Positions 1 to 33,619 of a stretch of 33,619 nucleotides of DNA are shown piece by piece. Position numbers and translations under genes: made by a program. The number at the start of each line of letters is the position of its first letter. The stretch's first letter is position 1. The stretch comes from a virus, in IMG/VR virus record IMGVR_UViG_3300034061_004968, positions 1 through 33,619 of that record, one strand, 5' to 3'. The notes under the pieces are model-generated. The model did no database searches, was not told the origin of the DNA, and saw nothing but the letters and a program-made list of their open reading frames with translations.

Positions 1-261
1 ATCAAGTAAATCATAAAGATATATTCCTTCCTCTACAATTTCATTATAAACTACTTTTTTTCCCTGTAAAAGATCATCAACTTTAATTGCTGATGCTTTA
101 ATCTTTTCTTTACCGAACGAATGATTATTGGAACATTTTATTTCAGATCCATCATCAAATATTATCCAATGATAAAAAGGTTTGTATATTTTTTGAATTC
201 CAGAAAAAGATTTAAATCCAGATGGAGTTTTTACTGTAATATTTTTATTAAGTTTAAACAT
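1..261 (-). CDS. C-terminal intein fragment (IntC) of split large terminase, partial
   Basis: This is an 87-codon open frame, uninterrupted from an ATG at 261 to the window edge. It encodes the larger part of a HINT (intein splicing) domain. Visible signals are a beta-rich start, a W-I-I-F-D-D-G-S-E-I-K strand (residues 32-42), and an intein block B with S44-N-N-H47, where H47 would be the block-B histidine. The N-terminal Cys block is missing because it sits on the terminase N-fragment (855-941). The pattern closely resembles, from memory, the C-fragment of the atypical split intein AceL-TerL. By that comparison about 16 residues, including the final His-Asn and the Cys+1 of the nuclease half, lie outside the window. 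The ATG overlaps the endonuclease stop by 8 nt (ATGTTTAA), suggesting translational coupling. No strong ribosome site is visible. Inferred role: associates with the 29-residue IntN and splices the two terminase halves in trans. Confidence 0.85.
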   Translation of the reverse strand, partial: MFKLNKNITVKTPSGFKSFSGIQKIYKPFYHWIIFDDGSEIKCSNNHSFGKEKIKASAIKVDDLLQGKKVVYNEIVEEGIYLYDLLD

Positions 262-823
262 TTGCCCAACACTCTTTTAAAATAATTCTCTTTATTCCCT
301 GTGGCGTTAAATTATAGTTTTCTGCATATTTCTTACAAAATGCTTGAAGATATGATAATTCCTTTCCATTTTTCATAATCATACCAACATTTTGCAAGTC
401 TGGTTTTTCATTATATAGTTTTCTTAATTCTTTTATTTGTTCATCATTAATTTTTCTAGTAAAAACTTTACCTTTTCTAGATTCAATCATTTTTTCTATA
501 GTTTCTTCAGAAAAGCAATTTTTTATTCCTTTGTTCCAAGGAATATTACCTTTTTTTACCCCACCAACTCCCTTCCTTTCATAATTATCAAATCCTTCGC
601 CGCCTGTAGATTTATTCCATCCATTTTTAAAAGTATCAAATTTTTCTATGTAAAAAATTTCTGCTTCTTTTGCTTTTTCTGAAATATCTATCTGCTCACT
701 TATTTCAAAAATATGTGGAGGTTTATTTCTCATATGCTCTCTTTTTCTAGCATCTAAATTTTGAGTTTGTCCAACATATTTGACATTTCCATTTAAGTCT
801 TTAAGAAAGTAAATATAATACAT
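254..823 (-). CDS. GIY-YIG homing endonuclease, free-standing, in the intein break
   Basis: A 189-aa GIY-YIG family endonuclease. The N-terminus carries Y3-I-Y and Y16-V-G (the two namesake motifs), R26 and H30 in A-R-K-R-E-H, a likely catalytic Glu at E55 and an Asn at N70 followed by S-T-G-G-E-G. These match the order of key residues in I-TevI-type enzymes. Residues about 92-120 (G-N-I-P-W-N-K-G-I ... S-R-K-G-K) look like a NUMOD3-type DNA-binding motif. The last 60 residues are helical and could form a helix-turn-helix. The gene lies exactly between the two halves of a split terminase intein, in a third reading frame, 28 nt after the N-half stop and overlapping the C-half start. A perfect late promoter box lies 9 nt before its ATG, with no Shine-Dalgarno sequence. 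Expected role: cutting intein-free terminase alleles to spread the element. Its target site is not visible here. Confidence 0.9.
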   Translation of the reverse strand: MYYIYFLKDLNGNVKYVGQTQNLDARKREHMRNKPPHIFEISEQIDISEKAKEAEIFYIEKFDTFKNGWNKSTGGEGFDNYERKGVGGVKKGNIPWNKGIKNCFSEETIEKMIESRKGKVFTRKINDEQIKELRKLYNEKPDLQNVGMIMKNGKELSYLQAFCKKYAENYNLTPQGIKRIILKECWANV

Positions 824-832
824 TTTTTTAAT

Positions 833-840
833 TATTTATA
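833..840 (-). promoter_or_regulatory. T4-type late promoter box (TATAAATA)
   Basis: An exact TATAAATA on the minus strand, in the 28-nt gap between the terminase N-half stop and the endonuclease ATG. In T4, transcription starts about 5-7 nt past this box, which would leave a leader of only a few nucleotides before the ATG at 823. It would drive the endonuclease and the downstream IntC-terminase nuclease gene independently of the N-half. Confidence 0.75.
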
Positions 841-851
841 ATCCAAAAAAC

Positions 852-1733
852 TTACATTCGTTCATATAAATCTTCCATAGAAATTTTTTGAGGAATATCA
901 TCTGCATCTAAAATTTCTATGGTTGTATCTCCACTTAAACACTCAAACTCAACTTTAAACTGTTGATCTGAAGTGTTTGCAATAGTTTGTTTTTTCCACT
1001 CTTCGTCTCTTCCAGGAACTTCACTCCAATGAACGTCTGTAAAAACATATTCATTCTTACCCTTTTCGGCATCATGCCACATTCGGTAGAAGTGATTCAT
1101 ACCGTGAGGCGTAGAAACTATAATAACTTTTGTTTGCTTACCTGAAGTAATAGTGGGATAAACAGATGCAAAGAATGAATCTGCAATATGATTTGGAACG
1201 AATGCAAATTCGTCCAAGAATAGAATGTTAAAAGACATTCCTCGAACAGCAGATGCAGAAGTGGATGCCGCTAAAATCTTTGAACCATTCTCAAGTTCTA
1301 GAGAACCTTTGTTCCAAGATATGATACCTTGTTGCATCCACTTTGGTAGATTCTCATAAGCAGTCTGAAGACGGTCTAGAAGTTCTCTAGCAGTTGCTGC
1401 TTTGTTTGCAAGAATACCAATATTTACGTTATCGTTGAAAACTGCATAATGCAATAAAAAAGACACCACAGTTGTAGACTTACCAGTCTGTCGTGGCATC
1501 TTACATATATTAAATCTATGATTATGAAAGTTATTGATTAACTTTTCTTGGAAATGATATGGTTTAAAATTTTGTAGTCCATGATCAAGGGTTACAATTT
1601 TTACATAATTATTTGCAAAATAAACTGGATCATCTTTACACTTAACAAACTCAAGAATTTGTTCTTGAGTAAATTCAATAGGAGTATTTGCTTTTTTTAG
1701 TAACGGATTGCCAAGATAGACATCATTTGACAT
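852..1733 (-). CDS. gp17: Large terminase (gp17-like) ATPase half fused to split-intein N-fragment
   Basis: The first 264 residues are the ATPase half of a T4-like packaging motor (T4 gp17 is 610 aa). Walker A is M79-P-R-Q-T-G-K85-S; Walker B is I-L-F-L-D174-E175; the coupling motif is V-S-T-P-H-G at 206-211. The sequence then leaves the family at V-E-F-E | C265 and continues with C-L-S-G-D-T-T-I-E-I and S-M-E-D-L-Y-E-R-M before a TAA. This is an intein block A with its nucleophilic Cys1. The break falls near the ATPase/nuclease boundary, so the nuclease half must come from a separate gene beyond position 1. A GAGG Shine-Dalgarno precedes the ATG, and the gene starts 17 nt after the upstream stop. 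The truncation is not decay: both motifs and the intein fragment are intact. Role: powers DNA packaging into proheads with gp16, once spliced. Confidence 0.92.
   Translation of the reverse strand: MSNDVYLGNPLLKKANTPIEFTQEQILEFVKCKDDPVYFANNYVKIVTLDHGLQNFKPYHFQEKLINNFHNHRFNICKMPRQTGKSTTVVSFLLHYAVFNDNVNIGILANKAATARELLDRLQTAYENLPKWMQQGIISWNKGSLELENGSKILAASTSASAVRGMSFNILFLDEFAFVPNHIADSFFASVYPTITSGKQTKVIIVSTPHGMNHFYRMWHDAEKGKNEYVFTDVHWSEVPGRDEEWKKQTIANTSDQQFKVEFECLSGDTTIEILDADDIPQKISMEDLYERM
855..941 (-). other. Intein N-fragment (IntN), 29 residues
   Basis: Codons for C265 to M293 of the terminase N-half. They begin with the splicing nucleophile Cys and the C-L-S-G-D-T block-A pattern, and end with the amphipathic I-S-M-E-D-L-Y-E-R-M. 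Most natural split inteins break after block B, giving N-fragments near 100 residues. This one breaks right after block A, as in the AceL-TerL type (about 25 residues). An acidic D-A-D-D stretch sits in the middle. Confidence 0.85.
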
Positions 1734-1750
1734 AATAAATTAACCTCAAT

Positions 1751-3658
1751 TTACCATTTAACTTTATTGGACCAGAAGGCGGCACTCATTTTTCCCTTTG
1801 CAATATTTTTTGCGTGTCTTGTTTTAAATTTGCGACGACGACTTGCATACTCTTCAGATTCTCCTTTTTTCTTTGGGGAACCTTTAACACCAAGTTGTCC
1901 GAAACGAATTAATTTTTCTTCCCCACCTTCACAAGCCTTTACAACGTGAGATTTGCCAGTTTCGCCAGAACCGTGTGCTTCAGCCTTTGGATTATTGCAC
2001 TTCATTTCAGACTTTTTTGCTTCTGATATTTCAACCTCTTCCCCCATAGTTTTTATATATGCTCTACTTGGTCCTGGTTTTGCCGAACTTCCTCCCTGAG
2101 GACCACACATCTGAATGAGCGGTTGTCCTGGATGAATCTCTGAAATTGAATGATAAATTACAACAGATCCAGGATAAACTTTTTGGAGTTCATCATTAAT
2201 TTCTTTTCTTGATGGAGTTTTAACCTGGGGGAAAAACATCTTCATAGAATAATATTTTCCTCTCCAAGAAAGAGTTACTGCAATAACATTTCCAGTTTGT
2301 GCTTGAAGTCTTGTTGCCTCACTTACTTGAGACTTAAATCCTCTAATTGGTTCTGGTTTAATAATATCGACAACTTCAGCAAAAGTATTTCCGTCAGCAT
2401 CTTCAATAGTTACATCTTCTGCTTTTACGCAAGAACCTTTATCAAACTCTTTAGTTCCTTTTTTTCTTTTATAACCTGGCCAACATTTTTCATCTAATAT
2501 TTCCCTTGTAATTTTATCAACCAAAGTTTCTTCAAATTTGGGTAAAGTAACACCAACAACTTTCTTTGCTTTTTGTGGTAATTGTGCTTGTTGTGCGGTT
2601 GTCATATTAGCAATTTTTTTTGCCGCGGATGACATCTTAGTTTTTTTATGTTTTTCTGGATCTATCTCATACCCAAAAGATTCTTCCATTTCTCCGCTTG
2701 CAATATAATCTGCTGCAGTATCGATATAATCTGCTGCTTTAGTAATTTTTGACTGAACCCATGCTTCTAAATCTCCCTCACCTTTACCAACTTTTGATTT
2801 GATCCTTTTTACTGCATCTTCAATGGTTTTGAGTTCTGATCTTGCCATTGAGTACTCTTCATCCTTTACAGAAACCTTATCCCATGCCTTTTCGCCATAA
2901 GAACATTCAGATCTTGTTTCTCTTTTGTCACATAAAGGACAGTATCTTTCTTCTTCGTGCATAGTTTCCTCCGATTTAGTTCCCCAGTTTGCAGCACCAA
3001 CATTACGACACTTTACAAGTGCTCCAGAAGCATATGCACTTGGCCAAACAGAATATCTAGATTTTACCTTATGGTAACAAGCGTCTTTTTTGCCACTACC
3101 TTTACCCGGTTTGTCTTTTGCTTCTTGTACGTCCATTTCCTCTTTCATTTTCTTTTTAGGTGAATCCGTAGAAACATATGTTGGTTTTGCAGCTCCAGTT
3201 TTTTCTTGTTGTCCAGGATCTGCTGCTTTTTTTCTTCTTGCTGCTGAACGTCTTTCTGCGGAAGTCATGCTTGCTCTTTTTTCAGACGAAACGCATTTTG
3301 GAACCCCTTCGCCTGGTTCGTCACTTGCACAAGTTCCTCCAGTTAACACATTAACCCAGCCAGGTTTTTTATCTGTTGATTCCGAATCTTGAAACCATTT
3401 ATGAAGTTTATTTTCTTTTACATCTTTAAATTTTCTATGATGCTTTTTGGCATCTGCTTCCATTTTTTTCAAACGAGTATAATAGTCTGGAATCTCATCT
3501 AAGTGTTGAAGAGCAATATTACGAGCAAGTTCATGATCTTGAGTGTGTTCATGCTCAATAGGTTCCCCCATATCAAGTTGCTTTTGTATAAAAGAAACGT
3601 CAAGACGATGCTTCTTTGCGATTTGCTCAACGGTTTTATGCGACTTGATTTTGGGCAT
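1751..3658 (-). CDS. Mosaic lysine-rich protein of unknown function between gp16 and gp17
   Basis: A 635-aa protein that I recognise only as cyanophage-type modules. Residues 1-70 (start M-P-K-I-K-S-H-K-T-V-E-Q-I-A-K-K-H) look like the DUF5661 type. About 105-165 is a small basic block with T-G-G-T-C-A-S-D-E-P-G and R-R-S-A-A-R-R-K-K-A. About 195-225 has K-S-R-Y-S-V-W-P-S-A-Y-A-S-G, a string common in phage hypotheticals. A C-P-L-C motif with a third nearby Cys follows. Near 395 comes E-K-C-W-P-G-Y-K. About 445-515 is a beta-rich domain (A-V-T-L-S-W-R-G-K-Y-Y). The last 80 residues include L-I-R-F-G-Q-L-G-V-K-G and a basic end with F-W-S-N-K-V-K-W. There is no membrane segment or signal peptide. 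It has its own late promoter box. Position suggests a packaging-related or packaged DNA-binding protein, which is inference only. Names of the DUFs are from memory. Confidence 0.8.
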   Translation of the reverse strand: MPKIKSHKTVEQIAKKHRLDVSFIQKQLDMGEPIEHEHTQDHELARNIALQHLDEIPDYYTRLKKMEADAKKHHRKFKDVKENKLHKWFQDSESTDKKPGWVNVLTGGTCASDEPGEGVPKCVSSEKRASMTSAERRSAARRKKAADPGQQEKTGAAKPTYVSTDSPKKKMKEEMDVQEAKDKPGKGSGKKDACYHKVKSRYSVWPSAYASGALVKCRNVGAANWGTKSEETMHEEERYCPLCDKRETRSECSYGEKAWDKVSVKDEEYSMARSELKTIEDAVKRIKSKVGKGEGDLEAWVQSKITKAADYIDTAADYIASGEMEESFGYEIDPEKHKKTKMSSAAKKIANMTTAQQAQLPQKAKKVVGVTLPKFEETLVDKITREILDEKCWPGYKRKKGTKEFDKGSCVKAEDVTIEDADGNTFAEVVDIIKPEPIRGFKSQVSEATRLQAQTGNVIAVTLSWRGKYYSMKMFFPQVKTPSRKEINDELQKVYPGSVVIYHSISEIHPGQPLIQMCGPQGGSSAKPGPSRAYIKTMGEEVEISEAKKSEMKCNNPKAEAHGSGETGKSHVVKACEGGEEKLIRFGQLGVKGSPKKKGESEEYASRRRKFKTRHAKNIAKGKMSAAFWSNKVKW

Positions 3659-3678
3659 AAAAAATTAATATCTTTTTA

Positions 3679-3686
3679 TATTTATC
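3679..3686 (-). promoter_or_regulatory. Late promoter box (GATAAATA)
   Basis: GATAAATA on the minus strand overlaps the gp16 stop codon, 20 nt upstream of the 635-aa gene's ATG. It fits the NATAAATA late consensus of T4-like phages. The gene behind it has no visible Shine-Dalgarno sequence. Confidence 0.6.
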
Positions 3687-4116
3687 ATTCTACACTTCCT
3701 TCAGTTTGTTGCTTTAGAAGTTTTGCTAATTCTGCTGTAGATCCAACAAAAAGTGCATTGTTAACTGTTGTTGGTCCTTTTTGTTTTTCTTCTTCAATAT
3801 CTTTAAGTTTCTTTTGGAGATCCATCAACTTATCTGTAGCATCTGCAACATTCTTAATTAATTGTCCAGCAACCTCATATGCTCTTGGCATTTCACTTTC
3901 TTGAGCAAGTTCCAGAATACCGTTGATTGCTTCTTGTCCTTTTTCTATGATTGAGTAAAGATTTCCTCTTGTATACTCATAATCTTTCTTAACATCATCA
4001 ATAGTAGAAGATATTTTTTCAATTTCACTGGAAACCTTCTCTGACTCTGCAGGTATTATTTCTGCATCAACGTTAAAAGTTTTATTAATCTCGTCAAATT
4101 TCTTTGTCATTTTCAT
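3685..4116 (-). CDS. gp16: Small terminase subunit, gp16-like
   Basis: A 143-aa, mostly helical protein (T4 gp16 is 164 aa). The central stretch P-R-A-Y-E-V-A-G-Q-L-I-K ... L-K-D-I matches the T4 gp16 pattern P-R-x-x-E-V ... M-K-D-I. The C-terminal N-N-A-L-F-V-G-S-T-A-E-L matches T4's N-A-T-V-F-M-G-S-P-T-E-L. In T4 it forms an oligomeric ring that recognises concatemeric DNA and stimulates gp17 ATPase. Strong coiled-coil character is visible around residues 75-110. Its start overlaps the gp15 stop by 4 nt (ATGA). A second ATG two codons in is possible. It is read just before the mosaic protein and the split terminase, so both terminase subunits lie in one transcription direction. Confidence 0.88.
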   Translation of the reverse strand: MKMTKKFDEINKTFNVDAEIIPAESEKVSSEIEKISSTIDDVKKDYEYTRGNLYSIIEKGQEAINGILELAQESEMPRAYEVAGQLIKNVADATDKLMDLQKKLKDIEEEKQKGPTTVNNALFVGSTAELAKLLKQQTEGSVE

Positions 4117-5114
4117 AAAATGTTCTCACTAAATCCAAAATCATCTCCAGTTTTAATCAAAGCATTATCCGCAGCAGTTATTTTATAAACTGCAGATCCT
4201 AAAACGTGGGAAGATGCTTTTGTATTGTCCGCACCTCTTGTGACTGTAAGAACGTTGCCTGCTTTTTTATCAACGTACATTTCTTCTTCATCTATGTAAA
4301 TATATGTATTAGAAACAATAGATGAAGCATCATTAACTTCAACTAAAGTATCAATATCAGATATATTCTTAGAAAGATTTGTGGTGATATTGCCAGTATA
4401 ATTTTTAGTAGCTCTTGGTTCTATCGAGTAAACAACTTCTCTTGTTGGAGTTGAAGTAGAATCTCCAGAAATGAGACCAATAGAAACCTTCTTGATGATA
4501 TCTGTAGAAACAGCAGATGATGGACCAAAAAGATATGTTTTTGCAGTAAATCTTAAAGTATAAATCAAAGACCTTCTTTGTGAAAAATCACCTTCATAGT
4601 CATCACTCATTGATATGCTGTTTAATATAACTGGCATATCTCGCTTTTCTCCTATTTCAGAGACTAAATCAATCGTAATATTATATGCCGGTTGAAAATA
4701 TGGTAAAATTTGTTCGATTATTTGAAGCATATCATCATTTAACTTTGTAAATATGCTCAATTCAAAATCAAGATTATATGGTACTGGTAGATATGTTTTT
4801 CTTTGTTGAGTTTTATCTGAAACTGATGAAGATAAAAATGTTTGAACAGTTGAAGATTTTCTAGAACCATCATAAGATATCCCAACAAGTTCAAAGGACA
4901 TTCTTGGTAATGTTATTTGAACTGGTTTATTTAAATCTGGAGATTGTTCTAATCTAGCTAGAAATTTTTGAGTTGGACCATATGCCAAAGGAACTTTTAT
5001 TACACTAACATTAGAACCAGAACTGTCTTTATGCTTTATAGTAATATCATTAAATAACGATCCAAAAGACACAATTGTCTTTCTAAAAATTTCGTTGTAA
5101 AAATATTCAAACAT
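4113..5114 (-). CDS. gp15: Tail completion/sheath terminator protein, gp15-like
   Basis: A 333-aa protein (T4 gp15 is 272 aa). The start M-F-E-Y-F-Y-N-E-I-F-R parallels T4's M-F-G-Y-F-Y-N-S-S-F-R. The segment F-E-L-S-I-F-T-K ... Q-I-I-E-Q-I-L-P-Y-F-Q-P (about 117-142) is the strongest family signature. In T4, gp15 caps the tail tube and sheath and joins the tail to the neck. Residues about 240-316 are not part of the T4 protein. They form a small module with Y-I-D-E-E-E-M-Y-V and V-T-R-G-A-D-N-T-K-A-S-S-H, also found in the 833-aa and giant proteins of this window. A short tail (D-D-F-G-F-S-E-N-I-L) follows. The gene sits 35 nt after gp14 behind a late promoter box, without a clear Shine-Dalgarno sequence. 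Confidence 0.92.
   Translation of the reverse strand: MFEYFYNEIFRKTIVSFGSLFNDITIKHKDSSGSNVSVIKVPLAYGPTQKFLARLEQSPDLNKPVQITLPRMSFELVGISYDGSRKSSTVQTFLSSSVSDKTQQRKTYLPVPYNLDFELSIFTKLNDDMLQIIEQILPYFQPAYNITIDLVSEIGEKRDMPVILNSISMSDDYEGDFSQRRSLIYTLRFTAKTYLFGPSSAVSTDIIKKVSIGLISGDSTSTPTREVVYSIEPRATKNYTGNITTNLSKNISDIDTLVEVNDASSIVSNTYIYIDEEEMYVDKKAGNVLTVTRGADNTKASSHVLGSAVYKITAADNALIKTGDDFGFSENIL
4167..4397 (-). other. Inserted 'E-x-x-Y ... RG' module in gp15
   Basis: Codes residues 240-316 of gp15: a beta-type module with a strand ending D-E-E-E-M-Y, then V-T-R-G and S-S-H-V-L-G-S-A-V-Y. The same order (E-x-I-x-Y, then RG, then often H-x-x-G) recurs in the 833-aa protein (about 432-493) and in the giant gp7-like protein (about 138-211 and 3156-3230). 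Confidence 0.6.
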
Positions 5115-5137
5115 TTTATTATTAAAATTTTATATAA

Positions 5138-5145
5138 TATTTATT
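5138..5145 (-). promoter_or_regulatory. Late promoter box (AATAAATA)
   Basis: AATAAATA on the minus strand, 23 nt upstream of the gp15 ATG, in the 35-nt gap after gp14. It fits NATAAATA. The surroundings are extremely A+T-rich, which lowers specificity. Confidence 0.5.
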
Positions 5146-5149
5146 TAAA

Positions 5150-6526
5150 TCACAATGTGCCAAAAGGATTTGACTCGCTAAAATCAATAACTTTATCTGC
5201 TTCTTCCTCTATAACATCATTTTGAGAATAAGGATCAACAAGATTGTCTGATTTTAGTGTTCTTAATTTATATGATGCCCCACTTGTAGATCCCGTAATA
5301 GTTTCTCCTGGTGAAAAAGATCCGCTTACAATAAAAACCTCAAGTTTATTATTATTTGAATCCCAAGAATTTACTCTTGCAGTAGTTCCGGAAGTCGATC
5401 CAGTTACAATTTCATTGTACCTAAATGATCCTGTTCCACTTGAACCTGGACCTGCTATTGTAATAATTGGTGCGACGGTATAACCTATTCCCGCATCTCT
5501 CAGTCTTATTTGAGTAACAGTTCCAGCAGAACTTACTACGGCATAACCAACTGCAGTATTTCCTATTCCAGGACCACTAAACGTTACTGTTGGTGATGCT
5601 GAATATCCAGAACCTCCATTTGTTACAGTAACAAACCCAACAATACCATCACCTATTACTGCTGTTGCTGCAACTCCACTTCCACCGCCTCCAATAAAAG
5701 CAATAGCGGGGGCAACTGTGTAACCATAACCAGAATTAATAACTTCAACACCTTGAACTTTTAATGACGATGTTCCATTACAGTCGATCAAGTTTCCGAT
5801 CATCGTTGCAACACCAACTGCAGTATATCCTCCAGATGGAGCAGAAGAAATTGCCACCTTTGGTGCAGTATTGAATCCACTTCCTCTATTAGTTACTCTA
5901 ATAAATCTAACTCCACCATTTACAATATTTGCAACTGCAGAAGCAGTAACCGCCGCCCCAACAACAGTTAATGTTTGTATGTAACCTTGATTTTGAATGT
6001 TGTCATCTATTTCTTCGATATTTGTGTCAACAACTTCATCTTCATATCTAAAGAGTTCGCATCTCAATTCATAAACATAATTCTTTTGAAGTTGATAAAA
6101 AGGTTGTTCGTGTTCTACATATTTGATCTCAAATAATCTATCCCCCAATGGAAAATAAATTAAATCTCCTTCTTTAGGTCTTGTAGATAATTTTATACTA
6201 TTTAAATTTTTTATTAGAGGACTAATGTAAGTTTCAAATCTCTCTTTGGAAATTATTAAACTCAAATCATCAAGATCCTGGATACCAAATTTTGACAGTA
6301 TGGTTCCTGTTCCGCCATAACCATCATAACTATTGACATATGCTTCTAAAGGATAAGCATTATCAAATATTGATTGTATAACCTCTTTTATTACAGTTTT
6401 TTCTGTAATAAATTTTCTTGGTATATAATAAACTTCAACACCATACATTCTGATTTGTTCATTTATCAGATCTTGTATTAAACCTTGTTCCGAAGAGGAA
6501 CCTTGTAGAAAAAATGGATTTAGCAT
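5150..6526 (-). CDS. gp14: Neck protein gp14-like with internal repeat insertion
   Basis: A 458-aa protein against 256 aa in T4. Residues 1-177 follow T4 gp14: N-P-F-F, V-E-V-Y-Y-I-P-R, I-L-S-K-F-G-I-Q, R-P-K-E-G-D-L-I-Y-F-P-L, V-E-H-E-Q-P-F-Y-Q-L and C-E-L-F-R-Y. The final 33 residues (ending K-V-I-D-F-S-E-S-N-P-F-G-T-L) look like the normal gp14 end. Between them, about 184-424, lie four G-x-G-Y/F-x-x-x-P repeats and a module with G-S-T-S-G-T and G-S-T-S-G-A. In T4, gp13 and gp14 form the neck on the portal vertex that seals the head and accepts the tail. The insert would probably decorate the outside of the neck. The gene starts 1 nt after gp13, with an AGGA ribosome site inside the gp13 end. 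Confidence 0.92.
   Translation of the reverse strand: MLNPFFLQGSSSEQGLIQDLINEQIRMYGVEVYYIPRKFITEKTVIKEVIQSIFDNAYPLEAYVNSYDGYGGTGTILSKFGIQDLDDLSLIISKERFETYISPLIKNLNSIKLSTRPKEGDLIYFPLGDRLFEIKYVEHEQPFYQLQKNYVYELRCELFRYEDEVVDTNIEEIDDNIQNQGYIQTLTVVGAAVTASAVANIVNGGVRFIRVTNRGSGFNTAPKVAISSAPSGGYTAVGVATMIGNLIDCNGTSSLKVQGVEVINSGYGYTVAPAIAFIGGGGSGVAATAVIGDGIVGFVTVTNGGSGYSASPTVTFSGPGIGNTAVGYAVVSSAGTVTQIRLRDAGIGYTVAPIITIAGPGSSGTGSFRYNEIVTGSTSGTTARVNSWDSNNNKLEVFIVSGSFSPGETITGSTSGASYKLRTLKSDNLVDPYSQNDVIEEEADKVIDFSESNPFGTL
5255..5977 (-). repeat. GG-x-GY repeat array inserted in gp14
   Basis: Codes residues about 184-424 of gp14. Four protein-level repeats are centred near residues 216, 268, 308 and 348. 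Each has a valine-rich strand, then G-S/Y/I-G-Y/F-x-x-x-P, then a hydrophobic strand. Two 'G-S-T-S-G' motifs follow. The DNA copies have diverged, so this is old duplication and not a fresh tandem repeat. Confidence 0.75.
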
Positions 6527-6527
6527 G

Positions 6528-7379
6528 TTATCCTATCATGTCTAAAGGTGGAAGTTCATAAGTATTGGACATTTTTTCCATTAAAATGTCAATTTCTCTT
6601 TGTGCATCATCATACATTTGTCTTCCATTTAATTCAACTCCACCTGGAAGTTTTACTCCAGTAAATTTCATCATATTTTGTCCCCATTGTCTTTTTATTA
6701 ATGAAGTTAAATATGGTTTTATAAATGAATCATTCCAAACTTTAGAATAATCATTTGGATCTAAGGTTGAATAACAATCAATAATAAAATAATTATTTTC
6801 ACTGACAGTTCCCCAGTCTATATCTAAATATAATCTATCTTGTCTTTTGTTAAAACGAATTTGTTTCTGAGTATTTAAAAGAAAATCCAAATCTTCTAAG
6901 TATGTTTTAACCATAGCATAACTCAAAAGTTCAGTTGTTCCCCAATAATAAACATCATTCAAAAATAATTGGTATTTTACACTAAACATATTATGAGTAA
7001 TTGTATTTGAACTATCAAAAGTAAAGATTTTATTAACACCGATTACATTTGGGGGAACTTGAAGATAGTTACTATTTTCATTGTAAGAAAAAGTTACTGC
7101 AGTACCTACAATATTCGTATTAACCGTTGTTGTTACAATTCCAACATTACTAGTTGCATCAAGACCTTTTGCTCTTCCGCGAGCAATATCTGCTGCTGTT
7201 ACTTTATACTTGTAAAAAGTTGGATAAACTCCATCAAAATGTCTTTCTTGAAAAAACTGAACAGCATCGTCAACAAGGTCTTCAATTTGTTCATCTGCAA
7301 CATTTATTTCTAAAACTGGCGCTCCCAGTTTTCTTTTGCAATAATCTATTAATTCTTGCCTGGTAGATGGTTGCGCCAT
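6528..7379 (-). CDS. gp13: Neck protein gp13-like
   Basis: A 283-aa protein (T4 gp13 is 309 aa). The N-terminus L-I-D-Y-C-K-R-K-L-G-A-P-V-L-E-I-N-V ... Q-I-E-D-L-V-D-D-A-V-Q-F-F-Q-E-R-H-F-D-G parallels T4's L-R-R-L-G-A-P-V-I-N-V-E ... A-L-E-Y-F-Q-E-Y-H-Y-D-G. Later marks are Y-Y-W-G-T-T-E-L, D-I-D-W-G and Q-W-G-Q-N-M-M-K-F. With gp14 it forms the neck on the portal after packaging. It is followed directly by gp14 (1-nt gap). A CATAAATA late box lies 21 nt before the ATG, overlapping the stop of the 59-aa gene. No Shine-Dalgarno sequence is seen. There is no repeat insertion, unlike gp14 and gp15. Confidence 0.92.
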   Translation of the reverse strand: MAQPSTRQELIDYCKRKLGAPVLEINVADEQIEDLVDDAVQFFQERHFDGVYPTFYKYKVTAADIARGRAKGLDATSNVGIVTTTVNTNIVGTAVTFSYNENSNYLQVPPNVIGVNKIFTFDSSNTITHNMFSVKYQLFLNDVYYWGTTELLSYAMVKTYLEDLDFLLNTQKQIRFNKRQDRLYLDIDWGTVSENNYFIIDCYSTLDPNDYSKVWNDSFIKPYLTSLIKRQWGQNMMKFTGVKLPGGVELNGRQMYDDAQREIDILMEKMSNTYELPPLDMIG

Positions 7380-7399
7380 TTATTTCTACTGTTTAAGAA

Positions 7400-7407
7400 T
7401 ATTTATG
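7400..7407 (-). promoter_or_regulatory. Late promoter box (CATAAATA)
   Basis: CATAAATA on the minus strand, overlapping the stop codon of the 59-aa gene, 21 nt before the gp13 ATG. It would start a gp13-gp14 transcript with a leader of about 15 nt. Confidence 0.6.
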
Positions 7408-7582
7408 GTTTAGATGTTATGAGTTGAGCAACAACTTCTTGTTGCTTTAAATATAATTTATAATAACATTTTGCAATATTTTTGATGTCCTCTAAATTAT
7501 CAATATTATCAATTTCTGAAGAAACTTTAAAATACTCAAAACTTTTACTTAAGTTCTCAAGTTGTATTTTATCTGGATCCAT
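7403..7582 (-). CDS. Small conserved-type phage protein, 59 aa, unknown function
   Basis: A 59-codon frame starting M-D-P-D-K-I-Q-L-E-N-L and ending L-I-T-S-K-P. It is acidic, helical and has no membrane segment. A clear TTAGGAG ribosome site lies 8 nt before the ATG. The start overlaps the stop of the 75-aa gene by 14 nt, and the stop overlaps the late box of gp13. Tight packing and a good ribosome site support it as real. I recognise it only as the kind of small gene that precedes gp13 in cyanophages. Function not inferred. Confidence 0.8.
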   Translation of the reverse strand: MDPDKIQLENLSKSFEYFKVSSEIDNIDNLEDIKNIAKCYYKLYLKQQEVVAQLITSKP

Positions 7583-7796
7583 TGATTAAACTCCTAAGTA
7601 ATGATTTTATTTCATTCAAATCTTCTTTCATATTATCAAAGTCTCTCTCAAGATTTTGTAACTTTTCATTCTCTTTTTCTTTTATTCTTTTTTGTGCAAT
7701 GTAAGCATTGTAATCTGACATATTTGTATTGAGAATTGCTTTTGTTTCTTCATCCCTAATTAAGTTAGAGTAACCTTCAACTTTAGAATATTTCAT
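7569..7796 (-). CDS. Small coiled-coil protein, 75 aa, unknown function
   Basis: A 75-aa protein. Residues about 33-70 (Q-K-R-I-K-E-K-E-N-E-K-L ... L-N-E-I-K-S-L-L-R-S-L-I) form a heptad-like, highly charged coiled coil. The start Y-S-K-V-E-G-Y-S-N-L-I-R-D has the look of a conserved N-terminal tag in small cyanophage proteins. It begins 1 nt after the 833-aa gene and overlaps the 59-aa gene by 14 nt, so the three are probably co-translated. No Shine-Dalgarno sequence is visible. Position suggests an accessory structural or assembly role, which is inference. Confidence 0.78.
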   Translation of the reverse strand: MKYSKVEGYSNLIRDEETKAILNTNMSDYNAYIAQKRIKEKENEKLQNLERDFDNMKEDLNEIKSLLRSLINGSR

Positions 7797-7797
7797 G

Positions 7798-10299
7798 TTA
7801 TGCTAGAGCAATAATTCTCAAATCTTTAACTCTTGGTGGGTAAGCCTGATTTGTTGAAGTTCCAATAAGTTTGATGCCAAAATATCTAAAGGAGGGTAAA
7901 CTATCAATAGTAAATTCATATTCTCTAAAATCAAGTTCATCGCTATCAAATCCAATAACATCTGTTTTAGAAATCATTTTATCAGGGAGCCCATTATTAT
8001 CGGATAAATTAATAATATCTCCACTTGTAGTTAGATTAGTGTATCCTGGGAAAGGATAATAAATCAATTCTGAATTTGGATCATCTGTTATTGTATACAA
8101 ACATCTTATATCATTTTGAGTATTAATATATGCATTCAAATATACTTTAATTGAAGATGCTGGAGATTCTAGTGAAATTGGTTTAGTTGCATAAACAAAA
8201 GATGAAGGATCTCCTTTTAATGTTGATACTCTGTCATCAGTTGCATAATTGGTGATTGGATTATTAACTCTATTTGAAGTAAAAATCATTCCTACGCGAT
8301 CTAAATCAATAACCGGAGAGATATAAGAATTTGTAGTTGATAAATTCAAATTTAAAGTAAATGATTTCTTTGCAGGCAAAGTTGTCGTCTTTGATGATTC
8401 ATTTACTTTTGATGCAACTAATCTTGGAGTATTGAAATAATTGGTTGCGTTTAAATTAATTTGCTCAAATCCTTGATCAACAAATGGTATTTCATTACCG
8501 CCAATACTTTTTCCACTTACTGTTCTTACTGAAGCATTAATATTAGTACCTCTCAAAGACATGGTTTGGACAATTGGTTTGAGAATTTCAAATGGAATGT
8601 TTTGAGAAGCATTAATTTTATATCCTCCTGTCGATTTTGTTTCATTTAAGAATAATTTTGGATACCCAGAAGATAAAGTTCTGTTCACCATTGTAGAATT
8701 TTGATCACTCATATCAATTTTAATATAATAATGATCAAGATCTATTGGATCAGAAATTGTAACATCTTCCAAATTGTGCGTCTTATTAATTCTTCTTAGT
8801 GAAATTGAAGATAATTCATACTTATAAACAAGAGATCCTGCCGAATAACTAAAAGATTTTGTTTGGTCAACTCCTCTTGCAATTCCAGTTAATTTTGGTG
8901 GAGAAGAAGTTGTATTAACCCCAGTATAAGAGATAATTTCATCATCAATTATAATATAACCAGGATTTGTTGCGCCTACAGAAACGTTTTCAAAAGTATT
9001 AAAATTAGATAGAATTGCATTCTCTATTTGAATATCGTCTGTTGATCCGGAACCATAGTCTGTAAAAAGTTTTGTTGGTTTTAAATCGGGAACTATTTTA
9101 CTTATAGTGACTAAATTCTGATTTGAATTCATTCCATGATTTTTATGATTTACTTTTATGTGCAAACCATCAGAAATAGTAACAATACCGTCTGCGGGTA
9201 TAATGACATTACCTCCAGTTCCATTCAAGTCGGTTGATATACCAGAGTTGTTAATAAACCTCAAAGTATTTCCAACCCCCGTAAGATAATCTCCTTGAAC
9301 CTGGTCAATTATGAGTTCATTAACCCCAGATATTTGTGAAACTGATAATCTTAAATTTCTACCAAGATTTTGACTTCCTATAGTTGTTATTCCCAAAACA
9401 TCACCAACAGAATACCCAGTTCCTCCATTTGATATGGTAGCGGCGACAGCAACTCCATTACTAATAGTTATATTCGCGTAAGCATTTCTACCATTTCCTG
9501 TTATTGAATTTAGTAGTACATTATTAAAAACAAATGATCCTGACGAAGGTGTATAACCTATGCCCGCGTTGATTAACCCTAATGTTCCAAATGCTGAACC
9601 CGCAGAACCAACATAATTTCCAGTAGCATTACTATTTCTTTGTATTATAGTATTTCCCAGTGAAGGCAATATTGATGATGCAATCGTAGTACCAATTCCA
9701 ACTCTAATCTTTTTAGATGATGTTTCTAAAGAATCCTTTATTAAAGTTGCTACTTGGTTATTTCCTACACTTAAATCTGGATTATAGAAATTAATATTTC
9801 CTCCACTCACAAAATTTGCCCTATACAATTTAAATTTTAAATCTTCAAGTTGGCTTGGTGTCCAAGTAGAACCATTTTGAGACTTAAATAAAGATCCACT
9901 TAGAGGTTGCTTACTAACTAATACTTGTTGATCTTCAGTTAAATTTGTTGTACTTACTTCAATTTCAGACAGTCTAGATATCCATATATTATATACGCTA
10001 GAATTTGATAAAATTGCTAAAGCATGAAATTGTTTTCCTGCCAAATAAACTGGCGAACTAAAAGTAACTCTTGTTGGTAAAGATGCATCGCTTGAAATAT
10101 TTACATCTTTAGGATCAATTACAACCTCACTAAATGGATATACTTGATCTGTTGGTTGACCCAATTGCATAGGTCTAAGTTGAACCGTTACTGGCAATTC
10201 GGGATCCCTAGAATAGAAATACAAATCAATAGAGGTTACAAATATGCCACTATCTGGTTCTACATAAAAAGATTGAGCTAAAGGATCTACTATTTTCAT
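7798..10299 (-). CDS. Baseplate/tail-fibre structural protein, 833 aa
   Basis: It begins M-K-I-V-D-P-L-A-Q-S-F-Y-V, then G-I-F-V-T-S-I-D-L-Y-F-Y-S-R-D and V-T-V-Q-L-R-P-M. This block (residues 1-130) is commonly found in DUF4815-type phage proteins, often at their C-terminal end. Here it opens a separate gene. Residues about 245-305 hold two G-x-G-Y repeats. About 432-493 is an 'E-I-I-S-Y ... A-R-G' module. The last 200 residues are beta-rich, ending F-R-Y-F-G-I-K-L-I-G-T and a short D-L-R-I-I-A-L-A tail. There is no signal peptide or membrane segment. Its place between gp8 and gp13 matches the T4 gp9-gp12 slot (tail-fibre connector and pins), but I see no direct T4 match. A late-type box lies 42 nt before the ATG. 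Confidence 0.82.
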   Translation of the reverse strand: MKIVDPLAQSFYVEPDSGIFVTSIDLYFYSRDPELPVTVQLRPMQLGQPTDQVYPFSEVVIDPKDVNISSDASLPTRVTFSSPVYLAGKQFHALAILSNSSVYNIWISRLSEIEVSTTNLTEDQQVLVSKQPLSGSLFKSQNGSTWTPSQLEDLKFKLYRANFVSGGNINFYNPDLSVGNNQVATLIKDSLETSSKKIRVGIGTTIASSILPSLGNTIIQRNSNATGNYVGSAGSAFGTLGLINAGIGYTPSSGSFVFNNVLLNSITGNGRNAYANITISNGVAVAATISNGGTGYSVGDVLGITTIGSQNLGRNLRLSVSQISGVNELIIDQVQGDYLTGVGNTLRFINNSGISTDLNGTGGNVIIPADGIVTISDGLHIKVNHKNHGMNSNQNLVTISKIVPDLKPTKLFTDYGSGSTDDIQIENAILSNFNTFENVSVGATNPGYIIIDDEIISYTGVNTTSSPPKLTGIARGVDQTKSFSYSAGSLVYKYELSSISLRRINKTHNLEDVTISDPIDLDHYYIKIDMSDQNSTMVNRTLSSGYPKLFLNETKSTGGYKINASQNIPFEILKPIVQTMSLRGTNINASVRTVSGKSIGGNEIPFVDQGFEQINLNATNYFNTPRLVASKVNESSKTTTLPAKKSFTLNLNLSTTNSYISPVIDLDRVGMIFTSNRVNNPITNYATDDRVSTLKGDPSSFVYATKPISLESPASSIKVYLNAYINTQNDIRCLYTITDDPNSELIYYPFPGYTNLTTSGDIINLSDNNGLPDKMISKTDVIGFDSDELDFREYEFTIDSLPSFRYFGIKLIGTSTNQAYPPRVKDLRIIALA

Positions 10300-10340
10300 T
10301 TTAGTTACTTTCTTATTTGGTCCATAATTCCACTATAATA

Positions 10341-10348
10341 TATTTATT
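10341..10348 (-). promoter_or_regulatory. Late promoter box (AATAAATA)
   Basis: AATAAATA on the minus strand, overlapping the stop codon of the 1894-aa gene, 42 nt before the 833-aa gene's ATG. This 44-nt gap holds no other feature. Confidence 0.5.
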
Positions 10349-13300
10349 TCCTCTTGTTTGAACTTTGGTTTTTACCTTTATTTGCGGGAACATTAGTTAC
10401 TGCATTTGGGGTAAAAGTAACAAGACCACTTGGTTTTGACGTTCTTGCGCCGCCAACCAACTTATCTGCAGTTAGTTGCTTAGCTACTTGAACACCTCCA
10501 AGTACACTAGATGCATTTGTGGTAGTAGGAATAGCACCTTTTGGTTGCTTAGTTTCTTTTGATATTGTGGATTGTTTTGAGAAGTTTTTGTCAGTTTTGG
10601 TAACTTTTAAACCAGCATCTTTAAATGTTTGTGTTGCTTCTTTTTGTCCTAGTTTCTTCTTAAGTTCTCCATATGTTTTTCCATTAACTGTCTGTAGCGG
10701 CACTGAGTACTGATTGCCCGTGAGCAGTTTAGTTGGGTTTCCTCCAACCCCAAGTACTAAACCTCGATTATTAAGATTTAAGAATTCTAATCCAGGTTTT
10801 CCTTTCTTGCGTGTTTGGGTTGGGATATTAGTATTTGTGGTAGTTGTGCCTGAAGTATCCTCTGGTACGGGAGGAAGAGGGAAATCTTCTGGTACGAATC
10901 CGGTATCAAAACCAAAATCAGTTGGAGTATCTATAATTGGTGAATAAGTTGGCACTGGAGGTTCTGCAGCATAATCTACTTGTGTTGGTGGATTCGCCGG
11001 AACAACAGGTGGGGCAGGTGGTACATATGGTGGCAATGTATTACCTACAATAGATGTAGAAACAACAGCAGTTGGTCCCGTTAATTTTTCTGATCTACTT
11101 TCACTTATAGTTTGAGTCTCTGTTCTCACCGTTCTAACTGAGAGAATATTTTCTTGAACTCTATTGATTTTTCCTTCCGAATAGAATTTCTCTTCAGCAC
11201 TTGTTGTAGTGGAATCTATGAGAGAGTTTGATGAACTACTTGTGACTCTGAATAATTTTGTTCCACTTTCAAATCTAGGATTCCCAAATACATTTGGATT
11301 TGGAATAAAGAATGATCCAATAACAACGCCAATACCATCAGTTATCAATTTAATTTCTCTTACTACTGCCTCAGCGCCACTGGTTTGACCCCTAAGTTTC
11401 ATTCCGGTTTGAATAAATCCAAAGAAACTACCCTGAGGTTGTTGAGATAAGCTAAAGGTATCAACATTTAAAATTGTTGATGTTGATGAATAAGTTTCGG
11501 GAATTGTCTGTGAGGAGTTGTATGGGTTTCCAGTAAAAACCTCTGTAGGTGCATTATATGGACCATACTTATGATTTGAAGAGGATACCCTAAACGTTAT
11601 TTTGGGATCAGATTGAAGACTTCCAAGACCAGATGATGAAGAAGAAACTAAAAGATATGCAGTATCTGGAATTATACCCTCCACAGTTTCCCCTACCTGG
11701 AATGTTCCAGATGTCATAGTAATTTCTAAAAGTTTAGGAGTAATATATTTGTTTACATCAATGCCATTGAAGAAAGTATAAACTCTTGTATATGGTTTTA
11801 ATCTCTTAGAAACAAATTCAATATTTCTAGATCTCATGTAAGAACTGATATCTGTGTTTAAGACAGTATCGCCCAAAGATACATTTTTAAATTCATCTTT
11901 GGTAATTTTTCTGACACCAGTTCTTGTGCTCGTTCCTGTCTTTGTAACAGTTTCTAGGTCTTCTTTGATTATATAATATCCAACGTTTACTGTTCTTGAA
12001 TCTTTTGCTGCACTAGATCCAGTCCATACAGTTTCCCAAGACCCCCAAGTTACTGGACCAAAACCACTTTGACTATCTAATTCTGATGCAGTAATTTGCG
12101 ATTCAGATTGAATATAATTTGTGGCAACTTCTGTCGTATTGGCAACAAGTCTGACGACATCAACCCAAATATCAGATGATGGAGTTAAGTTAATAGTTCC
12201 TCCATAATAACCAACTCTATATGGGGCAACAGATTCAACTCTTGTCGCATAGGGTTGATTTATTTCTTCTACTTCATAGTAGTCTAAAGTTATTAGTCCG
12301 CCTGCTTTTTTTACATTTGTTCCAACTAAATCAGTTACAAAGTTTACGTCAACATTTGGATTGGAAGTAACGCCAAGACCAATCAAGGAATTTGAACCTA
12401 AAATCAAATCAACTTGTGTTGTATATGGGGATGGTCTTAGTTCAGAATTAACAATATCAATACTATTTTTGATGATTGTTTCTTTCTTTTGTGACGATGT
12501 TGTTGAAAAATCATCAACGAAAAATCCTGATTTGAAACGATTTAATCCATTTACGTCTCTAATAAACAAATTCGAGGTATCAGTTTCTAGAAGAGATAAA
12601 GAAGTATAATACTCAAGGTTTTTAATTCTATTCTCAAGAGAATGAATGTCTTTCATTCTATATCTCTTATGTTCAGCAAGATTTAAATTGGCATCATTTA
12701 CATTACAAAGATATGCTGGAAGAGTAATAGTAGCAATATTTAAAGCATCATCAATATCAATAGGAGATTGCGGGTTATCTGCGGGTTCTCCTTTGTTAAG
12801 TTGAAAAACTCCATCTTTTGTGAGATAAATTTTATCTACTCTTGGTAGATAATATGAATAATCAAATAGAATGGATTCATCAGAAGCCAAAATACTAGAA
12901 GCGGAATTTCCACTAGAAGTAAATGATCTAGCACTAAATTCAAAAGGAGAAAGAGATGAAGTTGTTACTGTAAAGTTAGAAACTCTTGGTCTTATATCAA
13001 TAATATCAGTATTTCTTATGCCGTTGACAGATTGAATATCACAATAATCAAACTGATCATAGGAACTCGCTGTGGTCACGTCTCCATTGTCTGATGTCGA
13101 GAAAGAAGTGGATTCAAAAACAATTTTTAATTTTCTTGTTGGTTCTTTCGCAGAAGATTTTCTGATTATTCTTGAATAGTCATATATTGTATCCCTTTGA
13201 CCATTATCAAATATATAATTTGCGGTGATATTGTTATCGCCGCCATCAACAGTGGTAATGACAGCAGTTATTCCCGATTCTTTAAATGTTACAATTTCAT

Positions 13301-16028
13301 TTACTTGGAATTTATTTGAATTTTGAGTTACATATGATATCTTCAAAGCATTTAACTTTTCTGCAAGAACACCAACTGCACCACTGACGCTTCCTACAAA
13401 CTCCTCCCCAATTAACAAATCATCTGTTTTAGAATTTGGTCCAGTAATTGAAGTTAAAGTTAAATTTGGTAATTCTGGTTCTGATGTATCATTTGATTCA
13501 TAAATTCCATGAATTAAAGTAACGTCTGGTTCTAATAAACAAATTTCCTCGTCATGAACTCTTGTTCCGTATGGATAAGTTCCATATGTTAGACCATCAT
13601 TATTTGTTGTTTGACCTACTCCAGAATAAGCATATTTTGATTTGTCTACTATAATAGATCTTACTCTATTTTTATTTTTTACTTTTGAACTTATACTAAC
13701 TTTTCTTAAAGTTGCTATTAGTTTTCCTGTACCTGAGGTTAAGTTTAAACCATTTATTGTTAATTCTCTTCCTCCATTTGAAAATACTAATTTATCTGGA
13801 CTTAAACTTTCTGTATTACCATTATTAGTAATAAGAGCATATCTTTCTTCATCATAGGAAAGAAAAGTTTCATCAGACTCTGCAGTTATGACATTTGTAG
13901 AATTGCTAGTAACTGTAACATCAAATTGTCTTCTTATTGTTAATGAAGAATTGGTTAAGTCTACTGATGCAATGTTTCTTTTTGGTAAAGTAGTGTATAA
14001 AGTATTATCTCTAGAAGATTGGAAATTTGAATATAAAATTTTAAAATCACTTGGATTTATGTTTGAAGTTGGTAACCCACCATCACAAACACCGGATACA
14101 GTTGTTATTCCAGAAATAGTAATGGAACTTTGAGATACTGATGCTATTTTTGCAAAAGTATTAACAGATAATCCCGGATTTGAGAATGCAACAATATTTC
14201 CTACAGTTGCAATACCAGTAAATATGAAACTAGATGACGTTACAGTACTGATTCCGCCACCAGTAGCGGTTATTTGTACTGACCCAATATTTACCAGAGT
14301 AGATTGTTTAACATCGGCAGTAAAAGTTGAAGCACTTCCTACTATACCATATAAGGATTTTACATCATTTGTTGAGTATGCAGTAATTGCAGTAGAAACT
14401 CTTGTGTTTTCAATACCATCAAATATAAACTTCTCACCTACAACAAATGTTCCTTTTGTATTGTATGCTGTAATAATTCCCGAATTAGAAGCATTATATT
14501 TTAAGAATCCAACTGCTCCACTTGACTTACCTTTTATGTAAGTTGGTGTAGTTAATGTAATTGGTTCATTTAAAGAAATTTCAGTATATGTTTGAATATC
14601 ATATAGAGAAATGTCCCACTCATTTGAATTTGGAAACGCTGTGTTATATGATCCAGATTCTAGTGCAAAATCATATACTCTAGCGACTCCTATTTCTTTA
14701 CCCGCAGAGGAAGTTGAAGTAATTCCTACTCGATCATTCCTCAGACTCAAAGTATATGAAGTTGAAATTCCTAATGAAGGAGATCCATAAACTCTATTCA
14801 AAGTATAAGTCGGACCGGTGACATAATTTATACTTTGATTTTCTAGTAATTTTTTAGTTCTTGGTTTTTCAAAATCCAAGTAAGTAGTTCCTATGACATC
14901 TATTTCATATCCACCAACAAAAGCTTTTAGTGGAGAAATAACATAAGTTCCTAAGTCATCGGATGCTTTATTATTATTATAAGTTAATTGATTTTCTTTA
15001 AATGCTCCACCATTACCTTTTAAATCATCTAAAGTTTCTTTTACTGAAATTGATGGAGATTTTACATAATAATTTCCAGATTCATCATATGTTCTTCTAG
15101 CAAGTTCTTTTTCTAAAATATTATATTCTGGATTGTTAATTTGCTTTTGGACAATACCATTTCTGACTTCCAAAAGTTGTACAAAATTTGGAGTTGCTAC
15201 GGGTGTTGGGTCATCTAAAGAAATTTTTGTTAAAATTGCATCAATTGAAAGTCTATCTGCACCTGGGGCAGCATAGTTAGAAAATCCTTGAGCATTATCA
15301 TTTAGATCTATATCATCGTCCGGAGTAACTATCTCTTCAAATACGTCTAAACCAATTCTGTAACTTGGGTTATTTGTATATTGATCTAAGATTATAGTTT
15401 GCTCATCTACAGATACAAAATGACCTCTCAAATAGTAAACACCATCGGACAAAGTAACTGCAGAACCGATTGAATTTGGATTTGTTGGAATTGTCGTTGC
15501 AAATCCTTCATTTGCTTGAAGAATTACATTTTTATCTGGTTCTATGGTGCTTGAATCAAATATCCCTTGCTCAACAACAAGAATTTCATTCGCAGAAAAT
15601 CCCTGATAAGTATTAGTAATTAAATCCGAATTTAAGAAATTTACATAGATTGTATTATTTCCTCTTTCAGAGTTATTTAAATCTATTACACCAACAATAG
15701 TTGCTCTGACACCGCTATTTGATCCCCTAATAGTTTTGCCAATTAGGTATGGTAAGTATGATAAAATATCAACCCCAAGATAATTTTCTTGAAGTTCTAC
15801 TGCATAATAATTATTAATATAATTAATATTTCCGGGTATTACGACAGATCCTTCTTTAAAGAAGTGATCGCCAACTTGCTCAATCTGACTTTGTAGCATT
15901 GATTGGAGAGTTGTTAACTCTCTTGCTTGCACAGGATACCCAGGTTTAAACAAAACGCGATAATATTGATTCTCTCTATCAAAGTCGTCAAAATATGGGG
16001 ATATATTTAAGTTAGTTTGCTGTGGCAT
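10344..16028 (-). CDS. DUF4815-type baseplate/fibre structural protein, 1894 aa
   Basis: The N-terminus (residues 1-75) with I-S-P-Y-F-D-D-F-D, Y-R-V-L-F-K-P-G-Y-P-V-Q-A-R-E-L-T and H-F-F-K-E-G-S-V-V-I-P-G is the hallmark of the DUF4815 family of phage structural proteins. The middle is a long string of beta modules, several with S-G-A-V-G and 'F-x-V-G-E' motifs. About 1660-1730 is proline-rich (P-P-Y-V-P-P-A-P-P-V-V-P). The last 160 residues are lysine- and threonine-rich, with K-K-G-K-P-G-L-E-F-L and a very basic S-S-N-K-R-K end. The D-P-L-A-Q-S-F block usual in such proteins is instead at the start of the next gene. Six nucleotides separate it from gp8. Probable role: peripheral baseplate or fibre component. 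The exact T4 counterpart is unclear, and position would allow gp9 or gp10. Confidence 0.85.
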   Translation of the reverse strand: MPQQTNLNISPYFDDFDRENQYYRVLFKPGYPVQARELTTLQSMLQSQIEQVGDHFFKEGSVVIPGNINYINNYYAVELQENYLGVDILSYLPYLIGKTIRGSNSGVRATIVGVIDLNNSERGNNTIYVNFLNSDLITNTYQGFSANEILVVEQGIFDSSTIEPDKNVILQANEGFATTIPTNPNSIGSAVTLSDGVYYLRGHFVSVDEQTIILDQYTNNPSYRIGLDVFEEIVTPDDDIDLNDNAQGFSNYAAPGADRLSIDAILTKISLDDPTPVATPNFVQLLEVRNGIVQKQINNPEYNILEKELARRTYDESGNYYVKSPSISVKETLDDLKGNGGAFKENQLTYNNNKASDDLGTYVISPLKAFVGGYEIDVIGTTYLDFEKPRTKKLLENQSINYVTGPTYTLNRVYGSPSLGISTSYTLSLRNDRVGITSTSSAGKEIGVARVYDFALESGSYNTAFPNSNEWDISLYDIQTYTEISLNEPITLTTPTYIKGKSSGAVGFLKYNASNSGIITAYNTKGTFVVGEKFIFDGIENTRVSTAITAYSTNDVKSLYGIVGSASTFTADVKQSTLVNIGSVQITATGGGISTVTSSSFIFTGIATVGNIVAFSNPGLSVNTFAKIASVSQSSITISGITTVSGVCDGGLPTSNINPSDFKILYSNFQSSRDNTLYTTLPKRNIASVDLTNSSLTIRRQFDVTVTSNSTNVITAESDETFLSYDEERYALITNNGNTESLSPDKLVFSNGGRELTINGLNLTSGTGKLIATLRKVSISSKVKNKNRVRSIIVDKSKYAYSGVGQTTNNDGLTYGTYPYGTRVHDEEICLLEPDVTLIHGIYESNDTSEPELPNLTLTSITGPNSKTDDLLIGEEFVGSVSGAVGVLAEKLNALKISYVTQNSNKFQVNEIVTFKESGITAVITTVDGGDNNITANYIFDNGQRDTIYDYSRIIRKSSAKEPTRKLKIVFESTSFSTSDNGDVTTASSYDQFDYCDIQSVNGIRNTDIIDIRPRVSNFTVTTSSLSPFEFSARSFTSSGNSASSILASDESILFDYSYYLPRVDKIYLTKDGVFQLNKGEPADNPQSPIDIDDALNIATITLPAYLCNVNDANLNLAEHKRYRMKDIHSLENRIKNLEYYTSLSLLETDTSNLFIRDVNGLNRFKSGFFVDDFSTTSSQKKETIIKNSIDIVNSELRPSPYTTQVDLILGSNSLIGLGVTSNPNVDVNFVTDLVGTNVKKAGGLITLDYYEVEEINQPYATRVESVAPYRVGYYGGTINLTPSSDIWVDVVRLVANTTEVATNYIQSESQITASELDSQSGFGPVTWGSWETVWTGSSAAKDSRTVNVGYYIIKEDLETVTKTGTSTRTGVRKITKDEFKNVSLGDTVLNTDISSYMRSRNIEFVSKRLKPYTRVYTFFNGIDVNKYITPKLLEITMTSGTFQVGETVEGIIPDTAYLLVSSSSSGLGSLQSDPKITFRVSSSNHKYGPYNAPTEVFTGNPYNSSQTIPETYSSTSTILNVDTFSLSQQPQGSFFGFIQTGMKLRGQTSGAEAVVREIKLITDGIGVVIGSFFIPNPNVFGNPRFESGTKLFRVTSSSSNSLIDSTTTSAEEKFYSEGKINRVQENILSVRTVRTETQTISESRSEKLTGPTAVVSTSIVGNTLPPYVPPAPPVVPANPPTQVDYAAEPPVPTYSPIIDTPTDFGFDTGFVPEDFPLPPVPEDTSGTTTTNTNIPTQTRKKGKPGLEFLNLNNRGLVLGVGGNPTKLLTGNQYSVPLQTVNGKTYGELKKKLGQKEATQTFKDAGLKVTKTDKNFSKQSTISKETKQPKGAIPTTTNASSVLGGVQVAKQLTADKLVGGARTSKPSGLVTFTPNAVTNVPANKGKNQSSNKRK

Positions 16029-16034
16029 AATTCT

Positions 16035-17591
16035 TTAGAATTGCAAAATGACCTTGATATTTTCTTTTTGATTTGAAGACCTAGTTATTGAAGGTCTATT
16101 GTCAACATAAATTATATTTCCAGTGTATTTTTCCACTTCGGGAGTGGATACTCCGTTAACAAAAGATTGACCCAAATAATATTTTCTATTATTTATTGTG
16201 GTTGACACTCCAGTAAAAGATGTATCTATTCCTAAACCACTTACTCCAAACGCATTAATAGTTAATGATCCACCATTCAATGGAGTTGAAGTAAACTGAT
16301 GTAATTTGAATCCATACAAAGGGGTTATATTTGTAGTCCCATCACTATTAAATCCAACTAAAGTTCTATCCTGCCAATATTTTAAAACTCCAGTATTTTT
16401 ATCATATGAAATCACTCTACCTATAGCAGTGGAACCAAGACCAACTGTTTGTGTAATTAAACTATCTGCTATAAAAGTTGTAGTACTATATCCAGTGCCA
16501 ACAAGTTTTAATGCAAATAGGGCACTTGCTTTACTTTTATTTAAAATAGCATCAGAATCATAAGATAATGGATTTTCTACGATACCGACTCTTGCAATTT
16601 GATTGCCAACTATAAAGTCTGGGTCTTCAGTATCATTTTCAATTTTTGAGTAAATTAATACCCTATAAGCTCCTAACTCTCTGTATATATCATAACCATG
16701 TCCTTTTTGCGGGGGTATGATAACATCCAAAACTGGAGGAGTTGTTCCTGTTGGAACATTTCCAGACACAAAATCTATACTTCCATATGTGTATCCAGAT
16801 CCGCCATTAGTAATAATTATAGAACCAACTTTGGAGTCACTATTGACTACAATGGTACATTCTGCCCCTACTCCATCTCCATAAATTGGAACTCTTGTGT
16901 ATGTTCTGTTTGCTGTTCCAATACCAACTCCTCTATTCCTTATAGTCGCTATTTTTAGTTGTCCACTTGAGTTAGCATTATTTCTAACCGCAGCATAATC
17001 TGAATTGGTTTCCCAATCCGCTGGAACTGGAATAAAATTAGTCGAATCAAACTTTACAAGTTCACTTGGTTTTATTGTATATAAGTATTTCCAAATGTAT
17101 CCATCTTCACTAGTTCCAGCTGCTCTTGGTTCTAAGTCAGTAAAAGTAGGTTCATCTAGAGATGGTTTTCCTGTTGGGTTTTCTGGTTCTATGCCATTAT
17201 ATAAACAAATATAGACCCTATAATCACTATTTACAACATAATAATTTGCAGAATATAAATTAGTAGAATTTGAAGGAATAGAAAGATTAGTTCTACTTAT
17301 ATCGTGCCTATACATATCATAGACTGTTCCTGAAGTCCAAGTAATTTTTCTAACCACTTGTCTTACATCACCGCTAGAAATTTTTTTCAAAGCGATCATT
17401 GTGTCCCAATAATCGTTTTCTTCATTAAAGTTGTCTTTAGGTGCAGGGGGTACAGAATCCCAATTTGCATCATAGTCTGTCGCGTTTGTTAAACCAACAA
17501 ACGCATAGTATCCATTATTGGACGAAGTAGCAGAAGAAACAAAATTCTTAGCGTTTAATATTCTAAGTTGATCAGTTATAATCGCAGACAT
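16035..17591 (-). CDS. gp8: Baseplate wedge protein gp8-like
   Basis: A 518-aa protein (T4 gp8 is 334 aa). Family marks are S-E-D-G-Y-I-W-K-Y-L-Y-T-I-K-P (T4: G-D-G-Y-V-W-E-Y-L-F-E-I), V-Y-I-C-L-Y-N-G, and the end I-Y-V-D-N-R-P-S-I-T-R-S-S-N-Q-K-E-N-I-K-V (T4: I-Y-M-E-N-R-P-P-I ... Q-T-E-E-I-N-I). In T4, gp8 dimers are part of the wedge with gp7, gp10, gp6, gp53 and gp25. The extra length lies mainly in the middle, where residues about 250-280 contain one G-G-S-G-Y-T-Y-G repeat like those in gp14. A perfect TATAAATA box lies 17 nt upstream. No Shine-Dalgarno sequence is seen. Confidence 0.92.
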   Translation of the reverse strand: MSAIITDQLRILNAKNFVSSATSSNNGYYAFVGLTNATDYDANWDSVPPAPKDNFNEENDYWDTMIALKKISSGDVRQVVRKITWTSGTVYDMYRHDISRTNLSIPSNSTNLYSANYYVVNSDYRVYICLYNGIEPENPTGKPSLDEPTFTDLEPRAAGTSEDGYIWKYLYTIKPSELVKFDSTNFIPVPADWETNSDYAAVRNNANSSGQLKIATIRNRGVGIGTANRTYTRVPIYGDGVGAECTIVVNSDSKVGSIIITNGGSGYTYGSIDFVSGNVPTGTTPPVLDVIIPPQKGHGYDIYRELGAYRVLIYSKIENDTEDPDFIVGNQIARVGIVENPLSYDSDAILNKSKASALFALKLVGTGYSTTTFIADSLITQTVGLGSTAIGRVISYDKNTGVLKYWQDRTLVGFNSDGTTNITPLYGFKLHQFTSTPLNGGSLTINAFGVSGLGIDTSFTGVSTTINNRKYYLGQSFVNGVSTPEVEKYTGNIIYVDNRPSITRSSNQKENIKVILQF

Positions 17592-17608
17592 TTTTGTCGT
17601 TTTTTATC

Positions 17609-17616
17609 TATTTATA
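17609..17616 (-). promoter_or_regulatory. T4-type late promoter box (TATAAATA)
   Basis: An exact TATAAATA on the minus strand, in the 32-nt gap between the giant gene's stop and gp8. It would give a leader of about 12 nt before the gp8 ATG. Confidence 0.75.
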
Positions 17617-17623
17617 GACATTA

Positions 17624-20600
17624 TTAAACACTTGTGGAATACCCAACGTATCTCAGTGGATTGAGTCTTTGAATCATAGGAGAAGTTAAAATACCAGAAA
17701 TTCCAGTATTATATGAAACAAAATTGAGTGGTTTCTTCCTCACTGGAGTGTTTATTTTACCCCAACTAAATTCTCCATAAAATCCACTATATCCAGTTCC
17801 AGATAATCCATTATAACTCAGAACACTGACAACAACTCTAGAAACATTTGTTACTCCAATTCCAGGAACACTTGTTTGTGCTATAGAAACTGAAGCAACT
17901 TTATAGATATTATCCAAGCAAGTTGTTCCTACCCCAACAACAGATAAAGATGAATCTAAAGATGTAATACCAAAACCAATGTTTGAATTAAATACTGTAA
18001 AGTAATAATCAGTTTTTATTCCACTTATGCCCGTTGTTGCAATTCCAACATTAATGTTTGGGTTTCTTAGATAAGAATCAGTAGGAATAAACAAATCAAA
18101 AACTATTGCAGTGGATGCAATACCAACTGAAGTTGTAGAAATTCCAACTATTGTTCCAAAATCACCTTCATAGGTAACCTCTTCAATTTTTTCCTGTTTT
18201 AATGATGGATATTCGATGAGAACTTGCGGTGGATTATTAGTAGTGTAACCAGATCCGGGGTTAGTAATAGTAAAGGAAGTTACAATGCCAGAAGTAATTG
18301 ATGCTGTTGCTGTTGCTGTAGTTACAACACCTACTGTTTTTGCAATTACTACTGACGGCGCAGTTGTAAATCCTAATCCGCCATTATTAAGAGAAAGTGA
18401 TGATATTGTTCCTGCCGCGGACACAATGGCAGTAGCTGATGCCCCAACTAGATTGTCTTGTGATGTTATAGTTATTTTTGTTTTAAATGGAATAGTTGAA
18501 TTTTCTCTCAAGTCATCAAAAAATACTTTAACACTTTGTACAAATATCTCAGTAGATGCTATTCCAACAGTTCTAATAATATTTGTTGTTGGATGTATAA
18601 ATGGTTCGTATAATTCTCTACTCTTACCAACTTCTTGTCCGCTGATAATTTTATCTTCAGTTTGTCTACACCAAATTAGAGGTCTTGATAAAGTTTCATC
18701 GAGAGTTAAACCAACACCTGAATATGGGTTAGTTTCAATAGAATCTGATGAAATAACTTGCGTGACAAGTCTTTCTTCTTCTTTTAAGAAGAATCTATCA
18801 TCGTTCAGTCTTATATCGTCTCCAATTTTTAAAGATTCCAAAATATCAACAAAAACAACATCAACTTGTTCGGTTCCTTTATAAAATAATATTTTGCAAG
18901 TATCGCCCTCTTTGGGGGCCTCGGGGAATGTAATAGTACTTCCCCCATTAAATAAATATCCATCACCCGGAACTTGCAAAATATCATTAACAAATATCAA
19001 AAGAACAGATTGAATATCAATATTTGATCCTGCTCTTGATCTAATGGTTGTTTGCACTCCATTAATTTTTATTGGGAAAGTTCTTCTTTTTCCGTTGAAT
19101 AAATTTTCTATTTTATCAATAACTTGGAAATCTCCAACAGACCAGGATGAGAACAAGTCAGAGAATACTTCGTCAATTGTTAGTTCAAATTTTCTAAAAG
19201 GTTTTGAAGAATCTGTTGGAATTCCAATTAATCCTCCAGTTTGAACTGTTAGAACATCCGATGTTTTATATGCAAATCCAGTATTTTTTATTTCAAAATC
19301 AATTACACTAGATCCTTGTCCAACTACAATGTTAACAGTTGCTCCAGTTCCTATTCCTGACGTTCCGGAAGAATAAACTAAAGGAATGTTGTAATAATTT
19401 TCTGGACTATCAATTATTACTATTGGTGGATTGGAAGATGTATATCCAGATCCGGGATTGGTTATAATTACATCTTTAGAAATACGTCCAGAAGAAACAG
19501 TGGTAAACCCAACGAACTGATAATTCAATGTTCCAGAAACACTAGACGTTTTGACTCCAACGTTTACAATTCCAGTTGTTGGCGAATCTAAGGTTATCAA
19601 AACAGAAGTTCCTGCTTCTATTGCTTGGGAAGATGTACTTCCAGATCCAATAAGAACATATGTACTTCCTGAACCTACGATTGTAACATCTTGAAAAGCA
19701 GAACCTATTCCAAGTTTATTTAAACTTGAATGTTGTAACTTAGCAAAAACTCCATTTTGGTTATCAATCGGTATAATAGTAGATCCTGCTGCAATTGCTA
19801 CGGAAGTTTGAGTAATAATTTCATATTTTGATGCTCCTCTATATCCAGATCCCGTCGATCCTATACTAATTAATGAAATAGTCCCTGCAACAGAGACTAT
19901 TGACGTTCCTCCCGCAGAGATTAGCGGTTGATATCCAAATCCTTGAGTGGATGCAACAGAAACAATTACCCCTCCTCTAGGAATACTTGACGTGTTGATA
20001 TCATACGAAGTAGATGATATATTACCAATAAATGATAAAGTTGTAATGCCAGAATTTTCTGACATTTTATAATTTCCTGGAATGGTAATAGTGCCAAGTC
20101 TTTGGGGTTCTTGGAATATATTGTTAATTAATAGTATTATCGATCCTGTTGATACTCCAATAACATCAGATTTATTTGATTTTAGAATAAATTCGGTATT
20201 AATTCCAGTAAATCTCTCAGATAACCCATCAAAAATGTAGTTTCTACTGTAAGGTTCATATGATTCATTTTCTACTCCCGATCTCAAGAAAACTCTTCCG
20301 CTGAAAGTAGAATGTGTTGTTATTCCTGTATAATCTCTATCGTCGGGTCTATTTGTCATTGTTCCTATTGGGGAATTTCCATAAGGAGCTTCAACAAAGT
20401 GTATTGTATTGTCTATAATATTATAGTTGCCAGTTACTTTTGTTACTGTAGACCCTATTGAATGATTTTCTGGCGTTGTTCCCATCCAACCACGATCAAC
20501 TAAAAATACATTTGTACTTCCAAAACCAACAACATTAACTTTTACTATTTCATTATTAATTTTTAATAAATCTCCGCCATAAATTGAACTTATACCCGAT

Positions 20601-23600
20601 AAAGTGAGATTGATTTCATTGAAATTGGAAGTTTTTGCCAGTGATACTGATGTTAAAGTTGATACAATTGGTGATTGTATATGATTATCAATTGCAATTA
20701 AACATTTAGAATTTTGTTTTTTGGCGGTAAGAAAATGAGTAGTTCCTATACCAACAGAAGTAATAGTTAAGGTTTGTGGAATAGATTTTAGTGCATCTTC
20801 CACTGAAGATGCAAATCTAATGTTTAAATCATTTAGTTTGACAGCATAAACTGAGGATGGTAACTTATCTGTTACTCCTATTCCAGAAATTGTTGTTGTT
20901 GCAATTCCTATAGGACTTCCATTGCCGGAGTTATAAATTAGTTCTTCCCCTGTTACATAAAAATGGTTAGGAATTTTGACTAAATTATCTGCAACATTTA
21001 CAATTAAGTTATTTGAAGCATCAAAAACTCTTTGGAATATTGGATTTTGTTTGTTTTTGAGATCAAAAGACTTTTTAACTTTGTTTAATGTACCTTGATA
21101 TTCGGAATATGATGAATCCAAACTCGCATTTGTAAATCCATAAAATTCTAAAGAATTTCCAGAATCAACGATTCTCATGGAGTGTTGATATACCTTAACA
21201 TTTACCGAAATATTTGGATTTGGCGTAAAATAAAGATTTGTTCCGGTTGAACCAACGCCAGCACCAATAGTCCCCAAACCAGAAATAGTTTCTAAAGAAC
21301 CAAATTCAACTGCATATGCATTAGTTTCATCATCAATAACAACTATTTCTGAAGATTGATAAGAATTATTTGCAGTATCTTCAACCATCACAAGATAGTA
21401 TGCACTCGAATAATCTTGAGAATAATTTGATATAACTGTTTGACTTGGTGTTGGTGATGATGATATTGCAACATAATTTGATCTAATATCACCAGTATTA
21501 AATGTTATGGATCCAGTTGTAATGCCTGATCCAGAAGTATTTGCCAATGAAACTCTGAGAGTATTTACAGTGTATGTAATACCTAACCCAACATTAGGAA
21601 TAAAATCGAGATTTATATTGGAACCGGAAATGTATGCAGTATAAGTTCCAATTCCATCTCCAATGTATTTAACTCTATTTAAATTAGATAATTTTCCATA
21701 TTCTAATATATGGACATTTGTTCCATCATTAAGCAAAGTTATTTCATCAAATTGGAAATATTTTCCATCACTAGGTTCAAATTGGACAAGTATTTTTGAT
21801 GCTCTATGAGTTGATGCAATACTAACAATTGTCGTTTGTGAGGTTGTTCCAGAGGGAACTATTGCAGTTGAAGATTTGAGTTCGACTAAATTTCCTAAAG
21901 AGGTATTTCCAACACCCAAAGAATTTTTATATATTCCATAAGACATCACACTAACATCATAATCGTTAATAAAGTAAGATGATGGGAAAAACTTTAAAGT
22001 TCCTTCAGATCCAAAAATTGAAAAATCAAAAGAACCGAGGTCACCACCAGTTTCAACTTTAGAATATTCTGATATATAACTTTCCAATCCATCTTGTAAA
22101 ATTGAAACCAGAGAAATTTGCCTTAGTCCGGTAAATCTTTTATCTCTAACAAAAGTTATATATTTTTTAAATCTAAAATCTGCCAGCCTAAACGTATCTG
22201 CATTTGCATAATTATTAATTCCTGGTAAATTTGAAAATTGATCACTTATATCATCAATCATCAAAACTTTATTTCCGATTGACTGCAACTCATCTTGTAA
22301 AGATACGGAGTTAAAGATTATTTCTTTTGAATAATAGATTGAGTCAATTTCTATCGTTTTTTCTCTAGCAAGATCAAAATCATTTACACAGTTTAAATCA
22401 ATTTCCCTTACCAAATCAGAAACTGCAGAGAAATCTCCATCATTTTGAGATGTTGCTATTCCAACAAACTGTGAATCTATTGACTCTATTGTGAGATCTC
22501 CAAATTTTTTAAATCCTGTTGTATGATTTAAATTACCTATAGATTCATTCCAAGTTTCATAATCAACCTTTGATTTAATAGAATATGAAAAGTTTTGATA
22601 ATAATTATTATCCGAAGTTACTTGGAACTGATTATTTAAAAATCCAGTTTCTCTATTCCATCCCTTCCTAACAATAGACGAAGATCCAACTGTATAAATT
22701 GCGTTCACATCTTCAACCTCTACTATAGAACCTTTTGCTTTTGAAGTTTCTCCTATAATCTGAGAATTTATTTGGAATGAATTTGTGGTAGATATTTTTA
22801 ACTGCTCAGTATATTCATTCCAATTCAATACCGTTCCCATAAAAGAATCACTTTTCACCTTTTCGCCAACAATAAATCTTCCCTTTTCCAATAACGTATT
22901 GAATATTGGGAAATATTTTTCCGGTACTACTATTCCGGCAGAATTTTCAGAATCAAAAGATCCAGGAGACTCAGATCCAGTTAAATAATCAGACAAATTA
23001 TATACTATCGTTGCACCAGAAGCGCCGTACTGAGGATTGACTGAAGTTAAAGTGAATAATTTATAATTATAATTTTTAGAATTATATCCTTTAGAAGTTG
23101 TCGCGGAACCAACACTAGTACTCTCAATTAAAACTTTGTCGCCAACATTAAATGGAAATACTTGACCAAAACTGTAATTTACGCCCAATTGTACTGTAAC
23201 ATTTTTAGTTACACTATTAAATGTGATATTACTTATTGGAACCCCATTAGAATTATTTGTTGGAATAATTATTGGAGTTACACTGTTTATTCCTTCGGTA
23301 TTTCTAACAATACTTACGGTTTTTGTTTTAATATCATATGATAAATCAACATCACTAACAATCTTATTCGTATATCCATCAATTACAACTAAAGTGGGGG
23401 ATATCGTGTAGTTTACTCCGACTGAAGAAACTCCTACAGACTTAAATATGGATAATGGATTAATCTTTAATACTTGAGGAAGTTTTGCTGATGGTCTTAA
23501 TGTTATATCTGATGGATACTCAAATCCAATATCCTCAATTTCCACATTGTTTATATTGCCAATAGAAATTGTTATTGGATCTAAAATTGCATTTTTACCA

Positions 23601-26600
23601 TTCTTCGAAAAAACAGTCGTTACACCCGGAGAAGTTTCGTAATATGATCCAGATGATTTCAATTCTATTCTTTGAATTGTTCCGGAAACATTTCTAGAAT
23701 TAGTGTAATATTGAAAATCGCCATCAGCATTTGTATAAGATAAACTTTCCGGATAACCTAAAATGTTGAATTTAAAGGTTGTTTGTCCAACTCCACTAAT
23801 AGTGTAATTTCCTGTATAAAAACTTCTTGTCAAAGAAAGTTTATTATTATCCAAAATATTTTCATTGTCGTTTATAATTTCTTTTTTGACTGCATAATTA
23901 TCAGTTAAATTAATTGGAATCAGTGCGTAATATAAATCAAAATTAATATTTGAAGTAGAAAGTCTAACATAAGAAGTGGAATCAACTCCCACTTTTCCAA
24001 TTCTTACTACATCAAACATCGAAGAATCTTCTGCTTTGACAAATTCTTCAGTTAAATTTGAATTGGTATACAATTTAAAATCAAATGCTGGATATAAAAC
24101 AGATCCCTTAGCAAAAGATAATGATTTATCAGACAAATCAAAGTTTACTATTTGATTTGGAATTATTGAAATAATTGGATTGACTAAAGAAATTGATCCA
24201 TCAAAGGTTGAGGTAAAATCAATTGTCTCTGGAATATCTTTGATTGCGTTGTAGTAAGTAGAAGATAATTTTATTTTATCTTTGTTAAATTTAACGACAT
24301 AATAAATTTCATCATTGGTCAACCCACCACCTACTCCACTTATAGAATTATAAATTACCTTCTGTCCGGTAAAATAACCATGATTAGCAACTAATATTGT
24401 ATTATTTGCAATGTCAATATCACCAGAAACAAAATTCTTTGGATTTACAATTAATCGTCTATTGTTATCATTATACTTTATTACTACAGTAGTTGTGATA
24501 CCGGGCAAAGATTCAAAATATACTATGTCATTATTTTTTAATCCATGTGTTGTTGCGGTTGATACTGTGACAGTGTTTCTATTAAATTCTCCAATCAAAA
24601 CATTATCATAGTCTGTTTTAAAACTATGATTTAAACCAGATCCAACACTAGTGAAATAAAGTGTCGAAAATACTACATTGCTATTAATTCCAACGAAAGA
24701 TCCGGTTGATCCCAAACCAACTTTATTTGTGGAAATGCCTATCAGATCATCGGATACTTTTGCAACATAAACATACTGATTATCCACTAATTGGAAAGAA
24801 GTTATGCCATCATTAGAAACAGATATTGGCGAATCGCCATTGCTAGAGTAAATTAATTTCTCTCCGGTGTTTAGCGAATGTGAAGGTAAGTATATTGTTT
24901 TTGTTGGGATAAAAATACTCGTAACTCCAGATCCTGGATTTGAGAAGTTTAAAGTATGCCCAATTCCAACTCCAGAAGAGGATCCAATTGCAAGAGATTC
25001 TGCTGGACTAAAGTAAAATTCTTTGTTTAGGTTGAAAACTACATTAGTGGTTCCCGGAGAATCAAAAGTAAATTTTCTAGTTTGTTCATATAAAACAGTG
25101 GAAGCAGTGTGAGATGATCCAACTGTTGAATCATATGCCCTTAATACTTTAATCCTCGAAGATGGTGTGTCAACAGAAAGAACTTTTACCTTCTCATTTT
25201 CGATGAGATATACATCATTTTCTCTTATACTTGGGTAATTTAAAGAACCGTTTACATTAAAATATGTAATAATTCCGGTAGCAGTTGTTGTTCCAACAGT
25301 ATTCAGAAGAGAAAGTGTGTCTGTTCTAACACCAACTTGATAAAATCTATCAAAAAGTTTTGATAAAGTGTTTATTCCAGAGATTGAAATTATGTCATTG
25401 TTAATAAGACTGTGTGGAGTAGAGCAGAAACCAATATATTTTCCTACATTATCAATGGGATAAAATTCAACATTGGGAGAAAAAGTAGAAGCAAAACTTA
25501 CTGTTTTTACCTCTTTTCCTTTTACATAAGATACTTGAGCATATGCATTGGATCCATTTGTCTTCAAATTATTGAATACTATATTGTCTCCAACCTTATA
25601 ATCATTTCCACCAGTAGTAATACCAATATCATTTATTCCGCCAGTTAAAATTGATTTTATTCTTGATGACGATTCTTTTATTTTTGTTGGATTTAATACA
25701 AATTCATATTCTGAATTTTTGCTAGTAAACTTATATGGAGTAGTATTGCGAATTAAATTTTCTGTAACAAAATCAAAACTATCTTGGGTAACTCTTGTAT
25801 AATTAAACTGATTAGGTGATGATTTAAAAGTGTTTCCAATCAAATATGGAAAAACTGGTTTCTTGTAATTTTTAAATACCCCAGTGGTTTCAGTTGATCC
25901 ATTATTAATAGTTGCAAAATATGCATAAATTCCATTTGGAAATTCTGGAGTTACGCAAAATCTTCCATTGTGCTCGTCCAAATCTCCAGAATTATTAAAC
26001 TGATAATCCTCTACAAAAAATCCTTCCGGATAAATTTTTTGTCCTAATTGTGAAACTGGATCTGGTCTTTCAGAAGAAATTTGCGACACATATCCAGAAA
26101 TCATTTCTCTCACATTTCCTCCAGATGGATTTGAATATCCATATGGACCATAGATCGGATTTCCATCATAAGCCCAACCAATAATTGGGGAATGAACATT
26201 AGATACTACTTCTCTATTTCCCGACAATGTGAGGTCTGGTACAAAAGTTTGGTTTCCTTTAACATAATCAATACCAAAAACACTTCTCCTTAATTTTCTT
26301 GGAGCATACAAATGACAATATTGTGCCCCAATCATTGTAAATGGAGAAATGTCTATGATACCATCATCGTCAGAAATACTGTTTGTAATTAAGTGTTTTT
26401 CTACTTTATTGATTGTCCAAGATTTTACTTTACAATACGACTTAAAATTTCTTCCCGAAGAAACAACTTCCAACAAAGTTCCTGCAGTACTAAATCCAAC
26501 TCCTCCATTTACAATTTTAACATCTACTATTTTTCCCCCACCAATTACTGGAGTTAATATTGCTGCAGTCCCTATTCCTAAGGTATTGATTGTTGGAGCA

Positions 26601-29600
26601 GACGTATAATTGCTACCGCCATTTAGAACCAATACTTGTTTTATTTTTCCATTATTTACAATAGCAGAAAGTTGTGCCTCAGATCCTATACCTAAAGTAA
26701 CTTTTGGTTGTCTTTCATAATTTATAATTTCCGAAGATCCATATCCGACTCCAAAATTACTTACAAATACATTGGTAATAGATCCTCTAAAAACTGGTTG
26801 CAAAATTGCATTAAAGTTTTGATTTGTTAATGTAGAAACACCTATTCTTCCAGAAACTGAAACAACAATTTCTGGATAATTAAATGTATGTAAGGATGAA
26901 CCGATTGAAGTTAAATTAACATATTGATTTGTTTTAAAATAAAAATCCCTATTAGTGGTAGCAATTCCTACTTGAGATAGTTTGAATTGATCCTCATTTA
27001 CTTTAGTTACAAAATATGATGTTCCACTAGATAATCCGCCAACCACTGTTCCAGTTGGATTATAAACTATTACTTCTCCGGTATTGTATCCGTGATTTGG
27101 TATATCGATACTATTATATGCAGTATTGATTCCTGATGAGGTACATACTATTTTTTTATTTTTGTAACCAAAACCCCTGTTCAGGACACTAACACTAGAG
27201 ATCTTCCTCTTTGGAGAGAAAGATTCAAACAAATGAACTCCAACTCCATATGAAGTTAGATTTATTGTGTTAATTCCAGAGACTGCATCATCCAATGTTT
27301 TATGCAATTTAACATTAAATGCATCTTGTACATTGACATAATATTGAGCATTTGTGGTAATTCCACCAACACTAGTTTGACCTTCAGTTAAATATACTAC
27401 TCTCTCATAGTCTCTAAATTTATGATAAGATGAAAAACCTAAGGTGTCATTGGTTAAATTAACAAGACCCGCAGATTCTATTGAGTTGAAAGAAACTTGA
27501 TGTTTGAAAGTTGTTAAATTTGGTTTTGCATAAGCGCCTAATCCATTTCCACCTGTTATTGTTATAATTGGTTCATCTAAGTAGTCAAATCCACCATCAA
27601 CAACGTCTATTCTTTCTAAAGACCCTTCAACATGAACTAAAGCAGTTGCATTATATCCATTTGTATCTTCTATTGAAATTGAAGGGGGATTAATTATATC
27701 ATAATCTTCTCCGCCATCTAAAACTTCAATATTTTGAATTCCACCATAATAAATCTTGTCTTCAGATTTATAACTGTAAGCTTCTACTCCATTTACCAAT
27801 AACCCAACGGGTCCAATAGGAGTATCTAAATTATCATTAATACTCTTTGGTTTAGGAGTTGTAATATTTTTTATATAAGATTGAGGCAAAAGATTAAATA
27901 CTTCAAATTTAACTTTCTTAAAGGTATTATTGACAACTGATCCAGAAACACTTACAAATTTATTATTATAGAGATCTGATCTACTATTTGCAAGTTTTAT
28001 TTTTGTTTCATCTATTTTCTTGACATAGTATGTCTTAGAAAGAATATTCAGAGAATTCTCTACTTCAAAACTATTTTTTACATATATAACTGAATCACCA
28101 GTATATAATCCATGTAAATTATTTGGATTTCCAGAACTCAAATCTAAAGTTTCTCCGTTAAAAGTTCCAGAAAAAACAATATCGGTTGATTTAATATCAA
28201 TATTTTCTCCAAGATAATCCGGAATGCAGTTTGATGCTACATAAATGTTATTTTCATCCTTCAAGTAAACATTTTGAACGTTTGGAATGTATTCATTTAA
28301 TGCTGTAAAATTGGTAAAACTTGGTTTTTTAATATTTCTTTCTATAGAATATTTTAAATTAATATTATCAATTTTTGGTCCTTCTACACTAATAGAATTT
28401 GCATTGTTTATTTTTGCGACTTTATAACTTGATTTCACATTACTTGACGAAATTAAAGTAATAGAATCTCCCAAATTTATATTATGGGCATCATATGTAA
28501 TAAGTTCATATGAAAATAAATTTAAAGTCGTATTTGACGAATTTGGACCATTAACTTCTTTCAGATTATACTTATTAGAAATATTAAATATCCAATTATT
28601 TGCTAACTTCCCTGATGCCTCATATCCCAAAGTTACTGTTTTTATTGGATCACCTTTAGACATTAAATAATTTAAATCCGGAAAAGAAATATCAGAAAGA
28701 ACGCCGGTTATTCTTACTTTTATTGTAGTATTTCCAGTATTTGCATATGCATAAACATCATTTAATTTTAAATCAGTTCCGGATGGAATAATTAAATTAC
28801 AAGGAGATGTTAAATTAAACTGTGTTAGATTTTTTGAAGTATAATCAAAAGTATAATCTACGCCATTTACATTTAATAATAATTTTCCATTAGGAGGAAA
28901 TCCAATTGTTGAATCGACATCTAATAAAGTACTGGATAAAGAACTTTGGGTAGTTAATTTTGTTGATGGATGAATGGAGAAACTCCCATATACCGATCCA
29001 TCTACAAGTAAATCTTTATTATAATCACTATCTAGACTTAAAACATAATATGTTTTATTTTGCCTGACAATTTTTTCTATTTTTGTAATAGTACCATAAG
29101 ATTTAGGGAAAAAATTATCTACACTGGCATCCTGATACAGTGTTTTATTTTCAAGATCCATTGGATCTCCTGAAATAGATTCAACTACTAAATCTCTTGT
29201 TATTCTATATTGAGCATCTGATGGTCTTAAAAGAAAATCTCTTGGTTTTATTACATCAACCGTTTCTCCAAAAAGAGATTTAAACAATATCTTATATGAA
29301 TCATCAGTTCCTTTTGAACTATAAAAATCTCTTGCTTGCTTTATGAAGGTTTTTTCATTCAGTCCTTCAGTAAATTCTCTGTTTTCAAATCCAGGAATTA
29401 ATTGTCTTTTTATTTTTGTAAGAAATTCCTTTAAGAACAAAGAACTTAAATTTTCAACTTTGGCATTGCTGGAATGCGTAGAAATACCTGAGGTGGAAAA
29501 CACCAACTGATCTGGATTATTTTCTGATCTATAAGAAGTGATTCCACTAAATCCTCTAGTACAATCAACAAAAGATGTTGTAGTTTTATTCTTATACAAT

Positions 29601-30112
29601 ATAATTTCAGAGTCTATTTTGATTATTCCATTAGACTCTGGGAATCCATACGTGGATGATACATCAATAGTACTATCTACAAAATCAACATTGCTAGATA
29701 AAAAAGTTGAAGATGGTGTTTGTATTGCAAACTCCAAAACATCAGTAGTTGATGCTGTGGTTGTTAAAAATACTGACGTTCCATCTGTAGCAAAATAATC
29801 TACATTTCGATTTAACTTTACGCCATTTTTATATACAATAAGATTCTCAATAGAATAACCACCACTAACAATAAAATATGATTGTGGTGCTTGTGGTTTA
29901 ACAGTAACAGTTCTACTGAATAAAGATTCTGCTAGATTATCAATTTTCACATATTGATCTATATTCTGAAGAATATCTAAAGTTCCACTTTTTCCTTCTA
30001 ATGAATTATAGTATTCTTTTAAAAATTCACTTACGAGAGGATATTCTTCCTGCACAAAATCTGGAAGCTGATCTTGTACAATTGAACTGATTTTAACTCT
30101 TGTATTTGTCAT
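17624..30112 (-). CDS. gp7: Giant gp7-like baseplate wedge protein, 4162 aa
   Basis: It starts 1 nt after gp6. The first ~380 residues align in pattern with the C-terminal third of T4 gp7. E-Y-P-L-V-S-E-F-L-K-E-Y-Y (23-35) has a T4 equivalent. A-R-D-F-Y-S-S-K-G-T-D-D-S-Y-K-I-L-F-K (about 257-280) matches T4's S-Y-D-F-Y-S-T-K-G-I-E-A-S-Y-K-F-L-F-K. L-E-N-K-T-L-Y matches the following L-V-G-Q-T-I-Y. T4 gp7 is 1032 aa; here about 3,700 residues of repeated beta modules follow: GG-x-GY repeats, HGY-x-TG repeats and 'E-I ... RG' modules. A YHYH-type domain lies at about 1265-1425 (G-W-A-Y-D-G-N-P-I-Y-G-P-Y-G, N-G-R-F-C-V-T-P-E-F-P-N-G). The end contains G-E-F-S-W-G-K-I. One open frame, no stops. 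gp7 is the wedge scaffold in T4, and the order gp6-gp7-gp8 agrees. Confidence 0.85.
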   Translation of the reverse strand: MTNTRVKISSIVQDQLPDFVQEEYPLVSEFLKEYYNSLEGKSGTLDILQNIDQYVKIDNLAESLFSRTVTVKPQAPQSYFIVSGGYSIENLIVYKNGVKLNRNVDYFATDGTSVFLTTTASTTDVLEFAIQTPSSTFLSSNVDFVDSTIDVSSTYGFPESNGIIKIDSEIILYKNKTTTSFVDCTRGFSGITSYRSENNPDQLVFSTSGISTHSSNAKVENLSSLFLKEFLTKIKRQLIPGFENREFTEGLNEKTFIKQARDFYSSKGTDDSYKILFKSLFGETVDVIKPRDFLLRPSDAQYRITRDLVVESISGDPMDLENKTLYQDASVDNFFPKSYGTITKIEKIVRQNKTYYVLSLDSDYNKDLLVDGSVYGSFSIHPSTKLTTQSSLSSTLLDVDSTIGFPPNGKLLLNVNGVDYTFDYTSKNLTQFNLTSPCNLIIPSGTDLKLNDVYAYANTGNTTIKVRITGVLSDISFPDLNYLMSKGDPIKTVTLGYEASGKLANNWIFNISNKYNLKEVNGPNSSNTTLNLFSYELITYDAHNINLGDSITLISSSNVKSSYKVAKINNANSISVEGPKIDNINLKYSIERNIKKPSFTNFTALNEYIPNVQNVYLKDENNIYVASNCIPDYLGENIDIKSTDIVFSGTFNGETLDLSSGNPNNLHGLYTGDSVIYVKNSFEVENSLNILSKTYYVKKIDETKIKLANSRSDLYNNKFVSVSGSVVNNTFKKVKFEVFNLLPQSYIKNITTPKPKSINDNLDTPIGPVGLLVNGVEAYSYKSEDKIYYGGIQNIEVLDGGEDYDIINPPSISIEDTNGYNATALVHVEGSLERIDVVDGGFDYLDEPIITITGGNGLGAYAKPNLTTFKHQVSFNSIESAGLVNLTNDTLGFSSYHKFRDYERVVYLTEGQTSVGGITTNAQYYVNVQDAFNVKLHKTLDDAVSGINTINLTSYGVGVHLFESFSPKRKISSVSVLNRGFGYKNKKIVCTSSGINTAYNSIDIPNHGYNTGEVIVYNPTGTVVGGLSSGTSYFVTKVNEDQFKLSQVGIATTNRDFYFKTNQYVNLTSIGSSLHTFNYPEIVVSVSGRIGVSTLTNQNFNAILQPVFRGSITNVFVSNFGVGYGSSEIINYERQPKVTLGIGSEAQLSAIVNNGKIKQVLVLNGGSNYTSAPTINTLGIGTAAILTPVIGGGKIVDVKIVNGGVGFSTAGTLLEVVSSGRNFKSYCKVKSWTINKVEKHLITNSISDDDGIIDISPFTMIGAQYCHLYAPRKLRRSVFGIDYVKGNQTFVPDLTLSGNREVVSNVHSPIIGWAYDGNPIYGPYGYSNPSGGNVREMISGYVSQISSERPDPVSQLGQKIYPEGFFVEDYQFNNSGDLDEHNGRFCVTPEFPNGIYAYFATINNGSTETTGVFKNYKKPVFPYLIGNTFKSSPNQFNYTRVTQDSFDFVTENLIRNTTPYKFTSKNSEYEFVLNPTKIKESSSRIKSILTGGINDIGITTGGNDYKVGDNIVFNNLKTNGSNAYAQVSYVKGKEVKTVSFASTFSPNVEFYPIDNVGKYIGFCSTPHSLINNDIISISGINTLSKLFDRFYQVGVRTDTLSLLNTVGTTTATGIITYFNVNGSLNYPSIRENDVYLIENEKVKVLSVDTPSSRIKVLRAYDSTVGSSHTASTVLYEQTRKFTFDSPGTTNVVFNLNKEFYFSPAESLAIGSSSGVGIGHTLNFSNPGSGVTSIFIPTKTIYLPSHSLNTGEKLIYSSNGDSPISVSNDGITSFQLVDNQYVYVAKVSDDLIGISTNKVGLGSTGSFVGINSNVVFSTLYFTSVGSGLNHSFKTDYDNVLIGEFNRNTVTVSTATTHGLKNNDIVYFESLPGITTTVVIKYNDNNRRLIVNPKNFVSGDIDIANNTILVANHGYFTGQKVIYNSISGVGGGLTNDEIYYVVKFNKDKIKLSSTYYNAIKDIPETIDFTSTFDGSISLVNPIISIIPNQIVNFDLSDKSLSFAKGSVLYPAFDFKLYTNSNLTEEFVKAEDSSMFDVVRIGKVGVDSTSYVRLSTSNINFDLYYALIPINLTDNYAVKKEIINDNENILDNNKLSLTRSFYTGNYTISGVGQTTFKFNILGYPESLSYTNADGDFQYYTNSRNVSGTIQRIELKSSGSYYETSPGVTTVFSKNGKNAILDPITISIGNINNVEIEDIGFEYPSDITLRPSAKLPQVLKINPLSIFKSVGVSSVGVNYTISPTLVVIDGYTNKIVSDVDLSYDIKTKTVSIVRNTEGINSVTPIIIPTNNSNGVPISNITFNSVTKNVTVQLGVNYSFGQVFPFNVGDKVLIESTSVGSATTSKGYNSKNYNYKLFTLTSVNPQYGASGATIVYNLSDYLTGSESPGSFDSENSAGIVVPEKYFPIFNTLLEKGRFIVGEKVKSDSFMGTVLNWNEYTEQLKISTTNSFQINSQIIGETSKAKGSIVEVEDVNAIYTVGSSSIVRKGWNRETGFLNNQFQVTSDNNYYQNFSYSIKSKVDYETWNESIGNLNHTTGFKKFGDLTIESIDSQFVGIATSQNDGDFSAVSDLVREIDLNCVNDFDLAREKTIEIDSIYYSKEIIFNSVSLQDELQSIGNKVLMIDDISDQFSNLPGINNYANADTFRLADFRFKKYITFVRDKRFTGLRQISLVSILQDGLESYISEYSKVETGGDLGSFDFSIFGSEGTLKFFPSSYFINDYDVSVMSYGIYKNSLGVGNTSLGNLVELKSSTAIVPSGTTSQTTIVSIASTHRASKILVQFEPSDGKYFQFDEITLLNDGTNVHILEYGKLSNLNRVKYIGDGIGTYTAYISGSNINLDFIPNVGLGITYTVNTLRVSLANTSGSGITTGSITFNTGDIRSNYVAISSSPTPSQTVISNYSQDYSSAYYLVMVEDTANNSYQSSEIVVIDDETNAYAVEFGSLETISGLGTIGAGVGSTGTNLYFTPNPNISVNVKVYQHSMRIVDSGNSLEFYGFTNASLDSSYSEYQGTLNKVKKSFDLKNKQNPIFQRVFDASNNLIVNVADNLVKIPNHFYVTGEELIYNSGNGSPIGIATTTISGIGVTDKLPSSVYAVKLNDLNIRFASSVEDALKSIPQTLTITSVGIGTTHFLTAKKQNSKCLIAIDNHIQSPIVSTLTSVSLAKTSNFNEINLTLSGISSIYGGDLLKINNEIVKVNVVGFGSTNVFLVDRGWMGTTPENHSIGSTVTKVTGNYNIIDNTIHFVEAPYGNSPIGTMTNRPDDRDYTGITTHSTFSGRVFLRSGVENESYEPYSRNYIFDGLSERFTGINTEFILKSNKSDVIGVSTGSIILLINNIFQEPQRLGTITIPGNYKMSENSGITTLSFIGNISSTSYDINTSSIPRGGVIVSVASTQGFGYQPLISAGGTSIVSVAGTISLISIGSTGSGYRGASKYEIITQTSVAIAAGSTIIPIDNQNGVFAKLQHSSLNKLGIGSAFQDVTIVGSGSTYVLIGSGSTSSQAIEAGTSVLITLDSPTTGIVNVGVKTSSVSGTLNYQFVGFTTVSSGRISKDVIITNPGSGYTSSNPPIVIIDSPENYYNIPLVYSSGTSGIGTGATVNIVVGQGSSVIDFEIKNTGFAYKTSDVLTVQTGGLIGIPTDSSKPFRKFELTIDEVFSDLFSSWSVGDFQVIDKIENLFNGKRRTFPIKINGVQTTIRSRAGSNIDIQSVLLIFVNDILQVPGDGYLFNGGSTITFPEAPKEGDTCKILFYKGTEQVDVVFVDILESLKIGDDIRLNDDRFFLKEEERLVTQVISSDSIETNPYSGVGLTLDETLSRPLIWCRQTEDKIISGQEVGKSRELYEPFIHPTTNIIRTVGIASTEIFVQSVKVFFDDLRENSTIPFKTKITITSQDNLVGASATAIVSAAGTISSLSLNNGGLGFTTAPSVVIAKTVGVVTTATATASITSGIVTSFTITNPGSGYTTNNPPQVLIEYPSLKQEKIEEVTYEGDFGTIVGISTTSVGIASTAIVFDLFIPTDSYLRNPNINVGIATTGISGIKTDYYFTVFNSNIGFGITSLDSSLSVVGVGTTCLDNIYKVASVSIAQTSVPGIGVTNVSRVVVSVLSYNGLSGTGYSGFYGEFSWGKINTPVRKKPLNFVSYNTGISGILTSPMIQRLNPLRYVGYSTSV
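25845..26325 (-). other. YHYH-type domain within the giant gp7-like protein
   Basis: Codes residues about 1265-1425. G1312-W-A-Y-D-G-N-P-I-Y-G-P-Y-G-Y, then G-D-L-D-E-H-N-G-R-F-C-V-T-P-E-F-P-N-G-I-Y-A-Y-F, then F-P-Y-L-I-G match the order of motifs in the YHYH family. The namesake Y-H-Y-H string is not evident; the nearest is Y1265-C-H-L-Y. The domain function is unknown to me. Confidence 0.75.
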
Positions 30113-30113
30113 C

Positions 30114-32027
30114 TTATTCTCTTATAATTGAACCATTACTGTAACTTGTTGTTTTTGTGTATGTCGAACCAGAAGGATCATCTCCCGAAGCAATTTTATC
30201 CGATAAAACATTTAATGTAACATCATTAATACTTAAATTCAAATACAAATCTTGTAGACCAATTACATCATTAGATTCTGGAATTGCGGAAATTTGTATA
30301 ATTGATTCGCCGCCATCAGACTTGGATGTTGAAATAATATTAATCGCATCTAAATTGACTTCACCTTTTTGATAATTTATAGTACCTGCATTTGAATTAA
30401 TTATTCTATAACGATCAATAGAATCTAATCTAAAAATAACAATAGTACCAGTTATTTTATCTAGATTTGGAACATCTGCCATATAAACAGTTTCCGCAAC
30501 TCCCGGTACAGTAAATCCAGATGATTTAATATTAAATCCAAGGATGTCTTTTATGTGAAATTGGTTTCCAAAACAGATTTCATACGTTGCTGAACTATTT
30601 AACACCGGTCTTAAATCACGTCTCATTTGAACTGTAGTAATATTTGACGTTATTGATTCGTGACTGTCATCAATAATTTTCAAAAACTTACTATATTTAA
30701 ATCTTGCTCCGTACTTATTTAATTCAGAAGAATTTATGTATTTTTTAATATTATTATATACTATATTTGTAATATATTCTGACGAAGGTGCGTCATTATT
30801 GTTATAATAAATTGTACTATTAATCTCCAAAGAAAGATATTTAAGGTCCAATATTTCGGGAATAATTCCGGCAACAGAATATTTTCTGAGTTTTTCTTTT
30901 ATATTATCTTTAATATTATTCGATACAAAAAAACCACCTTCCGGTTTAATTGTAATAAAAACCTTTCCGTATTGAGGTGGGTCTAAATCTTCTCCGCCAA
31001 ATACAGAAACCGACTCTGCCTCTGGATATATTTGGGGAATGATTGCTTCATAGTCACTAGAAGTTACAGCTCTATTTTGTGCAGCATAAATTCTAGTTGC
31101 ATATTTTTTGATAGAATCTATGGATTCTATCTCCTTACCTCCATTTGATGCAATATTTGCTGTTATAAGTGAAATTCCGCTAGTAACATCAAAATTATTA
31201 TTATCCACAATAGTACCATTAAAAACAAAAGAAGAAACTCCATTTGCAGATTCTCCATTTGTTATGATATAAGAGATATCAACAATATTTTCGTTGATTA
31301 ACTTTTTCCCAAAAATACCATCACCAAATAATAGTTCATATCTCTGATCTTCAATTTCTTGAATAAAGAAAATTCTTGATTCTGAATTTATATCTAAGAT
31401 ATTATTTGATTGAATGTATTTTTTTCTTGGTCCAAGAGATCCATCTCTAACTTCAACACGAATAAGAGAAGAGTCTACATTTGAATTATTTAAAATAAAT
31501 TTTTGATTCGGATTTAATGAGTTGACCGTGTATGTTTCTGTAATATAAGTTCCTTCATAGATATTGATATTGCTAAAATCGGCAATTCCATTAAGGACTG
31601 GAACAGTAATATCATCTGGAATGGAATAAACGTAACTTATTCCATTAAAAGATCCGGATGTTGTGGATACAATACCTTTTTTTAGGGTTAATGTTAGGGG
31701 TTTTTGTGGAGAAGTTGCTACAGAAGTATCTACAAAGAACGAAACATTTGCTTTTGATGCCGTTCTAGATCTTGGTGTGTATCCAATGCTTCTTGCAATT
31801 GAAACAACATTTTCTCTAAGAGTAGCACTATCAATAAAAACCTCATTGCTAACCATATTAGCATTGTATGAGGAAATATATGTGTTATATGCTAGAACAT
31901 CTAAAATTACTGAAAGGTTTGAACCTTCAAAATCGTAGTCAGTAAAATTTGAGTTCGATCTTAGATAATCTCTAATCGAAGTTTTAATTTGGTCGAAATC
32001 TAGGTTCGTAAAATTAACTAGTGCCAT
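30114..32027 (-). CDS. gp6: Baseplate wedge protein gp6-like
   Basis: A 637-aa protein, close to T4 gp6 (660 aa). The N-terminus has F-D-Q-I-K-T-S-I-R-D-Y-L-R, then F-E-G-S-N-L-S-V-I-L-D-V-L-A-Y-N-T and I-A-R-S-I-G-Y-T-P-R-S-R, the typical start of gp6/baseplate J-like proteins. The middle contains Y-E-L-L-F-G-D-G-I-F-G-K and S-S-D-Y-E-A-I-I-P-Q-I-Y-P, also typical of the family. In T4, gp6 dimers form the inner ring that links the wedges. Its ATG shares one base with the gp25 stop (TAATG), and the giant gp7-like gene starts 1 nt after it, so gp25-gp6-gp7 is a tightly coupled block. No repeat insertion is seen. Confidence 0.93.
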   Translation of the reverse strand: MALVNFTNLDFDQIKTSIRDYLRSNSNFTDYDFEGSNLSVILDVLAYNTYISSYNANMVSNEVFIDSATLRENVVSIARSIGYTPRSRTASKANVSFFVDTSVATSPQKPLTLTLKKGIVSTTSGSFNGISYVYSIPDDITVPVLNGIADFSNINIYEGTYITETYTVNSLNPNQKFILNNSNVDSSLIRVEVRDGSLGPRKKYIQSNNILDINSESRIFFIQEIEDQRYELLFGDGIFGKKLINENIVDISYIITNGESANGVSSFVFNGTIVDNNNFDVTSGISLITANIASNGGKEIESIDSIKKYATRIYAAQNRAVTSSDYEAIIPQIYPEAESVSVFGGEDLDPPQYGKVFITIKPEGGFFVSNNIKDNIKEKLRKYSVAGIIPEILDLKYLSLEINSTIYYNNNDAPSSEYITNIVYNNIKKYINSSELNKYGARFKYSKFLKIIDDSHESITSNITTVQMRRDLRPVLNSSATYEICFGNQFHIKDILGFNIKSSGFTVPGVAETVYMADVPNLDKITGTIVIFRLDSIDRYRIINSNAGTINYQKGEVNLDAINIISTSKSDGGESIIQISAIPESNDVIGLQDLYLNLSINDVTLNVLSDKIASGDDPSGSTYTKTTSYSNGSIIRE

Positions 32028-32428
32028 TATCGTGTTGGTTGTAATGCAAATGTTAACTGTTGGGGTAATACATCAACACCAACTATGTAATAACTAACAT
32101 TCACGCTAAATTCGTAATCATCATAATTTGGGGTGACTACAACATCAATTAATTCAACTCTTGGTTCATAATTTTCAATAGTGTTTTTGATTTCATCACG
32201 AAGTATGGATGCACTAATGTCATCGATATTTTCAAAAAGAGACTGATTTACCTTGGATCCAAGATTTTGGTTAAAAAATCTTTCTCCTGGTTGAGTCAAA
32301 ACTAGATTACGTATTGAACGTGCAATTGCAGTCTCATTTTTGATCGCAATCAAATCATAATTCAGGGGATTAACCTGAAAGGATAAACTAATATCTTTAA
32401 ATGCTTTGCTTATCCTTTCAGAAGGCAT
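32027..32428 (-). CDS. gp25: Baseplate wedge/sheath-initiator protein gp25-like
   Basis: 133 aa, against 132 in T4. It belongs to the gp25/W family: A-I-A-R-S-I-R-N-L-V-L-T-Q-P-G-E-R (34-50), then N-Q-N-L-G-S, and the core E-P-R motif in Y-E-P-R-V-E-L (around residue 88). In contractile systems this motif ties the sheath-initiating strand to the baseplate. The protein is small and soluble, with no signal peptide. It is the first gene of the gp25-gp6-gp7 block. A weak late-type box lies 31 nt before the ATG and no Shine-Dalgarno sequence is visible. Confidence 0.94.
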   Translation of the reverse strand: MPSERISKAFKDISLSFQVNPLNYDLIAIKNETAIARSIRNLVLTQPGERFFNQNLGSKVNQSLFENIDDISASILRDEIKNTIENYEPRVELIDVVVTPNYDDYEFSVNVSYYIVGVDVLPQQLTFALQPTR

Positions 32429-32458
32429 AGAAATTGATAAAATTTTAATATTCTATCT

Positions 32459-32466
32459 TATTTATT
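32459..32466 (-). promoter_or_regulatory. Possible late promoter box (AATAAATA)
   Basis: AATAAATA on the minus strand, just past the stop of the 53-aa gene and 31 nt before the gp25 ATG. It fits NATAAATA, in A+T-rich surroundings. Confidence 0.5.
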
Positions 32467-32626
32467 ATCGATTTTTTGATTCATAAAGGGGTTCTGTTCC
32501 ATATTCCCAATCATCGTAGTCTTCATCATTACGAATTTTTTCATGAATTTCATTTTGATGATAAAAATCGTGTTTTTTGGGGTTCAAATCGTCATTTGCG
32601 ATTTCTCTAAGCATTTTTTGGTTCAT
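32465..32626 (-). CDS. Small acidic protein, 53 aa, unknown function
   Basis: A 53-codon frame starting M-N-Q-K-M-L-R-E-I-A-N-D-D-L and ending L-Y-E-S-K-N-R, followed by two stop codons. It is strongly charged, with an acidic D-E-D-Y-D-D-W-E-Y stretch. An AGGAG ribosome site lies about 6 nt before the ATG, directly after a small inverted repeat (CTGATT/AATCAG). It lies in the gap between the 213-aa gene and gp25. No family recognised. The good ribosome site and clean fit in the gap support it. Confidence 0.72.
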   Translation of the reverse strand: MNQKMLREIANDDLNPKKHDFYHQNEIHEKIRNDEDYDDWEYGTEPLYESKNR

Positions 32627-32658
32627 TTTTGCTCCTGATTATTAAAAATCAGAACTTT

Positions 32659-33300
32659 TTACGGGGTTGCTATCCCGATATTTGTAATTTCGTACATAAA
32701 ATCGTCAGATGTTTCAATTTTGCGACGATTTTCTACGGAATATTCAGTTAGATCAATCTCATAACCTGGATTTTTGGTAATTCTATTCTTTGTCCATGCA
32801 TCATCGTACCATAAAATCTTATTATTTGGATATGCATAGAAATTTCCGTTGTCCATTTTGAAGAAATGAGCACATTTATGCTCTGGAGTCTCACTAAAGT
32901 TTGTATTCAGAGTAGATTTTGACTCCCATGACCAATCAAGAGTGAATAGATAGGTTCCTTCATTCTTTTCTCCACGATAGTTAATCAGTTCAGCACGTAA
33001 GTTAGACAACCTTGAACGAACTTGAACATCAATATAAGGAGAAAAACAATCCCACCACATACATTCTTCTAATTGAGGAACTGGTGCATCAGGTTTCCAA
33101 CAAAATGCATGAATAGGTCTACGAGTCCAGTTGACTCCATTCTCTAGAAACGCCTCAAAGAGGGGTACACGCTTCTCTAAGGACGCTACAGAGTGTACGT
33201 CACATAAAGTTACCTCGCCATGACCTTTTTTATGATTATAAAGAAACTCATTACGAATGTAACAAGTAATTGTCGGAAGATTATGATTTAGATATGCCAT
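32659..33300 (-). CDS. Conserved-type phage hypothetical protein, 213 aa
   Basis: I take the ATG at 33300 (M-A-Y-L-N-H-N-L-P). A TTG at 33312 is in frame, but it sits just behind the T-run of a terminator. The protein is tryptophan-rich (M-W-W-D-C, T-L-D-W-S-W-E-S, L-W-Y-D-D-A-W) and aromatic overall, with several Cys and no repeats, membrane segments or signal peptide. It looks like a compact globular protein. I recall similar proteins only as unnamed cyanophage genes. No Shine-Dalgarno sequence is visible. With a terminator just upstream, it needs read-through or its own promoter. Function unknown. Confidence 0.82.
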   Translation of the reverse strand: MAYLNHNLPTITCYIRNEFLYNHKKGHGEVTLCDVHSVASLEKRVPLFEAFLENGVNWTRRPIHAFCWKPDAPVPQLEECMWWDCFSPYIDVQVRSRLSNLRAELINYRGEKNEGTYLFTLDWSWESKSTLNTNFSETPEHKCAHFFKMDNGNFYAYPNNKILWYDDAWTKNRITKNPGYEIDLTEYSVENRRKIETSDDFMYEITNIGIATP

Positions 33301-33309
33301 ATTAAGATA

Positions 33310-33335
33310 CAAAAAAAGCAGGAGTAAATCCTGCT
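33310..33335 (-). terminator. Rho-independent terminator
   Basis: On the minus strand, AGCAGGA, a 5-nt loop and TCCTGCT form a perfect 7-bp stem, followed at once by a run of T. It lies 10 nt after the stop of the 47-aa gene and ends about 10 nt before the next ATG. Confidence 0.88.
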
Positions 33336-33336
33336 C

Positions 33337-33344
33337 TATCTATA
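33337..33344 (-). promoter_or_regulatory. Possible weak late box (TATAGATA) next to the terminator
   Basis: TATAGATA on the minus strand, one mismatch from TATAAATA, directly before the terminator stem. A transcript starting about 6 nt downstream would lack much of the 5' stem arm and so might escape termination into the 213-aa gene. This is weak evidence. Confidence 0.25.
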
Positions 33345-33488
33345 TTATTTTCCTTGACCTCGATACTTTTTCTTACGTCCATTACGAGAGGTTGCACTTA
33401 GCAATGTACGAGGAGAACGTCCTTGACGAGTTTTCTTAGGTGCTCCTGCTTCGAAAATAGTCTTATTAGATCCGCCGCCTTTAGCCAT
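33345..33488 (-). CDS. Small basic protein, 47 aa
   Basis: A 47-aa, very basic protein starting M-A-K-G-G-G-S-N-K-T-I-F-E-A-G-A-P and ending N-G-R-K-K-K-Y-R-G-Q-G-K. A strong GGAGGA ribosome site lies 8 nt before the ATG, inside the upstream gene, whose stop overlaps this start by 8 nt (ATGGCTAA). A terminator follows. I recall it as a recurrent small gene of T4-like cyanophages with no assigned function. Its net positive charge would suit nucleic-acid or ribosome binding, but that is speculation. Confidence 0.88.
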   Translation of the reverse strand: MAKGGGSNKTIFEAGAPKKTRQGRSPRTLLSATSRNGRKKKYRGQGK

Positions 33489-33619
33489 TTGTAATTTCCT
33501 CCATTTCAATTAGATTAGGATCAATATCTTCTCCCGAGTAAAAACGCTCTGAGAGATCTTGAAGAATCTCAGCACAGTCTTCTGCACTGAGATCTTTATA
33601 AATTGTACGACCTTTATAA
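33481..33619 (-). CDS. C-terminal end of an unidentified gene, partial
   Basis: An open frame from the window edge to a stop at 33481, giving 45 residues (Y-K-G-R-T-I-Y-K-D-L ... I-E-M-E-E-I-T-N-G). It is acidic and helical (A-E-D-C-A-E-I-L-Q-D-L-S-E-R-F-Y). Its end overlaps the 47-aa gene by 8 nt and contains that gene's ribosome site, so the two are translationally coupled. Start lies outside the window; no family assigned. Confidence 0.75.
   Translation of the reverse strand, partial: YKGRTIYKDLSAEDCAEILQDLSERFYSGEDIDPNLIEMEEITNG

What the first reader, a model, noticed from the sequence alone, without database searches (positions are those of the whole stretch)
1..1733. Large terminase encoded in two pieces joined by an atypically split intein
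The gp17-like ORF stops after a 29-residue intein block A starting at Cys265. The rest of a HINT domain, with its block-B histidine, resumes in a new ORF at 261. The break comes right after block A, not at the usual endonuclease site. That is the rare AceL-TerL type known from metagenomic terminases; here the whole locus arrangement is visible. N-half, endonuclease and C-half are in three different frames, so no simple read-through can restore one protein. An essential packaging motor would depend on trans-splicing.
Basis: partly seen in the sequence, partly recalled or inferred. Interest (0 to 1): 0.92.

Follow-up and report, generated by a model that had tools for sequence, protein, structure and literature searches.

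The report
Packaging-motor gene split by trans-splicing intein
This marine phage encodes its DNA-packaging motor in two pieces, separated by a gene-drive-like endonuclease, that a known type of split intein should stitch together after translation; the class was already known, but its relatives show how such splits spread, persist after the endonuclease is lost, and can double up.

Summary
On the minus strand, terL (gp17) stops after 29 intein residues from Cys265; a GIY-YIG endonuclease ORF follows, then a large C-intein cut off by the contig end. Both intein halves match the two chains of a solved consensus atypical split intein (PDB 6dsl). In relatives the missing part reads as predicted: 16 more residues ending SHN, then CEFLGS and the TerL nuclease domain. 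A 188-kb relative has no second terL. The locus is thus a native, endonuclease-bearing member of the published AceL/GOS/Cat-TerL class in a 'fractured gene' arrangement. It is not rare in T4-like marine phage contigs. What adds interest lies outside the window. (1) The cassette is horizontally mobile and carries a T4-type late promoter. (2) The endonuclease was lost about eight times while the split stayed; AceL-TerL itself looks like such a relic, and one relative looks re-fused. (3) Some terL genes are split twice, in three pieces with two endonucleases. (4) In 39 Campylobacter phage records the halves are unlinked (22-27 kb apart, opposite strands, where measured). Splicing of this particular pair is inferred, not shown.

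The parts
942..1733 (-). TerL (gp17) N-extein, residues 1-264, ATPase domain with Walker A and B
   Evidence: Pfam Terminase_6N 1.3e-24; 90% identical to Synechococcus phage S-SCSM1 TerL
855..941 (-). IntN, 29 residues from Cys1 (block A); stop codon at 852-854
   Evidence: PDB 6dsl chain A CatN, E=2.7e-10; coordinates
833..840 (-). TATAAATA, T4-type late-promoter-like element in the gap between IntN stop and endonuclease start
   Evidence: present in 66 of 67 scored gaps of relatives, shuffled mean 2.0; NATAAATA lies upstream of seven ORFs in the window
254..823 (-). GIY-YIG homing endonuclease gene, 189 aa, with a weak NUMOD3 match; its stop overlaps the IntC start by 8 nt
   Evidence: Pfam GIY-YIG 6.1e-7, NUMOD3 0.03; overlap conserved in relatives
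1..261 (-). IntC, first 87 of about 103 residues, block-B His at residue 47; cut by the contig end before HN, Cys+1 and the TerL nuclease half
   Evidence: PDB 6dsl chain B CatC, E=1.6e-45; completed in L002-L004

Best explanation
The locus is a fractured terL gene. A mobile cassette (short IntN, late-promoter-like element, GIY-YIG homing endonuclease, long IntC) sits in a conserved T4-like TerL site, FE|CEFLGS. The ATPase half ends in a 29-residue IntN; the nuclease half starts with a roughly 103-residue IntC. The two are translated separately, the intein halves bind and fold into one HINT domain, and class-1 protein trans-splicing (Cys1, block-B His, terminal HN, Cys+1) releases full-length TerL. 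The endonuclease most likely cuts terL alleles that lack the cassette, so that repair copies it in. Shown here: anatomy, homology, conservation, empty site, mobility pattern. Inferred: splicing of this pair, endonuclease activity, use of the promoter.
For: Both intein halves match the solved Cat pair. All loci read keep the block-B His, and all that reach the C-terminus keep SHN|CEFL. Relatives supply the nuclease domain; cultured cyanophages supply the empty site FE|CEFLGS. Purifying selection: dN/dS 0.08 N-extein, 0.10 IntC, 0.20 endonuclease. One terL only in long relatives. Cassette distances decoupled from extein distances: HEG-IntC r=0.90, HEG-N-extein r=0.39. In Campylobacter Fletchervirus homologous split halves are unlinked on opposite strands, which excludes joining in cis at the level of one transcript there.
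Against: No splicing or cleavage assay exists for this pair. The window's own IntC is truncated, so its HN and Cys+1 are inferred from relatives. An AlphaFold model of the joined intein was of low confidence. In some relatives the endonuclease is absent, so it is not needed for the split state.
Confidence: 0.92

Rival explanations
1. The halves act as a two-subunit terminase without splicing, as with the endonuclease-split 'genes-in-pieces' ribonucleotide reductase.
For: Such a case is known for a phage ribonucleotide reductase (cited in PMC10448857); the break lies near the border between ATPase and nuclease domains.
Against: Catalytic intein residues are kept in every locus read and IntC is under strong purifying selection; neither is expected if the intein parts were idle.
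Confidence: 0.04
2. The pieces are joined at the RNA level or by recoding (group I intron, frameshift, bypass), not by an intein.
For: Phage terL genes with introns are known (ICP1, PMC10448857).
Against: No Rfam match up to E=1 in window 1-3000 and none in five related loci; three different frames; intein catalytic residues conserved; unlinked halves in Fletchervirus.
Confidence: 0.02
3. The terL copy is decayed, or the contig end is an assembly artefact.
For: The contig ends inside the feature.
Against: The same order recurs in many independent metagenome contigs with all three ORFs under purifying selection.
Confidence: 0.02

Closest known systems
AceL-TerL, GOS-TerL and the consensus Cat-TerL atypical split inteins (PDB 6dsl; review PMC11766414)
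   Same: Short IntN (25-37 residues) and long IntC (104-115) in TerL, Cys+1; the window's halves match CatN and CatC.
   Different: The window keeps a GIY-YIG endonuclease and a late-promoter-like element between the halves. L364, which has the published AceL fragment lengths, has none.
'Fractured genes' (Dassa et al. 2009, NAR gkp095; known from memory, paper not held)
   Same: Gene broken by a split intein with a free-standing endonuclease gene between the halves.
   Different: By memory that set concerned DNA synthesis and repair enzymes with canonical split points and often Vsr-like endonucleases; here the gene is terL, the split is right after block A and the endonuclease is GIY-YIG.
Split terL of cultured phages HY03, phiR1-RT, G2494, VP-1, K469, AsFcp_4 and Campylobacter Fletchervirus
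   Same: TerL in two ORFs with a short IntN and a homologous IntC.
   Different: HY03, phiR1-RT, G2494 and Fletchervirus are split at Walker B (DE|CAF); VP-1 and K469 use the window's site but fuse IntN to the GIY-YIG domain; AsFcp_4 fuses the endonuclease to IntC; in Fletchervirus the halves are unlinked.

Membership tests
Atypical TerL split intein (AceL/GOS/Cat type) | Short IntN ending after block A, homologous to CatN | tested here: met
   29 residues, 6dsl chain A E=2.7e-10
Atypical TerL split intein (AceL/GOS/Cat type) | Long IntC with block-B His, homologous to CatC | tested here: met
   6dsl chain B E=1.6e-45
Atypical TerL split intein (AceL/GOS/Cat type) | Terminal HN and Cys+1, then TerL nuclease half | tested here: inconclusive
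   Off the end of this contig; met in every relative that reaches it
Atypical TerL split intein (AceL/GOS/Cat type) | Trans-splicing activity | not testable with these tools
   Needs co-expression; activity is published for AceL, GOS and Cat (PMC11766414)
Fractured gene arrangement | Free-standing endonuclease ORF between the two halves | tested here: met
   GIY-YIG ORF 823-254, own start and stop
Fractured gene arrangement | Endonuclease cuts the empty allele | not testable with these tools
   Only the pattern of mobility was tested
T4-type large terminase (gp17) | Terminase_6N ATPase domain | tested here: met
   E=1.3e-24
T4-type large terminase (gp17) | Terminase_6C nuclease domain in the window | tested here: not met
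   No match in the window, which ends before it; present in relatives
Group I intron | Intron RNA structure | tested here: not met
   No Rfam match up to E=1 in window 1-3000

The most novel reading that the evidence does not exclude
T4-like terL genes are a hotspot where split inteins spread with an endonuclease and then outlive it: endonuclease loss leaves an adjacent split pair (the well-known AceL-TerL would be such a relic), which can re-fuse into a contiguous intein. In some viruses two different split inteins in one terL mean that the motor is assembled from three polypeptides by two separate trans-splicing reactions.
Probability: 0.6. Interest if true: 0.72.

Novelty: new member of a known kind. 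Interest (0 to 1): 0.52.

Why it matters
It gives the native, endonuclease-bearing genomic form of a split-intein class that is used as a protein-chemistry tool and known mainly as excised parts. The relatives form a series (empty site, split with endonuclease, remnant, split without, contiguous) that makes the origin and fate of split inteins testable. Cultured coliphages with split terL (HY03, G2494) make it possible to ask directly whether an essential motor depends on protein trans-splicing.

Tried and rejected
AlphaFold of the L074 IntN+IntC region read through its single TGA: pLDDT 48, not used. A first full-length protein alignment misplaced the C-halves and was dropped. GTDB genome contigs: no relative of IntC found, so no prophage form. 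The apparent match of cyanophage S-SM2 TerL into the IntN region is a spurious extension; its terL is intact. RNA intron: rejected. Second terL copy: rejected in long relatives. L303 in the pattern scan is a chance match without TerL context.

Full report
CHECK OF THE OBSERVATION. The window is the whole viral record (33,619 bp, linear). The minus strand carries three ORFs in three frames: 1733-852, 823-254 and 261-1. The first is the ATPase half of a T4-type large terminase (Terminase_6N 1.3e-24), the second a GIY-YIG protein (6.1e-7). The first ends 29 residues after Cys265. IntN hits PDB 6dsl chain A (CatN, 2.7e-10) and IntC hits chain B (CatC, 1.6e-45). The coordinates and residues given in the finding are correct.

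WHAT IS MISSING FROM THE WINDOW. The contig ends at IntC residue 87. The closest relatives (L002-L004, IntC 99% identical) add exactly 16 residues, VGEDNLYYSNGIVSHN, then CEFLGSVDTLI, and a Terminase_6C domain (L002, 1.3e-15). Cultured cyanophages S-SM2 and S-CAM9 have uninterrupted FE|CEFLGSVDTLI. This fixes the insertion point after residue 264, before the Cys that becomes Cys+1.

HOW COMMON. One IntC query found 127 encoding stretches in IMG/VR. The 80 loci read all carry IntC as a separate reading frame; wherever the N-half is present, it stops after IntN. All keep the block-B His, and the 80 that reach the C-terminus keep SHN|CEFL. An empty-site scan also hit its limit. So the arrangement is frequent in these viruses, not rare.

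FUNCTIONAL CONSTRAINT. Median pairwise dN/dS is 0.08 for the N-extein, 0.10 for IntC and 0.20 for the endonuclease. Only one Terminase_6N and one Terminase_6C match occur in the 188-kb relative L018 and in other long relatives. A decayed or redundant terL is therefore unlikely.

MOBILITY. Over 26 dereplicated loci, endonuclease and IntC distances correlate at r=0.90, endonuclease and IntN at 0.76, but endonuclease and N-extein only at 0.39. L018 and L036 share N-exteins that are 100% identical after rounding but carry different cassettes (endonuclease 69%, IntN 52%); L005 and L024 have 81% N-exteins and near-identical cassettes (98-100%). For the window, L071 has 97% TerN with 85% endonuclease, while L002 has 87-92% TerN with 97% endonuclease. 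The cassette moves independently of its gene. Homing by the GIY-YIG protein is the natural mechanism but was not tested.

OWN PROMOTER. The short gap between IntN stop and endonuclease start (27-40 nt) holds TATAAATA in 66 of 67 gaps scored, against a mean of 2.0 in shuffles; only 20 of those gaps are distinct, 19 of them with the element. In the window NATAAATA lies 9-41 nt upstream of seven ORF starts and occurs only once on the other strand, so it looks like this virus's T4-type late promoter. Endonuclease-less loci of the window's type lack it. It could drive the endonuclease and IntC half late in infection; that use is inferred.

ENDONUCLEASE LOSS AND RE-FUSION. Among 160 complete loci (some contigs were fetched twice), 139 have an endonuclease-sized gap, 3 a remnant, 14 none, and 4 are contiguous. 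After dereplication to 65 types (52/1/8/4) the tree needs 8 changes for the endonuclease-less state and 2 for the contiguous state. L074 and L077 have a TGA and six further bases before IntC in the same frame, so one stop codon separates the halves; L262 (same contig as L059) has an identical intein and carries the endonuclease. In the AceL-like clade, L278 has the endonuclease, L357 and L364 do not, and L359 is one open frame. The 3' end of the L278 endonuclease gene (GTTGGACAAATG) is still readable in L357 and in the L359 linker, and in altered form in L364. L364 has the fragment lengths published for AceL-TerL (25 and 104 aa; PMC11766414), so that model intein is probably a relic of endonuclease loss; its identity was not checked against an accession. 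The direction of change at L359 rests on the scar and on its place in the tree (support 100/73 at the nearest fork).

BEYOND THE SITE. Walker A (GK|S, after residue 86) is a second intein site. It holds contiguous LAGLIDADG inteins in L002, L003 and others, or a second atypical split intein, found in up to 24 loci, often with a Vsr-like endonuclease. L029/L119, L040/L122 and L054 carry both split inteins: five ORFs, TerN-IntNa / Vsr-like / IntCa-TerMid-IntNb / GIY-YIG / IntCb-TerC. L120 shows the same order as far as its contig goes, and in L029 the Vsr-like gene is truncated. The two IntC types are about 33-35% identical in these loci. Such a terminase would need two trans-splicing events.

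CULTURED RELATIVES. HY03, phiR1-RT and G2494 (Straboviridae) are split at Walker B, DE|CAF, with an endonuclease between the halves or fused to IntN. VP-1, K469 and 1.255.O use the window's site with IntN fused to a GIY-YIG domain; AsFcp_4 has the endonuclease fused to IntC. In Campylobacter Fletchervirus the N-half with IntN and the C-half with IntC are on opposite strands: CP39 at 69 and 93.5 kb, CP81 at 125 and 103 kb, NCTC12673 at 46 and 73 kb; 39 records carry the N-half. A 2012 paper described terL of a related Campylobacter phage as interrupted by an intein and an intron enclosing an endonuclease (PMC3322345).

NOVELTY. The intein class, its activity and its structure are published, and the fractured arrangement is a known concept, so the window is a new member of a known kind. 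The library used here holds few of the primary intein papers. Whether the double-split terL, the endonuclease-loss series or the unlinked Campylobacter halves have been reported elsewhere could not be settled.

Noticed in passing
L054 985-5070; also L029/L119, L040/L122, L120: terL split twice by two different atypical split inteins (Walker A and FE|CEF sites), with a Vsr-like and a GIY-YIG endonuclease: three TerL pieces in five ORFs.
   Followed up: partly
L115 1411-2127 and L099 3492-4820 (Campylobacter phage CP39); 39 Fletchervirus records: TerL halves with IntN and IntC at Walker B lie 22-27 kb apart on opposite strands in those measured.
   Followed up: partly
L108 600-4907 (Campylobacter phage CP21): terL appears to hold three inteins, two contiguous and one split, read from the translation.
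   Followed up: no
L359, L364, L357, L278 (AceL-like clade): Endonuclease-bearing, endonuclease-less and contiguous forms of closely related inteins, with a readable 3' scar of the endonuclease gene.
   Followed up: partly
L002 26-1909, L003, L007, L033, L037, L062, L066: Contiguous LAGLIDADG intein in Walker A (QTGK|ALSLDTP...FIPTHN|STT) without Cys1; it resembles class 3 inteins by eye.
   Followed up: no
L126: Third insertion inside TerMid in a locus that already has the Walker-A split intein.
   Followed up: no
window 17624-30112, minus strand: A single 4162-aa ORF between gp6/gp25-like and gp8-like positions; function not examined.
   Followed up: no
window, minus strand: 32459, 17609, 10341, 7400, 5138, 3679, 833: NATAAATA elements 9-41 nt upstream of seven ORF starts: likely T4-type late promoters of this virus.
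   Followed up: partly

What the first reader, a model, noticed from the sequence alone, without database searches (positions are those of the whole stretch)
254..940. GIY-YIG endonuclease nested in the intein break behind its own perfect late promoter
The endonuclease sits at the exact break point of the split intein, with a TATAAATA box in the 28-nt gap before it. This resembles the late-promoter control of the T4 td-intron enzyme I-TevI, also GIY-YIG, but here in a fractured-gene setting. It may have moved an endonuclease out of an intein, or invaded the intein and so created the split.
Basis: partly seen in the sequence, partly recalled or inferred. Interest (0 to 1): 0.75.

Follow-up and report, generated by a model that had tools for sequence, protein, structure and literature searches.

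The report
Self-regulated homing nuclease inside split terminase
A marine virus has its DNA-packaging gene cut in two by a protein-splicing element with a DNA-cutting gene in the gap, and the start of that cutter gene carries a look-alike of the cutter's presumed target over its own late promoter, a layout that suggests the parasite limits itself as one in phage T4 does.

Summary
Confirmed and extended. On the minus strand the large-terminase gene (gp17) stops inside an atypically split intein. A 189-aa GIY-YIG endonuclease follows after 28 nt, and the C-intein ORF overlaps its end by 8 nt. TATAAATA in the gap is kept in 56 of 58 distinct loci whose nuclease proteins are as little as about 64% identical. 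NATAAATA is the late-promoter motif of this phage group. Mobility is recent: the nuclease is 98.9% identical in DNA to that of a phage whose terminase is only about 82% identical, while the closest intein-free terminase differs only within 244 nt of the insertion point, a co-conversion tract. Unexpectedly, the gap plus the N-intein tail is a near-copy of the uninterrupted terminase homing site running into the promoter. This matches the published I-TevI operator layout (15/20 identity, overlapping a late promoter), so I infer autorepression; it is not shown. Relatives at the same site carry an HNH instead of a GIY-YIG domain on the same DNA-binding module, and contigs that lost the nuclease stay split. 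Fractured genes, this intein family and a GIY-YIG gp17 case (PX29) were known. The operator-like copy and catalytic swap were not found in my searches.

The parts
852..1733 (-). Terminase large subunit (gp17) N-extein fused to the N-intein fragment; stop codon 852-854
   Evidence: Terminase_6N E 1e-24; PHROG terminase E 2e-68
855..941 (-). N-intein fragment, 29 aa, Cys1, atypical N-terminal split
   Evidence: known family by its partner's match to 6DSL
833..859 (-). Conserved element GAATGTAAGTTTTTTGGATTATAAATA: near-copy of the empty gp17 homing site running into the late-promoter box (putative operator)
   Evidence: in near-identical L002 (L003 carries the same element) the match to its own site is 13 of 17 nt, and a higher-scoring match elsewhere in TerL exists for that locus
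833..840 (-). T4-type late promoter box TATAAATA
254..823 (-). GIY-YIG homing endonuclease gene, 189 aa, N-terminal catalytic domain and C-terminal NUMOD3-like/DNA-binding module
   Evidence: (NUMOD3 below its cut-off)
254..261 (-). 8-nt overlap ATGTTTAA of the nuclease stop with the C-intein start codon; an SD-like AAAAGAG lies in the nuclease's last codons just upstream (AAGGAG in many relatives)
1..261 (-). C-intein fragment (87 of about 103 aa; the contig ends here; the gp17 C-extein is outside the window)

Best explanation
It is a mobile composite element in a T4-like (cyanophage-type) gp17: an atypically split intein whose break holds a homing endonuclease gene with its own control region. 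gp17 is made as two proteins that the split intein joins (inferred from the known family). The nuclease cuts intein-free gp17 alleles at the insertion site, and repair copies intein plus nuclease across with about 180-250 nt of flank (the transfer tracts are shown; the cutting is inferred). A late sigma-type box drives the nuclease late (conserved motif; start site not mapped). The DNA-binding module that recognises the homing site probably also binds the partial copy of that site over the promoter and shuts the gene off, as I-TevI does (inferred). The C-intein half is translated from an SD in the nuclease's tail, next to the nuclease stop codon (sequence shown, coupling inferred).
For: Break and ORFs. 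Of the 80 contigs kept (127 matched), 74 carry the nuclease, 2 end inside its tail and 4 lack it. Empty sites: 78 of 79 new loci sampled by terminase similarity and 7 of 7 isolates read. Tree of 139 distinct terminase stretches (55 split, 84 empty): at least 20 state changes. Co-conversion: window vs L137 (empty), all 16 differences in 534 nt of N-extein within 244 nt of the insertion point, P 3e-6; L063 vs L172, all 33 within 178 nt, P 2e-17 (pairs picked for high identity far from the site). Nuclease DNA 98.9% and C-intein 99.2% to L003, whose terminase is about 82%. Selection: median dN/dS 0.20 over 231 pairs. Promoter. Homing-site copy: the junction is the best or tied-best match in all of gp17 for 32 of 55 distinct gap regions against 3 of 163 random stretches; L348 19/19, L351 24/29. 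The copy matches its own target better than others': 16.2 vs 14.3 of 22 in 14 lineages, 0 of 20000 shuffles. The element has nearly invariant columns against 0.66 mean at fourfold sites of the nuclease. Same module with an HNH domain at the same site: L241 (44% over 101 aa, HNH_3 E 2e-11), 17 of 54 module-bearing loci. Fold: I-TevI catalytic domain is the top PDB hit.
Against: 23 of 55 gap regions match another place in gp17 better than the junction, among them L002, whose element is the window's. The match is only about 14-19 nt in many loci. Three lineages (L310, L317, L358) show no clear copy, and L306, L308, L241 lack the TATAAATA box. In-frame fused nucleases (VP-1, K469, 1.244.A, PX29) show neither box nor copy. 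The tracking test used 14 lineages chosen because a copy was visible and is not corrected for relatedness. At the 16 sites where the window differs from L137, intein-bearing loci do not match the window clearly more than empty ones (6.6 vs 6.2 of 16), so no donor was identified. The box-to-ATG distance of 9 nt implies a near-leaderless mRNA without an SD. RNA folding of the start region is no better than many shuffles (39 of 200). The best Foldseek E-value is only 0.017. No binding, cleavage, splicing or transcription data exist.
Confidence: 0.68

Rival explanations
1. The homing-site copy is a scar of the nuclease's arrival (a duplicated target edge) and is kept only because it carries or abuts the promoter and the N-intein stop codon; the nuclease does not bind it.
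For: The copy supplies the stop codon that ends the N-intein in most lineages (TGA of TGTGAG, TAG of CTTAGG, or TAA of the box). Within the close clade the element is fixed while target wobble positions vary.
Against: Columns upstream of the box that are neither promoter nor N-intein coding (GTTTTTTGG) are mostly invariant; the copy follows the phage's own target, including a Thr codon in L319 and L321 and CDF in L355; several HNH relatives with the same module keep it too.
Confidence: 0.3
2. The late promoter mainly serves the downstream C-intein/gp17 C-half, giving extra late transcript of the second half of the packaging motor; nuclease expression is a by-product.
For: The nuclease start has no SD and a 9-nt box-to-ATG distance, whereas other window genes have 17-41 nt; the C-intein start has its own SD.
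Against: All 3 nuclease-less types (L027, L074/L077, L078) lost the box together with the nuclease and still keep the split gene; some standalone nucleases behind a box have a proper SD (L239, L313).
Confidence: 0.2
3. The box is fortuitous in AT-rich DNA and the nuclease is read only from the gp17 operon transcript.
For: TATAAATA is expected about 7 times by chance in this window.
Against: Kept in 56 of 58 distinct loci; in the window and in 49 kb of S-SM2 the motif sits upstream of gene starts on the coding strand.
Confidence: 0.06
4. The nuclease is a dead passenger, and the cassette moves only by ordinary recombination between phages.
For: One of 54 distinct nuclease proteins has an internal stop (L033); some contigs lost the gene.
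Against: dN/dS 0.20; residues recalled as the GIY-YIG core are invariant in 14 aligned relatives; two transfer tracts are confined to the insertion point.
Confidence: 0.07

Closest known systems
Fractured genes (Dassa et al. 2009, gkp095; recalled and seen only as a citation, paper not held)
   Same: A phage enzyme gene interrupted by a split intein with a free-standing endonuclease gene between the halves
   Different: Recalled nucleases there are mostly Vsr-like; here GIY-YIG (or HNH) at gp17, an atypical split, and a promoter plus homing-site-like element between the parts
AceL-TerL / GOS-TerL / Cat atypical split inteins (PMC11766414 passages; PDB 6DSL)
   Same: TerL intein with short N-fragment (25-37 aa) and about 104-aa C-fragment; C-intein matches Cat at E 3e-56
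   Different: The passages I read describe the splicing protein; the nuclease gene in the break and its control are not described in them
I-TevI of the T4 td intron (PMC2988022 passages)
   Same: GIY-YIG nuclease behind a late promoter overlapped by a sequence 15/20 like its homing site
   Different: Group I intron instead of split intein; autorepression demonstrated there, only inferred here
Aeromonas phage PX29 gp17A/17B (GU396103)
   Same: gp17 split by an intein with a GIY-YIG nuclease at the same terminase site, annotated as such by its authors
   Different: Nuclease is fused to the C-intein, is of another GIY-YIG type (only a NUMOD3 match), and has neither late box nor site copy
Vibrio phages VP-1, K469, 1.244.A gp17
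   Same: Same terminase site and a nuclease homologous over 169 columns
   Different: Nuclease fused in frame to the N-intein, no own promoter found

Membership tests
Fractured gene with split intein and nuclease | Host gene halves each fused to an intein fragment, nuclease ORF between them | tested here: met
Fractured gene with split intein and nuclease | Protein trans-splicing restores the enzyme | not testable with these tools
   Cys1, SHN/Cys+1 and an intact C-extein in L003 allow it
Atypical TerL split intein (AceL/GOS/Cat) | Short N-fragment, C-fragment homologous to Cat, inserted in TerL | tested here: met
GIY-YIG homing endonuclease | GIY-YIG domain above the curated cut-off | tested here: met
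   30.1 bits vs 22.6; I-TevI is the top PDB fold hit
GIY-YIG homing endonuclease | Site-specific cleavage of the intein-free allele | not testable with these tools
   indirect: co-conversion tracts
T4-type late promoter | NATAAATA upstream of late genes on the coding strand | tested here: met
T4-type late promoter | Mapped late 5' end | not testable with these tools
   no RNA data
I-TevI-type autorepressor | Homing-site-like operator overlapping the nuclease promoter | tested here: met
   met for the family; weak for the window's own element taken alone (13 of 17 nt in L002, which carries it)
I-TevI-type autorepressor | Nuclease binds operator and represses | not testable with these tools
   experiment needed
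I-TevI-type autorepressor | RBS sequestered in transcripts from upstream promoters | tested here: inconclusive
   window start codon falls in a predicted stem, but 39 of 200 shuffles fold as well; no SD present

The most novel reading that the evidence does not exclude
Split-intein homing nucleases of gp17 carry a portable control cassette made from their own target: a partial homing-site copy that terminates the N-intein, overlaps a late promoter and acts as an autorepression operator. It tracks the phage's own target sequence and stays in place while the catalytic domain is exchanged between GIY-YIG and HNH. This would be an I-TevI-like circuit arising in inteins, and it would mean that the operator-bearing cassette itself created the intein split.
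Probability: 0.5. Interest if true: 0.8.

Novelty: new variant of a known kind. Interest (0 to 1): 0.64.

Why it matters
It gives a directly testable account of how a selfish nuclease can live inside an essential packaging gene: late, self-limited expression and a split host protein rejoined by splicing. It links two separately studied phenomena, fractured genes and nuclease autorepression, offers a natural series of states (empty, split with nuclease, split after nuclease loss, fused on either side), and shows that a DNA-targeting module is kept while the cutting domain is swapped. Parts of this could serve work on atypical split inteins, which are used for protein labelling.

Tried and rejected
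Rejected: a contiguous-intein ancestor at this exact site among close relatives. L074, L077 and L078, first suspected to be contiguous, are split with a stop codon; the contiguous mini-intein seen (VmeM-32) is at another gp17 site. Rejected: promoter support from composition. Weak or empty: RNA hairpin control (L312 15 and L358 19 of 200 shuffles as good, so only suggestive); phage collection for the nuclease (no match); bacterial genomes (one distant hit, 30% over about 108 aa, no terminase beside it); PDB by sequence (only UvrC, E 0.08); homing-site copy next to fused nucleases (none); identification of a transfer donor. Faults in my own runs: the anchoring kept only 3 rows (redone); the first 20-mer test was replaced; the split/empty labels printed are wrong (all read 'split'); NEX1 bins for L002/L003 are out of register and not used; one search printed the N-intein one codon late, the coordinates given here (855-941) follow from the ORF and the joint. 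Rows left out: L001 (the window again) and L220 (VP-1) from the close-clade counts, the window (no C-extein), L308, L310, L317, L358 from the tracking test. Searches returned at most 80 loci (80 of 127, 80 of 175, 80 of 87, 80 of 600 or more), so frequencies are of those. Counts are by locus, not contig; one search is by contig. Papers: PMC2988022, PMC2984593, PMC11766414, PMC10448857, PMC3943268 passages only; PMC2988020 searched, no passage found; the others search listings. Dassa 2009 and the primary papers on AceL-TerL and related inteins are recalled only. 'Not found in my searches' rests, which cover open-licence papers only.

Full report
WHAT IS THERE. The window is a 33,619-bp virus record. 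Read on the minus strand, ORF 852-1733 is the N-part of a T4-type terminase large subunit ending in 29 residues of intein; ORF 254-823 is a GIY-YIG protein; ORF 1-261 is the start of the other intein fragment, cut by the contig end. The near-identical locus L003 has the complete C-intein (103 aa, ending SHN) followed by Cys and the gp17 C-extein. That C-intein matches the engineered consensus 'CatC' in PDB 6DSL at E 3e-56, so the intein is a member of the known atypical TerL split family (short N-fragment; passages of PMC11766414). The nuclease lies exactly in the break, 28 nt after the first stop, and its stop overlaps the C-intein ATG by 8 nt; an SD-like stretch (AAAAGAG here, AAGGAG in many relatives) lies in the nuclease's last codons. 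The nuclease itself has no SD.

HOW COMMON. Of 80 IMG/VR contigs kept for the C-intein (127 matched), 74 carry the nuclease, 2 stop inside its tail at the contig end, 4 lack it. By contrast 78 of 79 new loci sampled by terminase similarity, and 7 of 7 isolates read, have an uninterrupted site. The nuclease has no match in 50,697 phage records.

NUCLEASE LOSS. L027 keeps the last 14 nuclease codons with the SD and the overlap; L074/L077 and L078 keep only a stop, a few bases and the next ATG. In all, the terminase stays in two parts, so the split outlives the nuclease. The late box is lost together with the nuclease.

MOBILITY. In a tree of 139 distinct terminase stretches (55 split, 84 empty) presence changes at least 20 times. 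The window's nuclease is 98.9% and its C-intein 99.2% identical in DNA to L003, whose terminase N-extein is only about 82%. Its closest terminase is the intein-free L137: all 16 differences over 534 nt lie within 244 nt of the insertion point; further differences appear only beyond about 636 nt. L063 and empty L172 repeat this: all 33 differences within 178 nt upstream, none in the rest of the N-extein compared. Such tracts are what double-strand-break repair leaves. The pair L119/L185 shows no such sharp edge, and no donor could be named: at the 16 sites intein-bearing loci match the window 6.6 times, empty ones 6.2. The gene is under purifying selection (median dN/dS 0.20 over 231 pairs; C-intein 0.083, terminase 0.073).

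PROMOTER. TATAAATA is not enriched by count (2 vs 7.07 expected), but as NATAAATA it lies 8:1 on the coding strand, 7 of 8 within 80 nt upstream of gene starts. In 49 kb of S-SM2, 13 of 18 coding-strand sites lie within 80 nt upstream of a start, including gp8, gp13, gp18, gp20 and gp22, and the other strand has none. NATAAATA is the published cyanophage late promoter (PMC2984593 passage). In the gap it is present in 57 of 58 distinct loci. The box-to-ATG distance is 9 nt here and 8-13 in nearly all relatives, shorter than at the other window genes (17-41), implying a near-leaderless message (start position relative to the box is recalled, not from a call).

HOMING-SITE COPY. The consensus of 58 loci is GAATGTGAGTTTTTTGGATTATAAATA. 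Its first 19 bases resemble the joined gp17 site (codons for E-C-E-F-L-G). Scanning each gap region against its own joined gp17 on both strands, the junction is best or tied best for 32 of 55 distinct regions, against 3 of 163 random stretches; where the copy is seen the register is nearly constant. For 23 of 55 another place scores higher, L002 among them, which carries the window's element; its own match is 13 of 17 nt. The strongest cases are L348 (19/19), L351 (24/29), L031 and L119. Where the terminase has Thr instead of Cys at +1 (L319, L321), so does the copy. In 14 deep lineages with a visible copy the match to the own target is 16.2 of 22, to shuffled targets 14.3 (0 of 20000; not corrected for relatedness, and chosen for having a copy). 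L310, L317 and L358 show none. The stop codon that ends the N-intein is supplied by this copy or by the box in most lineages. PMC2988022 (passages) reports the same layout for I-TevI: 15/20 identity to the homing site over its late promoter, equal binding, about 100-fold less cutting, autorepression. I infer the same here. A scar without function remains the main rival.

MODULES. The nuclease is homologous over 169 columns to the nuclease fused in frame to the N-intein in Vibrio phages VP-1, K469 and 1.244.A. At the same site, L241 and relatives have an HNH_3 domain joined to the same C-terminal module (44% over 101 aa). Of 54 loci with at least 80 aa of the module among 82 examined, 53 have the terminase beside them, 34 are GIY-YIG, 17 HNH, 3 unassigned. 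So the targeting module stays with the site while the cutter is exchanged. Fold prediction gives pLDDT 71 overall and about 80-92 over the first 70 residues; the I-TevI catalytic domain is the top PDB hit, E 0.017.

KNOWN AND NEW. Known: fractured genes (recalled; paper not held), this intein family, and a GIY-YIG nuclease in split gp17, annotated in PX29. New as far as eight literature searches go: the operator-like copy over a conserved late promoter in a split intein, the GIY-YIG/HNH exchange on one module at one site, and nuclease-less derivatives that stay split. Origin by invasion or by escape is not settled.

Noticed in passing
L003, L007, L037 and others, between the NEX1 and NEX2 parts of gp17: A second, contiguous intein at the P-loop of the same gene (27 of 93 split-intein loci, 0 of 89 without; by locus). 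The window lacks it.
   Followed up: partly
L225 (phiS), L233 (kaaroe), L238 (Thanatos-2), L230 (HY03), L232 (PspYZU05): Another gp17 site (next to CAFI) has the same kind of split intein with a TnsA/endonuclease-I-like nuclease, fused to the N-intein or standalone; L226 has a contiguous mini-intein there.
   Followed up: partly
L224 (Campylobacter phage CP21) 621-4907: gp17 fractured at a third site with a T5orf172/GIY-YIG nuclease ORF between the parts and an unannotated C-intein.
   Followed up: no
L240 3935-4818: Split gp17 with a SegE-like nuclease that appears broken into two ORFs.
   Followed up: no
L239 4107-4163: A strong SD (GGAGG) can pair with CCTCC directly after the late box; a transcript starting past it would lose the anti-SD, as described for I-TevI (48 of 200 shuffles fold as well).
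   Followed up: partly
L033 about 4284 (nuclease codon 96): The nuclease has an in-frame stop, a decayed copy, with the intein parts intact.
   Followed up: no
window 17624-30112: One ORF of 4162 aa on the minus strand, with the other TATAAATA (17609-17616) just after it, 17 nt before the next gene.
   Followed up: no
L383 3001-3327: Bacteroidetes MAG contig with a distant match (30%) to the DNA-binding module and no terminase hit.
   Followed up: partly
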